NCBI GenBank assembly: GCA_015039365.1
Contig: WION01000007.1
Span: 372,001 to 436,000, forward strand
Source: Amanita rubescens
Taxonomy: Eukaryota; Basidiomycota; Agaricomycetes; Agaricales; Amanitaceae
Reading direction: 5' to 3'
DNA length: 64,000 nt
Made by a program: the position numbers and the translations under genes. Below, one piece after another: positions 1 to 64,000 of the stretch. Positions within the stretch are counted from its first letter, which is position 1. Each line of letters begins with the position of its first letter. The notes under the pieces were generated by a model. The model saw nothing but the letters and a program-made list of their open reading frames with translations, ran no database searches and was not told where the DNA came from.

Positions 1-1524
1 CTTTAAAATCCGACTTTTATGATGCCTTCGTCTCTATAAGACGAGGTGTGTTCAACACGCGTGATCGCTTCGAGCATACGCGTAAACGCAAGATTATTTC
101 GCACATTTTCTCTCAGAAGAATGTTCTCGAGTTTGAACCCCACCTCAAGCGACATGTTCTTCAACTTATTAAACGATGGGATCAGTTTTACGACCTGGCG
201 CTCAAAGGCATGTCTGGAAACGATGGAGAAGGCGGTTGGGAGGGTAGAGATGGACGACTCTATCTCAATGTCTTGCCGTGTAAGCTCTAGTTTCACGACG
301 CATGGTTTGCATAACTGACACAAGAGCCGTCATAGGGGTAAACTATCTGGCGTTTGACATCATTGGGGACCTGTCATTTGGAGCTCCATTTGGAATGTTA
401 GAATCCGGTAAAGATATCGCTATGGCCCCGAAACATCACGGCAGCCAACAAGCCCTTATGAATTCCTACGGCAAACAGGGAATAGATTCGAACGTCTTCG
501 GCATTCCCGCTGTTGAGATCTTGAATGGCCGTGGTGATTTTTCGATGTGCATAGGTGTGCTGCCTCCCTCTTGGAGGCCGATCGTGAGCAAACTTCCTGG
601 ATACCGATTTGGAACCGACTGTGTTCGGTACTTGGCTGGCATATCCATTATGGCTGTTGCGAAACGATTGGCAAGCCCCACCGATCGTAACGATTTGCTC
701 AGCAAACTGCAGAACGGCCGCGACGACGAAGGGAAGCCTTTGGGCGCAGAAGAACTGACAGCTGAAGCTCAAACTTTCCTAATTGCCGGCTCGGATAGCA
801 GTGCAAAGTAAGCTCAAACAGTAATATGTTGCACCTATACTTACGCTGTCCTAGCTCAATTACTGCTATTATCTATCACATTGCAAGCAATCCCCGCGTC
901 CAGGCGAAACTTCAGAAGGAATTAGATGACCACCTTGGAGCAGAAGACGATGTTGTCGCGCCCGCTGATCAGGTTAAACTCCTTCCTTATCTCGACGCTT
1001 GCGTCAACGAGGCTCTCCGTGTCCACACCACTTCTGGTATTGGCCTTCCCCGCGTTGCTCCAAAAGGCGGCTTGACGGTCTCGGGTCAACACTTCGCCGA
1101 AGGTACCATTCTTAGCGTGCCCAGCTACACCATCCATCGCGATGTGAGCGTCTGGGGAGAAGATGTTGAAGTTTTCCGACCCGAACGGTGGTTCGAGCGC
1201 GACCAGAGTGCTATGCAGAAGACGCTCAACACGTTTTCTGTCGGTCCAAGGTAAGCAGGATCTTGTTCACTAAGCTGTATCTATTTTCTAAACGTTGGAT
1301 GTAGGGCTTGTGTGGGTCGTAATCTGGCCATGATGGAGATGCGGATTGTCACTGCTTCGCTTTTCCGCCGGTATAGTTTTATTCTTGAGCGACCTGATGA
1401 AGAGGTTAGTGTCCGTCAGGAACCGAGGAGTTTGTGCCTAACCTGTCACGCTTAGGTCGAAGTATGGGAGGGATTTTTAAGGAAGCTGGTCGCTTGCAGA
1501 CTTGGCATTAAGCGACGTGATTGA
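1..1524 (+). CDS. CYP53-like cytochrome P450, copy 1 (5' end outside window)
   Basis: Microsomal-type P450 monooxygenase; the body resembles the CYP53 (benzoate 4-hydroxylase) family, so oxidation of an aromatic acid is possible but inferred. Visible in order: the conserved block YLAFDIIGDLSFGAPFGML after an intron near 280-333; I-helix AGSDSS ending at a second intron (about 810-854); K-helix ExxR as NEALR; PERW; and the heme loop FSVGPRACVG split by the intron after 1251. A last intron (1405-1455) precedes the C-terminal exon, which reads EGFLRK and ends in RRD and a TGA at 1522. The start lies upstream of the window, with the reading frame open from base 3. It is about 95 percent identical by eye to copy 2, including the 3' flank, so the two arose by a recent segmental duplication. 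No disabling change is seen in the visible part. Confidence 0.9.
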
Positions 1525-2005
1525 CTTCGTTTATAAGTCATACATATTTATATTGTTTTAATGGTGGTGAAAATGGCGTTATGTATCGACGACCAATGTT
1601 TATTAGAATTAGATGTTACAATAATGACAATTGTTTTTTTAGCTTGAATGTCGCGCGATCGTCATGAATTACGGATATGAATGGATTCGTGCACAAGGTG
1701 CAGTCTAGATGCTACTCGGAGTGGAAAGGTTGACAGTTTGTTTAATGTTCATTCTCGCATGTGCTTGCCATTCCCACTGTAAATATGCCAGAGCCTGTAA
1801 AAGACGTTACTAGTCTCAGATAACTCGAATAGTCAAGAGTATCTTTCGTAACAACCTCCACACGACGATTGACGTGATACAGCACGTTGCGGGTTCTGCC
1901 GCGGGCACTGGTGAATCAGGGGTCTACTCGTGTGGACCAGGTTTGTCAGCATTTCCGTTTTTGCGAGTGGGACTCTGAGTCAGTTCCGCCCACTGACTCA
2001 GAAGA
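1525..2005. other. Intergenic, shared 3' flank of P450 copies 1 and 2
   Basis: No gene seen. The first ~230 bases match the sequence after P450 copy 2 (about 7752-7960), which shows that the duplicated unit included the 3' untranslated region and downstream DNA. Confidence 0.6.
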
Positions 2006-3055
2006 ATGTCAAACCCCATGGACCGCTATAATAAAATTCCTCGTAATGACTATTTGCAAAGGACGACAGCACAAACCGTCGAGACAAGGATTGATGAAGC
2101 GATGCAGCGATTGCAAATCGCGGTCTTGGACTCTTACGATGATGTTTCCGTCTTTTCCATTTACTGGGAATCAGATGATACCGGTGGTAGGGAAGACAGC
2201 TCCCTGTTCATCCATACTGTTTCGAAGCTCCAGAACGTAAAATCATGCCAGCGAAGCCTGGACGATGATGTTATAACTATGGTATTAGCAGGTGAAATCG
2301 CCGAAGTAGCATCACCACAATCCGGACGTCGCAAGCTCTTCATCCTCCATTATGCAGGCCACGCCATCGCCGGTAGTACACCCGATAGCCTCATTATCAC
2401 TCCAAAAATCGGTCAGGAGCTGGGTGAGGGGCCAGAAGTGGATATGTCTTCTCTTAAAGACCAGCTGAAGGGTATGGGTTCGAGGTTTTCGGGGTTGGAT
2501 GTTCTCCTCGTGATAGATTCCTGTTGTGCTGCTATTGCAGGACGGGGCGGGAAGGCCAAGGGTGCGAGGGTGGAGCTCATGGCTGCTACTGCACGCAAGG
2601 GTATCAGCAATTCGAGAGAGGATGGACGGACATTCACGCAGCACTGGTGTGAAGCCTTTACCAGGCGTCTGGAGATGGGAAAACCTTTCACCTGTGCCGA
2701 GATCGTCAAAGATATCGTTCCCGACCCTGAGCTAGAGCAATCTCCTTCCACGTTTGTTCTACGTGAAGGATGGAATTTACCAATCACATTTCGTCCTCGT
2801 CCTAGCTCAATCGCATCAACTTTACCAGCTGCTGTGACTTCCTCCCCAACGGTCATAACGGCCTTTCACATCGAGGAAAATCCCGGTTCCGCCCCCTTGA
2901 AGAAATTGATCAAGTATCTAGAGGAGGCACCGGTGAAAATCCCGGTTCTAGCAGTACTGCCGACAGCTAGCGCGTTGCTTCTGCTCCGCGTTCCTGTGTT
3001 TTTGGAAGAATTACTCGTACTTCCACGAGTCGCTCTTATTCTAACGGATTGTTAG
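2006..3055 (+). CDS. Caspase-like (C14-type) peptidase domain protein
   Basis: Single-exon frame of 349 residues. The two catalytic landmarks of a caspase-haemoglobinase fold are visible: a His in the block ILHYAGHA (about residue 115) and a Cys in LLVIDSCCAA (about residue 171), both following hydrophobic beta-strand-like runs as in p20 domains. Fungal proteins of this type are annotated as caspase-domain or ICE-like proteins and are often tied to heterokaryon incompatibility or cell death; that role is not shown here. The C-terminal 80 residues (PVKIP to VFLEELL) look like the usual fungal tail of this family. A further possible exon follows an intron-like segment at about 3067-3126, so the true 3' end may lie slightly downstream. 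The gene sits between two near-identical P450 copies. Confidence 0.7.
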   Translation: MSNPMDRYNKIPRNDYLQRTTAQTVETRIDEAMQRLQIAVLDSYDDVSVFSIYWESDDTGGREDSSLFIHTVSKLQNVKSCQRSLDDDVITMVLAGEIAEVASPQSGRRKLFILHYAGHAIAGSTPDSLIITPKIGQELGEGPEVDMSSLKDQLKGMGSRFSGLDVLLVIDSCCAAIAGRGGKAKGARVELMAATARKGISNSREDGRTFTQHWCEAFTRRLEMGKPFTCAEIVKDIVPDPELEQSPSTFVLREGWNLPITFRPRPSSIASTLPAAVTSSPTVITAFHIEENPGSAPLKKLIKYLEEAPVKIPVLAVLPTASALLLLRVPVFLEELLVLPRVALILTDC

Positions 3056-3327
3056 TCGCGTTGGAAGGTGAGTTCTTAACAATCCAGTTATTGCTCCATT
3101 CCTAACATTCTACGACTCATTTACAGGTCTACGATGTGGTAAGCGCGGCGAGACGAGTATTGAAGGAATTCGGATTAACGATGTCAGATCAAAATTTCAA
3201 TCAGAGCAAATAAGTAGACGTCACACAGGATGTTGTAAACCAACCTTCCTGCAATTTGATGAGTTTCGTAGCCAGACCGGTGTCCAACAGTATATAGATC
3301 AGACTCTTACCCAGTCGGAGTGAGCTT

Positions 3328-3416
3328 ACGGTCATTGATGCTAGTACGACGCCAACATCAACGTTCTCAACAATGACCATTATGGCCACTGGCCTCAGCA
3401 GCACAGTGAATGAACC
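3328..3416 (+). repeat. Diverged direct repeat, copy A
   Basis: Matches 5752-5836 with scattered substitutions; both contain a shared run around the words ccactggcctcagcagc. It probably marks a duplication that also carried the P450 upstream region. Confidence 0.6.
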
Positions 3417-5751
3417 GAAACGACACCAAATACGTTCCGCTACGTTGGTATTTCGAGCAAAATGTGACTCGGCGTTCACGTCTCAAGGAAATTATCAACG
3501 TTGCCACAAGCAGCCTTGGTGCCTGCCCTACCCGCATATCTCGAGCCAGGATTGCATGGTTGTTGACGGTTACGCAGTCAGCAGATGGTCACTTAAACGC
3601 AGCAGCAAATACAACAAGGTCATAGAATAGAGATATATCCAATCTTTTTGAACAACTGCTGCTTGGTAATGACAAGTCGCAAAATCTTTAACACATTTAC
3701 TCATCGTATCGAACGCATGGTACACGTAGGTAAATATCCAACCGGGTTCACTTCTACAGCAGCGCGGGATCTCCAAGTGCATCATAACCCGAAGGGAATA
3801 GATGCCTGCCACAATTCGGTCAATAAAGGTGACCTAGACCAGCAGGAGCCTATCGCGACTCCAAGGAGAACCAGCGCACCAAAGAATAGTAACATCTACA
3901 TGTGCGAGGGCGAATAATACACCAGCAAGCAGAACTCATCATGTCCATAGCAACTTTCCCGTTCCAGCCAGCGGGTACATTAATCCTCGTCGTACTTAGA
4001 TAAAGAACTTGTTATTCTACCCCGCCGAACGTGTTGCAATGACCGTGTGTTGGCGACGAATAATTATCTATTGAAAGTTAAATCTAATCTTCACCATGTA
4101 AATGCGCATGCTCACCTAGCGGATAAAAGGGAGTCCTGCGCGGAAGAAGAGGCCGGGATGGGCGAAACTCCCCGATTTCATCACGCCGCCGGCGTGAGGC
4201 GAAATGTTAGTGTTCACCGTAGCGTGCTGGTAAGATATAGCTGCAAGTCAAGGCCCAGTTGTGTGACGTGTCAATGATCAGTTTATACAAGCAGGAATTT
4301 TTGAACAAAGGAAGGAAAGGCAAGGCAAGGTCTGTCGCCAGCGATATGTGCGGGTGAAAGTAAAACGCGAAAGAATCGACGGCATGCACCCGATGAGGAC
4401 ATGTGCTCATGCCACCGCCACTGGGCCAAGTGATCGCGCTGGTTGGGCTGTGTGGAAACAGAACTAGTACCTATGCCTGAAGAAGGGGTTCCGGTGCCGA
4501 CACTGGTTCTGGAGATGTAGTAGCCGTTCCCGATACTGTTGACGGTTGTGCAAGACGAGGAGAACGGAGCTGGGTGAGCGGGAGGCGAAGGCTCACCCTA
4601 ATAAAAAATTGAGCTGCCATACACGTCCATTGGCTACGGGTTTGATAGGAGGATCACGGTAAGGAGCGCGTTTGATAGCCGGGGCGAGGCTCGCCTCGCC
4701 ACTGTCGGCGAGGAATGGCTCGAATACGCCAGCACTGTAGTTGGCGGGCATGTTCCACCAGCATCGCGCAATATCGTAGATGTGTTGGCACCAAGTGGGT
4801 GCCATCGGGCCTGGTTTGCAGGCCCTGAAGCAGAACAGGCTGTCAGATACAAAGTTCTGCCGAGTACTTAGAAAGCTTGCCTTCGCGATGATAGTGGTAA
4901 TAAAATGATGCTTACCGTCTACTCATGCGTTTGTTCGAGTTGACCGGACGCGCTGGAAAAAGCTAATCCACCAATCGGATTACCTATTGGGGCGTAAGCG
5001 AGAGGTTATTAAGCAGGATACAGGAAATAGATTGAGGGGGGGCCGAGGTGCAGATCTTTATCGGTAACGAGATTTGCCTACCATTACCGGTGGCCCCGTG
5101 GGGGTCAAGCTATCTTATATGGACAGTGATCATATGCAATGAGGAGACGAAAGGAGCGGACGTGATCAGGTCACCACTGACAAAGCCCAAAATAACGTAC
5201 CTCTCATGAAAAAGTCTAACGGTTACTCACGCCTGCATCGCCTGCAGCTAAAATGAGGAAGAAATGTAAGGTTGCAGATTCATGAAATTCACACTACAAG
5301 CGTACCTGTGACTGGAGTGACGACGACGTATACTGCCCAGTAATTTGAATGCTACCGTCTATGAGGCGCGTGCCGTAACTGCACTGTCATGAAAGAATCA
5401 GATATATGTAAACATACGGCTAAGATAGGCATACTTTTATGTACCAGGCAACTTCCATTTGTTCGAATGAGTGATGAGAAATTCGGATGTGCGCTGCCGC
5501 CAAAACGGAAAGGAACTCCTGGAAAGGAAATGAGGACGTGATATTTCGTCACGATGTGACATTTTATCTTGGTCTCCTTCTGTCACCATCGTGGAATGAG
5601 TAATGAGCGCCACCGCCAACCATGTTGCCATACCTCAGTATTTCCGATTGTGGGAGAAGACCACATATTTCTGGTCAGATTCTGTCAAGAACGACAGTGC
5701 GAAAGTGCGGATAATGGTTTCATTCACTACCACATTTGGTGATTTGCGGTC

Positions 5752-5836
5752 ACGGTTATTGATGCTACGATGCCAACTTCAACGTTGTCAGCAATTACCA
5801 TTATGACCACTGGCCTCAGCAGCGCAATACATAAAC
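5752..5836 (+). repeat. Diverged direct repeat, copy B
   Basis: Partner of 3328-3416. It ends about 40 bases before the start codon of P450 copy 2, so it overlaps that gene's likely promoter. Confidence 0.6.
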
Positions 5837-5878
5837 CACCAAATCTCGCTCCTCAATGTCTCCTCAGTTCCTTGCAAG

Positions 5879-7751
5879 ATGTCTTCTATCAATTACTACA
5901 CTGTAGCTCTCGCAATCCCCGCTATCGGTCTCCTCGCCCACTTCATTCCATGGCTCGTAGATCCTTGTGGAGTAAAGAGCCATCCAGGGCCCCTTCCTCG
6001 CAAAGTTCTCGCATCTCTGGTTGGGCTACGTTAGCAAGATGGGACACCGCTCTGACAGCGTCCACAAAGCGCATCAAAAATACGGTGTGTATCCCTTTTC
6101 GATACGTTATCTAGCTCGCTAATTTGGACGTACAGGCCCCATCGTTCGCATTGCTCCCAACCACATCTCCGTTGCCGACCCGGAGGCTTTGAACTCCATC
6201 TACGGTCACGGAAACGGTGCTTTAAAATCCGACTTTTATGATGCCTTCGTCTCTATAAGACGCGGTGTGTTCAACACGCGTGATCGCTTCGAGCACACGC
6301 GTAAACGCAAGATTATTTCGCACATTTTCTCCCAGAAGAATGTTCTCGAGTTTGAGCCCCACCTCAAGCGTCATGTTCTTCAACTCGTTAAGCGATGGGA
6401 TCAGTTTACGACCTCGCTCTCAAAGGCATGTCCGGAAACGACGGAGAAGGCGGATGGGAGGGTAGAGATGGACGACTCTATCTCAATGTCCTGCCGTGTA
6501 AGCTCTGGTTTCACGACGCATGGTTTGCATAACTGATACAAGAGCCGTCATAGGGGTAAACTATCTGGCGTTTGACATCATCGGAGACCTGTCATTCGGA
6601 GCTCCATTTGGAATGTTAGAATCCGGTAAAGATATCGCTATGGCCCCAAAACACCATGGCAGCCAACAAGCCCTTATGAACTCCTACGGCAAAGAGGAAA
6701 TAAATTCGGACGTCATCGGCATTCCTGCTGTTGAGATCTTGAATGGCCGTGGTGACTTTTCGATGTGTATAGGTGTGCTGCCTCCCTCTTGGCGGCCGAT
6801 CGTCAGCAAACTTCCGGGATACCGATTCGGAACCGACTGTGTTCAGTACTTGGCTGGCATATCCATCATGGCTGTTGCGAAACGATTGGCGAATCCCACC
6901 GATCGTAACGATTTGCTCAGCAAACTGCAGAACGGTCGCGACGACGAAGGGAAGCCTTTGGGCGCAGAAGAACTGACAGCTGAAGCTCAAACTTTCCTAA
7001 TTGCCGGCTCGGATAGCAGTGCAAAGTAAGTTCAAACAGGAAGCTGATTAATATGCTGCACCTATACTTACGCTATCCTAGCTCAATTACCGCTATTATC
7101 TATCACATTGCCAGCAATCCCCGAGTCCAGGCGAAACTTCAGAAGGAATTGGATGACCACCTTGGAGCAGAAGACGATGTTGTCGCACCCGCTGATCAGG
7201 TTAAACTCCTTCCTTATCTCGACGCTTGCGTCAACGAGGCACTCCGTGTCCACACCACTTCTGGTATTGGCCTTCCCCGCGTTGCTCCAAAAGGCGGCTT
7301 GACGGTGTCGGGTCAACACTTCGCCGAGGGAACCATTCTTAGCGTGCCCAGCTACACCATCCATCGCGATGTGAATGTCTGGGGTGAAGATTTGGACGTT
7401 TTCCGACCCGAACGGTGGTTCGAGCGTGACCAGAGTGCTATGCAGAAGACACTCAACACGTTTTCTGTTGGTCCAAGGTGAGCAGGATCTTCTTCGCTAA
7501 GCTGCACCCATTTTCTAACCGTCGGATGTAGGGCTTGTGTGGGTCGTAATCTGGCCATGATGGAGATGCGGATTGTTACTGCTTCGCTTTTCCGCCGGTA
7601 TAGCTTTGTTCTTGAGCGACCTGATGAAGAGGTTAGTGTCCGTCAGGAACCGAGGAGTTTGTCCCTAACCTGTCACGCTTAGGTCGAAGTATGGGAGGGA
7701 TTTTTAAGGAAGCTGGTCGCTTGCAGACTTGGCATTAAGCGACGTGATTGA
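5879..7751 (+). pseudogene. CYP53-like cytochrome P450, copy 2, two frameshifts
   Basis: Near-duplicate of copy 1, here with its 5' exon: an N-terminal membrane anchor (start ATG 5879, residues around LLAHFIPWLVD) followed by the proline-rich hinge. The hinge should read PGPFLAKF as in copies 3 and 4, but there is an extra C in the run at 5990-5993. A second break is one T missing at 6405-6407 (cagttt where copy 1 has cagtttt), which shifts the frame in the stretch after RWDQF. Downstream everything is intact: DIIGDLSFGAPFGML, AGSDSS, NEALR, PERW, FSVGPRACVG, and the C-terminal exon to TGA 7749. Either a young pseudogene or an intact gene carrying assembly indels; single-base insertions recur elsewhere in this window, so the second explanation is live. 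Confidence 0.8.
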
Positions 7752-8736
7752 CTTCGTTTATAAGTCATACCTATTTATATTGTTTTAATGGTGGTGGAAA
7801 TGGTGTTATGGCTCGACGACCAATGTTTATTAGAATTAGATGTTACTTAATAACAACTGTTTTTTTAGCAATGTCGCGCGATCGTCGTGAATTACGCATA
7901 CCAATCGATTCGTGTATAAGGGTCTTGTTACTCAGGGTGGAAAGCTTGACAGTTTGTTCAATGCTTGTCTCATGAATATGACAAATGGCACTGGTAGCGT
8001 GATGTCGCATAGGTCTATTCTTATAGACTGCATGTTTACGCTGACCGAATCCTTTTTGACGTACAAGGTATCGAGGGACGGTGTATCGTAATTACTTGTT
8101 AGCCTGCTTGCTTCGTTCTCCCTTATTTTGTTTAGAGCTCTCGCCGCGTGCGAAGTGGTTCCAAAACAATCAGCCGTCCATTTTTCTCTTACAGCTCGTG
8201 AATCCGCGTTGAAACGTCAAATGTAAGCAGCTCGTACGTCTAAATTTGCCCGGCTGAATAAGTCTAACAGTTTGAATGAGTGTAATGTGGGGTGCAAGGG
8301 GTCACGTTGCCGCCTCCTCAGTTTCACCGATTCTCCGGTTAAAGAAGTTGCGTCCAGTTTGGATGGATTCCACATGTATTACTCATTAATGTCATTGAAT
8401 GAACGTCGGCCAGTGCACACTTAGCTGTCATGAGTGATGTGAAGGGATCAGAACAGCTGGTACTTCGGAGGTCTGATTAAAGCCCGAACTGTGCCTGTTT
8501 AGTGGTGCTTGGCCCTTTTGCCTGCAAAGCAGCGGAATATCGTTTCTACGCCACATTCTGGGCCCCTACGATCTAGGGTTGCTTGAATTAAAGAGCGCAG
8601 AGCCGTGAGCGTCGCAGGATGAGCGCAGGCAAACTATCCCCGTTCGGGACTAGTAGCCTAAGACTGTTTGACCTCACGGTGGTACACTACATAAGTAACC
8701 CCCCTGTTGCTCGATGTCTTCTCAGTTCCGCCCCAG
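7752..8736. other. Intergenic between P450 copies 2 and 3
   Basis: The first 200 bases repeat the 3' flank of copy 1. The rest holds the upstream region of copy 3; the bases just before its start resemble those before copy 2 (tgtct..tcagttcc). No gene seen. Confidence 0.5.
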
Positions 8737-10616
8737 ATGATTTCCGTCGATTTTTACTCCCTGGCCCTGACAATACCCGCTCTTACTTTCCTCGCTCACT
8801 TTGTCCCATGGCTTGTGGATCCTCGCGGTATTAGGGGCTATCCAGGGCCCTTCCTCGCAAAGTTCTCGGATCTATGGTTGGGCTACGTCAGCAAGATGGG
8901 ACACCGTTCTGAAGTCGTGCATAAAGTACACCAAAAATATGGTATGCTTTATGGACAATCGGTGCCTAGTTGGTTGACTTGGCCATAAAACAACAGGTCC
9001 CATCGTTCGCATTGCTCCCAATCATATCTCCATTGCAGACCCGGAGGCCCTGAACGTTGTCTATGGCCACGGAAACGGTACCCTGAAATCCAACTTTTAC
9101 GACGCCTTTGTCTCTATAAGGCGTGGTGTGTTCAACACGCGTGACCGCGCTGAGCATACACGTAAACGCAAGATTGTTTCACACGTTTTCTCCCAGAAGA
9201 ATGTTCTTGAGTTTGAACCCAACCTCAAGCGTTATGTCGCTCAACTCATCGGCCAATGGGACCGGCTGTATGACCTTGCTCGCAAAGACATGTCCGGGAA
9301 CGATGGCGAAGGCGGATGGGAGGGGAGGAATGGACGACTCTATTTGGATATCTTACCCTGTGAGTTCCGGTTTCATAATGTATAGGTCACGCTGATGCAA
9401 GATCCGTCCTAGGGGCGAACTATCTAGCATTTGATATCATTGGAGACCTTTCCTTCGGAGCTCCGTTTGGAATGTTAGAAATCGCTAAAGATATCGCTAT
9501 TGTCCCGAAACATCATGATAACCAGCAAGCTGTTATGAATTCCTACGGTAAACAGGGAATAGACTCTGAAGTCCATGGCATTCCCGCTGTTCAAATCCTG
9601 AATGGACGAGGCGAGTTTTCCATGTCTATGGGTGCTTTGCCGCCCCACTGGAGATCGATCGTAAAACACCTTCCCGGGTACCGATTCGGTGGTGAATGTG
9701 TCCGGAACTTGGCTGGCATTGCTATCGTAGCTGTTGCGAAGCGTCTGGCGAATCCCACTGATCGTGTAGATTTGCTTAACAAACTGCAGAATTCTCGCGA
9801 TGCCGACGGCAACCTTATGGGCAGGGAAGAACTGACAGCTGAAGCTCAAACACTTTTAATTGCTGGTTCGGATACCACTTCAAAGTAAGTTGTGACCTAG
9901 AAGTTAATCGATTACGTTGCACACATTACACTATCCTAGTTCAACTTGTGCTATCGTCTATTACCTTGCCAGCAATCCACACGTACAAGATAAACTTCAG
10001 AAGGAACTTGATGAACAACTCGGAACGGAAGACGAGCTGGTTGCAACAGTCGATCAAATCAAACGTCTGACTTACCTGGATGCTTGTATCAACGAGGCCC
10101 TTCGTATCCACTCTACTTCAGCTCTTGGCCTTCCTCGTCTTGTTCCACAGGGCGGTTTAACAGTTTTGGGCCAACACTTTGTCGAAGGTACTGTTCTTAG
10201 TGTGCCCAGCTATACCATCCACCGCGACGTCGACGTCTGGGGCGAAGATGTCGAAGTTTACAGACCTGAACGCTGGTTCGAACGCGACCAGAATGCTATG
10301 CAAAAGACGTTCAACCCCTTCTCCGTTGGTCCAAGGTAAGCGTCATTTTCTGCCAGCCGCGCCTATAGCACTGACTAACCTCGACGTAGGGCTTGCGTGG
10401 GTCGTAATTTGGCAGTGATGGAGTTACAGATTATTATTGCTTCACTTTTGCGCCGCTACAGCTTTGTTCTTGAGCGACCCGATCAAGGGGTGAGTGTCCC
10501 TTGGGAACTGGGGATTTTGGTTCCTAATTGGTTGCCTTTAGCTCGAAACACGCGAGGGATTCTTGAGGAAGCCGCTCGCTTGCAGACTGGGCATTAAGCG
10601 ACGTGATATAGTTTGA
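8737..10616 (+). CDS. CYP53-like cytochrome P450, copy 3 (intact)
   Basis: Complete P450 in seven exons. Start chosen at ATG 8737 (MISVDFYSLAL...), which opens a hydrophobic anchor, rather than the in-frame ATG 8707, because copy 4 starts at the same point of the alignment. Landmarks in order: anchor plus PGPFLAKF hinge, IVRIAPNHIS, DIIGDLSFGAPFGML, I-helix AGSDTTS, K-helix NEALR, PERW, heme loop FSVGPRACVGRN with the axial Cys, and a final exon LETREGFLRKPL ending RRDIV-stop. Family: CYP53-like, endoplasmic reticulum, needing a cytochrome P450 reductase. The usual I-helix Thr pair (DTT) is present, unlike the DSS of copies 1 and 2. Substrate unknown; benzoate-type aromatics are the family precedent. 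Confidence 0.92.
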
Positions 10617-11641
10617 ATCTCAGACTCAGTCTATCAGCATCCGTTCATGTTGTTCTTGATCATCGACTCTTGACCATCAATGGACCACAAATACCCGCGT
10701 TCTTTGTTGCTTGTATTTGTACCTCTTGCACCCAGTCAAAATCATATGCATGAACCTTCGTTGAGAAATGTGATGTTCATAGTACGAATCTACATTGGTA
10801 TGTATATCAATGTTCGTATGAATATGCTGGACTGCTAAGGATATCGGGGCCGCACATTCAATCCAGTCTCGTTTTACGAGCGTGACAAAGGGTCAAGTGA
10901 CATCGCAGGTCTATTCTTGGCCATGGGATGCCACGATGCCACGCCGCCGTCGCATCACCGGGCCGTCGTTTCTTTTTCGAGGCATCTGTCTGCGGGGACA
11001 GTACGTCGTAACGACACCTCATTTATGGGCCTTCTCGCTATACATGGAACCCCTCGACGAGAGGGCCTGCTCGTATATTGTGAATGTTAATGAATGTCAA
11101 GACACTAAACCGATAAACATGGCATCTGAACCCACCCCGTTAAATATAATTTAAAATGGTCCCAACATCCGTTAACGGTATGCCTTTAGGTTGGTAAGGG
11201 CCTTTCCCCACATGCTGTCATTATCTTCCGGATTAACGCCCATCCCGATTCATTTTTAAAAGCTTCCCGCGACTGCATCGGTGACGGTGTCAGAAGGTAA
11301 AAGAGTTACTTGCGTAGGAGGTGTTTGATTGTGTCTTGTGAAAAAGACGCGAGTTTAACCGTGGGACGAAACCTCAGGGAATGGCTATCAAGTTGTTTCC
11401 AGAACACCAGGTACAAGTGCCACAATGCTGTATTTTTTGGGCGCTGATCGCTGATAGCGCCAACAGCAGAGATATTTTCCATGACGCTGTTGTGTGAGAG
11501 TCACCATCATGAATCTCGGTACTATACGTGTGGCCTTTTAATACTGTTGCAGATTCGAAGCCGTACTATTTTCAAGTCGACTTTCAGCCACTTACGTTAT
11601 GATACTTTGGTCACCCTCCCCTCTCCACTTTTCATTCGCAG
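10617..11641. other. Intergenic between P450 copies 3 and 4
   Basis: No coding signal recognised. Contains the promoter of copy 4, with a pyrimidine-rich stretch (11615-11635) just before its start. Confidence 0.5.
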
Positions 11642-13502
11642 ATGGCCTCCTTCGACGTTCGCTCCCTAGCCCTTACCGTCCCTGCCGTTATCTTCCTGGC
11701 CCACTTTGTCCCTTGGCTCGTGGACCCCTGTGACATCAGGCGCTACCCAGGCCCGTTCCTCGCCAAGTTTTCAGATTCATGGTTGGCTTATGTTGGCAAG
11801 AGTGGCCAACTCTCAGAAACCATCAGAAAAATCCACGAGAAATATGGTATACCATTTCGACATGTTTGCTTTCAGCTGACTGTTGAATAACAAATAGGCA
11901 CCATCGTCCGCATCGCTCCCAATCACATCTCCATCGCCGATCCGGAAGCCTTGAATACCGTTTACGGTTATAACGGTGCTCTCAAGTCCGATTTCTACGA
12001 TACATTCGTCTCTAGCGTATTTAGCACGCGTGACCGCGCTGAACACACACGTAAACGCAAGACTATTGCTCCTATTTTCTCGCAGAAAGGTGTTCTTGAG
12101 TTTGAACCCAGCCTCAAGCATCATGTTGCTCAACTCATTAGGCAATGGGATCGGTTATTTGACCTCGCCCGCGTAGGCATGCCCTGGAAAGACGGACAAG
12201 GCGCCATATGGAAAGGCAAGAATAACCAACTTTTTCTGGATCTCTATCCTTGTAAGATTCACAGCATATATGCTTTAAGTAACTGATACACGGGTCTTTA
12301 TATGCAGGGGCAAGTTATCTTGCGTTCGATATTATTGGTGACTTTACCTTCGGAGCTCCGCTGGGAATGCTAGAGGCCGCCAAAGGAACCTCCGTTGTTC
12401 CCAAACGCCAGCAGACTTTGATAGACCCATGCGGCGAAAAGAGAATTGTGTCAGAAGTCGCTGGCTACCCTTTCTTCCAGATCTTGGGTGGTCGCGGGGA
12501 ATTTTCCGTGACTGTGGGTGTCTTGCCATCATACTGGAGACCAGTCGTTAAGTACCTTCCTGGGTACAAATCAGGAGGTGAACGAATGAAGAACTTGGCC
12601 CGTCTTGCTAACATGGCGATTGATGATCGCATAGCAAATCCCACCGATCGTAACGATTTGGTCAATAAACTGATAGGCGGTCAAGATGCTGAAGGAAAGC
12701 CTCTGGATAGGAATGAACTGACCTTTGAATCCGTAACCATCCTTATTGCAGGCTCGGATACCATTTCAGAGTACGTTTAAAAGACATGGTCCATCAGGAC
12801 GCCTAATTTCTATGCATCCTTAGTTCGCTTTGCGCTATCTGCTACTATCTCGCCGGTAATCAACGCGCCCAGGAAAAACTTCAGAAGGAGCTCGACGAGA
12901 AACTGGGAACGGAAGACAAGTTGGTCGCAACCGCTGACCAAGTCAAAGGTTTGACTTATCTCGATGCCTGCATCAACGAGTCACTCCGTCTCCGTTCTAC
13001 CTTTCCTTTCGGCCTTCCTCGAGTGGTTCCAAAAGGCGGACTGGAGGTTATGGGCCAGTATTTTGTTGAAGGTACCGTTCTCAGCATGCCCAATTATACG
13101 ATCCATCGCGATGTCGATGCCTGGGGCAAGGATTCTGATGCCTACCGACCGGAACGCTGGTTCGAGCGTGACCAGACCACTATCCAGAAGGCATTCAACC
13201 CGTTTTCCGTGGGTCCAAGGTGAGCGGTATCATTTTATTCTTCGCCGTATCTACCACAGTCACGGTGTTTAATGTACAGGGCTTGCGTGGGTCGCAATAT
13301 CGCAATAATGGAGCTACAAATCATTGTTGCTTCGCTTCTCCGTCGGTATCATTTCGTTCTAGAACACCCTGGTCAAACGGTGAGCGTCACAGAACCGAAG
13401 ACCTAGGCTTTGTACCTGACATAATGCGGATAGCTTGAGACACGCGATGGATTTCTAAGGCATACACTCACTTGCAGGCTCGGGATTCAGCGGCGCGATT
13501 AA
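11642..13502 (+). CDS. CYP53-like cytochrome P450, copy 4 (intact, most diverged)
   Basis: Complete P450 with the same exon plan as copy 3. ATG 11642 opens a hydrophobic anchor, then PGPFLAKF, IVRIAPNHIS, DIIGDFTFGAPLGM, I-helix AGSDTIS, K-helix NESLR, PERW, FSVGPRACVGRN and a terminal exon reading LETRDGFLRH and ending RRD-stop at 13500. It differs from the others by a shortened block around the C-helix (FVSSVFSTRD, lacking the RRG present in copies 1-3) and by an I-helix Ile in place of the second Thr, which may affect oxygen activation or substrate range. Introns follow the same positions, for example after 12771 and between 13220 and 13279. All splice junctions I joined keep frame. Substrate unknown. 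Confidence 0.9.
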
Positions 13503-14154
13503 ACCTGCCACTCGATAATGGTATGTTTCGGCGATTCCCGATATTCGTGGGTCTTCGCAGTAAAGAAGAAGCGACTTTGACTGGTGGAAGAATTTGTTAT
13601 AGGTTGAATCACACGTAACGTTGTCCTTCATTCTGTGTGAATTGTCAATGTGGAGTTAGAGGGACAATGAATCTTGATGTTCCTAGAATTTTTGAACATA
13701 ATAAGGGACGTCGCACATGGTCTGCACCGCTTTCCCCTCATAACTGACAGAAATCCATACAACGCCATTCATTTGAGACAACGACAAGGAAAGACTCCGA
13801 GTCGCAAGTAGGAAGAGGTGGGATAAGGGACTTTCTGGGAAGAAAACCTTGCTGGCGCTCCTGCTTTAGGACACTTTAATGCCTTTCTTCAGTCTCATGA
13901 CAGCCGCTGTGGCCCACACCAAAAAAGGTTTGAAGGAAAACGACGCATCTACATCATTGCCGATCACCAAGTGACAAATAGCGGATCACGCGGTCACGGG
14001 CGGATCGGCACAGTTTCCCATAGCTCGTCCACCCTCTACCACATGGTTTGCTAGCCTCCAAAAAGTCCGCGACGGGTCCACGGCGTTTGTCCAGGATAAC
14101 TCTACTTCGGTCTGCTCTCGCCGGCTTCATTGAATGGCAGTCAGGATGATTGCG
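13503..14154. other. Intergenic upstream of the P450 relic
   Basis: No gene seen. Fragments near 13940-14150 could be the lost 5' part of the relic P450 but are too decayed to align by eye. Confidence 0.4.
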
Positions 14155-15318
14155 CTGTTTTTCAGAAGAGTGTTGAGCCCTTCCACCAAACGTTATGTCA
14201 CGCAGCTCATCAAGCAATAGGGCCGTCTTTACCACCTGCGGCAAACGCATAATATAATTACATAACTGATGCGGTTCCAGAGAGGTTGGTGATCATCCCG
14301 CTTGGTGCTCTCGGTTACCTCGTTTTGGAGCTCCGTTTGGAACGCGACAAGCCAAAAAGTGTTATTGCCCCCAAAACGATCGTGGTAGACAACTTATACT
14401 CGTACGAGAAACAGGTAACTTATTCGGAAGTAGTTGACATCACCTGCGCTGTCCAGATCCTTAGCAGTCATAGCAAATTTCCGTTTTCGTATGTGTGTGT
14501 TCCCTTGGTGAAGACAGATCGCAAGATATACCGATTCGGAGGCGAATATGTCGGGAACTCGCATGGGTTGTTGTCATAACCTGTGCAGGTGTGCTCCACA
14601 AGCTGCAAACTGTCGAGATGCCGATGGCGGACCGTGGATAGGGGAGAATTGGTGCCTGAGGCCTTCGGAAGCCCGAACTCCGAGCACCTTGTTGCAAGGC
14701 CAAAACCATTTCAAGAAGATTTGCGAAAAATAAGGGTTAATGAGGATATACGGCTTTTTCATCTCTTCGTCCAATTAAGGCTTCTGGGGGTATTTTGTGA
14801 ACAGCTTAGAAGTTGGCCGCCACTGCTGATCTAGGTTATCTTTATTCGAGGCTCTCCGTACCTACCACCTCTGCGATTAGCCTTCTTGCGAGAGATGCCT
14901 TGACGGAGAAGGTGTTCACTCAGCGTGCCCAGGTACGCGATCCGCCAGGCATCAATATTGGGGTGACGATGCCGAGGTCTACCGACGGAGTGCCGATCAA
15001 GCGCAGCTAGATTGGCAGCGCTATTAAAATGGTTCACAGCCGTTCCCCATCCGTCCAAGGTGGGTGTCTTCCTATGTCTTCTTTTTACGCAAGGTCCTGT
15101 CCGCCGCATTGTCCGCCGCACTCACGGTGTCAAGCTTAATGGTTGTATATTATGAATCATAATGAAACCATATTACCGTTCTTCCACGTTGAAAAATATT
15201 CTTGAGCAGCATGGTCGAGCGGCGAATGGTTCTCAATACGGATGGATCCGTGTTGCGTATGATTTGGAACCAATGTGGGAAGGGTTTTTAAGACCACTCG
15301 CATGCTGACCTGGCATGA
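14155..15318 (+). pseudogene. Decayed fifth CYP53-like P450 (relic)
   Basis: Piecewise similarity to copies 1-4 in the right order: a stretch matching the EFEP.LKRYV.QLI.QW region at 14168-14235 with a stop inside; a GAPFG-like ggagctccgtttgg at 14327; YRFGGE.V.N at about 14530-14560; the KLQ..RDADG region at 14596-14660; an EALR-like segment near 14850; EVYRP-like sequence near 14975; the heme-loop approach near 15035-15062; and the C-terminal EGFLR-like exon at 15279-15318. Many stops and indels prevent any product. It extends the ancestral array to at least five members. Confidence 0.75.
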
Positions 15319-15758
15319 ACAACGTGGCGCTCTTTACTACAGGTATATTTTTCATATTTCCTAATGTCCCTGTGTCCGAATCGCATGTAAGATATATAGA
15401 TTGTACGAAAAGAACATTCAATTTCAATTTCTGCTCGTTGTGAGTTTGTCTTCCGTATGCGGGGTTGCTCGAAAGGGGGGCGGTGATCTTTATGTTGTGT
15501 GAATTTGTTAATCTAAAGTTCAAGGTACTAGAACGGGTCTAGGGCCGCGTAGCAGCACATGGTGGTAGGATGCACATGGTAAGGCCCCGCACATCATGAT
15601 CGTTCCAACAATAGTCCGGGACCAATATAAGGTATAAGGGATGAGACGATACAGGTCGCGTGCATCTTAATTAACCAAGAAGCTACGCCGCTCATCGTTT
15701 AAATAACTACCACCAGCGCGTTTAAGCGCCAGCCCACGACGACACCTCGGAGGCCCAG
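15319..15758. other. Intergenic
   Basis: No gene seen. Lies between the P450 relic and the next gene, which is transcribed away from it. Confidence 0.4.
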
Positions 15759-16817
15759 ATGGGCCTGATCCCACTTCGACTTCCGAACATCAGCTCCACT
15801 CATGCTTCCCACGGCACACACGGCACCGCAAAGGAGCGCAAAGTCGGCTTAGGAATCAGAGCAGACTCCAGCAATTCAAGCGGGAACTCTGGCCTGGCAT
15901 CGCCAGCGCTCATTGTGGCTCTTGTGGTTGTTGGACTATTGTCCTTGACGATGTTCTCACTGTTTGGACGGAGGGTATTGGAGGCTAGTCGACGACAACG
16001 TCGTGGTGAAGGGACAGATACAGCCTCTGAAACCGCTGGAAGGGGAGAAGATCATTATGTGCTTCTCGCCGATATGCTCGGACTCGATGTGAGCCATATA
16101 CGACAAAGAATGGCTCAGCTACCGCGGCTAGATGACGAGCCCAAAATGTGGGACATTCAAATTCACGATAGGTCTCCTGGAACGGAAGCACACAAGGAAA
16201 CCCCATGGTGCTGGGGTGATATTATGGTGAGTCATGTTAGCATTGTTATTGTTTCAGGGGGGTGGCTTTCTAGCTAGGCGACAGGACGATGTGCTTACGA
16301 TACATAGTGCTCTTATACTTGCCTTCCCACTCGTTTCATCCATCCGTTTTCTGCCTGCTTGTGCCCAATGGCCCTTGCTCGTTTATTCTACGGATGTCAT
16401 GAAATCAATGATGCGCGTCTTTATTCCGTTTTTATACTGACATTCGACTGACAGCCTATCGCCGTGGTGGTGTCGGAAGGAGAGAGGCGTCGGGTGAGGA
16501 GTCCGGTGCGGCCCGCGTCCTCTCCAGTTCCCCGGCGTCCGACGGACTGGCGTACTTGTCGGTTATTCAGGTGGCTATGTCGGCGGCGGCGGCGAACGCC
16601 CGCCAGAGAGGTCGGAGAAGCAGTGCAGGAGGAGCGGCGAGGGAGGAGAGAAGAGAAATCGAGGGCGTCGCATCCGCATAAGGATATCCAGGTGGTTGTG
16701 GCGATTGCGATGCCGTGTCGTCCACGGCGAGTATCGTCTCAGGACTCGTTGAAGACGCAGGAGGGTATGGATTATTCTATTGGAGTGCAAACGATTCCTT
16801 GGAATGACGGGGTATGA
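15759..16817 (+). CDS. Single-span membrane protein with basic, proline-rich tail
   Basis: Two exons, 15759-16226 and 16455-16817, joined by a GT-AG intron of 228 bases that keeps frame (about 276 residues). After a Ser-rich lead comes one hydrophobic segment (about residues 48-69, ALIVALVVVGLLSLTMFSLF) followed directly by an Arg-rich stretch, so the C-terminal part is predicted cytoplasmic. The end of exon 2 carries DIQVVVAIAMP followed by a tail with IGVQTIPW, a pattern I associate with a group of basidiomycete single-pass proteins of unknown function. The Arg-rich middle of exon 2 (RRRRRTP) is compositionally odd. Function unknown. Confidence 0.65.
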
Positions 16818-16975
16818 TCTCGTTCTTGACTGTATGACTAGTGTTTCCTTTCTAGGATCTGTGAGAACAACTGCCGTGTAAGAATAAAGACAATTAATAA
16901 TAATAGGGTTGTCCGAATGGATAAATAAGGGTATGTTGCCATGAACCATAAATAGCCGGAGGAGATAGGGCGGTG

Positions 16976-17512
16976 CTACGCAGAGGCTGGTTGTGCTCGA
17001 CGGAGAGTGAGCACACAGGTTGCCTCGGGTGCGGGAAAGGTAATGGGGGTGAGCCCCGCGAACAGGAAGTGGTACAGCAATGAGTCTACCACTTTGATAC
17101 CAGCCGAGTGAACAGTGGGAGAACTATCGGACCGCTGCTGACGTCCCTCGAAAATGCGATTGATGCGGTCTTGTTGCTTTTTTGCAAGAGCGGACCACTC
17201 GGCAGAGTTTATCTGTACTTGTAAAGTCTTGTAAATGGCAAACAAGACATCGTGAATCGTCACGCCCGAAAAGTTTCGGGCGACTATGGGAGAGTTGCAA
17301 GGGAGGACATCGCATATGATATGAAGGGAGATGACGGGAGGTTCTGTGGCTGGCATCTCGAGGTCTTCTGGCGAAAGTGTCGCGGTCGGTAGAGTGCGTG
17401 GCAAGTGATAACGGGCGGATGTTGGCGGATCGTGCATATCCCAGTGAAGGGGTGCACGTTGACTTTGTTCGAGGTGGTATCGAAGTAGATAGTGGAGCCG
17501 GAGGGTGTTCAT
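16976..17512 (-). CDS. DUF6699 domain protein
   Basis: Frame of about 178 residues from the Met at 17512; the frame stays open up to 17737, but that extra N-terminus does not resemble the family. The family pattern is visible: LHWDM.DPP.SAR near the start, then PPVISLHIICD (beta strand), VTIHDVLFAIYKTL (helix), a basic QDRINRIFEGR helix, and a C-terminal LLYHFLFAGLTPI region. DUF6699 proteins are numerous in Agaricomycetes and have no known function. The strand is opposite to both neighbours. Confidence 0.65.
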   Translation of the reverse strand: MNTLRLHYLLRYHLEQSQRAPLHWDMHDPPTSARYHLPRTLPTATLSPEDLEMPATEPPVISLHIICDVLPCNSPIVARNFSGVTIHDVLFAIYKTLQVQINSAEWSALAKKQQDRINRIFEGRQQRSDSSPTVHSAGIKVVDSLLYHFLFAGLTPITFPAPEATCVLTLRRAQPASA

Positions 17513-18066
17513 GGTTTGAAGAATACTCAGGGATTCATGGCGGGTTTTATGGCATGGATGGATAACAGCCACAGGCGGGAGATCCGCCAAGCTAATGACG
17601 AAAGGGAAATCAAAATAATCAGAGCAGTGCAGCGCGTCGGTAGCATAGCCATAGGAGGAGCAGGACCATGACGCAAGATACCAGCCTCCAGGGCAGATGA
17701 ATAATGACCTTCCGGATGTCATAAAATAGCGAAGCACATAACAACAGGACTGTGTCCACTTTCACATCGGCAGTGAAGCTTTGTGAACTAGGAGTGAAGG
17801 TGTTGTATTATTGTGACATTGTGACATGAACAAGTGAGCGGTGAGCGCCCAAACTTTTTCATTCAAATAGTGGATCGTGACATGATGCATGATGAATCAT
17901 TACGAGGGTGGCGATACAAGTTTGAGGAACGAAGTATTGAATTGAATTTTGAATATTGAATGCCGTCCGTTTGTTTCGTATGTTTTTTGAAAAGCGACGA
18001 TGCGGTGTTTGCGCCTGTTTGCACTTCGCGGCTTGGGCTTGTTTGGCTCACGAACCCTGGTTCACT
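17513..18066. other. Intergenic between divergent genes
   Basis: Probable shared upstream region of the DUF6699 gene and the Nup96 gene. No other gene seen. Confidence 0.4.
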
Positions 18067-21000
18067 ATGGCTCGCTTTCGCGCGTACACCACCGACTCGA
18101 GCAGCGACGCCGACGACTATCAATCAGACTCGGAAAACGAAAACCGCTCTAAAAAATCCAAGGGCGTCTCCCAACGCAACGAACACGATGGCGACAGCGA
18201 CAGCCACCACCCATTGACCAGCGGAGACGAGTCTTCCAGCTCATCAAGCTCTCTCTCGTCGCGGCAGAAAAGAAGAACTAAACGCCCAATAGTCAGACGA
18301 ATAGGCTCCCGTGGTGGTACAGCGGAAGCTGAAGATGGATACGCGCATGAAGTCGCCGTACGCGCTCCCACCTCGTCGCCACCTCCGGCCGATCCCACAA
18401 TTCTGCCATGGGCTCAACAAATTGGCGTCGACGCCCAGAGAATGCACGTCATGCAGACGTCCTTCTTCCGTATGCCAGAAGAGGTGGCTGCCCTCAAGGC
18501 GCTTAACCAGCCTCCACCCCCGCGACCGATGGTTCGGAAGACCATTCAATCTCTCAATAGGAAACACAGTCGCGACTCTGAAGGAGATACGTTACGAGGG
18601 GAACCAAGCGAAGTATGCTCTAATGCTGATATATCTATTTCATTCTGATCATGTTTACTTTAAGCGACCGTCATTTGCTCATGACACGGAGCCCGCGCCA
18701 TACAGGCCATTCAGGAAATACACAAGAGTTGACTCCTCTTCGTCCACTGCCACTGGTCATGAAGGCGCCTTCTTTGATGCAGGACTAGCCTTTGGAAGGT
18801 CGTTCCGCGTCGGCTGGGGACCAGGAGGAACGCTAGTACACGTGGGCACCATTTGTAGGCCTAACACAACCCTGTGCGTCTTGTTATATCGCTGGTTTAC
18901 AACCCTTATTAAAGAAGCATTAGAAAACCGTCTCCATCGTCCTGCGCAGTCAACCGCCATACCGTACCATTATTCCCAAACGAAGCGAACCAAAACGCTT
19001 CTGCTTCTCTATCGGCGAAACTGTTGCAACACCATCTCTCTCACACTCCAATTACACCCGATGATGCCGGTGTGCCATTAGCCTACCCATGCCTATACCC
19101 CACCACTCCCCATACCTCAACCTCCCAACCATCCCTCAACTTTACGTCCTTCACCTCTCTATTCCAAACAACGGATAATTCACCTGCAGCACAGCTATTC
19201 CGTCTTGGGAGTGCTCTATTCGATCCAATCGACCTCCAACTTCCTAAATCGAACTCTCCGGATACAACCGACGTCACACCTGACGTCCGGAACCGCATTG
19301 CGCTTTTACGGCGAAAGGCAGCGCTTTCGAAATGGCTGAAGAAAGCCGTGAAACAGGATGTCGAGTCTGATGTGCAAAACCTGGTCTCATCGTCCGGGGC
19401 ATCCTATAATCCCTCGGCGGTCCCGAGTTCAGCGTCCCGTACAGCATCTCACACAGCCGCCGACGAGGCTTTCGCCTATCTTACTGGCTACCAAATCAAG
19501 AAAGCGGCTGACGTGGCTTTGGATGCCGGTTATCTTAAACTTGCCACATTGATCAGCCAAGCCGGGGGAGACGATGTGTTTAGGGCCGACATGCAATCCC
19601 AGCTACAGATCTGGGAGGACGAGAAAGTGATGCAGTTCATTGAATGGGGTGTCAAGAAGGTGTACATGCTCTTGGCAGGTCTGTTGGACAGCGACGACAA
19701 TATAAACGGCAAAGACACGGACCTATGTGCTAATCTTGACTGGAAACGCGTGTTTGGCCTATCCTTGTGGTATGCGGAAGCCCGTTACAGCATCGATTGC
19801 TGACGTCTTCGATGCGTACGAAACGCTTGTGAGGAACTCGGGCGGCAAAGTGGCACGGCCCTTCCCACCTTGGTTCGATCAACGACAGGCCAAAACAGCA
19901 CAGCCACTGTCGTTCTTATCTTGGTCAAACTCTCCCCATCTTCAACCATGTGACCCAGAAGACCCACTGTACGCTCTGATACGACTCCACGCTGACCCAG
20001 CCCTTTCCTTGTCGCACGTGCTTAACCCGACGTCGTTTGGGTTTGGAGCATCACACGTTGACTGGTCTCTATGTTGGCACATGTACATCATTCTATCGCG
20101 TGTGATGCGAGTGCGCGATTTTGTCGATCGCGAAGAACTCAGATCGCGGGCGCGTTCAAAGTTCCCTAACGGGATCACGTTAGAGGACGAAGCGGAGGAC
20201 GACGAAGACCTTATGGAGGGCCACAGTCCCAGCGCAGATCTACTTGCTAGCAGTTACGCATTCCAACTGGAAGCACAGGGTATGCTGCAAGAAGCTGTGT
20301 TCGTTTTGTTACACATCGAGGGGTCGGTGGGGTAAGTGTCGTGCTTCGCTAGGGGCTGTGATGGTGACTGGATCTGATGAACTGTCGTTTACTCGCAGGC
20401 GAGAAAGAGCCATAAAGGAACTCTTGGCCCGCTCCGCTCCAAAAATAGACGAGTGGGTGACCAGAGGGTTGGTTGGCAGTTTGAAGATTCCATTGAGTTG
20501 GGTCAACGAAGCGAAAGTGCGTTTGGACCTTTGTTGCTTAGTACCCGCCATTCCGTGGGACTAATTCATTTGCATTTGAATAGGCACTGCATGCCCTTGA
20601 TACCGGCGACGTTTACGACGCGTATGAACTCTATTTATCCGCAGCTTCATACGACCCTGCACATGAGATTGCTGTGTTGGAGCTCGCTCCCAACGCTATC
20701 ATTCGCCGAGATCTGGATCTGTTGAAAGAAATCTTTGAGAGGTTTGAAGGCAAAGAGGATAAGATTGATGGTTGGCCCATCAGAGGCAAGGTATGTCGTG
20801 GCGTTCTGTGCTCCATAGCGAAACGCAAATAAACTGATTATTCTTGTTGGAACAGGTCCTGTTGGACTATATTCATAGCGTGCAACGGCTAACTGCGTTA
20901 CAAGAGGAAATATCAGAGGACCTGTCGTCTCCTATTGGTGCCTCGCAGAGGCAAGAGCTGGATGAGCTTGTGAGGCGGGTGCCAAAGATAATAAGCTCAC

Positions 21001-21287
21001 TACCAGACGTCTTCAGGAGGCGGCAGAGCGGCGATACTCTACATGCCGCTGCCCTTGAGCAGATGGTAAAGGAGTTGATCGGCCTCGTTGAGAAGATAAA
21101 ACCTTCGACGCTGGTATGTATTCGCCTTTATTTGACACGCCCTCCTGAATTCATGATTTTTAATCTCCAGTCACAAATCCCTCAGTCGACGTTGAGCGGC
21201 GCGGACGAGGCTACAAAATTAGGGCTCGTCAAGGGTACGGGATACGCTAGGTTCTTGAAAAGTATAGAAATAGGAATTTATTCTTAA
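18067..21287 (+). CDS. NUP96: Nup96-type nucleoporin, standalone, with one frame break
   Basis: Scaffold nucleoporin of the Y-complex (Nup96 / yeast Nup145C). Start at ATG 18067 (MARFRAYTTDSSSDADD), an acidic-Ser N-terminus. Exon 1 ends at 18612; exon 2 from 18665 carries the conserved AFGRSFRVGWGPGGTLVH block; the next exon carries the alpha-helical core, including QIKKAADVALDAGYLKLATLI and WKRVFGLSLWY. The frame then shifts +1 at about 19777-19784 (gcggaagccc) to reach PVTASIADVFDAYE, the family continuation. Further exons run through HALDTGDVYDAYELYL and finish at TAA 21287. No GLFG repeats or autoproteolytic Nup98 domain precede it, so Nup96 is encoded alone. The frame break is a probable assembly insertion, since flanking sequence is well conserved. 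Confidence 0.85.
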
Positions 21288-21432
21288 TGTACATACTAGA
21301 GGTTATAATGATTTGTACACGTTGCCGCAGCACTTTCCTTTACGATTATAAAATTAGTGTTGCATCTGATAACGCAAAAGATAGGCAAACCAGAATTAGC
21401 AATACATGGATATATGGTACAACAGGTCTGCT

Positions 21433-23012
21433 TTAGGCATATATCTTTAACCACTCGAAGTCAAAGTAGGCGTCGCGGAATGCCGACGGATTGTTGTTGA
21501 CATAGTCTGCCATGGTCCATTACTCAACAGACAGAGCGGAAGTGATCAACTGCTTACCAACACATGTCGAAGGGCAGCCCGATAAACCGTAATCATTGCC
21601 TGCCCAATCGCCACCTATAGGCACCCTAGTCAGCAAGTTATCCATAGTCGAGTGTAAAATGCGACTAACTGACAAAAGGTGACTATCCCAAAATATCAGA
21701 AAATACTCTATTCTGAGACAAGTCGCGAACTCACGGTCAATAATGATATTCTGTGGTCCGAATTTCTTTGAAATGGAACACCAATTGCTGGAAAAGTATG
21801 CGTCAGGAACGCCCTATACATCACAATTCTAAATTAGTTAATGTGATCGCGGGGTATAGTACACGCGATCTATTTCCCTCACCCAACTATCTGTGTTGAC
21901 AGTATTATCCCCGTTCTGAACGTCAGGCGGAGCGCCCGAGCGCGGCCAGAACCATACTTTGATGAAATCGGAGGTTCGTTCCATGGCATACCTAATAATA
22001 TAATGCCGTGTATATGTCAGTTCCAGTGACCTGGTGCACAGGCCAGCCGGTCATATCGGGACGCACCAGCCACCCCCATTGTCATTAAAGTTAGGCCCAA
22101 AGCTGCGCGGATCGCTGAGCTTAACGCCACAGCCTTCGTTATTCGACGCGCCCGCATCACAGTTATTACTAATGGGTTCACTGCAGAGCGCCCAAGTAAG
22201 CATGTGATTATTAATGCATATACACAATGGCTTACCCCTTTTCTGCGCGAAATGCGGGCATAGTGCACCCTGAATAGAATGCCAAATTTTCACTCATTAT
22301 CGGTAACTCTAAAAACACGGACCGGCACTTGTATGCAGCGTCACTTGATTGGGTCCCACGTTGTTTATGCCCTCCAGTATGTCGATTTCTCCCTAATTGA
22401 CGTGACCTCTGTAAAGCTCTCATCGGATCTAGTTGAAAACGACATGTACCTGGTTTGGCCAATCTGCACCTACCGTCCATACGGCAGGCCATGTCCTACG
22501 TGATATGATGAACATGATTACTACGACAATGCCCATTCATACTCACCCGCATCCCGTGGGCATATGGCGAATATTAAATCTGCATGACCCTGCTATCAAA
22601 CTGTAAATCCAGCTATAAATCAATTCCACGCACATCATCGCAGAGTTCGTATATTGCTTGTACGACTTGAGCCTGATCGAGTCTCTCCCAGGACCATTTG
22701 GCTCAAGATATTTGGTCGCATCAGCGCGCAAGATAAAGTGGCCATTGGAAGCATAGGTCAAGTTGTCCTGAGCGGCCGTCGCACCGTCGACGTAGTTGCT
22801 GTGGAAGTACTTTGTGAGCATCACACAAATATGATAATCATCCAAACTTACACTCTACCGTTAGTCGGGTCCTGGATAGTTTCATATCCGAACGCGTCGA
22901 GAAAGCCTTGACTAACGATACTGTCGGTCTGGCCGTAGGATCTCGCCAAGGCGACCCAGACAGATTCCACCGTCACCAACACCGAGAATAGTTGTTTCCA
23001 GGAAGCACGCAT
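21433..23012 (-). CDS. Secreted GH16 endo-beta-1,3(4)-glucanase
   Basis: Many-exon gene assembled from short pieces. ATG at 23012 starts MRASWKQLFSVLVTVESVWV, a signal peptide, then SYGQTDSIVSQGFLDAF, ETIQDPTNGRV, NYVDGATAAQDNLTY, FILRADATKYL, GPGRDSIRLKSYKQYTNS, RHMPTGCGTWPAVW, and the GH16 catalytic signature EIDILEG (nucleophile and acid/base Glu both present, near 22435). Then NNVGPNQVTLHTSAG, SFGPNFNDNGGGWYAMERT, FIKVWFWPRSGAPPDV, FGPQNIIID, GDWAGNDYGLSGCPSTC, and a last exon ending AYFDFEWLKIYA-stop at 21433. It would hydrolyse mixed or beta-1,3 glucans outside the cell, in wall remodelling or nutrition. All junctions are GT-AG and phase-consistent except the one before GDWAG, where two acceptors are possible. 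Confidence 0.88.
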
Positions 23013-23970
23013 AGTAGCAAGGACGCATCCAACTCCAACGTAGCCAGTGCATTTATACCAATATGCCTAGGAGGAGAATGAAGACGATCCCTCCGTGTCG
23101 ACGTCCTTTGACTTTAGCATGGCTCCAAAAGAATAGAGATCGCCATAACCAGTTGCTGAGCGCTGCACATGCCATCGTGGAGAATCGATCGAGCCCACGA
23201 GGACACAAGAGCACAAGCTCCAAGCTTGTCGAACCCGGAATCGCAGCGTTTTGTAGTAGACTATGCACACATTTCGCGTTTTTAGGGGCAGAGTACTAGT
23301 ACTCTTCCACACGATACCTGGAATGTAATTAGCAAGTTTGAGTTGGTCATGATCATGTGGATCGAAGATGAGCGCTTGAGCAGGAATGGTCCGGCGGGCC
23401 GTCGGCGTCCATTGTGCCTTGAACGAAGATGGCCCGCGGCACGTCAATCGTATTTCGTTCGGCAGAGGACAAATCCGTTATGCCCGGGCTGCGAAAGGCC
23501 GCCGTGGCTACTTTACCTCCGTTCCGCAAAGGATGAGGGCTGGGCTGCGACGGCACAGGACGGCACCGCAAGTCAGGGACGACTCGATTGGCAATCTGTC
23601 GAGCGTATCTGGCAGCGTTCGCTCACGCGCTGACGACCATGCGTCTGCATATACCAGTGGACCTCGGGAAAGCAAGCTGCGGAAGAGGCTAAGCGATTCT
23701 CAAATTGGCGTCACGCGACTCGAGCCAATGCCGTAACCGGAACCAGATGGAGAATCTCTAGTAAAGACTACAAAATACAGTATCTACGTACAGAATACCG
23801 CAGGAATCCGTAGGTGTATGCGAGTGAGCGTGTAGGTGGGGGTGTCTAGCTAATAAATAGAAAAAACCAAAATAATACAAAAGCTCTAATGCGTCTAGTA
23901 TAAATACGCAAATATTAGGTGATACAGAAAGAAAAAAGAGGGGCGGTGACGGAGCCTCTATTGAACGCGT
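23013..23970. other. Intergenic / unrecognised
   Basis: Contains an open minus-strand frame at 23067-23447 and overlapping plus-strand frames at 23343-23736, none of which resembles a family I know. A stretch after 23760 is A-rich and probably the 3' end of the DUF6593 gene. Confidence 0.35.
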
Positions 23971-24687
23971 CTAGTCAACGTTACGCCCGGACTGCAACAA
24001 GAACGTCGCGGTGACGATCGAGTCGAGGATGCCTAACTGAATGGCGTCCGGGGTGACTTCGAGCGAGATGGCTTCAGTTCCCCGCATAATGCTTGCTAAA
24101 AGGATCGAATCGGATGGCCCCGTAGCGATCAACTAAAACGAGAATCATCATAACAAATCAGCAAATCAAATCAAATATCCTCCCCAAAGAATTCTCACTT
24201 GTATGGTCTTATTATGCGGAGCCCAAGTGTAATGGATACCTCTAACGTCCATGATACGGGAGCTATTCATATGATGTAAATCGCAAGAATAAATCACCCG
24301 CACCCGGTGATCGCAAAAAGGCTCACCTGCGGTCCTTGAGACAATTTCAACCAATCCCCCACATGCTGCTTTGACAAAGCACCTCGAATCTCCACGAGCG
24401 GGTGGGCCTTGCCACTCGACGAGCGCGACATTTTTGCCAGAGGCGTTTTTGAGGACGGTATATCCCGGATTATGCGGATCCGTGACGACTTGGTAGAACA
24501 CCTGTCCTTGCGTACCGAGGACGGTACAATTGAGCACGGACGGATTGAAGGACGTGAATTCGAGTTTGAGCGAATTGGAGGATGGGGCCGGGTAGGGAAG
24601 CGCCCCGAAGATGGATGGCGGAGGTACAGAAGATTCGTTGGCCATGCCCTTTCTGGTTTCTGCCCAGCCGCTGAAGGGATTGAACAT
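23971..24687 (-). CDS. DUF6593 domain protein
   Basis: Start ATG 24687 (MFNPFSGWAETRKG). The family layout is clear: LKLEFTSFNPSVLNCTVLG, YTVLKN, VALVEW, a variable middle, VRGIHYTWAPHN, and after an intron (donor just after the codons for NKTIQ, about 24199) a final exon ATGPSDSILLASIMRG ... FLLQSGRNVD-stop at 23971. DUF6593 proteins are a large basidiomycete family of unknown function, probably beta-barrel (tubby-like) folds. A GT-AG pair inside the first exon (about 24268-24330) would break the frame if spliced, so I left it as coding. Confidence 0.8.
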
Positions 24688-26192
24688 GGTCGTATAACGG
24701 TTGGAATGAATTTTGGGGGGGAAGATCGTTAAATAAAATAAAAAAACAGTTAGGCGTTAGGGGTTATAAAGGCAAGGCCAAGACCGAATGAAAATGAAAG
24801 ATATAAAAAACAGGCTAGGCCGAAAAGGAGGATGAGGAGGATAGTGTTAGAAAGCGAGCAGAGTGATCCGCCTATATATGCGTTTTTCATCGGGGTCGAG
24901 CGATACTTCGCCTGTACCTAATACGGATTGATGCGTCCATCGGCGGCGCAAAAGCCGTGGAGACACGAAGTACACCATACGCGAGATGAACAATTGTACC
25001 AAGGGGTTGGATGATCGAGACGAACATCGTACTGCTCATACGTGTTTGCTAGCCCACGGTCGACAGCGGTTGGCGCAGTTTCCGTGATGATTAAGGAGCA
25101 AGCGCCATCAAAAGCTAGGTCGGTTTCCCAATGAAATAAATTTAAACCTGTGACCCTGAGATGATGATGATGATGATGAGAGCCCTGGATTGGAATTAAG
25201 CATCGTCCAGACGGACACTATTCCGGAGTACGCACTTCCGAGATGTTTATCCTATACTCGTTCACAGCCGTCAGCATCACGTACACAATGACGAAACGCG
25301 CCGTACTCCACCGCACCCGCTGGTACTGGAAGAAATTCTTCCTTCTTTCCAAGTAGTTTGAGTTTTCCAAACCGTCGTGGCGCGCGAAGTAGTATGATAG
25401 ACAATGCCACGTTCGACATCCTCCCACTCCGAACTCTCATCGGCATGACGGCTGATGGGTGTCGTCGTCCCCAGCTTCAATGGTTAACGCGCGCAGGGGG
25501 CGTTGCTCCCGAAACAGCCCTACCGTCGTTGAGGCTGTGCAGAACCGCGATTCGTTGATGACTAACACATGCGTATGACCCCGACGATGACGTCCATATG
25601 GTTGGATATGAATCTGATGGGACGTCTTTGCGGTCCATCGTGGACTGTGTAATGCCATGTATAAAGGTTAATTTGCTATGCCCCCACCAGTGGGCGTCTA
25701 TTATCGTTAATGCGGTCACCGTTCCATCCTCGAGTCCGACGGTGAGAGCTCCCAACGCTTCTCAACTTCACTGCATCGGCGGTTGAGAAGGATCGTTGCG
25801 CACGGCATATATGTTTTCCCATCGTAACCGGCCCTATATGCTGGACACCGGGGAACCCGTAGGATCCCCTGTTTGACCGAGTTTTAAGTAGCTGATATCA
25901 TCGATAATGTTGTTATCAGGTCGCTCTGACTGAGCCAAAACACCAACTTCAATTTCATCTATCCTCCGAGTATAGTAGCACGCTGCTCATGCACAGCATT
26001 GTATTTGCAGTGCAGGGACCACCTGCGGAACATCGCAAAATCCCTCATCTCACAGTAATGAAAGAATGCTTGAATGGGATGTATTGTCTCAAAGGAAAAA
26101 AAAGGGGGGGAGTGGATAAAGCGTACTAAAACAACGGCTAATGCATACAACGTACACCTAACCCTAATTACGTCCTTTACACCATTCTTGCG
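24688..26192. other. Intergenic with an unresolved minus-strand coding-like stretch
   Basis: Between 25218 and 25755 three overlapping minus-strand frames look protein-like (for example TIEAGDDDTHQPSC then, one base later, SSEWEDVERGIVYHTTS). A gene broken by a +1 base is possible, but I do not recognise a family. An (ATG)n run lies at 25161-25179. The rest shows nothing. Confidence 0.3.
25161..25179 (+). repeat. (ATG)n microsatellite
   Basis: About six perfect trinucleotide units, not inside a recognised coding region. Confidence 0.9.
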
Positions 26193-26866
<674 letters not shown>

Positions 26867-27310
26867 GGGAGAGTATCGAGTTCTACAATTGCGAGAACTG
26901 GGATATCGCATAGGATCAAGGGCATAGAGATAACGAGGGCATAATTGGACGGGGTTGTGAAGACGGATAAGGAGGATAAGGAGGGCAAATGAGCGGGTAG
27001 TAATAGAAGTTGTACAGGGATAACTTACAGAGTAGAAAGAAAGCGGTTACGCGGTGTCGAGTGGGGAAAGTGGTGGTGGTAAGGAGAAGCTGTTGCACGC
27101 TTTGTTTGGCACTTGTTTTGTCAATTGCTACTCGCTGACTAAGCCACACTCGGAACAGGTACATTACATTTCAATATAATAGCTAGTACACGCTCAACGC
27201 CTGACAATAGCCAGTCGATCCAAAAAACTCACCTGATCCATTATTGTTCCAAATCGAATTTTTAGAATAGGATAATTAAATTTACTTCAACCGTCCCCAG
27301 TAACATACCT
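26867..27310. other. 5' region of UBC4 and 3' region of the next gene
   Basis: A/G-rich on the plus strand (pyrimidine-rich on the UBC4 sense strand), as expected for a fungal promoter/leader. No additional gene seen. Confidence 0.4.
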
Positions 27311-29198
27311 TCACTCTGAGTCTTCTTCATCGTCGCTGATAATCATAATTCCTCCATCCCTTGACATCGTCGGCCACCTCACAGTGAAAGCTGACTTCTC
27401 TTCAGGAGTCGGCCGTTCCTCGTCGGCCGCTTTCTCCATCTTTTCCTTTTCCTTTCTTCATCCATCAACCTAACTCCCACCACGTAATAAGTCTTCCCAC
27501 AAAAGGAGAAACGAAGTTGTCAACGGCAACAAAAGAACCCACCGGGTCTTCTCCCTCATCAAGGTTAGTAGTCTGTCCTTTTCTTGCTTCGTTCGAGCCT
27601 GCGTGAGCTGCGTCATCAGCATCTTACTATCAGAAATGTACTCTTCAAGCCGTTTCTGCCGCGCGGCCAGTTCTTCCTTGGTGTTCGAGTTTTGCCGTAT
27701 TGGTTGGGGCCGAGGCGCAGGTATGGTCCCGGATTGCTGCAACGTCGATATCGTCTCGGTGATGAACGACACCGCCAGATCTTCCAACGAGAAACTTGAA
27801 ACGGTGCTAGTGTGAACTTGGATGCTCGTTGGCGTAGACTCTCCCGTCGTGGAGGGTGTAGGGAGAGCCAAAGGAATCGCCGCTGGGGCCTTGGCTTTCT
27901 GACTCTGTAGTACTAGTTTCCTCAATCTATCTTCTACAGCTTTATTGTCCTCTACCACCGCGGGAGGCGGCGGAGGAGCAGGAGCAGAAACGCTCGTCAT
28001 CTTGCTCATTTCTAGTTTGCTCTGCGCAATCTTTTCTTCTAGTTCCTTTTGCTTGGCCAACAAAGCACGTTTCATGTCGGAGAGATTGGTGGGGGTAGGG
28101 CGCAAAACGGGAGCGGGAACGGGAATAGGTAGATCCTGAGCCTGGACTGATGCCTCTCTGGAAGAGGCGATAGAGTCCACCTCCTCCCTGGCCACTGGCA
28201 CCAGCTCGAGCTGAGAAGCACGCATAGCAGCCCTTTGAGTGGCCCTTTCGAGTCTCTCCCTGGCCAAACGTGCCTTTCTGGCCTTTTTTGGCTCGGGCTC
28301 CCCTTTGCGGTCCAAGGTATCATCGTCAATCTCACCTTCCTCAATCTCACCCACGCCCGCACCAGCACCGACGCCATCGACGCGGTACCACCAGACTCTA
28401 ATCTGGTCGGTGCGCGGCTTGCCTTTGAGCTGGTGGGACTTGAGACCCCCATATTCCGTACCGAGCCGAGGGCTCTCCCACGCTTTGCGCGCGAGCTTGG
28501 CAGAAGGAAACTCGACGAGGGCTTTCGCTGAGGGAGGATCGACAACAATGCTTAGGGGTAGCACGCCTGTTGCCTTCTTGGCCCACTGTTTAGGCAAAGT
28601 CGATGGTGCGGTGGGTCTTTGGGAGCTGTTCCATGACGATGGTGCAAGCGGGGTTAGGCATGTAGCTGGCGTTGGACCTTCTATTGCTGAGGTTTGTCGA
28701 GCCAAAGTGGAATACGCCGTGCTTGCTATGGGGTTCGGTGTCTGGTTTCATGCCGATGGAGTGTGAAACGGATGGAGGTTTTTTAGGGAGACGGTGGGGA
28801 GAGGAAACTCGTTCCAACAGAGCGGGTGGTGGAGAGGAAGGGCTAAGAAGAGGAGGAGGAAGCGGAGGAGGAACGGGAGTAGGAACGAACTGAGGCTGCC
28901 ATTGAAACTGGTTGGGGAGAGAACCAGCGATTGCCATGGCGGAGACCCAGTCAGAGTGAGTCCAGAAGGGCGCATCGGGGTACCAATGCTGCTGCTGCTG
29001 GGCTAATACCTCTGTTTCTGGAACCTGACGCTCGACTCTACGACGACGTTTTTTGGCCTTTTTACTCTCATGAGGAAAGGGAGCAGGTTCTCGCTTTCGC
29101 TTTGAAGGTAGATCTTCTGCCAAGTCAAGAATGTGATGTACCTCGTCTTCAGAGTCGACAACGACGATTGGCGAGCTAGGTGTTCCGCGTTGGTCCAT
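27311..29198 (-). CDS. RRM-like, coiled-coil, charged-tail protein
   Basis: Start ATG 29198 (MDQRGTPSSPIVVVDSEDEV). An acidic lead and a KKAKKRRRR nuclear-localisation-like stretch are followed by a Pro-rich linker, then an RRM-like fold: CTIVMEQLPKTHRTIDFA, VLPLSIVVDPPSAKALVEFPS and LARKAW. After that come acidic and basic low complexity, a coiled coil (MKRALLAKQKELEEKIAQ), and a final exon ending with the acidic IISDDEEDSE-stop at 27311, joined through a GT-AG intron (about 27455-27511). The frame needs a +1 skip at about 28590-28595 (gcctaaacag), inside the RRM-like domain, where the zero frame meets a stop. Probably nuclear and RNA-related by composition; function unknown. It starts head-to-head with GPI12, the two ATGs nearly overlapping. 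Confidence 0.65.
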
Positions 29199-29280
29199 GA
29201 TGGACGTCCGGCTGTTTGGTAATGTTATCGTGCTTCACTCCCGTCGTTTTGCCTTGTTTGGATGCTCGCCGCGCTCTTGG

Positions 29281-30001
29281 ATGCTCGCCCTGCTTTTCTT
29301 TCTAGGAGTCGCCACCTTTGCCACCCTTTACGCTCCGTTACTCACCCAATTCCCAGCTACCCGCGTTCTCTTACTCACCGCTCATCCAGATGATGAGTGT
29401 CTCTTCTTTGCACCCACTCTCCTTTCACTCGTTCACCATGACGTCTATTCCTTGACTTTATCAACTGGCAATGCTGATGGACTCGGTCATCTAAGGCGCC
29501 GTGAGTTGCAGCGGAAGCTTAGACATCCTCGGAGTCGCACCAGACAGGCAATGGATCGTCGACCATCCGAATTTGCAAGACAACATCACTCAGTATTGGG
29601 ACTCTGCCCTTGTTGCACAAGTCGTGCGCCCGTACATTCTCCAACATGACATTGACACGATCCTCACCTTTGATGACCACGGCGTCTCCGGCCATCCAAA
29701 CCACCAATCTCTTCCGTCCGCCATTCGGGAGCTCATCCGTAGCTACAACTCCTCTTCGCCCCAGTTGTTTACCCTCGTCAGCGTCCCGCTGACCGTGAAA
29801 TACATCGGGGTCGTCTCGCCGCTGCTGGCCAAAGCAACGCGCTACTTTCACTCTCCATCCCCCGTTTTCGTATCTGGCATGCGCGAATATTGGCGAGCCA
29901 TACAGGCCATGCGAAAGCACAAATCTCAGTTGGTGTGGTTCCGGTACCTGTATGTTTTATTCTCGCGATACATGTGGGTGAACGAGTGGGTAATGGTTTA
30001 A
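29281..30001 (+). CDS. GPI12: N-acetylglucosaminyl-phosphatidylinositol de-N-acetylase (PIG-L/Gpi12)
   Basis: Second step of GPI-anchor synthesis: removal of acetyl from GlcNAc-PI at the ER. Start chosen at ATG 29281 because it opens the expected N-terminal anchor (MLALLFFLGVATFATLYA); an upstream in-frame ATG at 29197 overlaps the start codon of the divergent gene. The zinc-binding AHPDDE motif is at about residue 37, followed by LSTGNADGLGHLRRREL, then after a +1 base at about 29510-29512 (ttgcagcggaag) the family continues as SLDILGV, HPNLQDNITQYWD, DTILTFDDHGVSGHPNH (second metal-binding His motif) and RYMWVNEWVMV-stop. No intron is needed. The single base break lies between two well-conserved blocks of correct spacing, so it is probably a sequence error. 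Confidence 0.88.
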
Positions 30002-30126
30002 ACCCTCCGGGAGACTCCTCGAACCCGCTTCCACAACTCCCGTAGTCGCAGCAAGCCTACCCAACCGTCGTATAGTCCCAGCGAGTAGTCTAGCAATCCC
30101 CTGTAGCCTTGGTTATGTTGAAAAAT

Positions 30127-30396
30127 TCAATTGAAACGTGCACTGCATCCGTACCATAGCGTTCCCTGCACGACTGGAAGCATCACTTGGTCGCGTATGG
30201 TAACCCACAGCACTCCACTCCACTGTAGGCTCACCGTGCCGTTACTCTGACGCTCCCTGCACTCATCGTCGTCAGAGTCATTGATATGCGTATTGACCTG
30301 CCGTGTCCATGGCTGGCTCCAGCGCACAAATGGCCCAATGGCCTTGAGATAACTCGCTTCGAAGCGAAAATCTGGGATGGGAGGGTGAGCCATCAT
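30127..30396 (-). CDS. Small DUF1770/ATG43-like protein
   Basis: Frame of 89 residues, ATG 30396 (a second ATG follows). The pattern PPIPDFRFEASYLKAI near the N-terminus and VLWVTIRDQVMLPVVQGTLW near the C-terminus matches the layout I associate with DUF1770, the family of the fission yeast mitophagy receptor Atg43, whose C-terminal hydrophobic segment anchors it in the outer mitochondrial membrane. The anchor here is short because the frame stops soon after WYG; a further exon may exist. Assignment is from memory of the pattern. Divergent with the next gene, only about 54 bases between start codons if that gene starts at 30451. Confidence 0.5.
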   Translation of the reverse strand: MMAHPPIPDFRFEASYLKAIGPFVRWSQPWTRQVNTHINDSDDDECRERQSNGTVSLQWSGVLWVTIRDQVMLPVVQGTLWYGCSARFN

Positions 30397-30450
30397 GCAT
30401 CAAGTTCGGGTGTCACGGTCACAGTCGCCATCATCCCTCGGGCCGTTGCG

Positions 30451-32010
30451 ATGTTCCGTGTACAAAAATGCATATCGCGCGCTCGGAATAGTCTTCCTTG
30501 CCATGGGTGACGTCCAGCTCCAATTCAACTCAAATGACCCTTCAATAACTTATTATCAAGGCTGGAATGCAGGTACTACCTCCCAGCCAGGCGCTATCGC
30601 CTGAAATATCTTTTAACGGTGAGAAAACGCGTTATGTTCCTGACAACCATTCTAACATCAAGGGCGGCACAGGCTCATTTATCACAGTTTTTGGGATTCT
30701 CCCAGCACTAGCCAACTCCTCGACAAACGCTTCCTTTATTCTCGATAACGGTCCACCCACCTATTTTTCCGCTAATTTGACAGACCAGATTTTCCAAAAT
30801 CAGCCACTCTTTCAGCCTAACGCTACACTCCAAGAGGGTTCCACATATCCTCCGTATTATCAACGGGGGCAGCAGCCTCGAGCTCGACTATTATACCATC
30901 ACCCCTCCCGTGTCAAGTCTCCTTATTCAGGTTGAGGACACAGACTCGTCAATCCTGTACGCCGGTCCCTGGAACACGACGCCCACTGTCGCAACACAGC
31001 CCAACTTTGATTCCACTCTCCATTCGACTAATTCACCGAACGCCAGTCTCATTTATTCTTTTACCGGCACATTCATCGCCATCTACGGTCTTTACCACCC
31101 CGGACCCGCTCCAAACGTCTCCTTCACCGTTGATTCCAGTCCCCCTGCACCGCTCCTTAACCCACCAGATCCCATAATTAGTGACATCTCGCAATCCCTC
31201 TTTTATCAATCCCCCGTTCTATCCGCTCAATCCCACACACTGACAGTAAACGTGGGCGAAAATAACCAAGGAGAATTCACCGTGGACTATTTGCTCGTCC
31301 AAACCACACCCACCTCCTCAACCGCCACCTCTAGTACAGCCACAAGTTCAACACTGGCAAGCAAATCGAGCTCAGTAAACGTAGGCGCTATCGCCGGAGG
31401 CGTATTAGGCGTCGTGGCTATCATCATTCTCCTCGTCCTTGCAATCATATATATACTTCGACGAAACAGATACCGCACCCCTACTTCTGAGAATAAAACC
31501 TCTTCTGCCTTTGCTCAACGCATACGAAGAATAGAAAAACGACTATCCGTCTCAGTCTGTACGTCCGCGCCACACTTTCTTTTTTTTATTAGTAACGAAC
31601 GATCCTTACCCTTGACAGTATCCCTCCGTTCTCAACGACGCACTTCCAACTCTCTTAGCCCACAAGAAGACCGAAGGACATACTACGTCGACGGGAGCGG
31701 TCGACCATTACGTGTATTCACCGGCCGCGGACGATCAAGCACCATGGGAACGACGATTGGAACCACCCCAACGACGTTGAGAATGCCAACCATCAACTTC
31801 TCCTCCTCCCCCAATGCTTCCACCTCGCATATTTCCCTGCCGAGATACCCACCTCCGGCGCGCCAAGGACGGACCCCTCCCGCCGCCGAACCTGACGTCG
31901 AAGCGGGTAACAACTCTGACATTAACGTTATTAACCCATCCACTTCTGCCGCCACCCTCGCCGTGATGTATGGCCACGATGAAAAGTTTGCCATGTTCGG
32001 TCAGCTATAG
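30451..32010 (+). CDS. Mucin-like single-span membrane protein, frame broken by +1 bases
   Basis: Basidiomycete-type surface protein: signal peptide (ALGIVFLAMG), two related extracellular beta-rich segments (VQLQFNSNDPSITYY ... GSFITVFGIL, then VEDTDSSILYAGPWN ... GTFIAIYGLYH), a Thr/Ser-rich stalk (TTPTSSTATSSTATSS), one transmembrane helix (VGAIAGGVLGVVAIIILLVLAIIYIL) and a basic cytoplasmic tail to TAG 32010. +1 skips are needed at about 30596-30604 (atcgcctgaaat) and 30841-30846 (ttccacatatcc), and perhaps one near 30460 if ATG 30451 is the start. An intron near 31555-31618 is likely. The extracellular part resembles carbohydrate-binding-like folds of this fungal family; function unknown. 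A decayed copy lies at 37322-37920. Confidence 0.65.
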
Positions 32011-32375
32011 AAACACCCGCAGTTATTAGATTGATTGTAAGTGTAAGTTATATAAGGATAAATTTAATGACTTTTTTCGAGTCGTTGCGTTATTTAAGGA
32101 TTTGTTTGTTTTCTGTATTTTGGTATTTGATACCTGCACTTTAGAGATCGGGTTAGGTAGAGGGTAGTAGCAATCAAATCACCACACGTAGCCTACACAA
32201 TTGATATCATTGCATTCTCAGAGCAAAGCAGACTGGAAATTTGGAATACTGGTACAGGATATAAGAGCTACTACAAGAGAGGCATATGTAAGGGAGAAAT
32301 GGGTTGATTTGGGTGAGCCTGGTATCTCAAATGAATGGTATAGTGGTGACTTTATGGATGAGATACAACATACCA
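32011..32375. other. Intergenic, left edge of AT-rich block
   Basis: No gene seen. Base composition turns visibly AT-rich from about 32030 onward and stays so to about 36660. Convergent 3' ends lie on both sides. Confidence 0.5.
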
Positions 32376-35300
32376 TCACTGGATGTTGATAGCTTTATCA
32401 TACAGGTATGCCAATAATTCCTCTTGATTAGAGGGAAGAGGCTCAGAGATAATTTGAGTCTTTATTTTCTCCACATAATCTTTTTGTGTGAAATCATCCA
32501 AAGCATTGACACTTGAAATTTGGATTGGCTCCCTTATCCAGAATGATAACTTGGCAATGATGGTAAGTGCTGTAGGATGTTAAGACTGAAAATGACATTG
32601 TTAACAACAAGCTACATTACCAACTAATTTCTGACAGCTTGCAAGCTGATTATGGTGATGTCAGTTATGTGTGCTTTTGCAGAAATTTATTCTTACAGTT
32701 ACTGAAAATGTTTCTGATTCCACTTCAAATATGGAATGAAGTTCATTCTAATCATGGCAACAAAAGTGAAACCCTCAAATTCAGCTCAGCAGTATATGTG
32801 CATACATTCTTGCACTTAAATCAGTATGCTATTAGTACTTTCTACAACTGCATTGCTTACCTAGAAATGCCACAATGATTGCAAAAAGCAATGAGGAAGA
32901 TGCTGCAAGGGAGTCTGTGGCTTCTCACAATCTGTGTAGCAGTGTAATTAATAATATTGGGATCAAAGAGGTAAAATAGAAAATGTTAACTCACTTTCTA
33001 TTAAAATCAATGAAAAAATGGATTCAAATTAATGTTGGATGTAGCTCACATGCTATTGGTAGTGAAGCATGAGATGTGATCAGCAGAAAGAACTGAAAGA
33101 GGACACACTAGCTGTTGATCCAAGCAATAATGATGTTGACTGAATAAAGAATGTGGTGTCACTCACAGCCTGTTAACATGGAATTGTAGAACTTCCTGGC
33201 AGCAGAATAGAGTAGCACCACTCACTGCCTGTCAGTCACAAGATGATATGTAATGTGAATACTGGTAGATTACAGTGCTGTGCTGCTCACTTCCTGTTGT
33301 TTATGAAGTTAGAACAAACAATGCTCCTGGGAAAGAATGGAGTGAATGTTAAACTCACAAGCTGTTGGGAATGAAACAGTGAGAAGAAACTGAAAGATGG
33401 TTGATTGCTACTCACTCCCTATAATATATAAATGAGATACATTTAGACTTCCAGCCAGAAACTCACTCACACTCTGATGATCATTTATTGAGCTATGATA
33501 TGAATGCTTGGTGAGAGCGAGCAAAGTATCACTTACTTTCTATTCCATATGATGAGGTGTGGCACTATTCCTACCAGAGAAAAGCAGTCCTACTCACCTC
33601 CTGTTAATCATGTAAGACTCCATAGCTAAAGCAAGTACAATCTGGCCACTCACTCTCTGTTGGTCATGGGATTAGGCATGGCAAGACTGCCTGCAACAGA
33701 AAAATCCACTTACATCCTGTACATTATTGTTGTGAATTTAGAATATCTGACACAGGAAAATAAAGTATAACCTACATGCTGCATATGGGATCAGATGTGG
33801 TGAGACCACCTGTGAGGAGAAAAGGACCTACAGTCTGATAATCATGGATGAAATGTATTATGTGCTAAGACTGTGGCCAGACAAAAGTACTATCTTACTC
33901 ACAGTCTTTTCATTCATAGAGTGACATATAGGTTGAAATGCAATGCAGTTAACTGGCAGAAAAATTGTGTGCTCACTTACTTGCTGTATGGGATGATGTA
34001 TATATAAAGTGAGTTTGCCTGCTGACCTGGTGCAACATCACTCACATATTGGCGCTGTTGGTCACAAGGTGAATATGAATAAAGAGTCCAGTATGTATAT
34101 CACTCACAGACTGTTGAATGATGTGCCACACAAATGTAATTTACCATGGAAAAGATCAATGTCACTGACCTCCTTTTGATCATAGGATGAGCAGTGAGAC
34201 TAGGTACATATCTTGCTAAAAAAAAGTGGGGCCCCTCACAGGCTGTTGGTTGCAGAATGGGATGTGATGAGATTTCCAGCAAAAAATGTGTGATTTCACT
34301 TGCATTCTTTTAGTCATAGAATGAGATTTGATCATGGTGATCTAGACAAAAGAAATGTAGTGCCACTCACAGGCTGTTGTTCATAAGATGAAATTGCCTA
34401 GCACAAAGTGTGCAATGTCATGACTTACATGCTGTTTCTCATGGGATTAGATTGCCTGGCAGAGTGAATGTGTGGTGTCACTCACATCCTATTGCTCACA
34501 GGGTGACATTATCATCTAGCAGAAAATTTATTATGTTACTCACTTCATTCTTTTTGTTGTGAATGCAACAGTGAGGCTGCCTGGAAGCAAAAGTATCTAT
34601 TGCCACTCACAAGCTGTGTATCATGGGAATAGCAATGATGGACAGCCTGGCAGAAAATGTAATTTACACTCACTGTCTATTTATTATGATGAGATTGCCT
34701 GGCAGGATAAACTTCAGTTAAGTCACCCACTGCCTACAGGATTTGATAAGATGTTATGAGATTGCATGACTCCAGAAAAGCATATGTTGCTCACAGCCTT
34801 TTGGTAATGCAATAAGATACAATGAGATTTCCAGCAGAAGAAATTGATGTGTGTCACTTACAGACTATTGGTCATAATAGAAGATGTGATAAGAAACAAC
34901 ACTGTTATTTTCATCATTGCTGCTCACACCCTGATAGTCATGACATGAGATTTTGCAGGACTTTTTGGTAAATAAAAGTGCAGTTTACTGACAAGCTGTT
35001 AACCACAAATGATAAGTTTGTAGGTGAAGAGGTGTAGTATAACCTACACTCTGTTGATCATGAGATCAAAGCACATAATAACTGTTTTGATAACACTTGC
35101 CCACTAACAAGTGCATGATAGTAGTATACCTAGATTGTTTTACTATATCACTCACCTGTACTTCATCATTCTGATAAATGTATGTAGTTTCATCATGACA
35201 GATCAGAGAAAACATAAAGCCTCATACATCCTGCCATTGAATCCAGATACTTGATATTTTGATGATGCATATTTTACTCACATCCTATTGTTTGTCCATT

Positions 35301-36592
35301 TTTAGGGTTTGTTTGTTTTCTCTGCTTGAAAACTTACTTTCCTGCTGACCTGCTTTCATTTAGAATTTGCATACATTGTTTTATATTTGTCATACCCAGT
35401 AATGTGGAAATTTGAGAAAAACCATGATAACAATATTAATCCAGACTCGCTGTTCTCCTTTGCTCAGGGCATATCTAGTGGGATTGTCAAATCTGGTATT
35501 GAAAGATTAACCATGATTCTCACTCTAGTGCAGCTTTGACATGCAGATCAAGGTTGTTCATTTGTGTTGAGATAAACAATTGTCGTAGGCTGGCATCATC
35601 AATTGAATTAGCAGTTGCCTCAGACAATTCAGGACAGTCATTTTCTGGTAGGTCCATATCTGTAACATCATTTTGTCACTACATTTGTTTTTATAATGGA
35701 CAGTGTTCATCAGTATCACCTTGCAATCGTACATAGGCTTTTGGTGGATGTTGAGTACTCATGACTTTAGGAAGATAAATTTCCTGGAAACTCTTGTCAG
35801 CATTAATGTTGGCCATGTCCCACCTGTTTTTGCCATTCTCTATATCATTCAATTTGGCATATTCATGGATTATTTGACCATCAAATTTGGTGAACACAGT
35901 CACCAAAGGAACTGTGGAGCAGAGTACCAAGAGAAACCCAAGTGAAACATTTGGCTTCAATGAAGCTTACCATTTCCTGTCCCTTTATTAAAAAACTCAA
36001 GTTCTGCAGATAAAAGAGGGCGAGGGCTGTCCATGGGTATGCAATACCTATGAATAGCTTGGTCAATGTGTGAAAAGGTTCAATACCATTGAGGATACCA
36101 TATTGTGTGCAACTGGTTCCTCAGCTCTCTTTCAGCAGAACACATCTCAATAAATTTCCAGACAATTTCTATCTCCTCTCTTCCTCCAGATTCAAAACCC
36201 TGTGAGTCATGGAAGATAAAGTTGCTTCCATCATATGTAATCTGATGCTCAATTTCATGTAAACCTCTCTAATGATTCATTGCATATTAAATATTATTTC
36301 TACATAACCTGTAATTTGACTCACCTCAATTGTTGGTGTGAAAGAGGCTTGCAGTGGTTCACCTGAAATGCACTGAACATACATTGAAAGTGCCTGTCCT
36401 TTGGCTTAACTTACCATTGTGGTCAAGTATGATGGGCTTTGTTCCATGAGCCACACCACAGACCTTTTCAAGAATAGTTGTTTTGCCAGCATTTGCTCTT
36501 CCTATTACAAGGATACGAAATTGGGAGCATTTGTATCTCTCCTTGAGCAATGCAGTACTATGCTCTATCATGTCTGTGCCTGATGCACACAT
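32376..36592 (-). CDS. P-loop GTPase with a 39-member microexon array
   Basis: Fungal GTPase of the GRANAGKTT type. Exons, minus strand: 36415-36592 (MCASGTDMIEHS..., G1 loop VIGRANAGKTT), 36325-36362, 36099-36268 (G3-like FHDSQGFESGG), 35971-36047, 35720-35911 (G4 TVFTKFDG; HPPKAYVRL), 35524-35659 (SLRQLFISTQ), 35396-35492 (IVIMVFLKFPHYW, possibly membrane-associated), then the microexon array (35349 down to 32929), then 32697-32747 (NELHSIFEVESETFSVT), 32636-32645, and 32376-32569 (LTIIAKLSFWIRE ... AINIQ-stop). Each junction is GT-AG except one GC-AG. Exon lengths sum to 1290 nt, one frame of 430 codons, no internal stop. Start is the first ATG before the G1 loop; an upstream exon is possible. 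Base and codon use are AT-rich unlike neighbours. Role unknown. Confidence 0.78.
32929..35349 (-). repeat. Tandem array of 39 microexons in ~60-nt intron units
   Basis: On the minus strand the region is a run of units built as YAG, microexon, GTRAGT. Reading from 35349 downward the microexons are 12, 3, 3, 15 nt, then 3-nt ones except for a 6-nt (34544-34549) and a 9-nt (34046-34054) unit; 35 of 39 are exactly 3 nt and all are multiples of three. Examples on plus coordinates: 35282-35284, 34862-34864, 34371-34373, 33903-33905, 33167-33169, 32929-32931. Mean spacing is about 63 bases. Intron interiors share a faded core (ctgccaggcaatctcatc, then tatgaccaacag), so the array grew by tandem duplication. 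No unit has lost a splice dinucleotide; one donor is GC (34301-34303). Joined, they add 49 residues in phase 0. Confidence 0.85.
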
Positions 36593-37321
36593 GTAAATTG
36601 GTGAACTTGATTGAGACAACCTTTCAACTTACTCAAAGAGTGAATGCCAACGGTGGTACCCAACACCATGGCTAATGTTGTGCTAATACAGTAGAGGCTT
36701 CTAACAGCAAACAATTGTATCAAGAGATGAGATTGAGAATGAGGTGATTATGTAGGAAAGTGTGAGATAAGGGATGCCAGCGGTTAGGTGTCTTGGGGAG
36801 GGGGTGCGCAGCACGGCGTCGGGGAAGTGGTGAGAGCACGACCCGGGCCTGGGAACGATGGCACGCTCTACCGAATGGATGAGCAGGCAAAGGTAAATTG
36901 GGCCTGGAGGAGCAATGTATAAACTTCTCCGATGGTTACTCAAATCTGCCGGTTACGTAAGGCCGTCCAAGTGCGATCGAAGCGCGATAGGGCCGTAGGA
37001 TCAGCCTTGAGGGATGATGGATCTGGGTGCGTTGCGTTCGAGAGAGAATGCGAAAGACGAGGGACGCTATCTAGTATCACGATGAGAGAAAACTATTGAG
37101 TGATACTAGGCGTCCGAGTTTGTGAACAGTGCGGCTGACAAACAAGTGACCGATCAACCCAAGTCTTCCAACAAGTTCGGGTACGGCGTTGCGTCCGAGG
37201 GAGAACGTCAGAACGACCAAGTTTTCTGGCAGCACCTAACTTATGTGTCACTTAACTCGCTAATAAATGACAAACAAGGTGTCTCCGCCACCGACGGTAG
37301 CCCTTGACGCCAGCCCCGTCT
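36593..37321. other. Upstream region of the GTPase gene
   Basis: No gene recognised. AT-rich composition ends near 36660 and changes to the GC level of the rest of the window. A possible 5' exon (ATG near 36671) is followed by a donor-like gtaagt, but it does not join in frame with the GTPase exon. Confidence 0.4.
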
Positions 37322-37920
37322 ATGCATATTCGCCGCCGTCTGCGCTAGATCACTCCCAAACGACACCGGTTCACCCTACATCGACTCCAACTTTCTAGCC
37401 TATCACCCGTGATATTTTGCGATATCTCCCACACGATATCCTTCTAGACCCACACGCAAACAATTAACCTTGGGGAAAACAATCAAGGAGGATTATTTGC
37501 TCATCTTCTCCATCCTCAGCCGCCAACCCTACACTTCCGTCACCACAGGTATAAGTTTGACACTGGCAAGCACATCAGGCTTAAAGAACGTAGGTGTGTT
37601 AGGCACCGTATCTCTCACCATTTTTCTCGCCCTCCCTTGCAATCATATATGTATTCCAACGAAACACATACCCCACTACATACTACGAAGAAAAACCCTT
37701 CTTCTTTTATCCAGCGCATACAAAGAATAGCAAAACAGCTATCCATGTCGGCAGGCTGTACGTTCGGAACTCCCACACGCACCCTCCCCCAATCAACTCT
37801 TTACGCAGCGTCCACTATCAACGACATTCCTAAAACACACCCACCCACTCGAAGATCGAAGAACATACTACACGGACGGGAGCGGTCAGCCCTTGTTGCC
37901 TGGCCACGCGCGATCTGACA
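37322..37920 (+). pseudogene. Decayed copy of the 30.4-32 kb membrane-protein gene
   Basis: Collinear with about 31080-31750 of the intact gene: GENNQG.....DYLL stretch (37466-37505), the LTLAS stalk region, a broken transmembrane region near 37600-37660, the tail ...FIQRIQRIAKQLS (intact gene: FAQRIRRIEKRLS), and the YY.DGSG-like end near 37870-37890. Deletions and frame changes rule out a product. Only the 3' half of the gene is present. Confidence 0.8.
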
Positions 37921-38287
37921 TCATGGGGGATGATATATGTATGCCTTGCTGAAGGATATTGATTGAACGCGAAGATAAGGCTGTCCACATACTAATCATT
38001 CCAGTTGACCCACCTCAAGTGATGGTGATGTGTTGCAGGAGGTGTTGATTTGATACCCAGAGATGCAATGTAATTTAGGCTTGGCTTTGAGTTCAAAACC
38101 ATATGCAACCTATCACTTGTGCACAGACCGACACACGCTAATTTGTCACCATTCAATAGGATTCAGTGGTCGGTAACAAACCCCTCTAAAAGTCTAAATT
38201 AGTCCTTTTTCCAGCCAGTACGTAGCAACCCCAACGTTGCTCTTTCATACAATGCATCTGGTACTTACTCGAAACCCACTTCGATCA
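37921..38287. other. Intergenic
   Basis: No gene seen between the relic and the 3' end of the transporter gene. Confidence 0.4.
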
Positions 38288-41200
38288 TCAGGACAACGCT
38301 CCGTTACCGTTGCAGTAATCTATGTTGCCTTTGGCTGGGTTACCCGCCCACTGTGGAGCAAAAAAAAACGTCGGTGAAGGAACGAATGGCATACGCCATG
38401 TACTCACTGCTGGAAAGGGTCTCGGAGTACCTGACGCGCCAAACACTGCGAACGAGAGGATGAATATCATCACTTGCGCGCCCCCGTCCAGCCCCCCTCC
38501 TAGTATATAATTATAATCTCTATACCACTTCGGATGGTACCGTCTGAGCCACAGCTGGGAAGCTAGCCCGACGAGGATGGTAGACGTCGCGATAGAGTTG
38601 ACGCCCGAAGCCAGCGCAGCGGTGTACTATCCGGCAAGGTTAGGCATGAAATGGTTAAACAATGCAAGAGACTTGCCATGTAAATGATGGGCAAAATAAT
38701 TGAATCCACCCGTACCAGTCCGATTTTGGGCCATCTCTAACGACATGCAACACGATCTTAGTCAACACCGCAAGACGAGTAGGAAGGTATGAGGCTACCC
38801 CTACCTTCCAGATAAGCCACTGAAAAAACGTTGGGCCCATTCCGATCGCCAAACCCATCGGTACGATAAAGTACGGTCCGTTTCTGCCATACACCTTCTT
38901 GGCCAAAGACCACGTCACAGCATTGGTGTTCAATGTTTGCGTGTATTGTCCGCTCCAGACATTGTTGCCGATCGGATCCAGCAGTATTTCGCGCCTCACC
39001 GTTACAATAGATACCATGACGACTGTTAGTGGAGGCGTCAGCAGGTGTTCGTATTGCCACAACTAGCAATAATACCATAGTTTACCATGGCTCCTGTAAC
39101 AAATTTCGACACGATCAGCGAGGCATTTAGCAAAGGGGAGAATACTCAAGAATCACCGAGGATAGTACCCCACACTTGCGTAAGGAACATGACTCGAGGG
39201 GGGATCTTCAAATATTGTCCAATTTTCAAGTCGCCTGCCAAGTTGATGGATGTAGCTACCACATCGTGGCTCCACATCGAAAACTGACAAATCAGTTCAA
39301 GCTTATCGTAACAAGCAACACTCGAAAAAACCCACATAGAGATTGGCAACAGGACGCCCTGGGTTAATTGCGCCTGCAACCATCTTCATCAAGAGGGTCG
39401 TGTCGATGCCATTGCCCATCCTCGCAAAGAGAAGTGTAGAGAACGGCTGACATGAGATAAGCCAAAGAAAAGATACGAAACCTTGGACACACACCGTTAC
39501 AAATGCGCCGAGGATAAGGGCAACAATATACGACCACCACGGCAGAGTTGTCTGCCCTCCGATCACGACAACCAAGCCTAAACGCGGTTACTTTGCGCTT
39601 GATGACAGCGGTAAATTGGTCTACAGACCTGCAACGAAGGCCAAGACAAGAAGTATCGCGTACCACCACATCGGTGCTTCCTTGTATTTTCTCATAGCCT
39701 ACGTAAAAACTTTAACTTAGTCAGCCAAAAGAATGCGATCGGGCTATTTGCCTGGTAGTGAGGGTCCGATTGCGTTCCGTCAAATGCAGATTTGAATGAA
39801 TCTTTGGCATAACCACCCCAAAACAGAAAAACGTGAGCAATAAGGCCTCCAATCTACTTTCATCATCAGATCAGTTTGTATAACCGATGAACGCGACGTA
39901 CAGCAAGGTTGGAAGCCAGATTTTGCCATGCAAATGAGCCCGTTAGGTATGGCAGACCCACCTCCGCCAACGCCGTCTGATTGACTTGAAAACTTGACCC
40001 AAAAACGGCGGCTTGATCATACACGGAACCGTTTGCCGAAAATACGGATGTCGAGAGCATGGGAAACGATTTAGACTAAGAGAACAAATCAGCGATAAAA
40101 TTGAAAAGAAAAAAAAAGGGAATGACACTGACATTCCACGTATTCGTATAATACATAGCTGTTAGGGCTATGTAACAGATGGCAAGACCAATCCATGAAT
40201 TAACTGGAAAAAGGAAAAGTTACAGCTGGGCAATGTATGCGGGGTCCGTACGATGCTTGCCTTGTTGCGTAATAGGTAGACTCATGAAGCTAGCATATAG
40301 TAGGTAAGATATCTCAGTGCAGTGCACAAACAACCCACTTACGTCGACCCAATATATTGCCAGTCCAGCGAAAGACTCAATAATCCAAGTCCTTCATTCG
40401 CTCCTGCACCCCCGAATATGTTTGTAAAGACATTCACCACGTTCTCCGATGCACGTTGAGATGCAAGACAAAAGATGTTTATGCTATTAAGCAAAGGGAA
40501 AATATACGATGGGATCACTTCAAAGATAAACATTCCCGTGAATGCGGTCCAGAACAACTTGATGCGCTTGACGTTTACAGAGGTATTGGCATTGTTGTGA
40601 AGAGCTAGCGGCGATAAAAATTAGTCAAAAATGGTTCTCTATCAGGTGTTGAATCGATGGTATACCTTGGAATACGGTGACAGCGGGCAAGTTCTAGCAC
40701 AGACGTCAAGTAAATTTCTGACATTAAGCAAGAAAAAACTAGTACCCACACTCCAATAGACCATCTCAGACGGATAGACCGTCAATGGTCGTAGAAGACC
40801 AACAAGTCCATAACTACAGAGAAGCTGTAGTGAGCCCTCTCCCGACAGCAGTTGAAAGTACAAACCCAAAACAAGCCGTTGAAAACGTAGCTAGCACGGC
40901 CGTGGTAGCTTCAACTTTAGTATCGTAATATAGCTGTTTGAAGCCAAGTTAGGATCTTATAGGTGGACCAACTATCAACACACTCTTTGCGCTGCAAAGT
41001 TCATGACAGCCGTACTCCCATTCGAGGCGGTTGATGCAACAAGAGAAGCTATAACATGCTATATATACACAATCGGCTGCATTAGACACCAGATCTACAA
41101 AAGCAAGACTGACTTGCTTCCTTGATCGTAAACTTGCCTGGATTGATAAAATGTATCGCAGGTCCCAAGAATTCGAAGCGAGTCCCAACGACATTCTCTC

Positions 41201-41659
41201 GATGCGGCATCAATGCGGCCCAAGCGATGCCGCAAGAATAAATGAACAACAGCAGAAAGACACTGGATATGTTCATCTGCACCGGTTTGAATAGATAGAT
41301 CTGCATGTCTTTAGCAAAGGAAAGGACCTCTCGTATCATAACGCGCAAGTAAGTACCTGGCACAAGGCTGCTCCCAAACCTGCAAAGACAGTTCCGAGGA
41401 CCATGGAGCGGAAAGTGAGCGCGTCATCCTCATCGTCCCTCAAGTCAACCACGAAACGAGAGACGTCCTCTCCCGTGGAAATGATAGGCTCTCCATTATC
41501 AATATCGCCGTAACTTTCGACAAAGATTTCCTCTTTCGCCAGAGATTCTTTCTCGTCATTTGTATATGTGCTGGCTGTTTTGACCAGTCCTTCACCATGA
41601 CTATGTGTCACTGCCAAAGCGTTGGCTTCTCCCTTAGGAGGCGCGACAGTGGACGACAT
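38288..41659 (-). CDS. OPT family oligopeptide transporter
   Basis: Proton-coupled small oligopeptide transporter of fungal plasma membranes. ATG 41659 (MSSTVAPPKGEANAL) opens a hydrophilic N-terminus, then ALTFRSMVLGTVFAGLGAALCQ begins the membrane domain. Family signatures: FLGPAIHFINPGKFTIKE (41100-41200), KIPPRVMFLTQVWGTILG (about 39150-39230), NVWSGQYTQTLNTNAVTWSL, and the C-terminal RRYHPKWYRDYNYILGGGLDGG, ending GNIDYCNGNGALS-stop at 38288. It has many short introns, more than I could place exactly, including a probable GC-AG donor after ILPIIYM (about 38677). The C-terminal extension with NPAKGNIDYC is typical of OPT. No disabling change noticed in the exons I traced. Confidence 0.85.
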
Positions 41660-42304
41660 GTAACGAGGTCTGAGGCTCCAGTAGCAAGGGAGAGACTAGG
41701 AAGGGCTTCACAGCAGCGGCCTCCTTAACCCCCCCCCCCATGAAGCCAGCAAAGTGACGTCCTCTTTCGCAACCTCGAGATGGCTTGCCAGGTTTGGCAT
41801 AGTACAGAGATAACGCAATTCTAATCTTGCATAAGAAGAGCTAGTACTTCTTTGTTAAAAAACCAGCGAGAGCTATTCAAAGCCTTGGCAAAGATAGACG
41901 GTGCTAAGTTCAAGGAATGTTTGTTAGCTTCTCTGATGTAATCATCCGATGGTATACGAGTTACGAGTTTCGGTGAGCGACTCGGATAACGATAATCCAT
42001 GTCGTCATGTCCGTACAGAATGGCAATAGTGAGTTCATTGCCGTGTGAGTGGGGGCGTAACAGGGCTCAAGCGCTCAAATCGGAATATGGCATCTGAGCT
42101 GGTAAGAGGAGAACGCACGTAAATAGGTGCAGACATCAACATCATCAATCCCTGCCGCAAATCAATTAACCAACAATGTACAATACTCATATGGAGCTTT
42201 GCCCTCAAAGCGCTTCGAGATCTTAAAAATAAGTCTCTGATCTTAGCTGCAGTGGGTCCAACTAGAACGAAAAATCATTATACTATGCTTGTAATCTACA
42301 CAAA
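41660..42304. other. Intergenic upstream of the OPT gene
   Basis: Includes an 11-base C run at 41729-41739, about 70 bases before the transporter start. No gene seen. Confidence 0.5.
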
Positions 42305-45010
<2,706 letters not shown>

Positions 45011-45769
45011 ATTGGAAAGGTGAATGCGACCGAGAGACAAAAGCGACGGTTAACAGCAGACCACGTAGATGTGTAAACAAAAGACCAAACAAGCGGAGAT
45101 GAACTGGGTCGAACTGCGCGCCTTATCTGGTCCTCCTTTTGCAATTTAACTTTACGGAGTTCGTCTTCACTCAACAATCGTGTCTGCGCGTCTTTTGAAC
45201 ACGTACTCTTTTCATTGCTCCTTTAATCCCATTCAGCTCCCACTTATGGTAATTTGACATTGTGCCACAAACCCATCTTGTTCACATCAACCCAAACCAC
45301 TTTGCAGTCTGCCGAGGTAACCCAATTCAACGCTCACGGGCGGCCCTTTTCACCGAGGGCAAAGTTCTAACTATTGTTCCAACTATATATCAGGCACTTG
45401 GTTAATCGTGTGAAACGACTGGAGCTGGCAGTGCAACTGCGCCGGTGCGAACCATATCAGGTCGAGCCATCAAGGAATTGTAATTGCTATCACTTTCCTC
45501 TTTCCCCTCATCATCTATGTCTAGCGTCGACATAAGAGCGCAGTTCCTGCACCTCGCGTGTCCGTAGAGACCCCATTTCTCATATAAATACCCTCATTGG
45601 CATCAGGGACGCCCATCTTTTTATACCCTCTTTCCCCCACTGTCCCGCGTTGCTTCCCAAGCTCCCCATTTCATCGTAGCCGGACGCTTCCCCCCCCCCC
45701 CTCAAATCTAATCCATTCGACATTCTACATTTGCAAGCTTTGTTTCGTTATTCAATCCAACTCACCGCC
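45011..45769. other. Divergent promoter region
   Basis: Upstream of both SEC23 and the next gene. Contains a 12-base C run at 45690-45701 in a pyrimidine-rich tract before the ATG at 45770. No gene seen; an open minus frame at 44986-45180 is the SEC23 first exon plus leader. Confidence 0.5.
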
Positions 45770-46498
45770 ATGGCTGAAGATCGCCTCGAAAGACTTAGAG
45801 AACTGCCTTTGCGTGGGTTTGATGAAATGTCAGACCATTCTACTTTCCCGCATGCCTCGTGTACTGATTATGACTCCAGAGACGATGATACCCCTTCTTC
45901 CGGCACCGCTTCTTTACCCACACCACAGCTCAACGCCGAAGAGCTTCACACCAACCAAGTAACACTCCTGTACGTCCGTATACATCGGCGTACCTCTTGC
46001 TTATAATTATGTGACAGAAATACGACTCCATTAGCCCCCCAAGAACCCGAAGTAGGAGTCCTCCAGGCTCCAGGTGCACCACTATTGAAAGACTACGATT
46101 CTTTCACAGAAGGATCTCGTGCTGGGAGCTTTGAATTCCTCTCTTCAGCTTCCGGGGACTTGTTTTACCCTATTATCACCTCCACCACCGAGATGATGGG
46201 AGGGCCATCCAATTCTGTCGGCTTCACAGTCGACGATCTCACCCACCTCGGCGATGACGATACTTGCATGTCCATCGAAGAGTGGAGAGCTAACGTGGCC
46301 CAAGACAGCTCATCGATACCATCATCAACCACCGCCAAGCGGCCACGGTCGCCAACACCAGAGGTGGTAAGACGCATTCGACCTCGAGCTCGTTCGCTCT
46401 CTTCTGCGTCATCGACTGCTAACGACTTTGATTGGTTCGCTCCCCTACCAGAGGGTATAGAGCGGCCTCCCTCCCGGGCAACCTCGGCCCCGGACTAA
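45770..46498 (+). CDS. Acidic, Ser/Pro-rich protein of unknown function
   Basis: Two exons. ATG 45770 has a strong fungal start context (ccgccATGg). Exon 1 encodes MAEDRLERLRELPLRGFDEM and an acidic Ser/Thr stretch; a GT-AG intron starting at gtacgt (about 45970) joins in phase to NTTPLAPQEPEVGVLQAPG. Exon 2 contains GSFEFLSSASGDLFYP, DDLTHLGDDDTCMSIEEW and a basic, Ser/Pro-rich segment TAKRPRSPTPEVVRRIRPRARS before the end at TAA 46498. The composition suggests a phosphorylated regulatory protein; the basic stretch could be a nuclear-localisation signal. I recognise no domain. Confidence 0.6.
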
Positions 46499-47529
46499 AT
46501 GAATTCAATGTGAAATCCTGCATCCCCTCTCTTCCAATCGCGCGGACAGTCCTAGAACACCGGACTAGTATGACTCATTCCCGTATTATTTCCATCGGGC
46601 GGACTTGATTGATCATCAGACCCCCTCGTTGCGATACCAGATATGTGCCCACGGAATCCACCTATCGTCATTCCGTTGCACCTGTCTGCCGTATTCGACG
46701 TAGAACGAGACAAATGATCAATGAACCATCTAACGATCGGGACAGGTTTATACCTGCCATCCTCGATCTCGACAATGTATTACTATCTATACGACAAAAA
46801 GTACCTCCCCTAGCCTCCTGTACCTCATCACCCCTCAAGCTATGTTGCCCTCCCATCTCCATCATGTACGCAGTAGCGTAGACGCCATGACCTGCATGTA
46901 GACGTTAACTTGAATCGAGTACCCCTGGAATTATATAACACGTTGTAAATCAACAAGCTATGCATTGCTGTCGATCGATCGATATTTATGAGTGGCTGTA
47001 CATCCCATGTGCCGTCACTGAGCTGAGTCGAACCCATCATCCCAACTACGGCAATCTCGGATTTTTAACTCAATTTTTAACTCGCGTACATACTAGCCGA
47101 CTCGGATTTCATTACGGGTAATAAAAAAAGAGTACAACAAAGTGTAAGCAGAACTGATCGTATTGGCGGACGCCGGACAGGAACCGCTTCCGTTGTTGTG
47201 TTCTATATATGTTTGGGAAGCACGACGAACGCGTAATGTCTTGATACTCAAGATGGAAAGACCCTACCCAGTATAAGAAGCCGATAGAATTAGACTCTAG
47301 CTTAATTGGTGTTAAAGACGGTCAGCGGACCTTCTACTCCGCTCCCGGAAAATTCATAGATGATATCAACTAAAGCAAGCTTTTGAATGCGCGCAAGTCG
47401 ATTGCCGTAAAGGGTTGTGACAAGCTCGGCTGAAAGACAGGAACAGGAACGAGCAAATGCCAATTTTGCTAGAATCGCATCTATTGTTCAATAACCAGTA
47501 CTCTGAACGGAAACATCCAACGTTGTTCA
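46499..47529. other. Intergenic between convergent genes
   Basis: 3' ends face each other here. No gene seen; several short unsupported frames only. A tandem gatcgatcgat occurs near 46974. Confidence 0.5.
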
Positions 47530-48757
47530 TTATATGACCATGATCTCTCCTTCATCAAAGTCTAGATCTTTGCCGACATCTTGCCAAGCATCCAAGTTCT
47601 TCAAGACTTCATTACATTTACTCTTCACAGAGTTGTAGGCTTCATTTCCGAGGAAAAGATGAAGTGGCCAAGGTCGCCCTTTGACTTTACCCTCCCCTTT
47701 GACAACGTCCACTACGAGCTCCATTGCTTTCTTTGGATCGCCTGTAAAAGATCCCGCGATTTCACGGAACTTTTTGCTGCTGATGGTCCGCATTTGATCG
47801 TAGTCGGATATCTGGTTTATGTTCTGTTTTTTGTCGGGAAGGACTGATACCCCTTTAGTTAGAAACCCTCCAGGTTCGACAATTGTTACCCGAATGTCAA
47901 ATTGTCGAATCTCGACGGCAAGTGCCTCACTAAATGCTGTTGTCGTGAATGAGAGCTAAATTAGGATTTAATGGTCGAACCGAAACTTACCGCGAACCGC
48001 AGCCTTGGACGATGCATATATACCTATGTGAAGGACAAGGCGAATATTTCGCCGCCTGATAAGTGATAACACATTAGGATTAAAATGCTTCGTTCTTACC
48101 TGTTTGCTGTGAGAAATAAGCTTCAGACAAGAACAGAATAAAGGCCAAAACGTGATCACTAACTGGTTTGTTCGGCTGCCAGCTCATCCGGCTACCCATC
48201 ATAACTATTGTTCCACATCTTGCGGCACGCATGTATGGAAGCGTAGATGTCGTGACATTGATAAGGCCATAGACGTTTGTCTTGTATAGCTCCATCAAAG
48301 CGTTCGACCTGCTCGTCCATGCAGAGTCATGGACTGAACACGGAATGAACCACCTACCCGCCTTCCTCGATTAGACTTCTGAATGAATAACCTTATTCCG
48401 TTATCAGCAAATTCTACAATGGTAGGTAAATTCACAAGACATGCCAGCATTGTTTACCAAAACATCAATCCGTCCCCAGAACTTGACCGCTTCGTCAATG
48501 CGAGTCTGGATGACTTCTTGGCTATCAGTGACATCGAGTTGCAGCAAGCGAAGATTATCTGAAGACGGAAAGTCTTGTATTTTCTCTAAGGATCTGACAG
48601 TTGCCACTACGAGATCTCCTCGCGCAAGAACTGATTGGACAAGACAGCGCCCCAAACCACTTGAAGTGCCTGAATTAGATATGAGAAGGACAAAATGCGC
48701 TTTATATGGGGTATCCTTACCAGTAATGAGCCAGACCTTGGGATTTTCATTCACCAT
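47530..48757 (-). CDS. Short-chain dehydrogenase/reductase (SDR)
   Basis: Classical SDR with Rossmann fold. ATG 48757 starts MVNENPKVWLITG; an intron splits the cofactor motif, which continues as TSSGLG (TGxxxGxG pattern). Then LQLDVTD, LVNNAG, a short exon SLIEEGG, NALMELYKTNVYGLINVTTSTLPYM, GTIVMMGSRMSW (catalytic Ser), YASSKAAVRG (YxxxK), ALAVEIRQF, VEPGGFLT, and a C-terminal exon ending GEIMVI-stop at 47530. Several small GT-AG introns join in phase. Substrate unknown; the C-terminal shape (DPKKAMELVVDVVKGEG) resembles fungal extended-tail SDRs annotated as NAD(P) oxidoreductases. Divergent from the first CAP-G gene. Confidence 0.88.
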
Positions 48758-49079
48758 TGACGGCGAAATAAGGATAATAAGATAGGAACGAGTTGCAGTT
48801 TACAGATATGTTGCTTATATTCGTTAACTTTGAAATCAGATGACTGCCCCTGACGGAGAGCCGAAACGATTGGTTATGGCCGGATGATTAAGCGGCCCCC
48901 TCTATCTCGGCCCGAGAATGAATGTTGGTGCTTCATTAATAGCTTCAAGATTATCGGAGGAGACTAGAGGAGACTGCGGTCAAGAGACTACGGTTTACTG
49001 GTGCGGGACCCAGGAGATAAACATGTGTAAATAAACACCGATCGCGTACTGTCCTGCGCCGTTGACGCGGCGCGCAACA
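48758..49079. other. Divergent promoter between SDR and CAP-G copy A
   Basis: 322 bases between opposite start codons, no other gene seen. Confidence 0.5.
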
Positions 49080-52000
49080 ATGGCGCCAAAATCGTCGACC
49101 TTCCTCCACGACTTGCCTGAGAAGGTCGCTACAATATTCGACCAGGCTCAAACCTCCGTGGCGAGTCACCGAAAGAACTGCGTTGCTCTGTACAAGTTAC
49201 ACGTTCAGGCAGGGGGTGTCACCGAAGTCGTCAAGAACGGCAAAGCAACAAAGTTGGTCGGGGAACGGGCATTTGGCGATGCATTTATTGACATGATAAC
49301 GCGTGTTCTCGTGATAAAAAAGGGTCCCGCTGCCGCAGATCGCGTGGTCAGATTTATAGGGACGTATGTAAAGTTCATGAATGAGAAGGGTGCGTGTACA
49401 AACTCTGTTCTGCATCAAGGTTCCGTGAAATTGACAAAGCGATAAGTTATGGACGAGAAAACGAAGAAGGCGAAAGCATCAGAATCTGCGTCTGCACTGG
49501 CCGCCATCGACGAGGATGATGATAATCTCGCTTCGAGATTTGTGTCTCGATTGCTAAAGTGGCTCATGCAAGGGTTCTTGGCCAAGAACAAGATTGTTCG
49601 CTACCGCACCGTATTCATTGCTTCCGAATTGATATCCCATCTCGGGGAAATCGAGTAAGGAGTTCTGCCCAATATTAGTTACGGTTGAAACTAACGCGCG
49701 TTTGCCTAGTGAAGACACGTATAACTTGCTACGAGAGAGTCTTATGGATCGAATTAATGACAAAGAGTCTCTCATAAGAACATACGCGGTCATTGCACTG
49801 TCCAAATTGATTGGAACAGAAGACCCAAGTGAGATCGTGGATGGTCAACTGACAACATTGGAGACGCTGCTGGAAACAATGAGCTTAGATGATGCTGCGT
49901 GAGTACGGTCGTCTGAATATCAGTCAACTGGACTGAATCCGCGTTTCAAAGCGAAGTAAGAAGGGCTGCATTGGTAAATGTTCCGCTGGACAATGCGACC
50001 CTAGGTCCCGTGCTTAGTCGCACTAGAGATACAGACCCGGTGACACGAAAGCTTGTATATTCTTTGCTGGAATCAAAATTGGTCCACCCTCGTCAACTTA
50101 GCATCGCACTACGTGAACAGCTCGTCAAAGACGGTCTAGGCGACCGTGAACCTGCGGTCAGGCTTGCAGCTGGAAGATTGATTGCGAGTTGGTTTGATAA
50201 AATTTTAGGGGAGGCTATGGCGTCCGAGGGAGGGACGTGGAAGGGTGATGACGCAGGCGTTATGAAAGCGTTCATCGCGTTTCTTGGTTTGTTTGACGTT
50301 GTCGGACCAGGGGAAGTCATTGCCATTGATGCTATGCTCTCTATCTTCATCACGAGGCCGGAGCTGATCGATGTTTTCGAGTTTCCAGGTTTGGAAATTT
50401 TTATCAGTTATGGAAACGAAGGAACTGACATGGTCGCAGGGGCTTACTGGACTGAATTGACGCCAGAGTCCGTAGTCCTGGCCCGCGCGTTCGTGGAACA
50501 TTGTGACAGCCAGACACGCTTAGAAGCTGCAGCTTTCCCTGTTGTCACAGCTTTTGCATTCTATATCCAAGAAGCGTACAATACCCTGCTAGAAATCCTT
50601 GAACAGGAGAATAATGTAGCAGAGGACGAAGAGGAAGCAGAAGATCGCAGCGAAGAAATAGCCAAGAGGGAAGTTATTCTTGGAGAACTTCTCAGAATGG
50701 CAGTTAAACTGGATTACATGGACGAAATCGGACGGCGCAAGGTGTTTTCTGTCGTTAGTAGGTTAACAACTATTGATATTTTGTCAAGGAAACTCATTAG
50801 CTTTTGCTAGAGGATATATTATCCCATCCGGATCTGCCTTCTGGACTTATCGAACGTTGTCTTGACATTCTAAAGGCAATTCTACCTGACGAGAGGGAGT
50901 TGATTCGCATCGCTGTGGAGATCATCATTGAACTCAGAGAAAATGTTTTGCAAGCCCCAGAAGGCGATGACGAAACCGCAGCCGTCAGCATATTCTTTTC
51001 CTCCGAAGACGTTGGCTTACTAGTCTAACAGAATGATGATAGTCGGTCAGATGCTGGTAGGGACAGATCCCTCCGTCACAGAAAGGAATATCGTGATATG
51101 ACGATGGAAGAGCGCGCCATTGCCGATGTCATTGATCTACGGTGTCTTATCATCTGCATAGCTCTCCTTGAGCGTGTTCATGGGGTAGGTCCTACGATCA
51201 TCTTGGTGTTTCCCCTAGTCTTGAACGAAGTCTAGAGTTTTGAGGACAATTCCACTCTAGAGGGCATTCTGGCGGATTTGATCATTCCATCCGTGAAGCG
51301 GAGGGAGCCCGCTCTTCGGGAGAAGGGCCTCATCAGCCTTGGCTTGTGCTGTCTGATCGCCAAGGTTTGTTTATACTCTCAGATTAGCGTCATTTCTTTA
51401 ACAGCTACCAGAATATGGCGCTATCATCATTTCAACTATTTCTTAACCAAGTTCAGAGTGTCCCTGAAGATATGAAAATGCGTGTATTGCAAGTCATATT
51501 CGACTTGTTGATCATGTACCCGCGAGAATTCTTCGGTCGCTCTGAGGATATTGTGCGTCTTCTCGATATTGCGAATTGAGGACATATGAGCAACGAGGCG
51601 CTGTAAGGCCAAACGTATAACAGCCTTTCTTTTGGATGTATTCCAGTCGGACGTCTCAGACACGATTCGGGCCACAATGGCAATTGGCTTTTCCAAGCTA
51701 CTGCTGGCGGGCAATATAACGGATGCTAGCGTGAGTCGTCGTAAGGGCTTTCAAGTTCCAAAAGTCACGTTTTTTAAGGTGCTGGCAGCCCTTGCCTTGA
51801 GCTACGTCAACTTTGAAACGCGAGAAAACCAAGAGCTCAGGCAGTGTCTATCGTATTTCTTCCCGGTTTATTGTTACTCTTCCTGGGAAAACCAAAACCG
51901 GATGCAGTCGGTGAGTCAAACTACGAGAAAACATGTTTTTTCTGTTTTTGATTGATTTCAGGTCTTCATGGATACATATGATTTGTTCGTCAAACTACAT

Positions 52001-53366
52001 GAAGAGAGTGATCCGAGTGAATGCATGATATCACCATATCAGTTTGGCTTGCTCATGCTTGACTGGACAAATTCACAGAAGGCTGCCAGCATGTGAGGCA
52101 TTACACCGCGCATGATATAGCGCTAACATTGAGAGCTACTGCAGAAATGGCACCTCAATTCCTCGCAATGTACATGCTGATCTCGCTGTCGATATTTTGA
52201 GGGCATTGTACGTTGATGAACGCTCTGGTGCGTGCTTCTAGAGATCCTTAACCATTCCGTTCAAAACGATGATTACAGCTAATGACAGGAAAGTATTATG
52301 TCAATTACTTGGCAACTTGGATATTGCGATCCCTGTTGATGATCGCACACTGTACAAATTACATCTACTTCTTTCAAACCTTCAACAAGTGAGATCATAT
52401 GTCTTTTCTCGACGGGCACTGCTAATGATTTCAATAGCAATGTCCTTTCAATGATGCGTCATTAGATCGGACGTTTGGACGATTCAAAGATCGAATATAT
52501 AAGCTATTTCGGGCACGTCTCGAAGACATGGATGCAACTCATTTCCTGGATGAAGAATTCAGTGAATTGTACGATTATATCGGTATTGGTGCACCAAATG
52601 CACTTGGAGCGGCGGCAGCAGCAAAGAAAAGGACTCCAGTTTCCGAGAGGTCATTATCTACACCAGGTCTTGGTCATGAGAATGACAGCATTCCACCTGA
52701 AGTCAGCTCGCGAAGGTAGGTTAAATCAGATCAAAATAACACTTCTCTGAGAATGTGCAGTCCTTTACCGTACAAGAATCGTAAAGCTGACGTCGAAGAA
52801 AGTGCTGCCGAAGACAGTGTGGCAGCTCCGGATGAATCTTCCGATGAGGCCAACTCTGTGACGCATGAGGACGGGAGATCATCAGAGCAACCTAGGGAGG
52901 TCAAGTCGAGACCAAGGCCCAGCGGGTCTCGAACGGTGCCTCAGACAACGGCGCTCAGTAGGGCCAGAGCATCATCGCATGCAGAGTCAGTGAATGATTG
53001 GACTTGTCGAAGTATCACTCCTTATTAGCCAACGTAGGGATGGATCAGAAAACAACGACATTGATTCGGATGGTGATGGAACGGGACCATCCAACAAGAA
53101 GGGCGTCAAGTCAGTTTCTCTTATCTTGGCTTTTTCCATTTTGATTAATAAATTTGAAGGCGCAATCGCACAACCGTTCCAAGTGTGTTAAAGTCACCGC
53201 GTAAGAAGCGCACCCGTGTCCAGAAATCTGAGTGAGTTGTAGCGGTTTCGGTCCTTGATTACTCACTCCTCGGGAAACGCAGAAAATCGTCAAAATCAGT
53301 CAGGGCTGTGGGACGGAAAGCTAGGGCAAAGCCAGTTGATGAAGATTCATCAAGCAGCGATGACTG
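49080..53366 (+). CDS. YCG1: Condensin subunit CAP-G (Ycg1/Cnd3), copy A
   Basis: HEAT-repeat regulatory subunit of condensin, needed for mitotic chromosome compaction. ATG 49080 starts MAPKSSTFLHDLPEKVATIFDQAQ, the conserved N-terminus, followed by NCVALYKLH, ADRVVRFIGTYVKF, LLKWLMQGFLAKNKIVRYRTV (first HEAT units), DKESLIRTYAVIALSKLIGTEDPSE, RTRDTDPVTRKLVYS, GDREPAVRLAAGRLIASW, the EIGRRKVF block, ERCLDILKAILPDERELIR, and the late QCLSYFFPVYCYSS. The C-terminus is acidic/basic low complexity with an end DEDSSSSDD-stop at 53366. About fifteen introns are needed, all GT-AG and in phase as I traced them, including one at about 51560 that skips in-frame stops. No frame break is required, unlike copy B. 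Confidence 0.88.
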
Positions 53367-54117
53367 AGATTTACATACAAGCCACCATTTCCTATTTATT
53401 TCGTATCTAGCCCATGTTGTTGTATGAATGTATGATCACACTAATCCCATCTTAATACGTCCAAAACACAGTAATTCCATTTGTCCTTGAAAGTTTATAA
53501 GCTTGGGAATAAGCTGTCCCTCACAAGCCCAACCGCGCTCTCGCTCACGAGAACTATAGTAATGACCTTCATGAAACGGGTAACTTTAACCAAAAGATTG
53601 TTATACAGAAAGGGTATCGCTCTATAGATCCACAAGGTCAAGCACCTGGAGCCTATAATTGCCATGCTGTCAAACGCAGGTCGCCTTCTTGGAGGCAGTA
53701 ACATCGCAACTTTTGCACATGCAGTGAGAAAGATTAAGTGGCGGCAAGAAGCCAGATACCCATGGGTGGGAGCACAAGTTACACAGCCGAATACCTATTC
53801 AAGGCTAAATCACAGCTTGCTATGATCGAGGTTGCGGGAAGATGAACACAGACGATATACATCGGATCAACGAGTCGTTAGACTAACCAGCCCAAGAACG
53901 ATAAAAGCGCGTTACCGTTGCAAGCTATGAGTGAAATGATCATGAATGTTCCTGGGACTCTTTGACCTCATTCCTGTCTATAGCGTCAAGTGAGCGTCGA
54001 AGATGCTGAGCGGGAGCTTTATGCGTTGAAATAGGTATCGCGCTACATACAGCCAGGCGGGCCGGGGTATCTTTCTATCTTGGCACATTACAACAAGCGT
54101 AAGGCATGAAGTTGAAT
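53367..54117. other. Intergenic
   Basis: No gene seen between CAP-G copy A and the 3' end of RNase H2C. Confidence 0.4.
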
Positions 54118-54955
54118 TCAAGGGGGAATCTGATGGATCTGCAGCATATGAATTAGTTAGCATTGACGAACTCCACGAATTGTGGGACATACGTGATGGG
54201 CTAGCCTTATCCATTCAGTCAATGATCGACTGTATTCATCTGTCCCTTCATTGACAGGTATATCTGCGCTCCAGAGGCGAAACGAGGAAAATTGGGCAGT
54301 TGGTATTAGAACCCGGGTTGGCACATATTCATCGACGTCTCGCTCGACATCCTCGGTCAAGTCCATACACTCCACGCGCTGCACCACTTTTTCCGACATC
54401 TCCAACTCTACTTCCCCATCCTCGTCTCTAGTCACAGTTGTCTTCGATCTTCTTGTGACTCTTTTAACCGTTGCCTTTGGATAATCCCTATGCCGCCTAT
54501 CTCTTGAAGACCCCACAGAGTTATTGCTTATTCCTTGACCCTCTGTCCGGAGCACGAGCCCGGTATAACCTTCCGGCAGATCAATATCAAGACCGTGAAT
54601 GGTCCGTCCCCTGAAGGTCGATATATGACGTCTAGCGTCACCAGATTCGATACTATTCGGTGTGAGGTCCCCTGCACCATTCCGCGACGTTTGAGACGCG
54701 TCATTTTCTTCTCCTAAGCTCTCTACAACTTTTTCTCCGTTATCTTCTGTCTGCATCGCCGGCGCAGATGACCCATCGTTATCATCTTGTTTGGCTTTCT
54801 TCGGAGGCGCACCAATAGTTCCGGGTGAAGGCTCGACGTGCATATAGGTAGATATCGGAGCAGGTCCAGAGTACCCAATATGAAAAGGCATGAGACCAGG
54901 GTGCACATGTCGGTAATGCGCTTTTAGTAGGCGCGATGGCCAGTCTGGTCACCAT
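54118..54955 (-). CDS. RNH203: Ribonuclease H2 subunit C
   Basis: Non-catalytic subunit of RNase H2, which removes ribonucleotides from genomic DNA. ATG 54955 starts MVTRLAIAPTKSALPTCAP, then after a +1 base at about 54899-54902 (gcaccctggtctc) GLMPFHIGYSGPAPISTYM, the conserved N-terminal strand. Next come a low-complexity acidic insert (about residues 40-90), STFRGRTIHGLDIDLPEGYTGLVLR (the family core), another insert, and AQFSSFRLWSADIPVNEG, EYSRSLTEWIRLAHH. An intron with donor gtatgt (about 54171) and a textbook branch site tgctaac leads to a tiny last exon IHQIPP-stop at 54118. Start codons of this gene and CAP-G copy B lie only 105 bases apart. Confidence 0.85.
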
Positions 54956-55060
54956 TAGCTGGCCGTGATATGTCTGTCACGTAGCGCGTCTGTCACGCAG
55001 GTATGTGCCCACGTGATTACGCGTTTCATCGCGCGCCGCTTCATAGTACCGCCATTCGCG

Positions 55061-58000
55061 ATGCCTACCCGAGCAAGGCAGTCCGAACCAACAAGTCTTG
55101 CAGATCTCGACTCATCTATACCAAGGATATTTGACCAAGCCCAGATATCTAGCGCGAATCATCAAAAGAACTATGTTGCTCTGTACAAACTACACACTCA
55201 TGCTGCACAATTCACCGAGTCGGTCAACAATGGTCGAAGCGTCAAGCTGACAGGAGAGAGGAAGTTTGAGGAGATATTCACGCTCATGCTCACCCGCGTC
55301 TTACCGCTCAGAAAAGGCAGTTGGTCCAGCGGATAGGATCGTGAAGTTCGTCGGCGGATATGTCAGATTTGTGAATGAGAAGGGTATGAAATCACCTCTT
55401 TTTTATTGCGGAAAATTTTCATACGCATGTTTAGCCACGGAAGAGAAGAGTGCCGCAGACGAAGAGGACGATGATGAAGATACAACCGCTTCACGATTCA
55501 CAGCCCGTTTACTCAAATTTCTCCTAAAGGGTTTTCTTGCAAGAGATAAATTTGTGAGATATCGAGTTCTATATACAGTGGCGGAGATGGTTTCGCACCT
55601 CGGTGCAATAGAGTGAGTTTCTCCTTTGATGGCCAAACATGATGTCTAATACTATCCGTCATGAAGCGAGGAGATCTATAGCGACCTCCGTTCATCTCTT
55701 CTAGATCGCGTAAATGACAAGGAAGCTGCTGTGCGCGTTCAAGTTGTAATATCGCTTGCAAAGCTCGCTGGCTCAGAGGACCCCTCCGAAGTCATTGACG
55801 GAGAAACAAGCGTGTTAGATGTGCTACTCGATACTGTAGCACATGATTCTTCTCCGTAAGTAACATTTGCTAATAGTCAACTGAGGCTGAATTATCCTAG
55901 CGAGGTTCGCCGCGCGGCTTTGCTGAATATGCCGCTGACCCCGCTCACGATGCCACATATTCTTGAACGCACGAGAGATACGGATATCCCGATGCGCAAA
56001 CTCGTCTATAGTGCCGTTTTGGAATTCAATGCCACTCTCGATGAAGAAGATCACAAAGACACTCAAAAGGTCAGGACGAAGGAGGAGAACGAGCTAGCAG
56101 CAGCGGGTATCGAGGAAGATATTAAGCCTGATGTGAATAGCTTGAACAAGGCGAGCGACAAGAGCAAGCGGAACGGCCAGACCAAGGCAAAGGATATGGG
56201 ACCTACGCATCCAAGGGCCTTGACTATTGCTCAACGGGAGCTCATTGTTCGCAATGGCCTCGGTGATCGTGAACCTAGTGTCAGAGCTGCCGCCGAGGCG
56301 CTAGTAGGAACATGGGCTGATGTCGTTAACATTGGCGTCAAAGCTGAGGAAGAGGAAGAGAGTATCAGTATCAAAGAAGAGGATGGAGTGACGCCGATCC
56401 AAAAGCCCTCAGAGAATGTGGCCGTTGAGAAGGCTGTAGCATTTCTTAAACTGTTCGATCTGGAGAACGACGTTGCTTCTGATGCTCTTCTAAGTGTTTT
56501 TGCATCTCGCCCAGACATATATGATGAATTGAGGTTCGATGGTTAGTATTTGCGTGGTTTTTATACATTGCAGATCTCATGTTGACGCTTATCAATTTCA
56601 GACTCATTCTGGAGCTCTCTTACTCCTGAGCGTGCATTCCTTGCTCGTGTCTTCGTTGATCATTGCTGTGCAAACGAGAACAGGGCATTGCTAGAAGAGA
56701 CGCTACCTGTCGTCACTGCCCTTGCTTTTCGCATACAAGAAGCATACAACAGTCTGGCTGACCGGGTCCGAGAATTAGAAGAACAAAGACTCTTCTTAGG
56801 ATCTGAAGGTTAGTTGCATACGGCTAATAGTTACAACTCTGCTCAAAAGTACAAAGATCTCGCGAAGGAAGAAGATGAGAAGGCCGACAGAGAGTTCATT
56901 ATTGCCGAAATGCTGAAGCTTGCGGTTAATCTTGATTACTCAGATGAAATTGGCCGAAGGAAGATGTTCCAGCTTATGCGTCGGTCCAATTCAACATATT
57001 CAACGTAGCCGTGATCTGACATGTCTGGATAGGTGATATGCTGTCACAAGAAACTCTTCCTGAGCGACTTTTGATGAAATGCCTTGATGTTTTACGGGAA
57101 CTATCAACAAGTGAACGGGATCTGATTCGCGTCGTGGTGGAGATTATCCAGGAATTACGAGAGCCTGTCGACGAAGATGACAATGCAATTGGCGTGAGTA
57201 CTTCACACAGGGATACAAATTTGTGATGAACGTCATCGTCATAGCAAGAAGCGGAAACGGAGACTGATTTCGGAGCGACCCCTGCCACAGCGAAGCCTGA
57301 CCGAACTCCCATTTTCAAGAAGAGACCCGAAGAACGGACGCCAGAGGAGCAGGCGCACGCAGACGAAATTGACCTCCGGTGTTTATCATTGTGCATTGGC
57401 GTCCTGGAGCGAGTCAATAGCGTATGTTCATTCGCCTCAGACGGTCCAATGGAATGATTATGATGCATTGTAGAAACTTGAAGACAATTCCACCCTGAGT
57501 GGGATATTAGTGGATCTCATCTTTCCCGCTGTGCGGCGACAGGAAGCACAATTCCTCCAAAAAGGGTTGATCAGCCTGGGGCTTTGCTCATCTCATTGCC
57601 CGTGTAAGTAATTTGTAATGGGATTCGACAGCTCCTGAATCTTGTCAGGACCTGGCGCTTCAATCGTTCAAAATGTACTTCAACCGAACGGTTGCCGAGC
57701 TTCCTGAAGAACTGAAAATTAGTGTCCTGGAGGTCCTGTTTGACATGCTTATGGTACATGAGCATGACTTCCTTCAACGACAAGGGGAAACCGTGAGCTA
57801 ATATCTGCTTGCTGTTCGGTGGCTGACATCACGTTCTAGCCTCAAGTGATAACAGACCGCCTCATGGCGAGGTTAACTGAAGAAACCGCACCCAAAGTGA
57901 AGGCGCTCCTAGCTATAGGAATCTCGAAGTTGGTGCTTTGTGGCATGGTTACGGACATCAAGGTATCTTTGCTTGTTCTTAAGTAGTCTTCATTTTTACC

Positions 58001-59607
58001 GCTATCGTCATAGGCCATCAAGAAACTGATTATAACGTACCTCTCACCCGATACAGCGGACAATCAAGAGCTTCGACAATGCTTGACCTTCTTCTTTCCT
58101 GTTTACTGCTACTCTTCCTCGTCGAATCAGTTGCGGATGCGCGAGGTACTAGTTCATTCTTTAATTACCTTTTCAAATGGTGACATATCCAAAAAGATAT
58201 TCTTGGAAACGTTCATTGAATTGAACAATATGCGACATCAATCAGATGAAGATGAAATGATCAGTGCAGCACAGGTTGCGACCCTTTTCGTTGATTGGAC
58301 CGACCCGCTGAAGCTATCCCAAGTCATGTGAGTATTCATGATGCGCATATTCACATCTTCCTCTGTTAATGGACTTTCAGCAATGCGAAAAACAAGGGTA
58401 AGGCACCTGCCGCGGACGAATCAATTCAGCTCGACCTAGCCATCGATGTCCTCAAAAGCTTGCTGGACAAGAAAAACAAGTTCGACAGTTGGTACAGACT
58501 ATTTAGTTAATAGCTATTTGTTGACATGCGGTTTCAGAAGAAGATAAGAGGGTTCTGACCCAGATGCTGGGCAAGCTTTATCTACCAGAAACTGTGGACG
58601 ACGACAAGATCCGAACACTGAAACTCCTCATTTATAGTGTGCAAACGGTGCGTGTTGTGGGTATAACCAAGCCAAGAGTGATATACTGAAGTACCATCTA
58701 GCGTCGACCGCTTCGTGATGCGATAGGTAACAACGCACTGCGCAAGTTTGATACTTTGATCTCAAAGAAATTTGAGAAGCAACTTGAGGGTTTCAGTGAA
58801 GAAGAATACAGGAAGTTAGCCGAACTCAAGGATCTGTTCGAGTTCTTGGATGACATGATCCCGGAAGGCGAGGATGATGATGATGACTGGGACCTGCCAG
58901 CTATCAAGAGGGGAAAGAAACGGTACGTGATAATAGGCATAGATAGAAAGATACCAATGCGATACTTTTACACAGGCGGTCAGAAAGCGTCCTAACAGCA
59001 AGCACGGAGAGTGTACGACACGACTCGCCGGCTAGCTTCACCAGAGACGGGAAGCCACACTTAAAGTACGTGACACAGGTTTCTGCGCACCCGAGTGATG
59101 CTGAGATAGAGACAACAGGAGACGAAGGATATCAACCCCCATTGACGACGCTCAAGATGACGATGGCACTCCGCCTCCAGAAAAGCCGACTAGAAGAATG
59201 CCGAAACGAAATGCGTGAGTTCCGAACCCGTTCTTAAAATTAGCGGCGGCAGGACTCAGGACTGTACACCACAGGACTACCAAAAAACCTCAGATCCACG
59301 CCGTCCCAGACGACAACGAAGAAGAAGAGGACTCTAGACCTCCGCCGAAGCCTAGGCATGTAACTCCCTCACATAAATTTTGTCCCCAAGACTGACCCGC
59401 ATATTCAGGCAACATCGGAAGAAGGCTGTTGAGGATGTTGAGGATCAACAATTGGATGAAGATATCAGTCGCCTCCTCGACAGTCAACGAACGTCCGCTG
59501 CCACTAATTTATCGACATCAGCAGCTTTGCCTCCGAATGACTCGATCATGGATGATTCTGAGGATGATGAAGACGAAGTCAACGAGTCTCTATTAGTCGA
59601 CTATTGA
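55061..59607 (+). CDS. YCG1: Condensin subunit CAP-G, copy B, two +1 frame breaks
   Basis: Paralogue of copy A, same strand and exon order. ATG 55061 starts MPTRARQSEPTSLADL; then IFDQAQISSANHQKNYVALYKLHTHAAQFTE. A +1 base at about 55312-55320 (agaaaaggcag) interrupts before ADRIVKFVGGYVRFVNEKG. The frame continues through RYRVLYTVAEMVSHLGAIE, DKEAAVRVQVVISLAKLAGSEDPSE, RTRDTDIPMRKLVYSAVLE, GDREPSVRAAAEALVGTW, EIGRRKMFQLM, ERLLMKCLDVLREL. A second +1 base at about 57586-57592 (tgctcatctcat) precedes the exon end LIAR. Later come LLAIGISKLVLCG, QCLTFFFPVYCYSSSSN, and an acidic tail ending SLLVDY-stop. Copy B has a longer charged insert near 56030-56200. Assembly errors or early decay; the rest is well conserved. 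Confidence 0.85.
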
Positions 59608-59746
59608 GTGGCATGCCGTCACGATGTACTATTATCTATCTTTGATCTCTCGTTGTACTAAGCGCTGCCAGATTTGTAGTTTATGTTCAAGAACATTTCT
59701 CTAGTCAATAAGAATAAGCATTTTATTAATGGTATCTGCATCACAA

Positions 59747-61135
59747 CTAATCAACAGTATTTCCAACCAGCTGAATCTGGTCTGCATCGACCAAACCGAG
59801 CCCTTTGACACCGTTCCACCACTTCTTTTGCGGCAATTAGACCTTTGCCTTCTTGCTTGACACGTGGCACAGATAGCACGGTATCCTCTGCGCATCTGAT
59901 TAGAAGTGAGCCAGCCTGAGCGTCATAGCGGGTTGCGCCAGGAGAGAAAAGGAGATATTCAGATGCAAAGAGAGGATGCACTAGCTGGGTCATGAAGCTG
60001 CACCGACTTTCCTGTCTCCAAAAACGCCGTCAGAGGTCTCTGTCAAATGCTAATAAGGACTTGGGAGTAAAAGTAAAAGTAGGAGGTGATCTCACTTGGT
60101 GTGCAATAGCACGGTGCCTTCTAACGATGGATTCCGCCGTCATGTTCTCAAAATCGATCACTGCGTCATTGCTTGTGATAGGCGGGAGCAGAGGGTACAT
60201 GTTCCGCGGTAGTTTGAGCAGTGGGTTCACCCTGGAGCGACGTCAAGGACATGTCAGTTTTGCGATGAGACTAACTTACTTGACCTGCCAACATGTCCCG
60301 CAAGACAGAGACAAGTAATGTACCTCCTTCCAATGCAAGGGTATCACGAAGATTTGCAAAGTCTATATCTTCAGGCATTTTCTGGAGCATGCGTTAATTC
60401 ATATATCTGCGGAACAAAGCTAGAAAACGTACCAATTTAGATGTGCCGTACACAGCACCGGCGTCGATTCCTTCTTTTCGTTTCAACATCTGTATTATGC
60501 AAACACCAGTCTCTTTCTCTCCATTCATGATTGCGTGTTGAATTGGGGCAGGTCCGCGGTACGCAGGTAGGAGAGAAGGGTGGACATTTAACCTTCTCTG
60601 GGGTAGGAAAAGGTCAAGAAAAGAGGCAGGCAATATGCGGCCGAACGAAGCGGTGACAATCAGATGGTTTTGTGGTGGACTAGGGTGTTCGTCCGAGAAA
60701 GGTGACGGGAGCTAATTGACGGTTAACAGAGTACTGAGAAATTTAGGGGGGGGTTCACTTGCCTTCCATTGCCGAAACTCTGCCTTGGAGCTTGGCATGG
60801 TATGCACGGGAAGGTTTAGACTCTCTCCTAGTAGTTTCAATGGCGCTATGGATTTCAATTAACGTACAGATGAAAGAGTTGTAGATGAGACTTACATATG
60901 GAAAGTTCAGACCCACGTCGACCTACATGTTGGTCTGGTTGAGTAACAATGGCAAGGTGCTTCCATAGATCTACATTACTGAAAAGCATCAACGCACTGG
61001 CGTAAAAAAATACGTGGATGACTGTGCACCTGGAGCAGCATGCAATTGTTTCATCACTGAGCACGAAAACAGGTCACGTCCCATGAACAGAATCTTGAAT
61101 AAACCATTTTGCGATGTGGTGAGGAGACGACGCAT
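59747..61135 (-). CDS. FMT1: Mitochondrial methionyl-tRNA formyltransferase
   Basis: Formylates initiator Met-tRNA for mitochondrial translation. ATG 61135 starts [19 protein letters not shown], a plausible targeting sequence followed by the first Rossmann strand, then [70 protein letters not shown] (formyltransferase active-site region), [63 protein letters not shown] and a C-terminal AKE then, after a +1 base at about 59821-59824, [21 protein letters not shown] to TAG 59747. Several short introns. The start codon lies 12 bases from that of DAM1 on the other strand. Confidence 0.85.
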
Positions 61136-61147
61136 GAGCGTCACGCG

Positions 61148-62284
61148 ATGATGTCCTCTTCACAAACACCTCATCGAACTCCTCTCCGCCGCGTCTCCCA
61201 GGGCTCCCTCTTTGCCCTCTCCCGTTCTACCGCCTATCCAGATGCCCCTCATGGACTGGGCTTCATCGAACCAGCAATGGCAGAATTTGCAGACGAGGTC
61301 GACGTTCTTCAATCCAACACAGAAGGACTCAAGAATCTCAGTGAATCCCTCGCGACTTTTAACGAATCTTTCGCAAGTTGGCTTTACGTCATGACTATGA
61401 ATGCATTAACGACCGATTGGCCGCAAGTGTGCTGCCCCTCCTCATATTTTTTCCATGACGCGTATTGATCCTCGGTCAAGGCACCAACGGAAGCCTCATT
61501 CATGTTGGCGAAGAAGAGGGCAGGTATGTATCGATTAATGTCATGGGAACAAAACTTTACAAGATCGTTTCAGAGCAGGAAGCGTTACGTGCAACTGGAA
61601 GCATTAAAAGCGGCCCAAGCTCGAGAGGAGGAAGGTGCTCGTGCTCGCGAAGCAGATCCTGCAGTTGATAAGACCGGTATTACTGAGTATACAGAAGCAG
61701 AAACAACATATACCACAAATGTCACAACGACGACAACTGCATCGACAAAACCAGGCGCTGCCACCAAGAAGAAAGTCGCAAAGGTGAAGATGACTGCGAA
61801 AGAGAAAAAAGAGCGCATGGTAAGTTTGTCTATTTTATGTGTGCGCCCTTGACTAACATGGTAGCTGTAGCTTGAGATAGAGAAGATTATCATGTCATTG
61901 CCGCTCGAATTCCGCGGCAGCGATGCTGTATGCACTCGGTGTTATTGATTGATGGAACAAATTCTCATGTTTTCTTCAGAACCTCCGACGAAATATGGAA
62001 ACAGTGATTGAAGGACTGATGGATGCACCTGGTCAGACGATCAAACTGTAAGCATGAAACTATGCCAGTTGGAATTTCGTTGAATCCGTCTACGAACTAG
62101 TATTGGACCTTGTCAAGCCTCCGGATCTGAATCAGGCTAGAGTGAACAAGTGCCTCATTGCTCTCGTCAACAGGAAGGCAGTGAAGAAGGATAACGCCAG
62201 TGTATGCCCATTTAGATGCCTACTCCTTCATATGCTAACACTGCCAAGGGTACGGTATTATATCGCTGGCAAGGACTTCCCTGA
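61148..62284 (+). CDS. DAM1: DASH complex subunit Dam1
   Basis: Outer-kinetochore microtubule-coupling ring protein. ATG 61148 (a second ATG follows) gives MMSSSQTPHRTPLRRVSQGSL, the basic N-terminus, then the conserved core EVDVLQSNTEGLKNLSESLATFNESFASWLYVMTMNALTTDWPQ; an intron; APTEASFMLAKKRA; another intron; and an Ala/Glu-rich helix EALKAAQAREEEGARAREAD, Thr-rich linker, EIEKIIMSLPLEFRG, MDAPGQTIKL and VNKCLIALVNRKAVKKDN, ending GTVLYRWQGLP-stop at 62284. +1 skips are needed at about 61591-61596 (cgtgcaactgg) and at the exon start 62101 (tag-tattgg). The first 44-residue core is diagnostic. The C-terminal part matches the extended basidiomycete form. Confidence 0.82.
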
Positions 62285-63481
62285 TAAGTCATGTTTTGGA
62301 TGTAGCCTTAGTTTGTACAGTACATCATTATATCCTGTATACCAGACTCCTGTCGACTATACCTGTTACAACGATGCTTGATCATTGCCTATGCAAGCGC
62401 AAGCGTTCCACCTGCTTTGAAGCCCAAGAATAATGAACAAACTGTAATTGAACATCAATCAGCGCCAGACGCTCAAAACAGGACATACGCATTGATACAA
62501 AAAACAACCCAGATCTATAGGTGTCAACTAGCCGATACTATGCACGCAGTTGCAAGACTGATACACACCTGAGAGCTGCGGCAACCTGAACCTGAGTTTT
62601 CTGAAATGGTTGAACAAGATACGGGATACGATACTGTCGGCATGTTTATTTTTCAGATGTTATAAAATAGTACCACGCCGACGTACAAAAGAACAGAAGC
62701 GCAGTTAAGCAATTCTGCATCGAGTCCGACAAAATTGGCAGCAAGCTTGGGGACAAAATCACATCAGAAGCCACGCCCACAGTTGAAACGCTTCCGCATA
62801 ACACTCACAATAGTCGATCAGTGCCCAGAGAGGCAAAATCTCATATCCATTCTTCCAGACCGAAATCATTCAGCCTGCCATACGGAACGCATATATATAT
62901 TACACACCAAGTGCGCAGAGTACATGCGTTCTATGCGTTCTTTGACCTCGAGATCGACATCAGGAGCATTTTTGAGATGGTTCATATTCTCCCGCGGGCG
63001 TAAGCTGTACGTTTGTCACTGCCAGTTGAACCGCGTATATCGAAAGACTAAACTTGTCAAATCCGATGGTTGTTAGCACGGCGTATAGCTGGGGTATCAG
63101 GGTCAAAATTCGGTTTATAATTGACAATTGGCACAGGTGCTCACTCGCAAAAGGCTGGGATAGTAGGCTGTCAGGAAAGCGAGCGGGATGGAGAAGAGTG
63201 AGTAGTTCGCAACCATTGTCCACGACACCAACTTGGGTCATGTTCGATCGCTGACTGAGCAGATGAACGCAATTTGTATCATCGTGAAACACCCGATCGA
63301 GGTAGGTTGGTCAGTGCGATTGCATTCCCATCTGGGTGGCATACTAGGACTAAAAATACTATCGATATCTCTACTTCTGCCTGCACTAACTTCTTGAACC
63401 TCCCTAGGATGAAACGCGATGTGGAAGCAATTGCTCGGGGTAAAATTGGTAATAGTAGAGCTGCGCTGACGTTAGGTGCTA
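62285..63481. other. Intergenic / unrecognised
   Basis: An open minus-strand frame at 62960-63292 (HPARFPDSLLSQPF, hydrophobic C-terminal part) and an overlapping plus-strand frame at 62735-63076 exist, but neither matches a family I recognise. Nothing else supported. Confidence 0.35.
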
Positions 63482-64000
63482 TCAACTACAGAGCTCTTCC
63501 TTGATCGCCTCCACCAATTGAGCCAACGTCTCAAATCGCCATGTCCACTTTTGCTTGGTTCCCTCCGGCAGATCTTTACACATCACCGCATCCTGCCTAT
63601 CAATCCATACGCTAGCCATCCCCAATTTACCAGCCATCTCATGATCATGAAGCAGGCTCTGCGCGACGACCAATACTTTTTCTTTTATCTCCTCCGGCGA
63701 CTTGCCCTCTTCCCCGAGCAGTCGCGGATCACTGCACGCGCATCGTAGCACAGTACGCATCCCAACTACGGAAGGTTTGTACGCTTTTACGTCCTGCGCC
63801 GTTAACACGAGCGTAAAGGGTGATTTATTGTCATCGGGTGCGGACCGAGGGAACCAATGATTGTTGGGATTGTTTTCAGGAAAGGAATACAGTCCCAACT
63901 TTTTCCTTGTCAACTCTGCATCGTTTCCTTCTGAGAGACGCGCGTGTCCGTATTTAAACGACTCGTGGTCGACGTTGGACAGGACGACGAGCTCGAAATG
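63482..64000 (-). CDS. HAD-like hydrolase, 2-haloacid dehalogenase type (5' end outside window)
   Basis: C-terminal ~172 residues of a HAD-superfamily hydrolase running off the right edge, with the frame open from base 64000. Motif II is visible at the edge (LVVLSNVDHESFKYG, with the Ser of LSN), motif III Lys in VKAYKPS, and a motif-IV-region helix LLHDHEMAGKLGMASVWIDRQ, the usual haloacid dehalogenase type II ending. The nucleophilic Asp (motif I) lies outside the window. A short insert (FPENNPNNHWFPRSAPDDN) between motifs II and III is longer than usual and may form part of the substrate cap. Substrate unknown; many fungal members are not dehalogenases. Confidence 0.8.
   Translation of the reverse strand, partial: HFELVVLSNVDHESFKYGHARLSEGNDAELTRKKLGLYSFPENNPNNHWFPRSAPDDNKSPFTLVLTAQDVKAYKPSVVGMRTVLRCACSDPRLLGEEGKSPEEIKEKVLVVAQSLLHDHEMAGKLGMASVWIDRQDAVMCKDLPEGTKQKWTWRFETLAQLVEAIKEELCS

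Follow-up and report, generated by a model that had tools for sequence, protein, structure and literature searches.

Arrays of predicted single-codon exons in a family of GTPase-like genes of Amanita rubescens

Introduction

Whether a gene can be read through a block in which nearly every codon stands alone between two introns is the question raised by a locus of Amanita rubescens. It lies in a 64,000-nt stretch of DNA (hereafter the window), on whose minus strand a GTPase gene is interrupted, over 35395-32748, where introns of about 58 nt follow each other back to back. The triplets between these introns could be exons, or they could be remnants inside one large intron. We consider it very probable that the block codes for protein as an array of codons, spliced stepwise, grown by duplication of codon-plus-intron units and giving rise to a variable segment of a GTPase; the evidence for this joint reading and for its rivals is set out below.

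Results and Discussion

Anatomy of the Gene

The features of the gene are as follows.

32376..36669, minus strand: whole GTPase gene from start codon to stop codon (sequence reading and public model P0034, which begins MVLGTTVGIHS..; stop TGA at 32378-32376)
35396..36669, minus strand: GTPase part in ordinary exons, with P-loop GRANAGKTT (sequence reading and Pfam search)
35492-35396, minus strand: last ordinary exon before the array, ending ..KFPHYW in phase 0
32929..35349, minus strand: 40-microexon array made up of 36 single codons and 4 longer exons, 50 residues (parse and chance control)
35349-35338, minus strand: 12-nt microexon VSRK (parse)
35170-35156, minus strand: 15-nt microexon NDEVQ (parse)
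35101..35103, minus strand: single-codon exon TGG (W) with GC as its donor (parse and paralog comparison)
34549-34544, minus strand: 6-nt microexon NE (parse)
34054-34046, minus strand: 9-nt microexon RQY (parse)
32929..32931, minus strand: ATT (I), the final single-codon exon in the array (parse)
32860..32861, minus strand: zero-length exon, a ratchet-like point at which acceptor AG abuts donor GTAAGC (sequence and parse)
32806..32814, minus strand: probable 9-nt exon TGCAAGAAT (CKN), bounds uncertain
32697..32747, minus strand: first ordinary exon 3' of the array, NELHSIFEVESETFSVT, 51 nt, phase 0, NELHSIF..
32621..32645, minus strand: 25-nt exon LASCQKLV+G, identical in length in 16/16 loci examined
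32376..32569, minus strand: last exon, ..LTIIAKLSFWI..AINIQ-stop, conserved in paralogs

Because of its P-loop, the protein probably works like a GTPase. Its match to the Pfam family MMR_HSR1 (PF01926) scored 20.8 bits (E 4.4e-4), below the gathering cut-off of 21.9, and PF01926 was present in the precomputed annotation of some relatives. No Pfam match was found in the array-encoded segment of six transcript-like proteins, and no sequence relative of the family alignment was found in the PDB.

The microexons were placed by a parse that imposed GT or GC donors, AG acceptors, lengths of 3–15 nt in threes and the absence of stops; since these features were rules of the parse they are no tests of it, and a difference of one in the microexon count should not be pressed. 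The initial annotation had described the same block as 39 microexons, 35 of them single codons, adding 49 residues and including one GC donor; the block was recovered, with 40, 36 and 50, respectively, and with two GC donors (at 35100 and 34303). An intron of 46–75 nt precedes each microexon, and entry from the KFPHYW exon and exit into the NELHSIF exon are both in phase 0, as had been proposed. The TGG exon occupies the place of the W in the paralogs' ..EIDWFERAD.., and of the 17 arrays examined, 16 had an ATT exon near the corresponding place. Downstream of the window's ATT exon (32931-32929) and before NELHSIF (32747) lie the abutting AG and GT at 32861/32860 and one further short exon, for which the parse printed alternative bounds (HTDLS, 32828-32814); at the place of the CKN exon paralogs apparently have mostly a single Leu or Phe codon.

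In a parse without the stop rule, the score rose from 460 to 464 when exon length was freed and fell to 148 and 87 when lengths were forced to 1 and 2 modulo 3, and no stop was met in the window copy. The earlier claims of lengths in multiples of three and of microexons free of stop codons were supported. The multiple-of-three lengths were not used by themselves as proof of coding, because units copied from each other would simply inherit a length of 3 nt.

Chance clustering of splice-like triplets was ruled out by site counts in the window together with genome-wide exon-length controls. AG-NNN-GTRRG-type sites numbered 49 on the minus strand of the window, 32 of them within the array block; same-type sites with exon lengths of 1, 2 and 4–9 numbered 7–15 each on that strand, and 12–22 at any exon length on the plus strand, with no cluster in either case. 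Genome-wide, a strict two-unit pattern had 6,203 occurrences for 3-nt exons, compared with 14 each for exons of 2 and 4 nt and 16 for exons of 6 nt. The reversed-pattern controls gave 11 for 3 nt, 49 for 2 nt, 85 for 4 nt and 18 for 6 nt, far below the true count for 3 nt and above it for the other lengths. A short-period tandem repeat was also considered and rejected, as Tandem Repeats Finder listed none at the window array.

A Family of Arrays

In genomic sequence, the array architecture was common to all family members examined. Each of the 31 distinct FPHxW-GT sites in the fetched loci was followed by 6–11 codon-intron units within 900 nt. A frame-free parse of 16 arrays made 795 of 922 internal exons exactly 3 nt long. 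It ran to the last exon, scored intron letters only, started from training on 3-nt units and penalised exons >18 nt by 3 bits; among exons of neither 0 nor 3 nt, 59/117 were multiples of three, more than one third and blurred by parsing errors. Array size ranged from 19 to 90 introns among 14 arrays. In the arrays analysed the introns are tandem and diverged; a tabulation of the first 20 and last 24 positions of introns of 40–80 nt showed a weak common consensus that extends past the splice sites. For these counts on introns and codons, one of each near-identical pair was removed, which kept 14 of 17 arrays.

Within arrays, acceptor and donor lie 3 nt apart, and directly abutting AG and GT were found in all 17 arrays examined (14 independent), no more than 330 nt upstream of the following ordinary exon, doubled in L027 and its copy L028. 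The earlier statement that every donor and acceptor is intact agrees with the window copy, where an unbroken chain could be drawn under a parse that required the sites, and has to be softened for the paralogs: a stricter chain stopped early in L012 and L013 (at 16 microexons) and in L021 (at 6); either the parse fails there or a site has perhaps been lost from a unit. When 16 arrays were parsed without the stop rule, 8 held one or two longer "exons" with a stop.

Transcript-Like Proteins

The transcript-like contigs were deduced to be RNA-derived from their length, not from any label. Protein P0094 (295 aa) comes from an intron-free contig of 1,107 nt, for which the genome needs about 4.7 kb. 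It could be threaded through a 3.9-kb paralogous array, C46, across 62 consecutive microexons, 59 of them single codons, with 70 of 71 residues identical, 61 GT donors and one GC donor, and AG at every acceptor; under the same rules none of 200 shuffled peptides threaded C46. Without transcript letters, a frame-free parse of C46 with the same end points gave 55 3-nt exons, of which 54 agreed with P0094, and the P0094 thread took in every predicted exon. Because P0094 differs from the genome by one residue in the segment and by several elsewhere, it represents another allele, another strain or a near relative. Protein P0102 matched locus L056 over 31 residues (28 identical, three mismatches allowed) in 17 exons, 14 of them single-codon; in 100 shuffles per locus, the longest thread was 6 on L056 and 8 on L057, a copy with identical flanks. 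In such transcript-like proteins the triplets are read in order as a continuous frame, which bears out for the family the original proposal that they are real exons selected for splicing.

Of 18 JGI proteins fetched, 16 reached the FPHxW region and 7 of those continued to the C-terminal part, among them P0002, P0003, P0004, P0024 and P0068, from contigs of 1.4–1.7 kb. No read-through to that part, or none recognisable, was obtained for P0013, P0018, P0020, P0035, P0060, P0069, P0086, P0098 and P0103; contig end, missplicing, frameshift or another family structure were the causes given. Neither P0020 nor P0013 could be threaded through the loci tried. Inclusion of the microexons in a message was seen in transcript-like proteins at C46 and L056. 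For the window copy no matching transcript-like protein turned up, so we infer its splicing from its relatives.

Selection on Sites and Codons

No stop was found among 679 single-codon exons parsed without the stop rule, vs. 43.2 expected. Codons ending in C made up 3/679 of these exons vs. 295/1,347 around GTPase motifs, and the C:T ratio at two-fold codons was 1:207 vs. 115:212 (p=1.4e-27); the comparison codons were sampled around five motifs and may include a few intron letters. This deficit of C-ending codons is the mark of the donor on the codon.

The claim that intron interiors drift while junctions are kept agreed with the comparison of L012 with L013, in which 1 of 106 GT (0.9%) and 2 of 110 AG (1.8%) had changed, two more donors lying in alignment gaps, vs. 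532 of 2,238 interior positions (24%). As read from this comparison, splice sites of the family are under purifying selection. Codons changed almost at the intron rate, with 27 non-synonymous and 4 synonymous differences. This pair was realigned alone after pooled paralog alignments (L012/L013 at 21%, four others at 37–41%) had been discarded because the repeats were perhaps misaligned. The pairs L015/L016, L022/L025, L027/L028 and L020/L026, taken for alleles, showed 0–1 substitutions and were useless for rates; L022/L017 and L011/L023, tried as alleles, differed by 33% and 56% as aligned, and that table was discarded.

Against shuffled codon order, the microexon peptides aligned with z>5 in 22 of 91 pairs of independent arrays (median z 1.1). 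The window peptide showed no above-chance alignment with paralogs (z −1.3 to 1.8) and has only its anatomy in common with them.

Haplotypes and Growth of the Array

Adjacent introns were more alike than non-adjacent ones in 14 of 14 arrays, with an excess of <1.2 score units in four; the shuffles in this analysis and in that of the codons preserve single-base composition only. The other haplotype of the window locus (C213) carries one additional unit, and the two haplotypes differ at 0/78 GT, 0/78 AG and 2/47 codons. It also holds a 6.3-kb insertion at one array donor, with ends TG..CA and a 5-bp repeat GTGGG, which looks like an LTR element. The likeness of neighbouring introns and the extra unit together indicate that the segment probably grows by duplication of the codon-plus-intron unit.

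Alternative Explanations

That the block is one 2.65-kb intron holding a decayed minisatellite, with 35396 joined straight to 32747 and the triplets as mere remnants, would fit the resemblance of the units to tandem repeats of common descent and the gene model P0038, which links ..FPHYW to a downstream exon via only five residues. This reading is nevertheless extremely improbable, since P0094 and P0102 hold the codons in order, P0094 contradicting it for the family, single-codon exons lack stops, GT and AG change far more rarely than interiors, and peptides are conserved among many paralogs. A spliced array might instead serve combinatorial alternative splicing, in which skipping of whole codons keeps the frame and yields many peptides per gene. 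The exons are indeed symmetric and in phase 0, and P0013, P0020 and P0060 deviate, in the segment or behind it, from what was expected, but this use of the array seems unlikely to us: P0094 contains every predicted exon, and transcripts with similar GTPase parts and different segments can come from paralogs or alleles. P0003 and P0004 are transcripts of this kind (GTPase part 279/292, segment 37/61 with 21 gaps, C-terminus 84/89), and the genome itself contains such variants.

We regard it as quite improbable that the window copy is a dying pseudogene whose array parts have drifted and lost splicing. The failure of its peptide to align with those of paralogs and the LTR-like insertion in the other haplotype speak for decay; against it stand introns of normal length, sound sites chainable through the whole block (sites that the parse required), the absence of stops when the stop rule was lifted, open reading frames in both the GTPase part and the C-terminus, and the near identity of the two haplotypes at sites and codons. 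Equally doubtful is a history in which dispersed introner-type elements entered an ordinary contiguous exon at each of its codon boundaries, without tandem unit duplication: the introns do share a weak consensus, but an intron at nearly every codon boundary, always in phase 0, is unexpected for random insertion, array size varies widely, and neighbouring introns are the most alike.

Proposed Splicing and Evolution

Under the preferred reading of a coding, stepwise spliced array, a segment of about 50–90 residues between the GTPase part and the conserved C-terminal part would be encoded by almost one codon per exon, with its own intron of about 58 nt behind each codon. Splicing would proceed stepwise under intron definition, in a recursive-like manner, because two adjacent splice sites with a spacing of 3 nt are not expected to be occupied simultaneously; each intron removal would add one codon to the upstream exon and expose the next donor. 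The arrays may have arisen, and may still change, via tandem gain and loss of units, which would keep the frame at any unit number because a unit is a whole codon plus an intron. The resulting segment would be variable and for the most part hydrophilic, within a GTPase family that has expanded.

More tentatively, and with somewhat less than even confidence, the arrays could act as an engine of diversity at the scale of the codon, with the intron as recombination handle and the codon as payload, so that a hypervariable segment evolves residue by residue. Unequal exchange or slippage of ~61-nt units would add, remove or swap single residues with the frame unbroken, perhaps in a GTPase family for self/non-self or immune recognition, at the cost that every message must pass through dozens of obligatory splicing events in sequence.

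Consequences for Gene Models and Splicing

The prediction that gene models would miss the block was confirmed, in that P0034 stops one exon upstream of the array and other A. rubescens models examined end at, run into or skip their arrays. In the public models examined the segment is lost, nearly always together with the C-terminal part that follows, which amounts to about one third of the protein; a similar loss may affect other mushrooms with models ending at the same motif. If 62 successive introns with mostly 3-nt exons between them are removed accurately enough for protein to be made, exon length sets no lower bound to intron-defined splicing. Codon choice in the arrays, with almost no C-ending codon, is visibly set by the donor site. 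The arrays offer a natural substrate on which the recognition of microexons and of ratchet points can be studied, and they suggest intron duplication as a route by which proteins may lengthen residue by residue.

Comparison With Known Systems

In gene anatomy the arrays resemble the micro-exon genes (MEGs) of schistosomes, a multigene family with runs of very small symmetric exons that keep the frame whatever is included (PMC4350168). Exons in the A. rubescens arrays, including C46, are likewise multiples of three and belong to a multigene family. Unlike the MEGs, in which very small exons make up most of the coding region, the arrays have exons that are nearly all single codons, and they occupy just an inner segment of the GTPase, a minority of the coding region (in the window gene about 50 residues out of about 430, in C46 71 residues). 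The exons of the arrays parsed fall within the microexon size range (~3–30 nt). Single exons of 3 bp in Drosophila homothorax and of 1 nt in Arabidopsis APC11 indicate that the spliceosome can join exons as short as the arrays need, although that account reports one such exon per gene (PMC7392893), whereas the arrays have dozens consecutively. In the filamentous fungus Trichoderma virens, Xlr2 has a functional, glucose-regulated microexon, a single exon of 20 nt unlike the arrays, and its authors stated in 2024 that none had been described before (PMC11121469).

Fungal stwintrons also need consecutive excision, and some have multiplied as sequence-similar sets (PMC8469720, PMC9024468). As described there they are nested, one intron within the splice site of another, whereas array introns lie side by side with a codon between; at C46 they are complete GT/GC..AG introns separated by codons present in P0094. 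Recursive splicing at ratchet points, or zero-nucleotide exons, subdivides long introns (PMC8605326, PMC13149111). The abutting AG and GT near the array ends, a putative ratchet point, recall it, and adjacent splice sites naturally point to introns being removed step by step; unlike in the recursive splicing outlined in those sources, each step would add one codon, and the introns are short.

The window block had been presented as a run without a described fungal counterpart. It proved to be one of a large family in its own genome, and no genes with dozens of single-codon exons were found in the open-access literature, most subscription journals being outside the scope of the search. Exons of 3 nt, symmetric microexons and recursive splicing are known; what we call new is runs of dozens of single-codon exons.

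Microexon array in the window

A GTPase gene of the window contains a run of back-to-back introns separated mostly by 3-nt exons (an array):

36669-32376, minus strand: GTPase gene
35396, minus strand: end of the ordinary exons of the GTPase gene, with ..KFPHYW, in phase 0
35395-32748, minus strand: back-to-back introns of the GTPase gene

Parsing with AG acceptors, exon lengths in threes and absence of stops imposed gave 40 microexons at 35349-32929, of which 36 were 3 nt long and the others 12, 15, 6, and 9 nt. Together these encode 50 residues, and all donors are GT except two GC. The array described in the initial annotation was thus recovered, with each of its counts (39 microexons, 35 single-codon exons, 49 residues, one GC donor) off by one. 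Stop codons were also absent when the stop rule was removed. On the minus strand of the window, 32 of the 49 AG-3nt-GTRRG sites fell in this array and formed the only cluster; no clusters were found in the window for other exon lengths or on the plus strand.

The array-bearing gene lies in a low-G+C island (32001-36000; 0.36–0.39 per kb vs. 0.43–0.57 elsewhere in the window). Open frames with a common GENNQG motif occur on either side of it, at 30781-32010(+), which includes a transmembrane-like stretch, and at 37448-37918(+), as if two copies of some other gene enclosed the GTPase gene.

Transcript-like proteins

A protein search with a predicted spliced protein as query returned A. rubescens and A. 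brunnescens models, mostly stopping near FPHxW. Several proteins of short JGI contigs read through the segment, i.e., the array-encoded peptide between the GTPase and C-terminal parts: P0002 (478 aa, 1,486-nt contig), P0003, P0004, P0024, and P0068. Another, P0094 (295 aa), has a GTPase part near-identical to A. rubescens model P0023. Its 1,107-nt contig is intron-free, while the genomic locus on contig C46 needs approximately 4.7 kb for the same stretch, and the P0094 contig is therefore most simply explained as RNA-derived. Threading of P0094 through C46 yielded 62 consecutive microexons, 59 of them single-codon, accounting for 70 of 71 residues; none of 200 shuffled P0094 peptides could be threaded. 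A frame-free parse of C46, blind to the transcript letters, gave 55 three-nt exons, 54 of which matched P0094. Similarly, P0102 was threaded through locus L056 over 31 residues (28 identical) and 17 exons (14 single-codon), compared to longest shuffled-peptide threads of 6 on L056 and 8 on its copy L057. Counting against coding, 9 of the 16 fetched JGI proteins that reach the FPHxW region showed no recognisable read-through. Neither P0020 nor P0013 could be threaded through any of the loci tried, and transcript-like proteins matching the window's own gene were not found.

Coding constraint on the arrays

Sixteen arrays, including near-identical pairs, were parsed using neither reading frame nor exonic letters, and 795 of the 922 internal exons were exactly 3 nt long. 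No stops occurred among 679 single-codon exons, where base composition by position predicted 43.2. Longer "exons" of the same parse held 1–2 stops in 8 of the 16 arrays and are most likely parsing errors. A stricter chain ended inside three arrays, after 16 (L012), 16 (L013), and 6 (L021) microexons, possibly because a unit there has lost a splice site. Codons ending in C made up 3 of the 679 single-codon exons (14 arrays) vs. 295 of 1,347 codons around conserved GTPase motifs, because the last base of the codon doubles as donor position −1; codon choice is thus imposed by a splice-site rule.

Read in order, the exons of many arrays gave related peptides, with an initial 12-nt exon (VDRE, IDKK), then ..NEIDWFERAD..AG.ER.., and a terminal ..ERDKRQQFxKxxI. 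Against shuffled codon order, alignments between independent arrays reached z>5 in 22 and z>3 in 32 of 91 pairs, with a median of 1.1, indicating likeness within subfamilies rather than across all arrays. The peptide of the window copy gave no alignment above z 1.8 with other independent arrays. Between the paralogs L012 and L013, changes affected 1 of 106 aligned GT, 2 of 110 AG, and 532 of 2,238 intron-interior positions. Their codons diverged by 20% at positions 1 and 2 and by 31% at position 3; the residues themselves therefore drift.

Genome-wide extent

The assembly holding the window comprises 75.7 Mb, with the window on contig C650, a second haplotype copy of its gene on C213, and many paralogs. 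The fetched loci contained 50 FPHxW-GT sites. Judged by their flanking sequences these amount to 31 different sites, and all 31 are followed within 900 nt by 6–11 AG-NNN-GTRRG sites. Arrays comprised 19–90 introns (14 independent arrays), with a mean length of 58.3 nt (729 introns of 40–80 nt). Genome-wide, a strict two-unit pattern with 3-nt exons matched 6,203 times (reversed-pattern control, 11), and with 2-, 4-, and 6-nt exons 14, 14, and 16 times (controls 49, 85, and 18, respectively). The three-unit pattern gave 4,617 matches and its control 0. Extrapolation from 142 strict triples in 14 arrays, about 10 per array, suggests very roughly 450 arrays across both haplotypes.

Five of the 14 2-nt pairs cluster at C749:2463-3950(-), near GTPase matches, possibly representing an out-of-frame array or an alternative parse of 3-nt units. 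Models of the same GTPase in Lyophyllum (P0082), Mycena (P0116), Favolaschia (P0110), and Phlegmacium (P0113), and also P0084 and P0101, stop or turn irregular right after FPHxW/FPHC, the point where the Amanita array starts; these mushrooms may have arrays too, or may lack the segment.

Splicing signals and probable array turnover

Array introns have donors of the form GTRAGT, and their 3′ ends are compact, with consensus ATGACCAACAG. A TRAY motif, plausibly the branch site judging by sequence, lies 8 nt upstream of the exon in 233 of 729 introns. Since the next donor lies 3 nt past the AG, neighbouring introns should not be engaged together, and removal would be sequential or alternate, each excision adding one codon to a neighbour. 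Near the array end, each of the 17 arrays has an AG directly abutting GT (a zero-length exon). P0094 has the I and F from either side of this junction next to each other, which fits a ratchet point and one longer intron alike.

Intron interiors within arrays scored above shuffled in all 14 arrays, though only just in L024. Introns next to each other outscored distant ones in all 14, strongly in three. The C213 haplotype (L010) carries one additional complete unit, a GCA codon plus intron, immediately preceding the counterpart of window exon 33716-33714; this makes a single codon-intron unit polymorphic in copy number. The transcript-like P0003 and P0004 were almost alike outside the segment (GTPase part 279/292, C-terminus 84/89) but very unlike inside it (37/61 with 21 gaps). 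These observations fit arrays changing by gain and loss of whole codon-plus-intron units, which would never shift the frame. From copy number and variability, we would guess that the segment is a recognition surface. At one array donor, the C213 copy is also interrupted by a 6.3-kb insertion (C213:20168-26457, L009/L010), LTR-element-like by its ends (TG..CA, 5-bp direct repeat GTGGG).

Consecutive single-codon exons were unreported in the open-access literature searched, outside which most subscription journals lie; precedents exist for single 3-nt microexons, for symmetric microexon genes, and for ratchet points.
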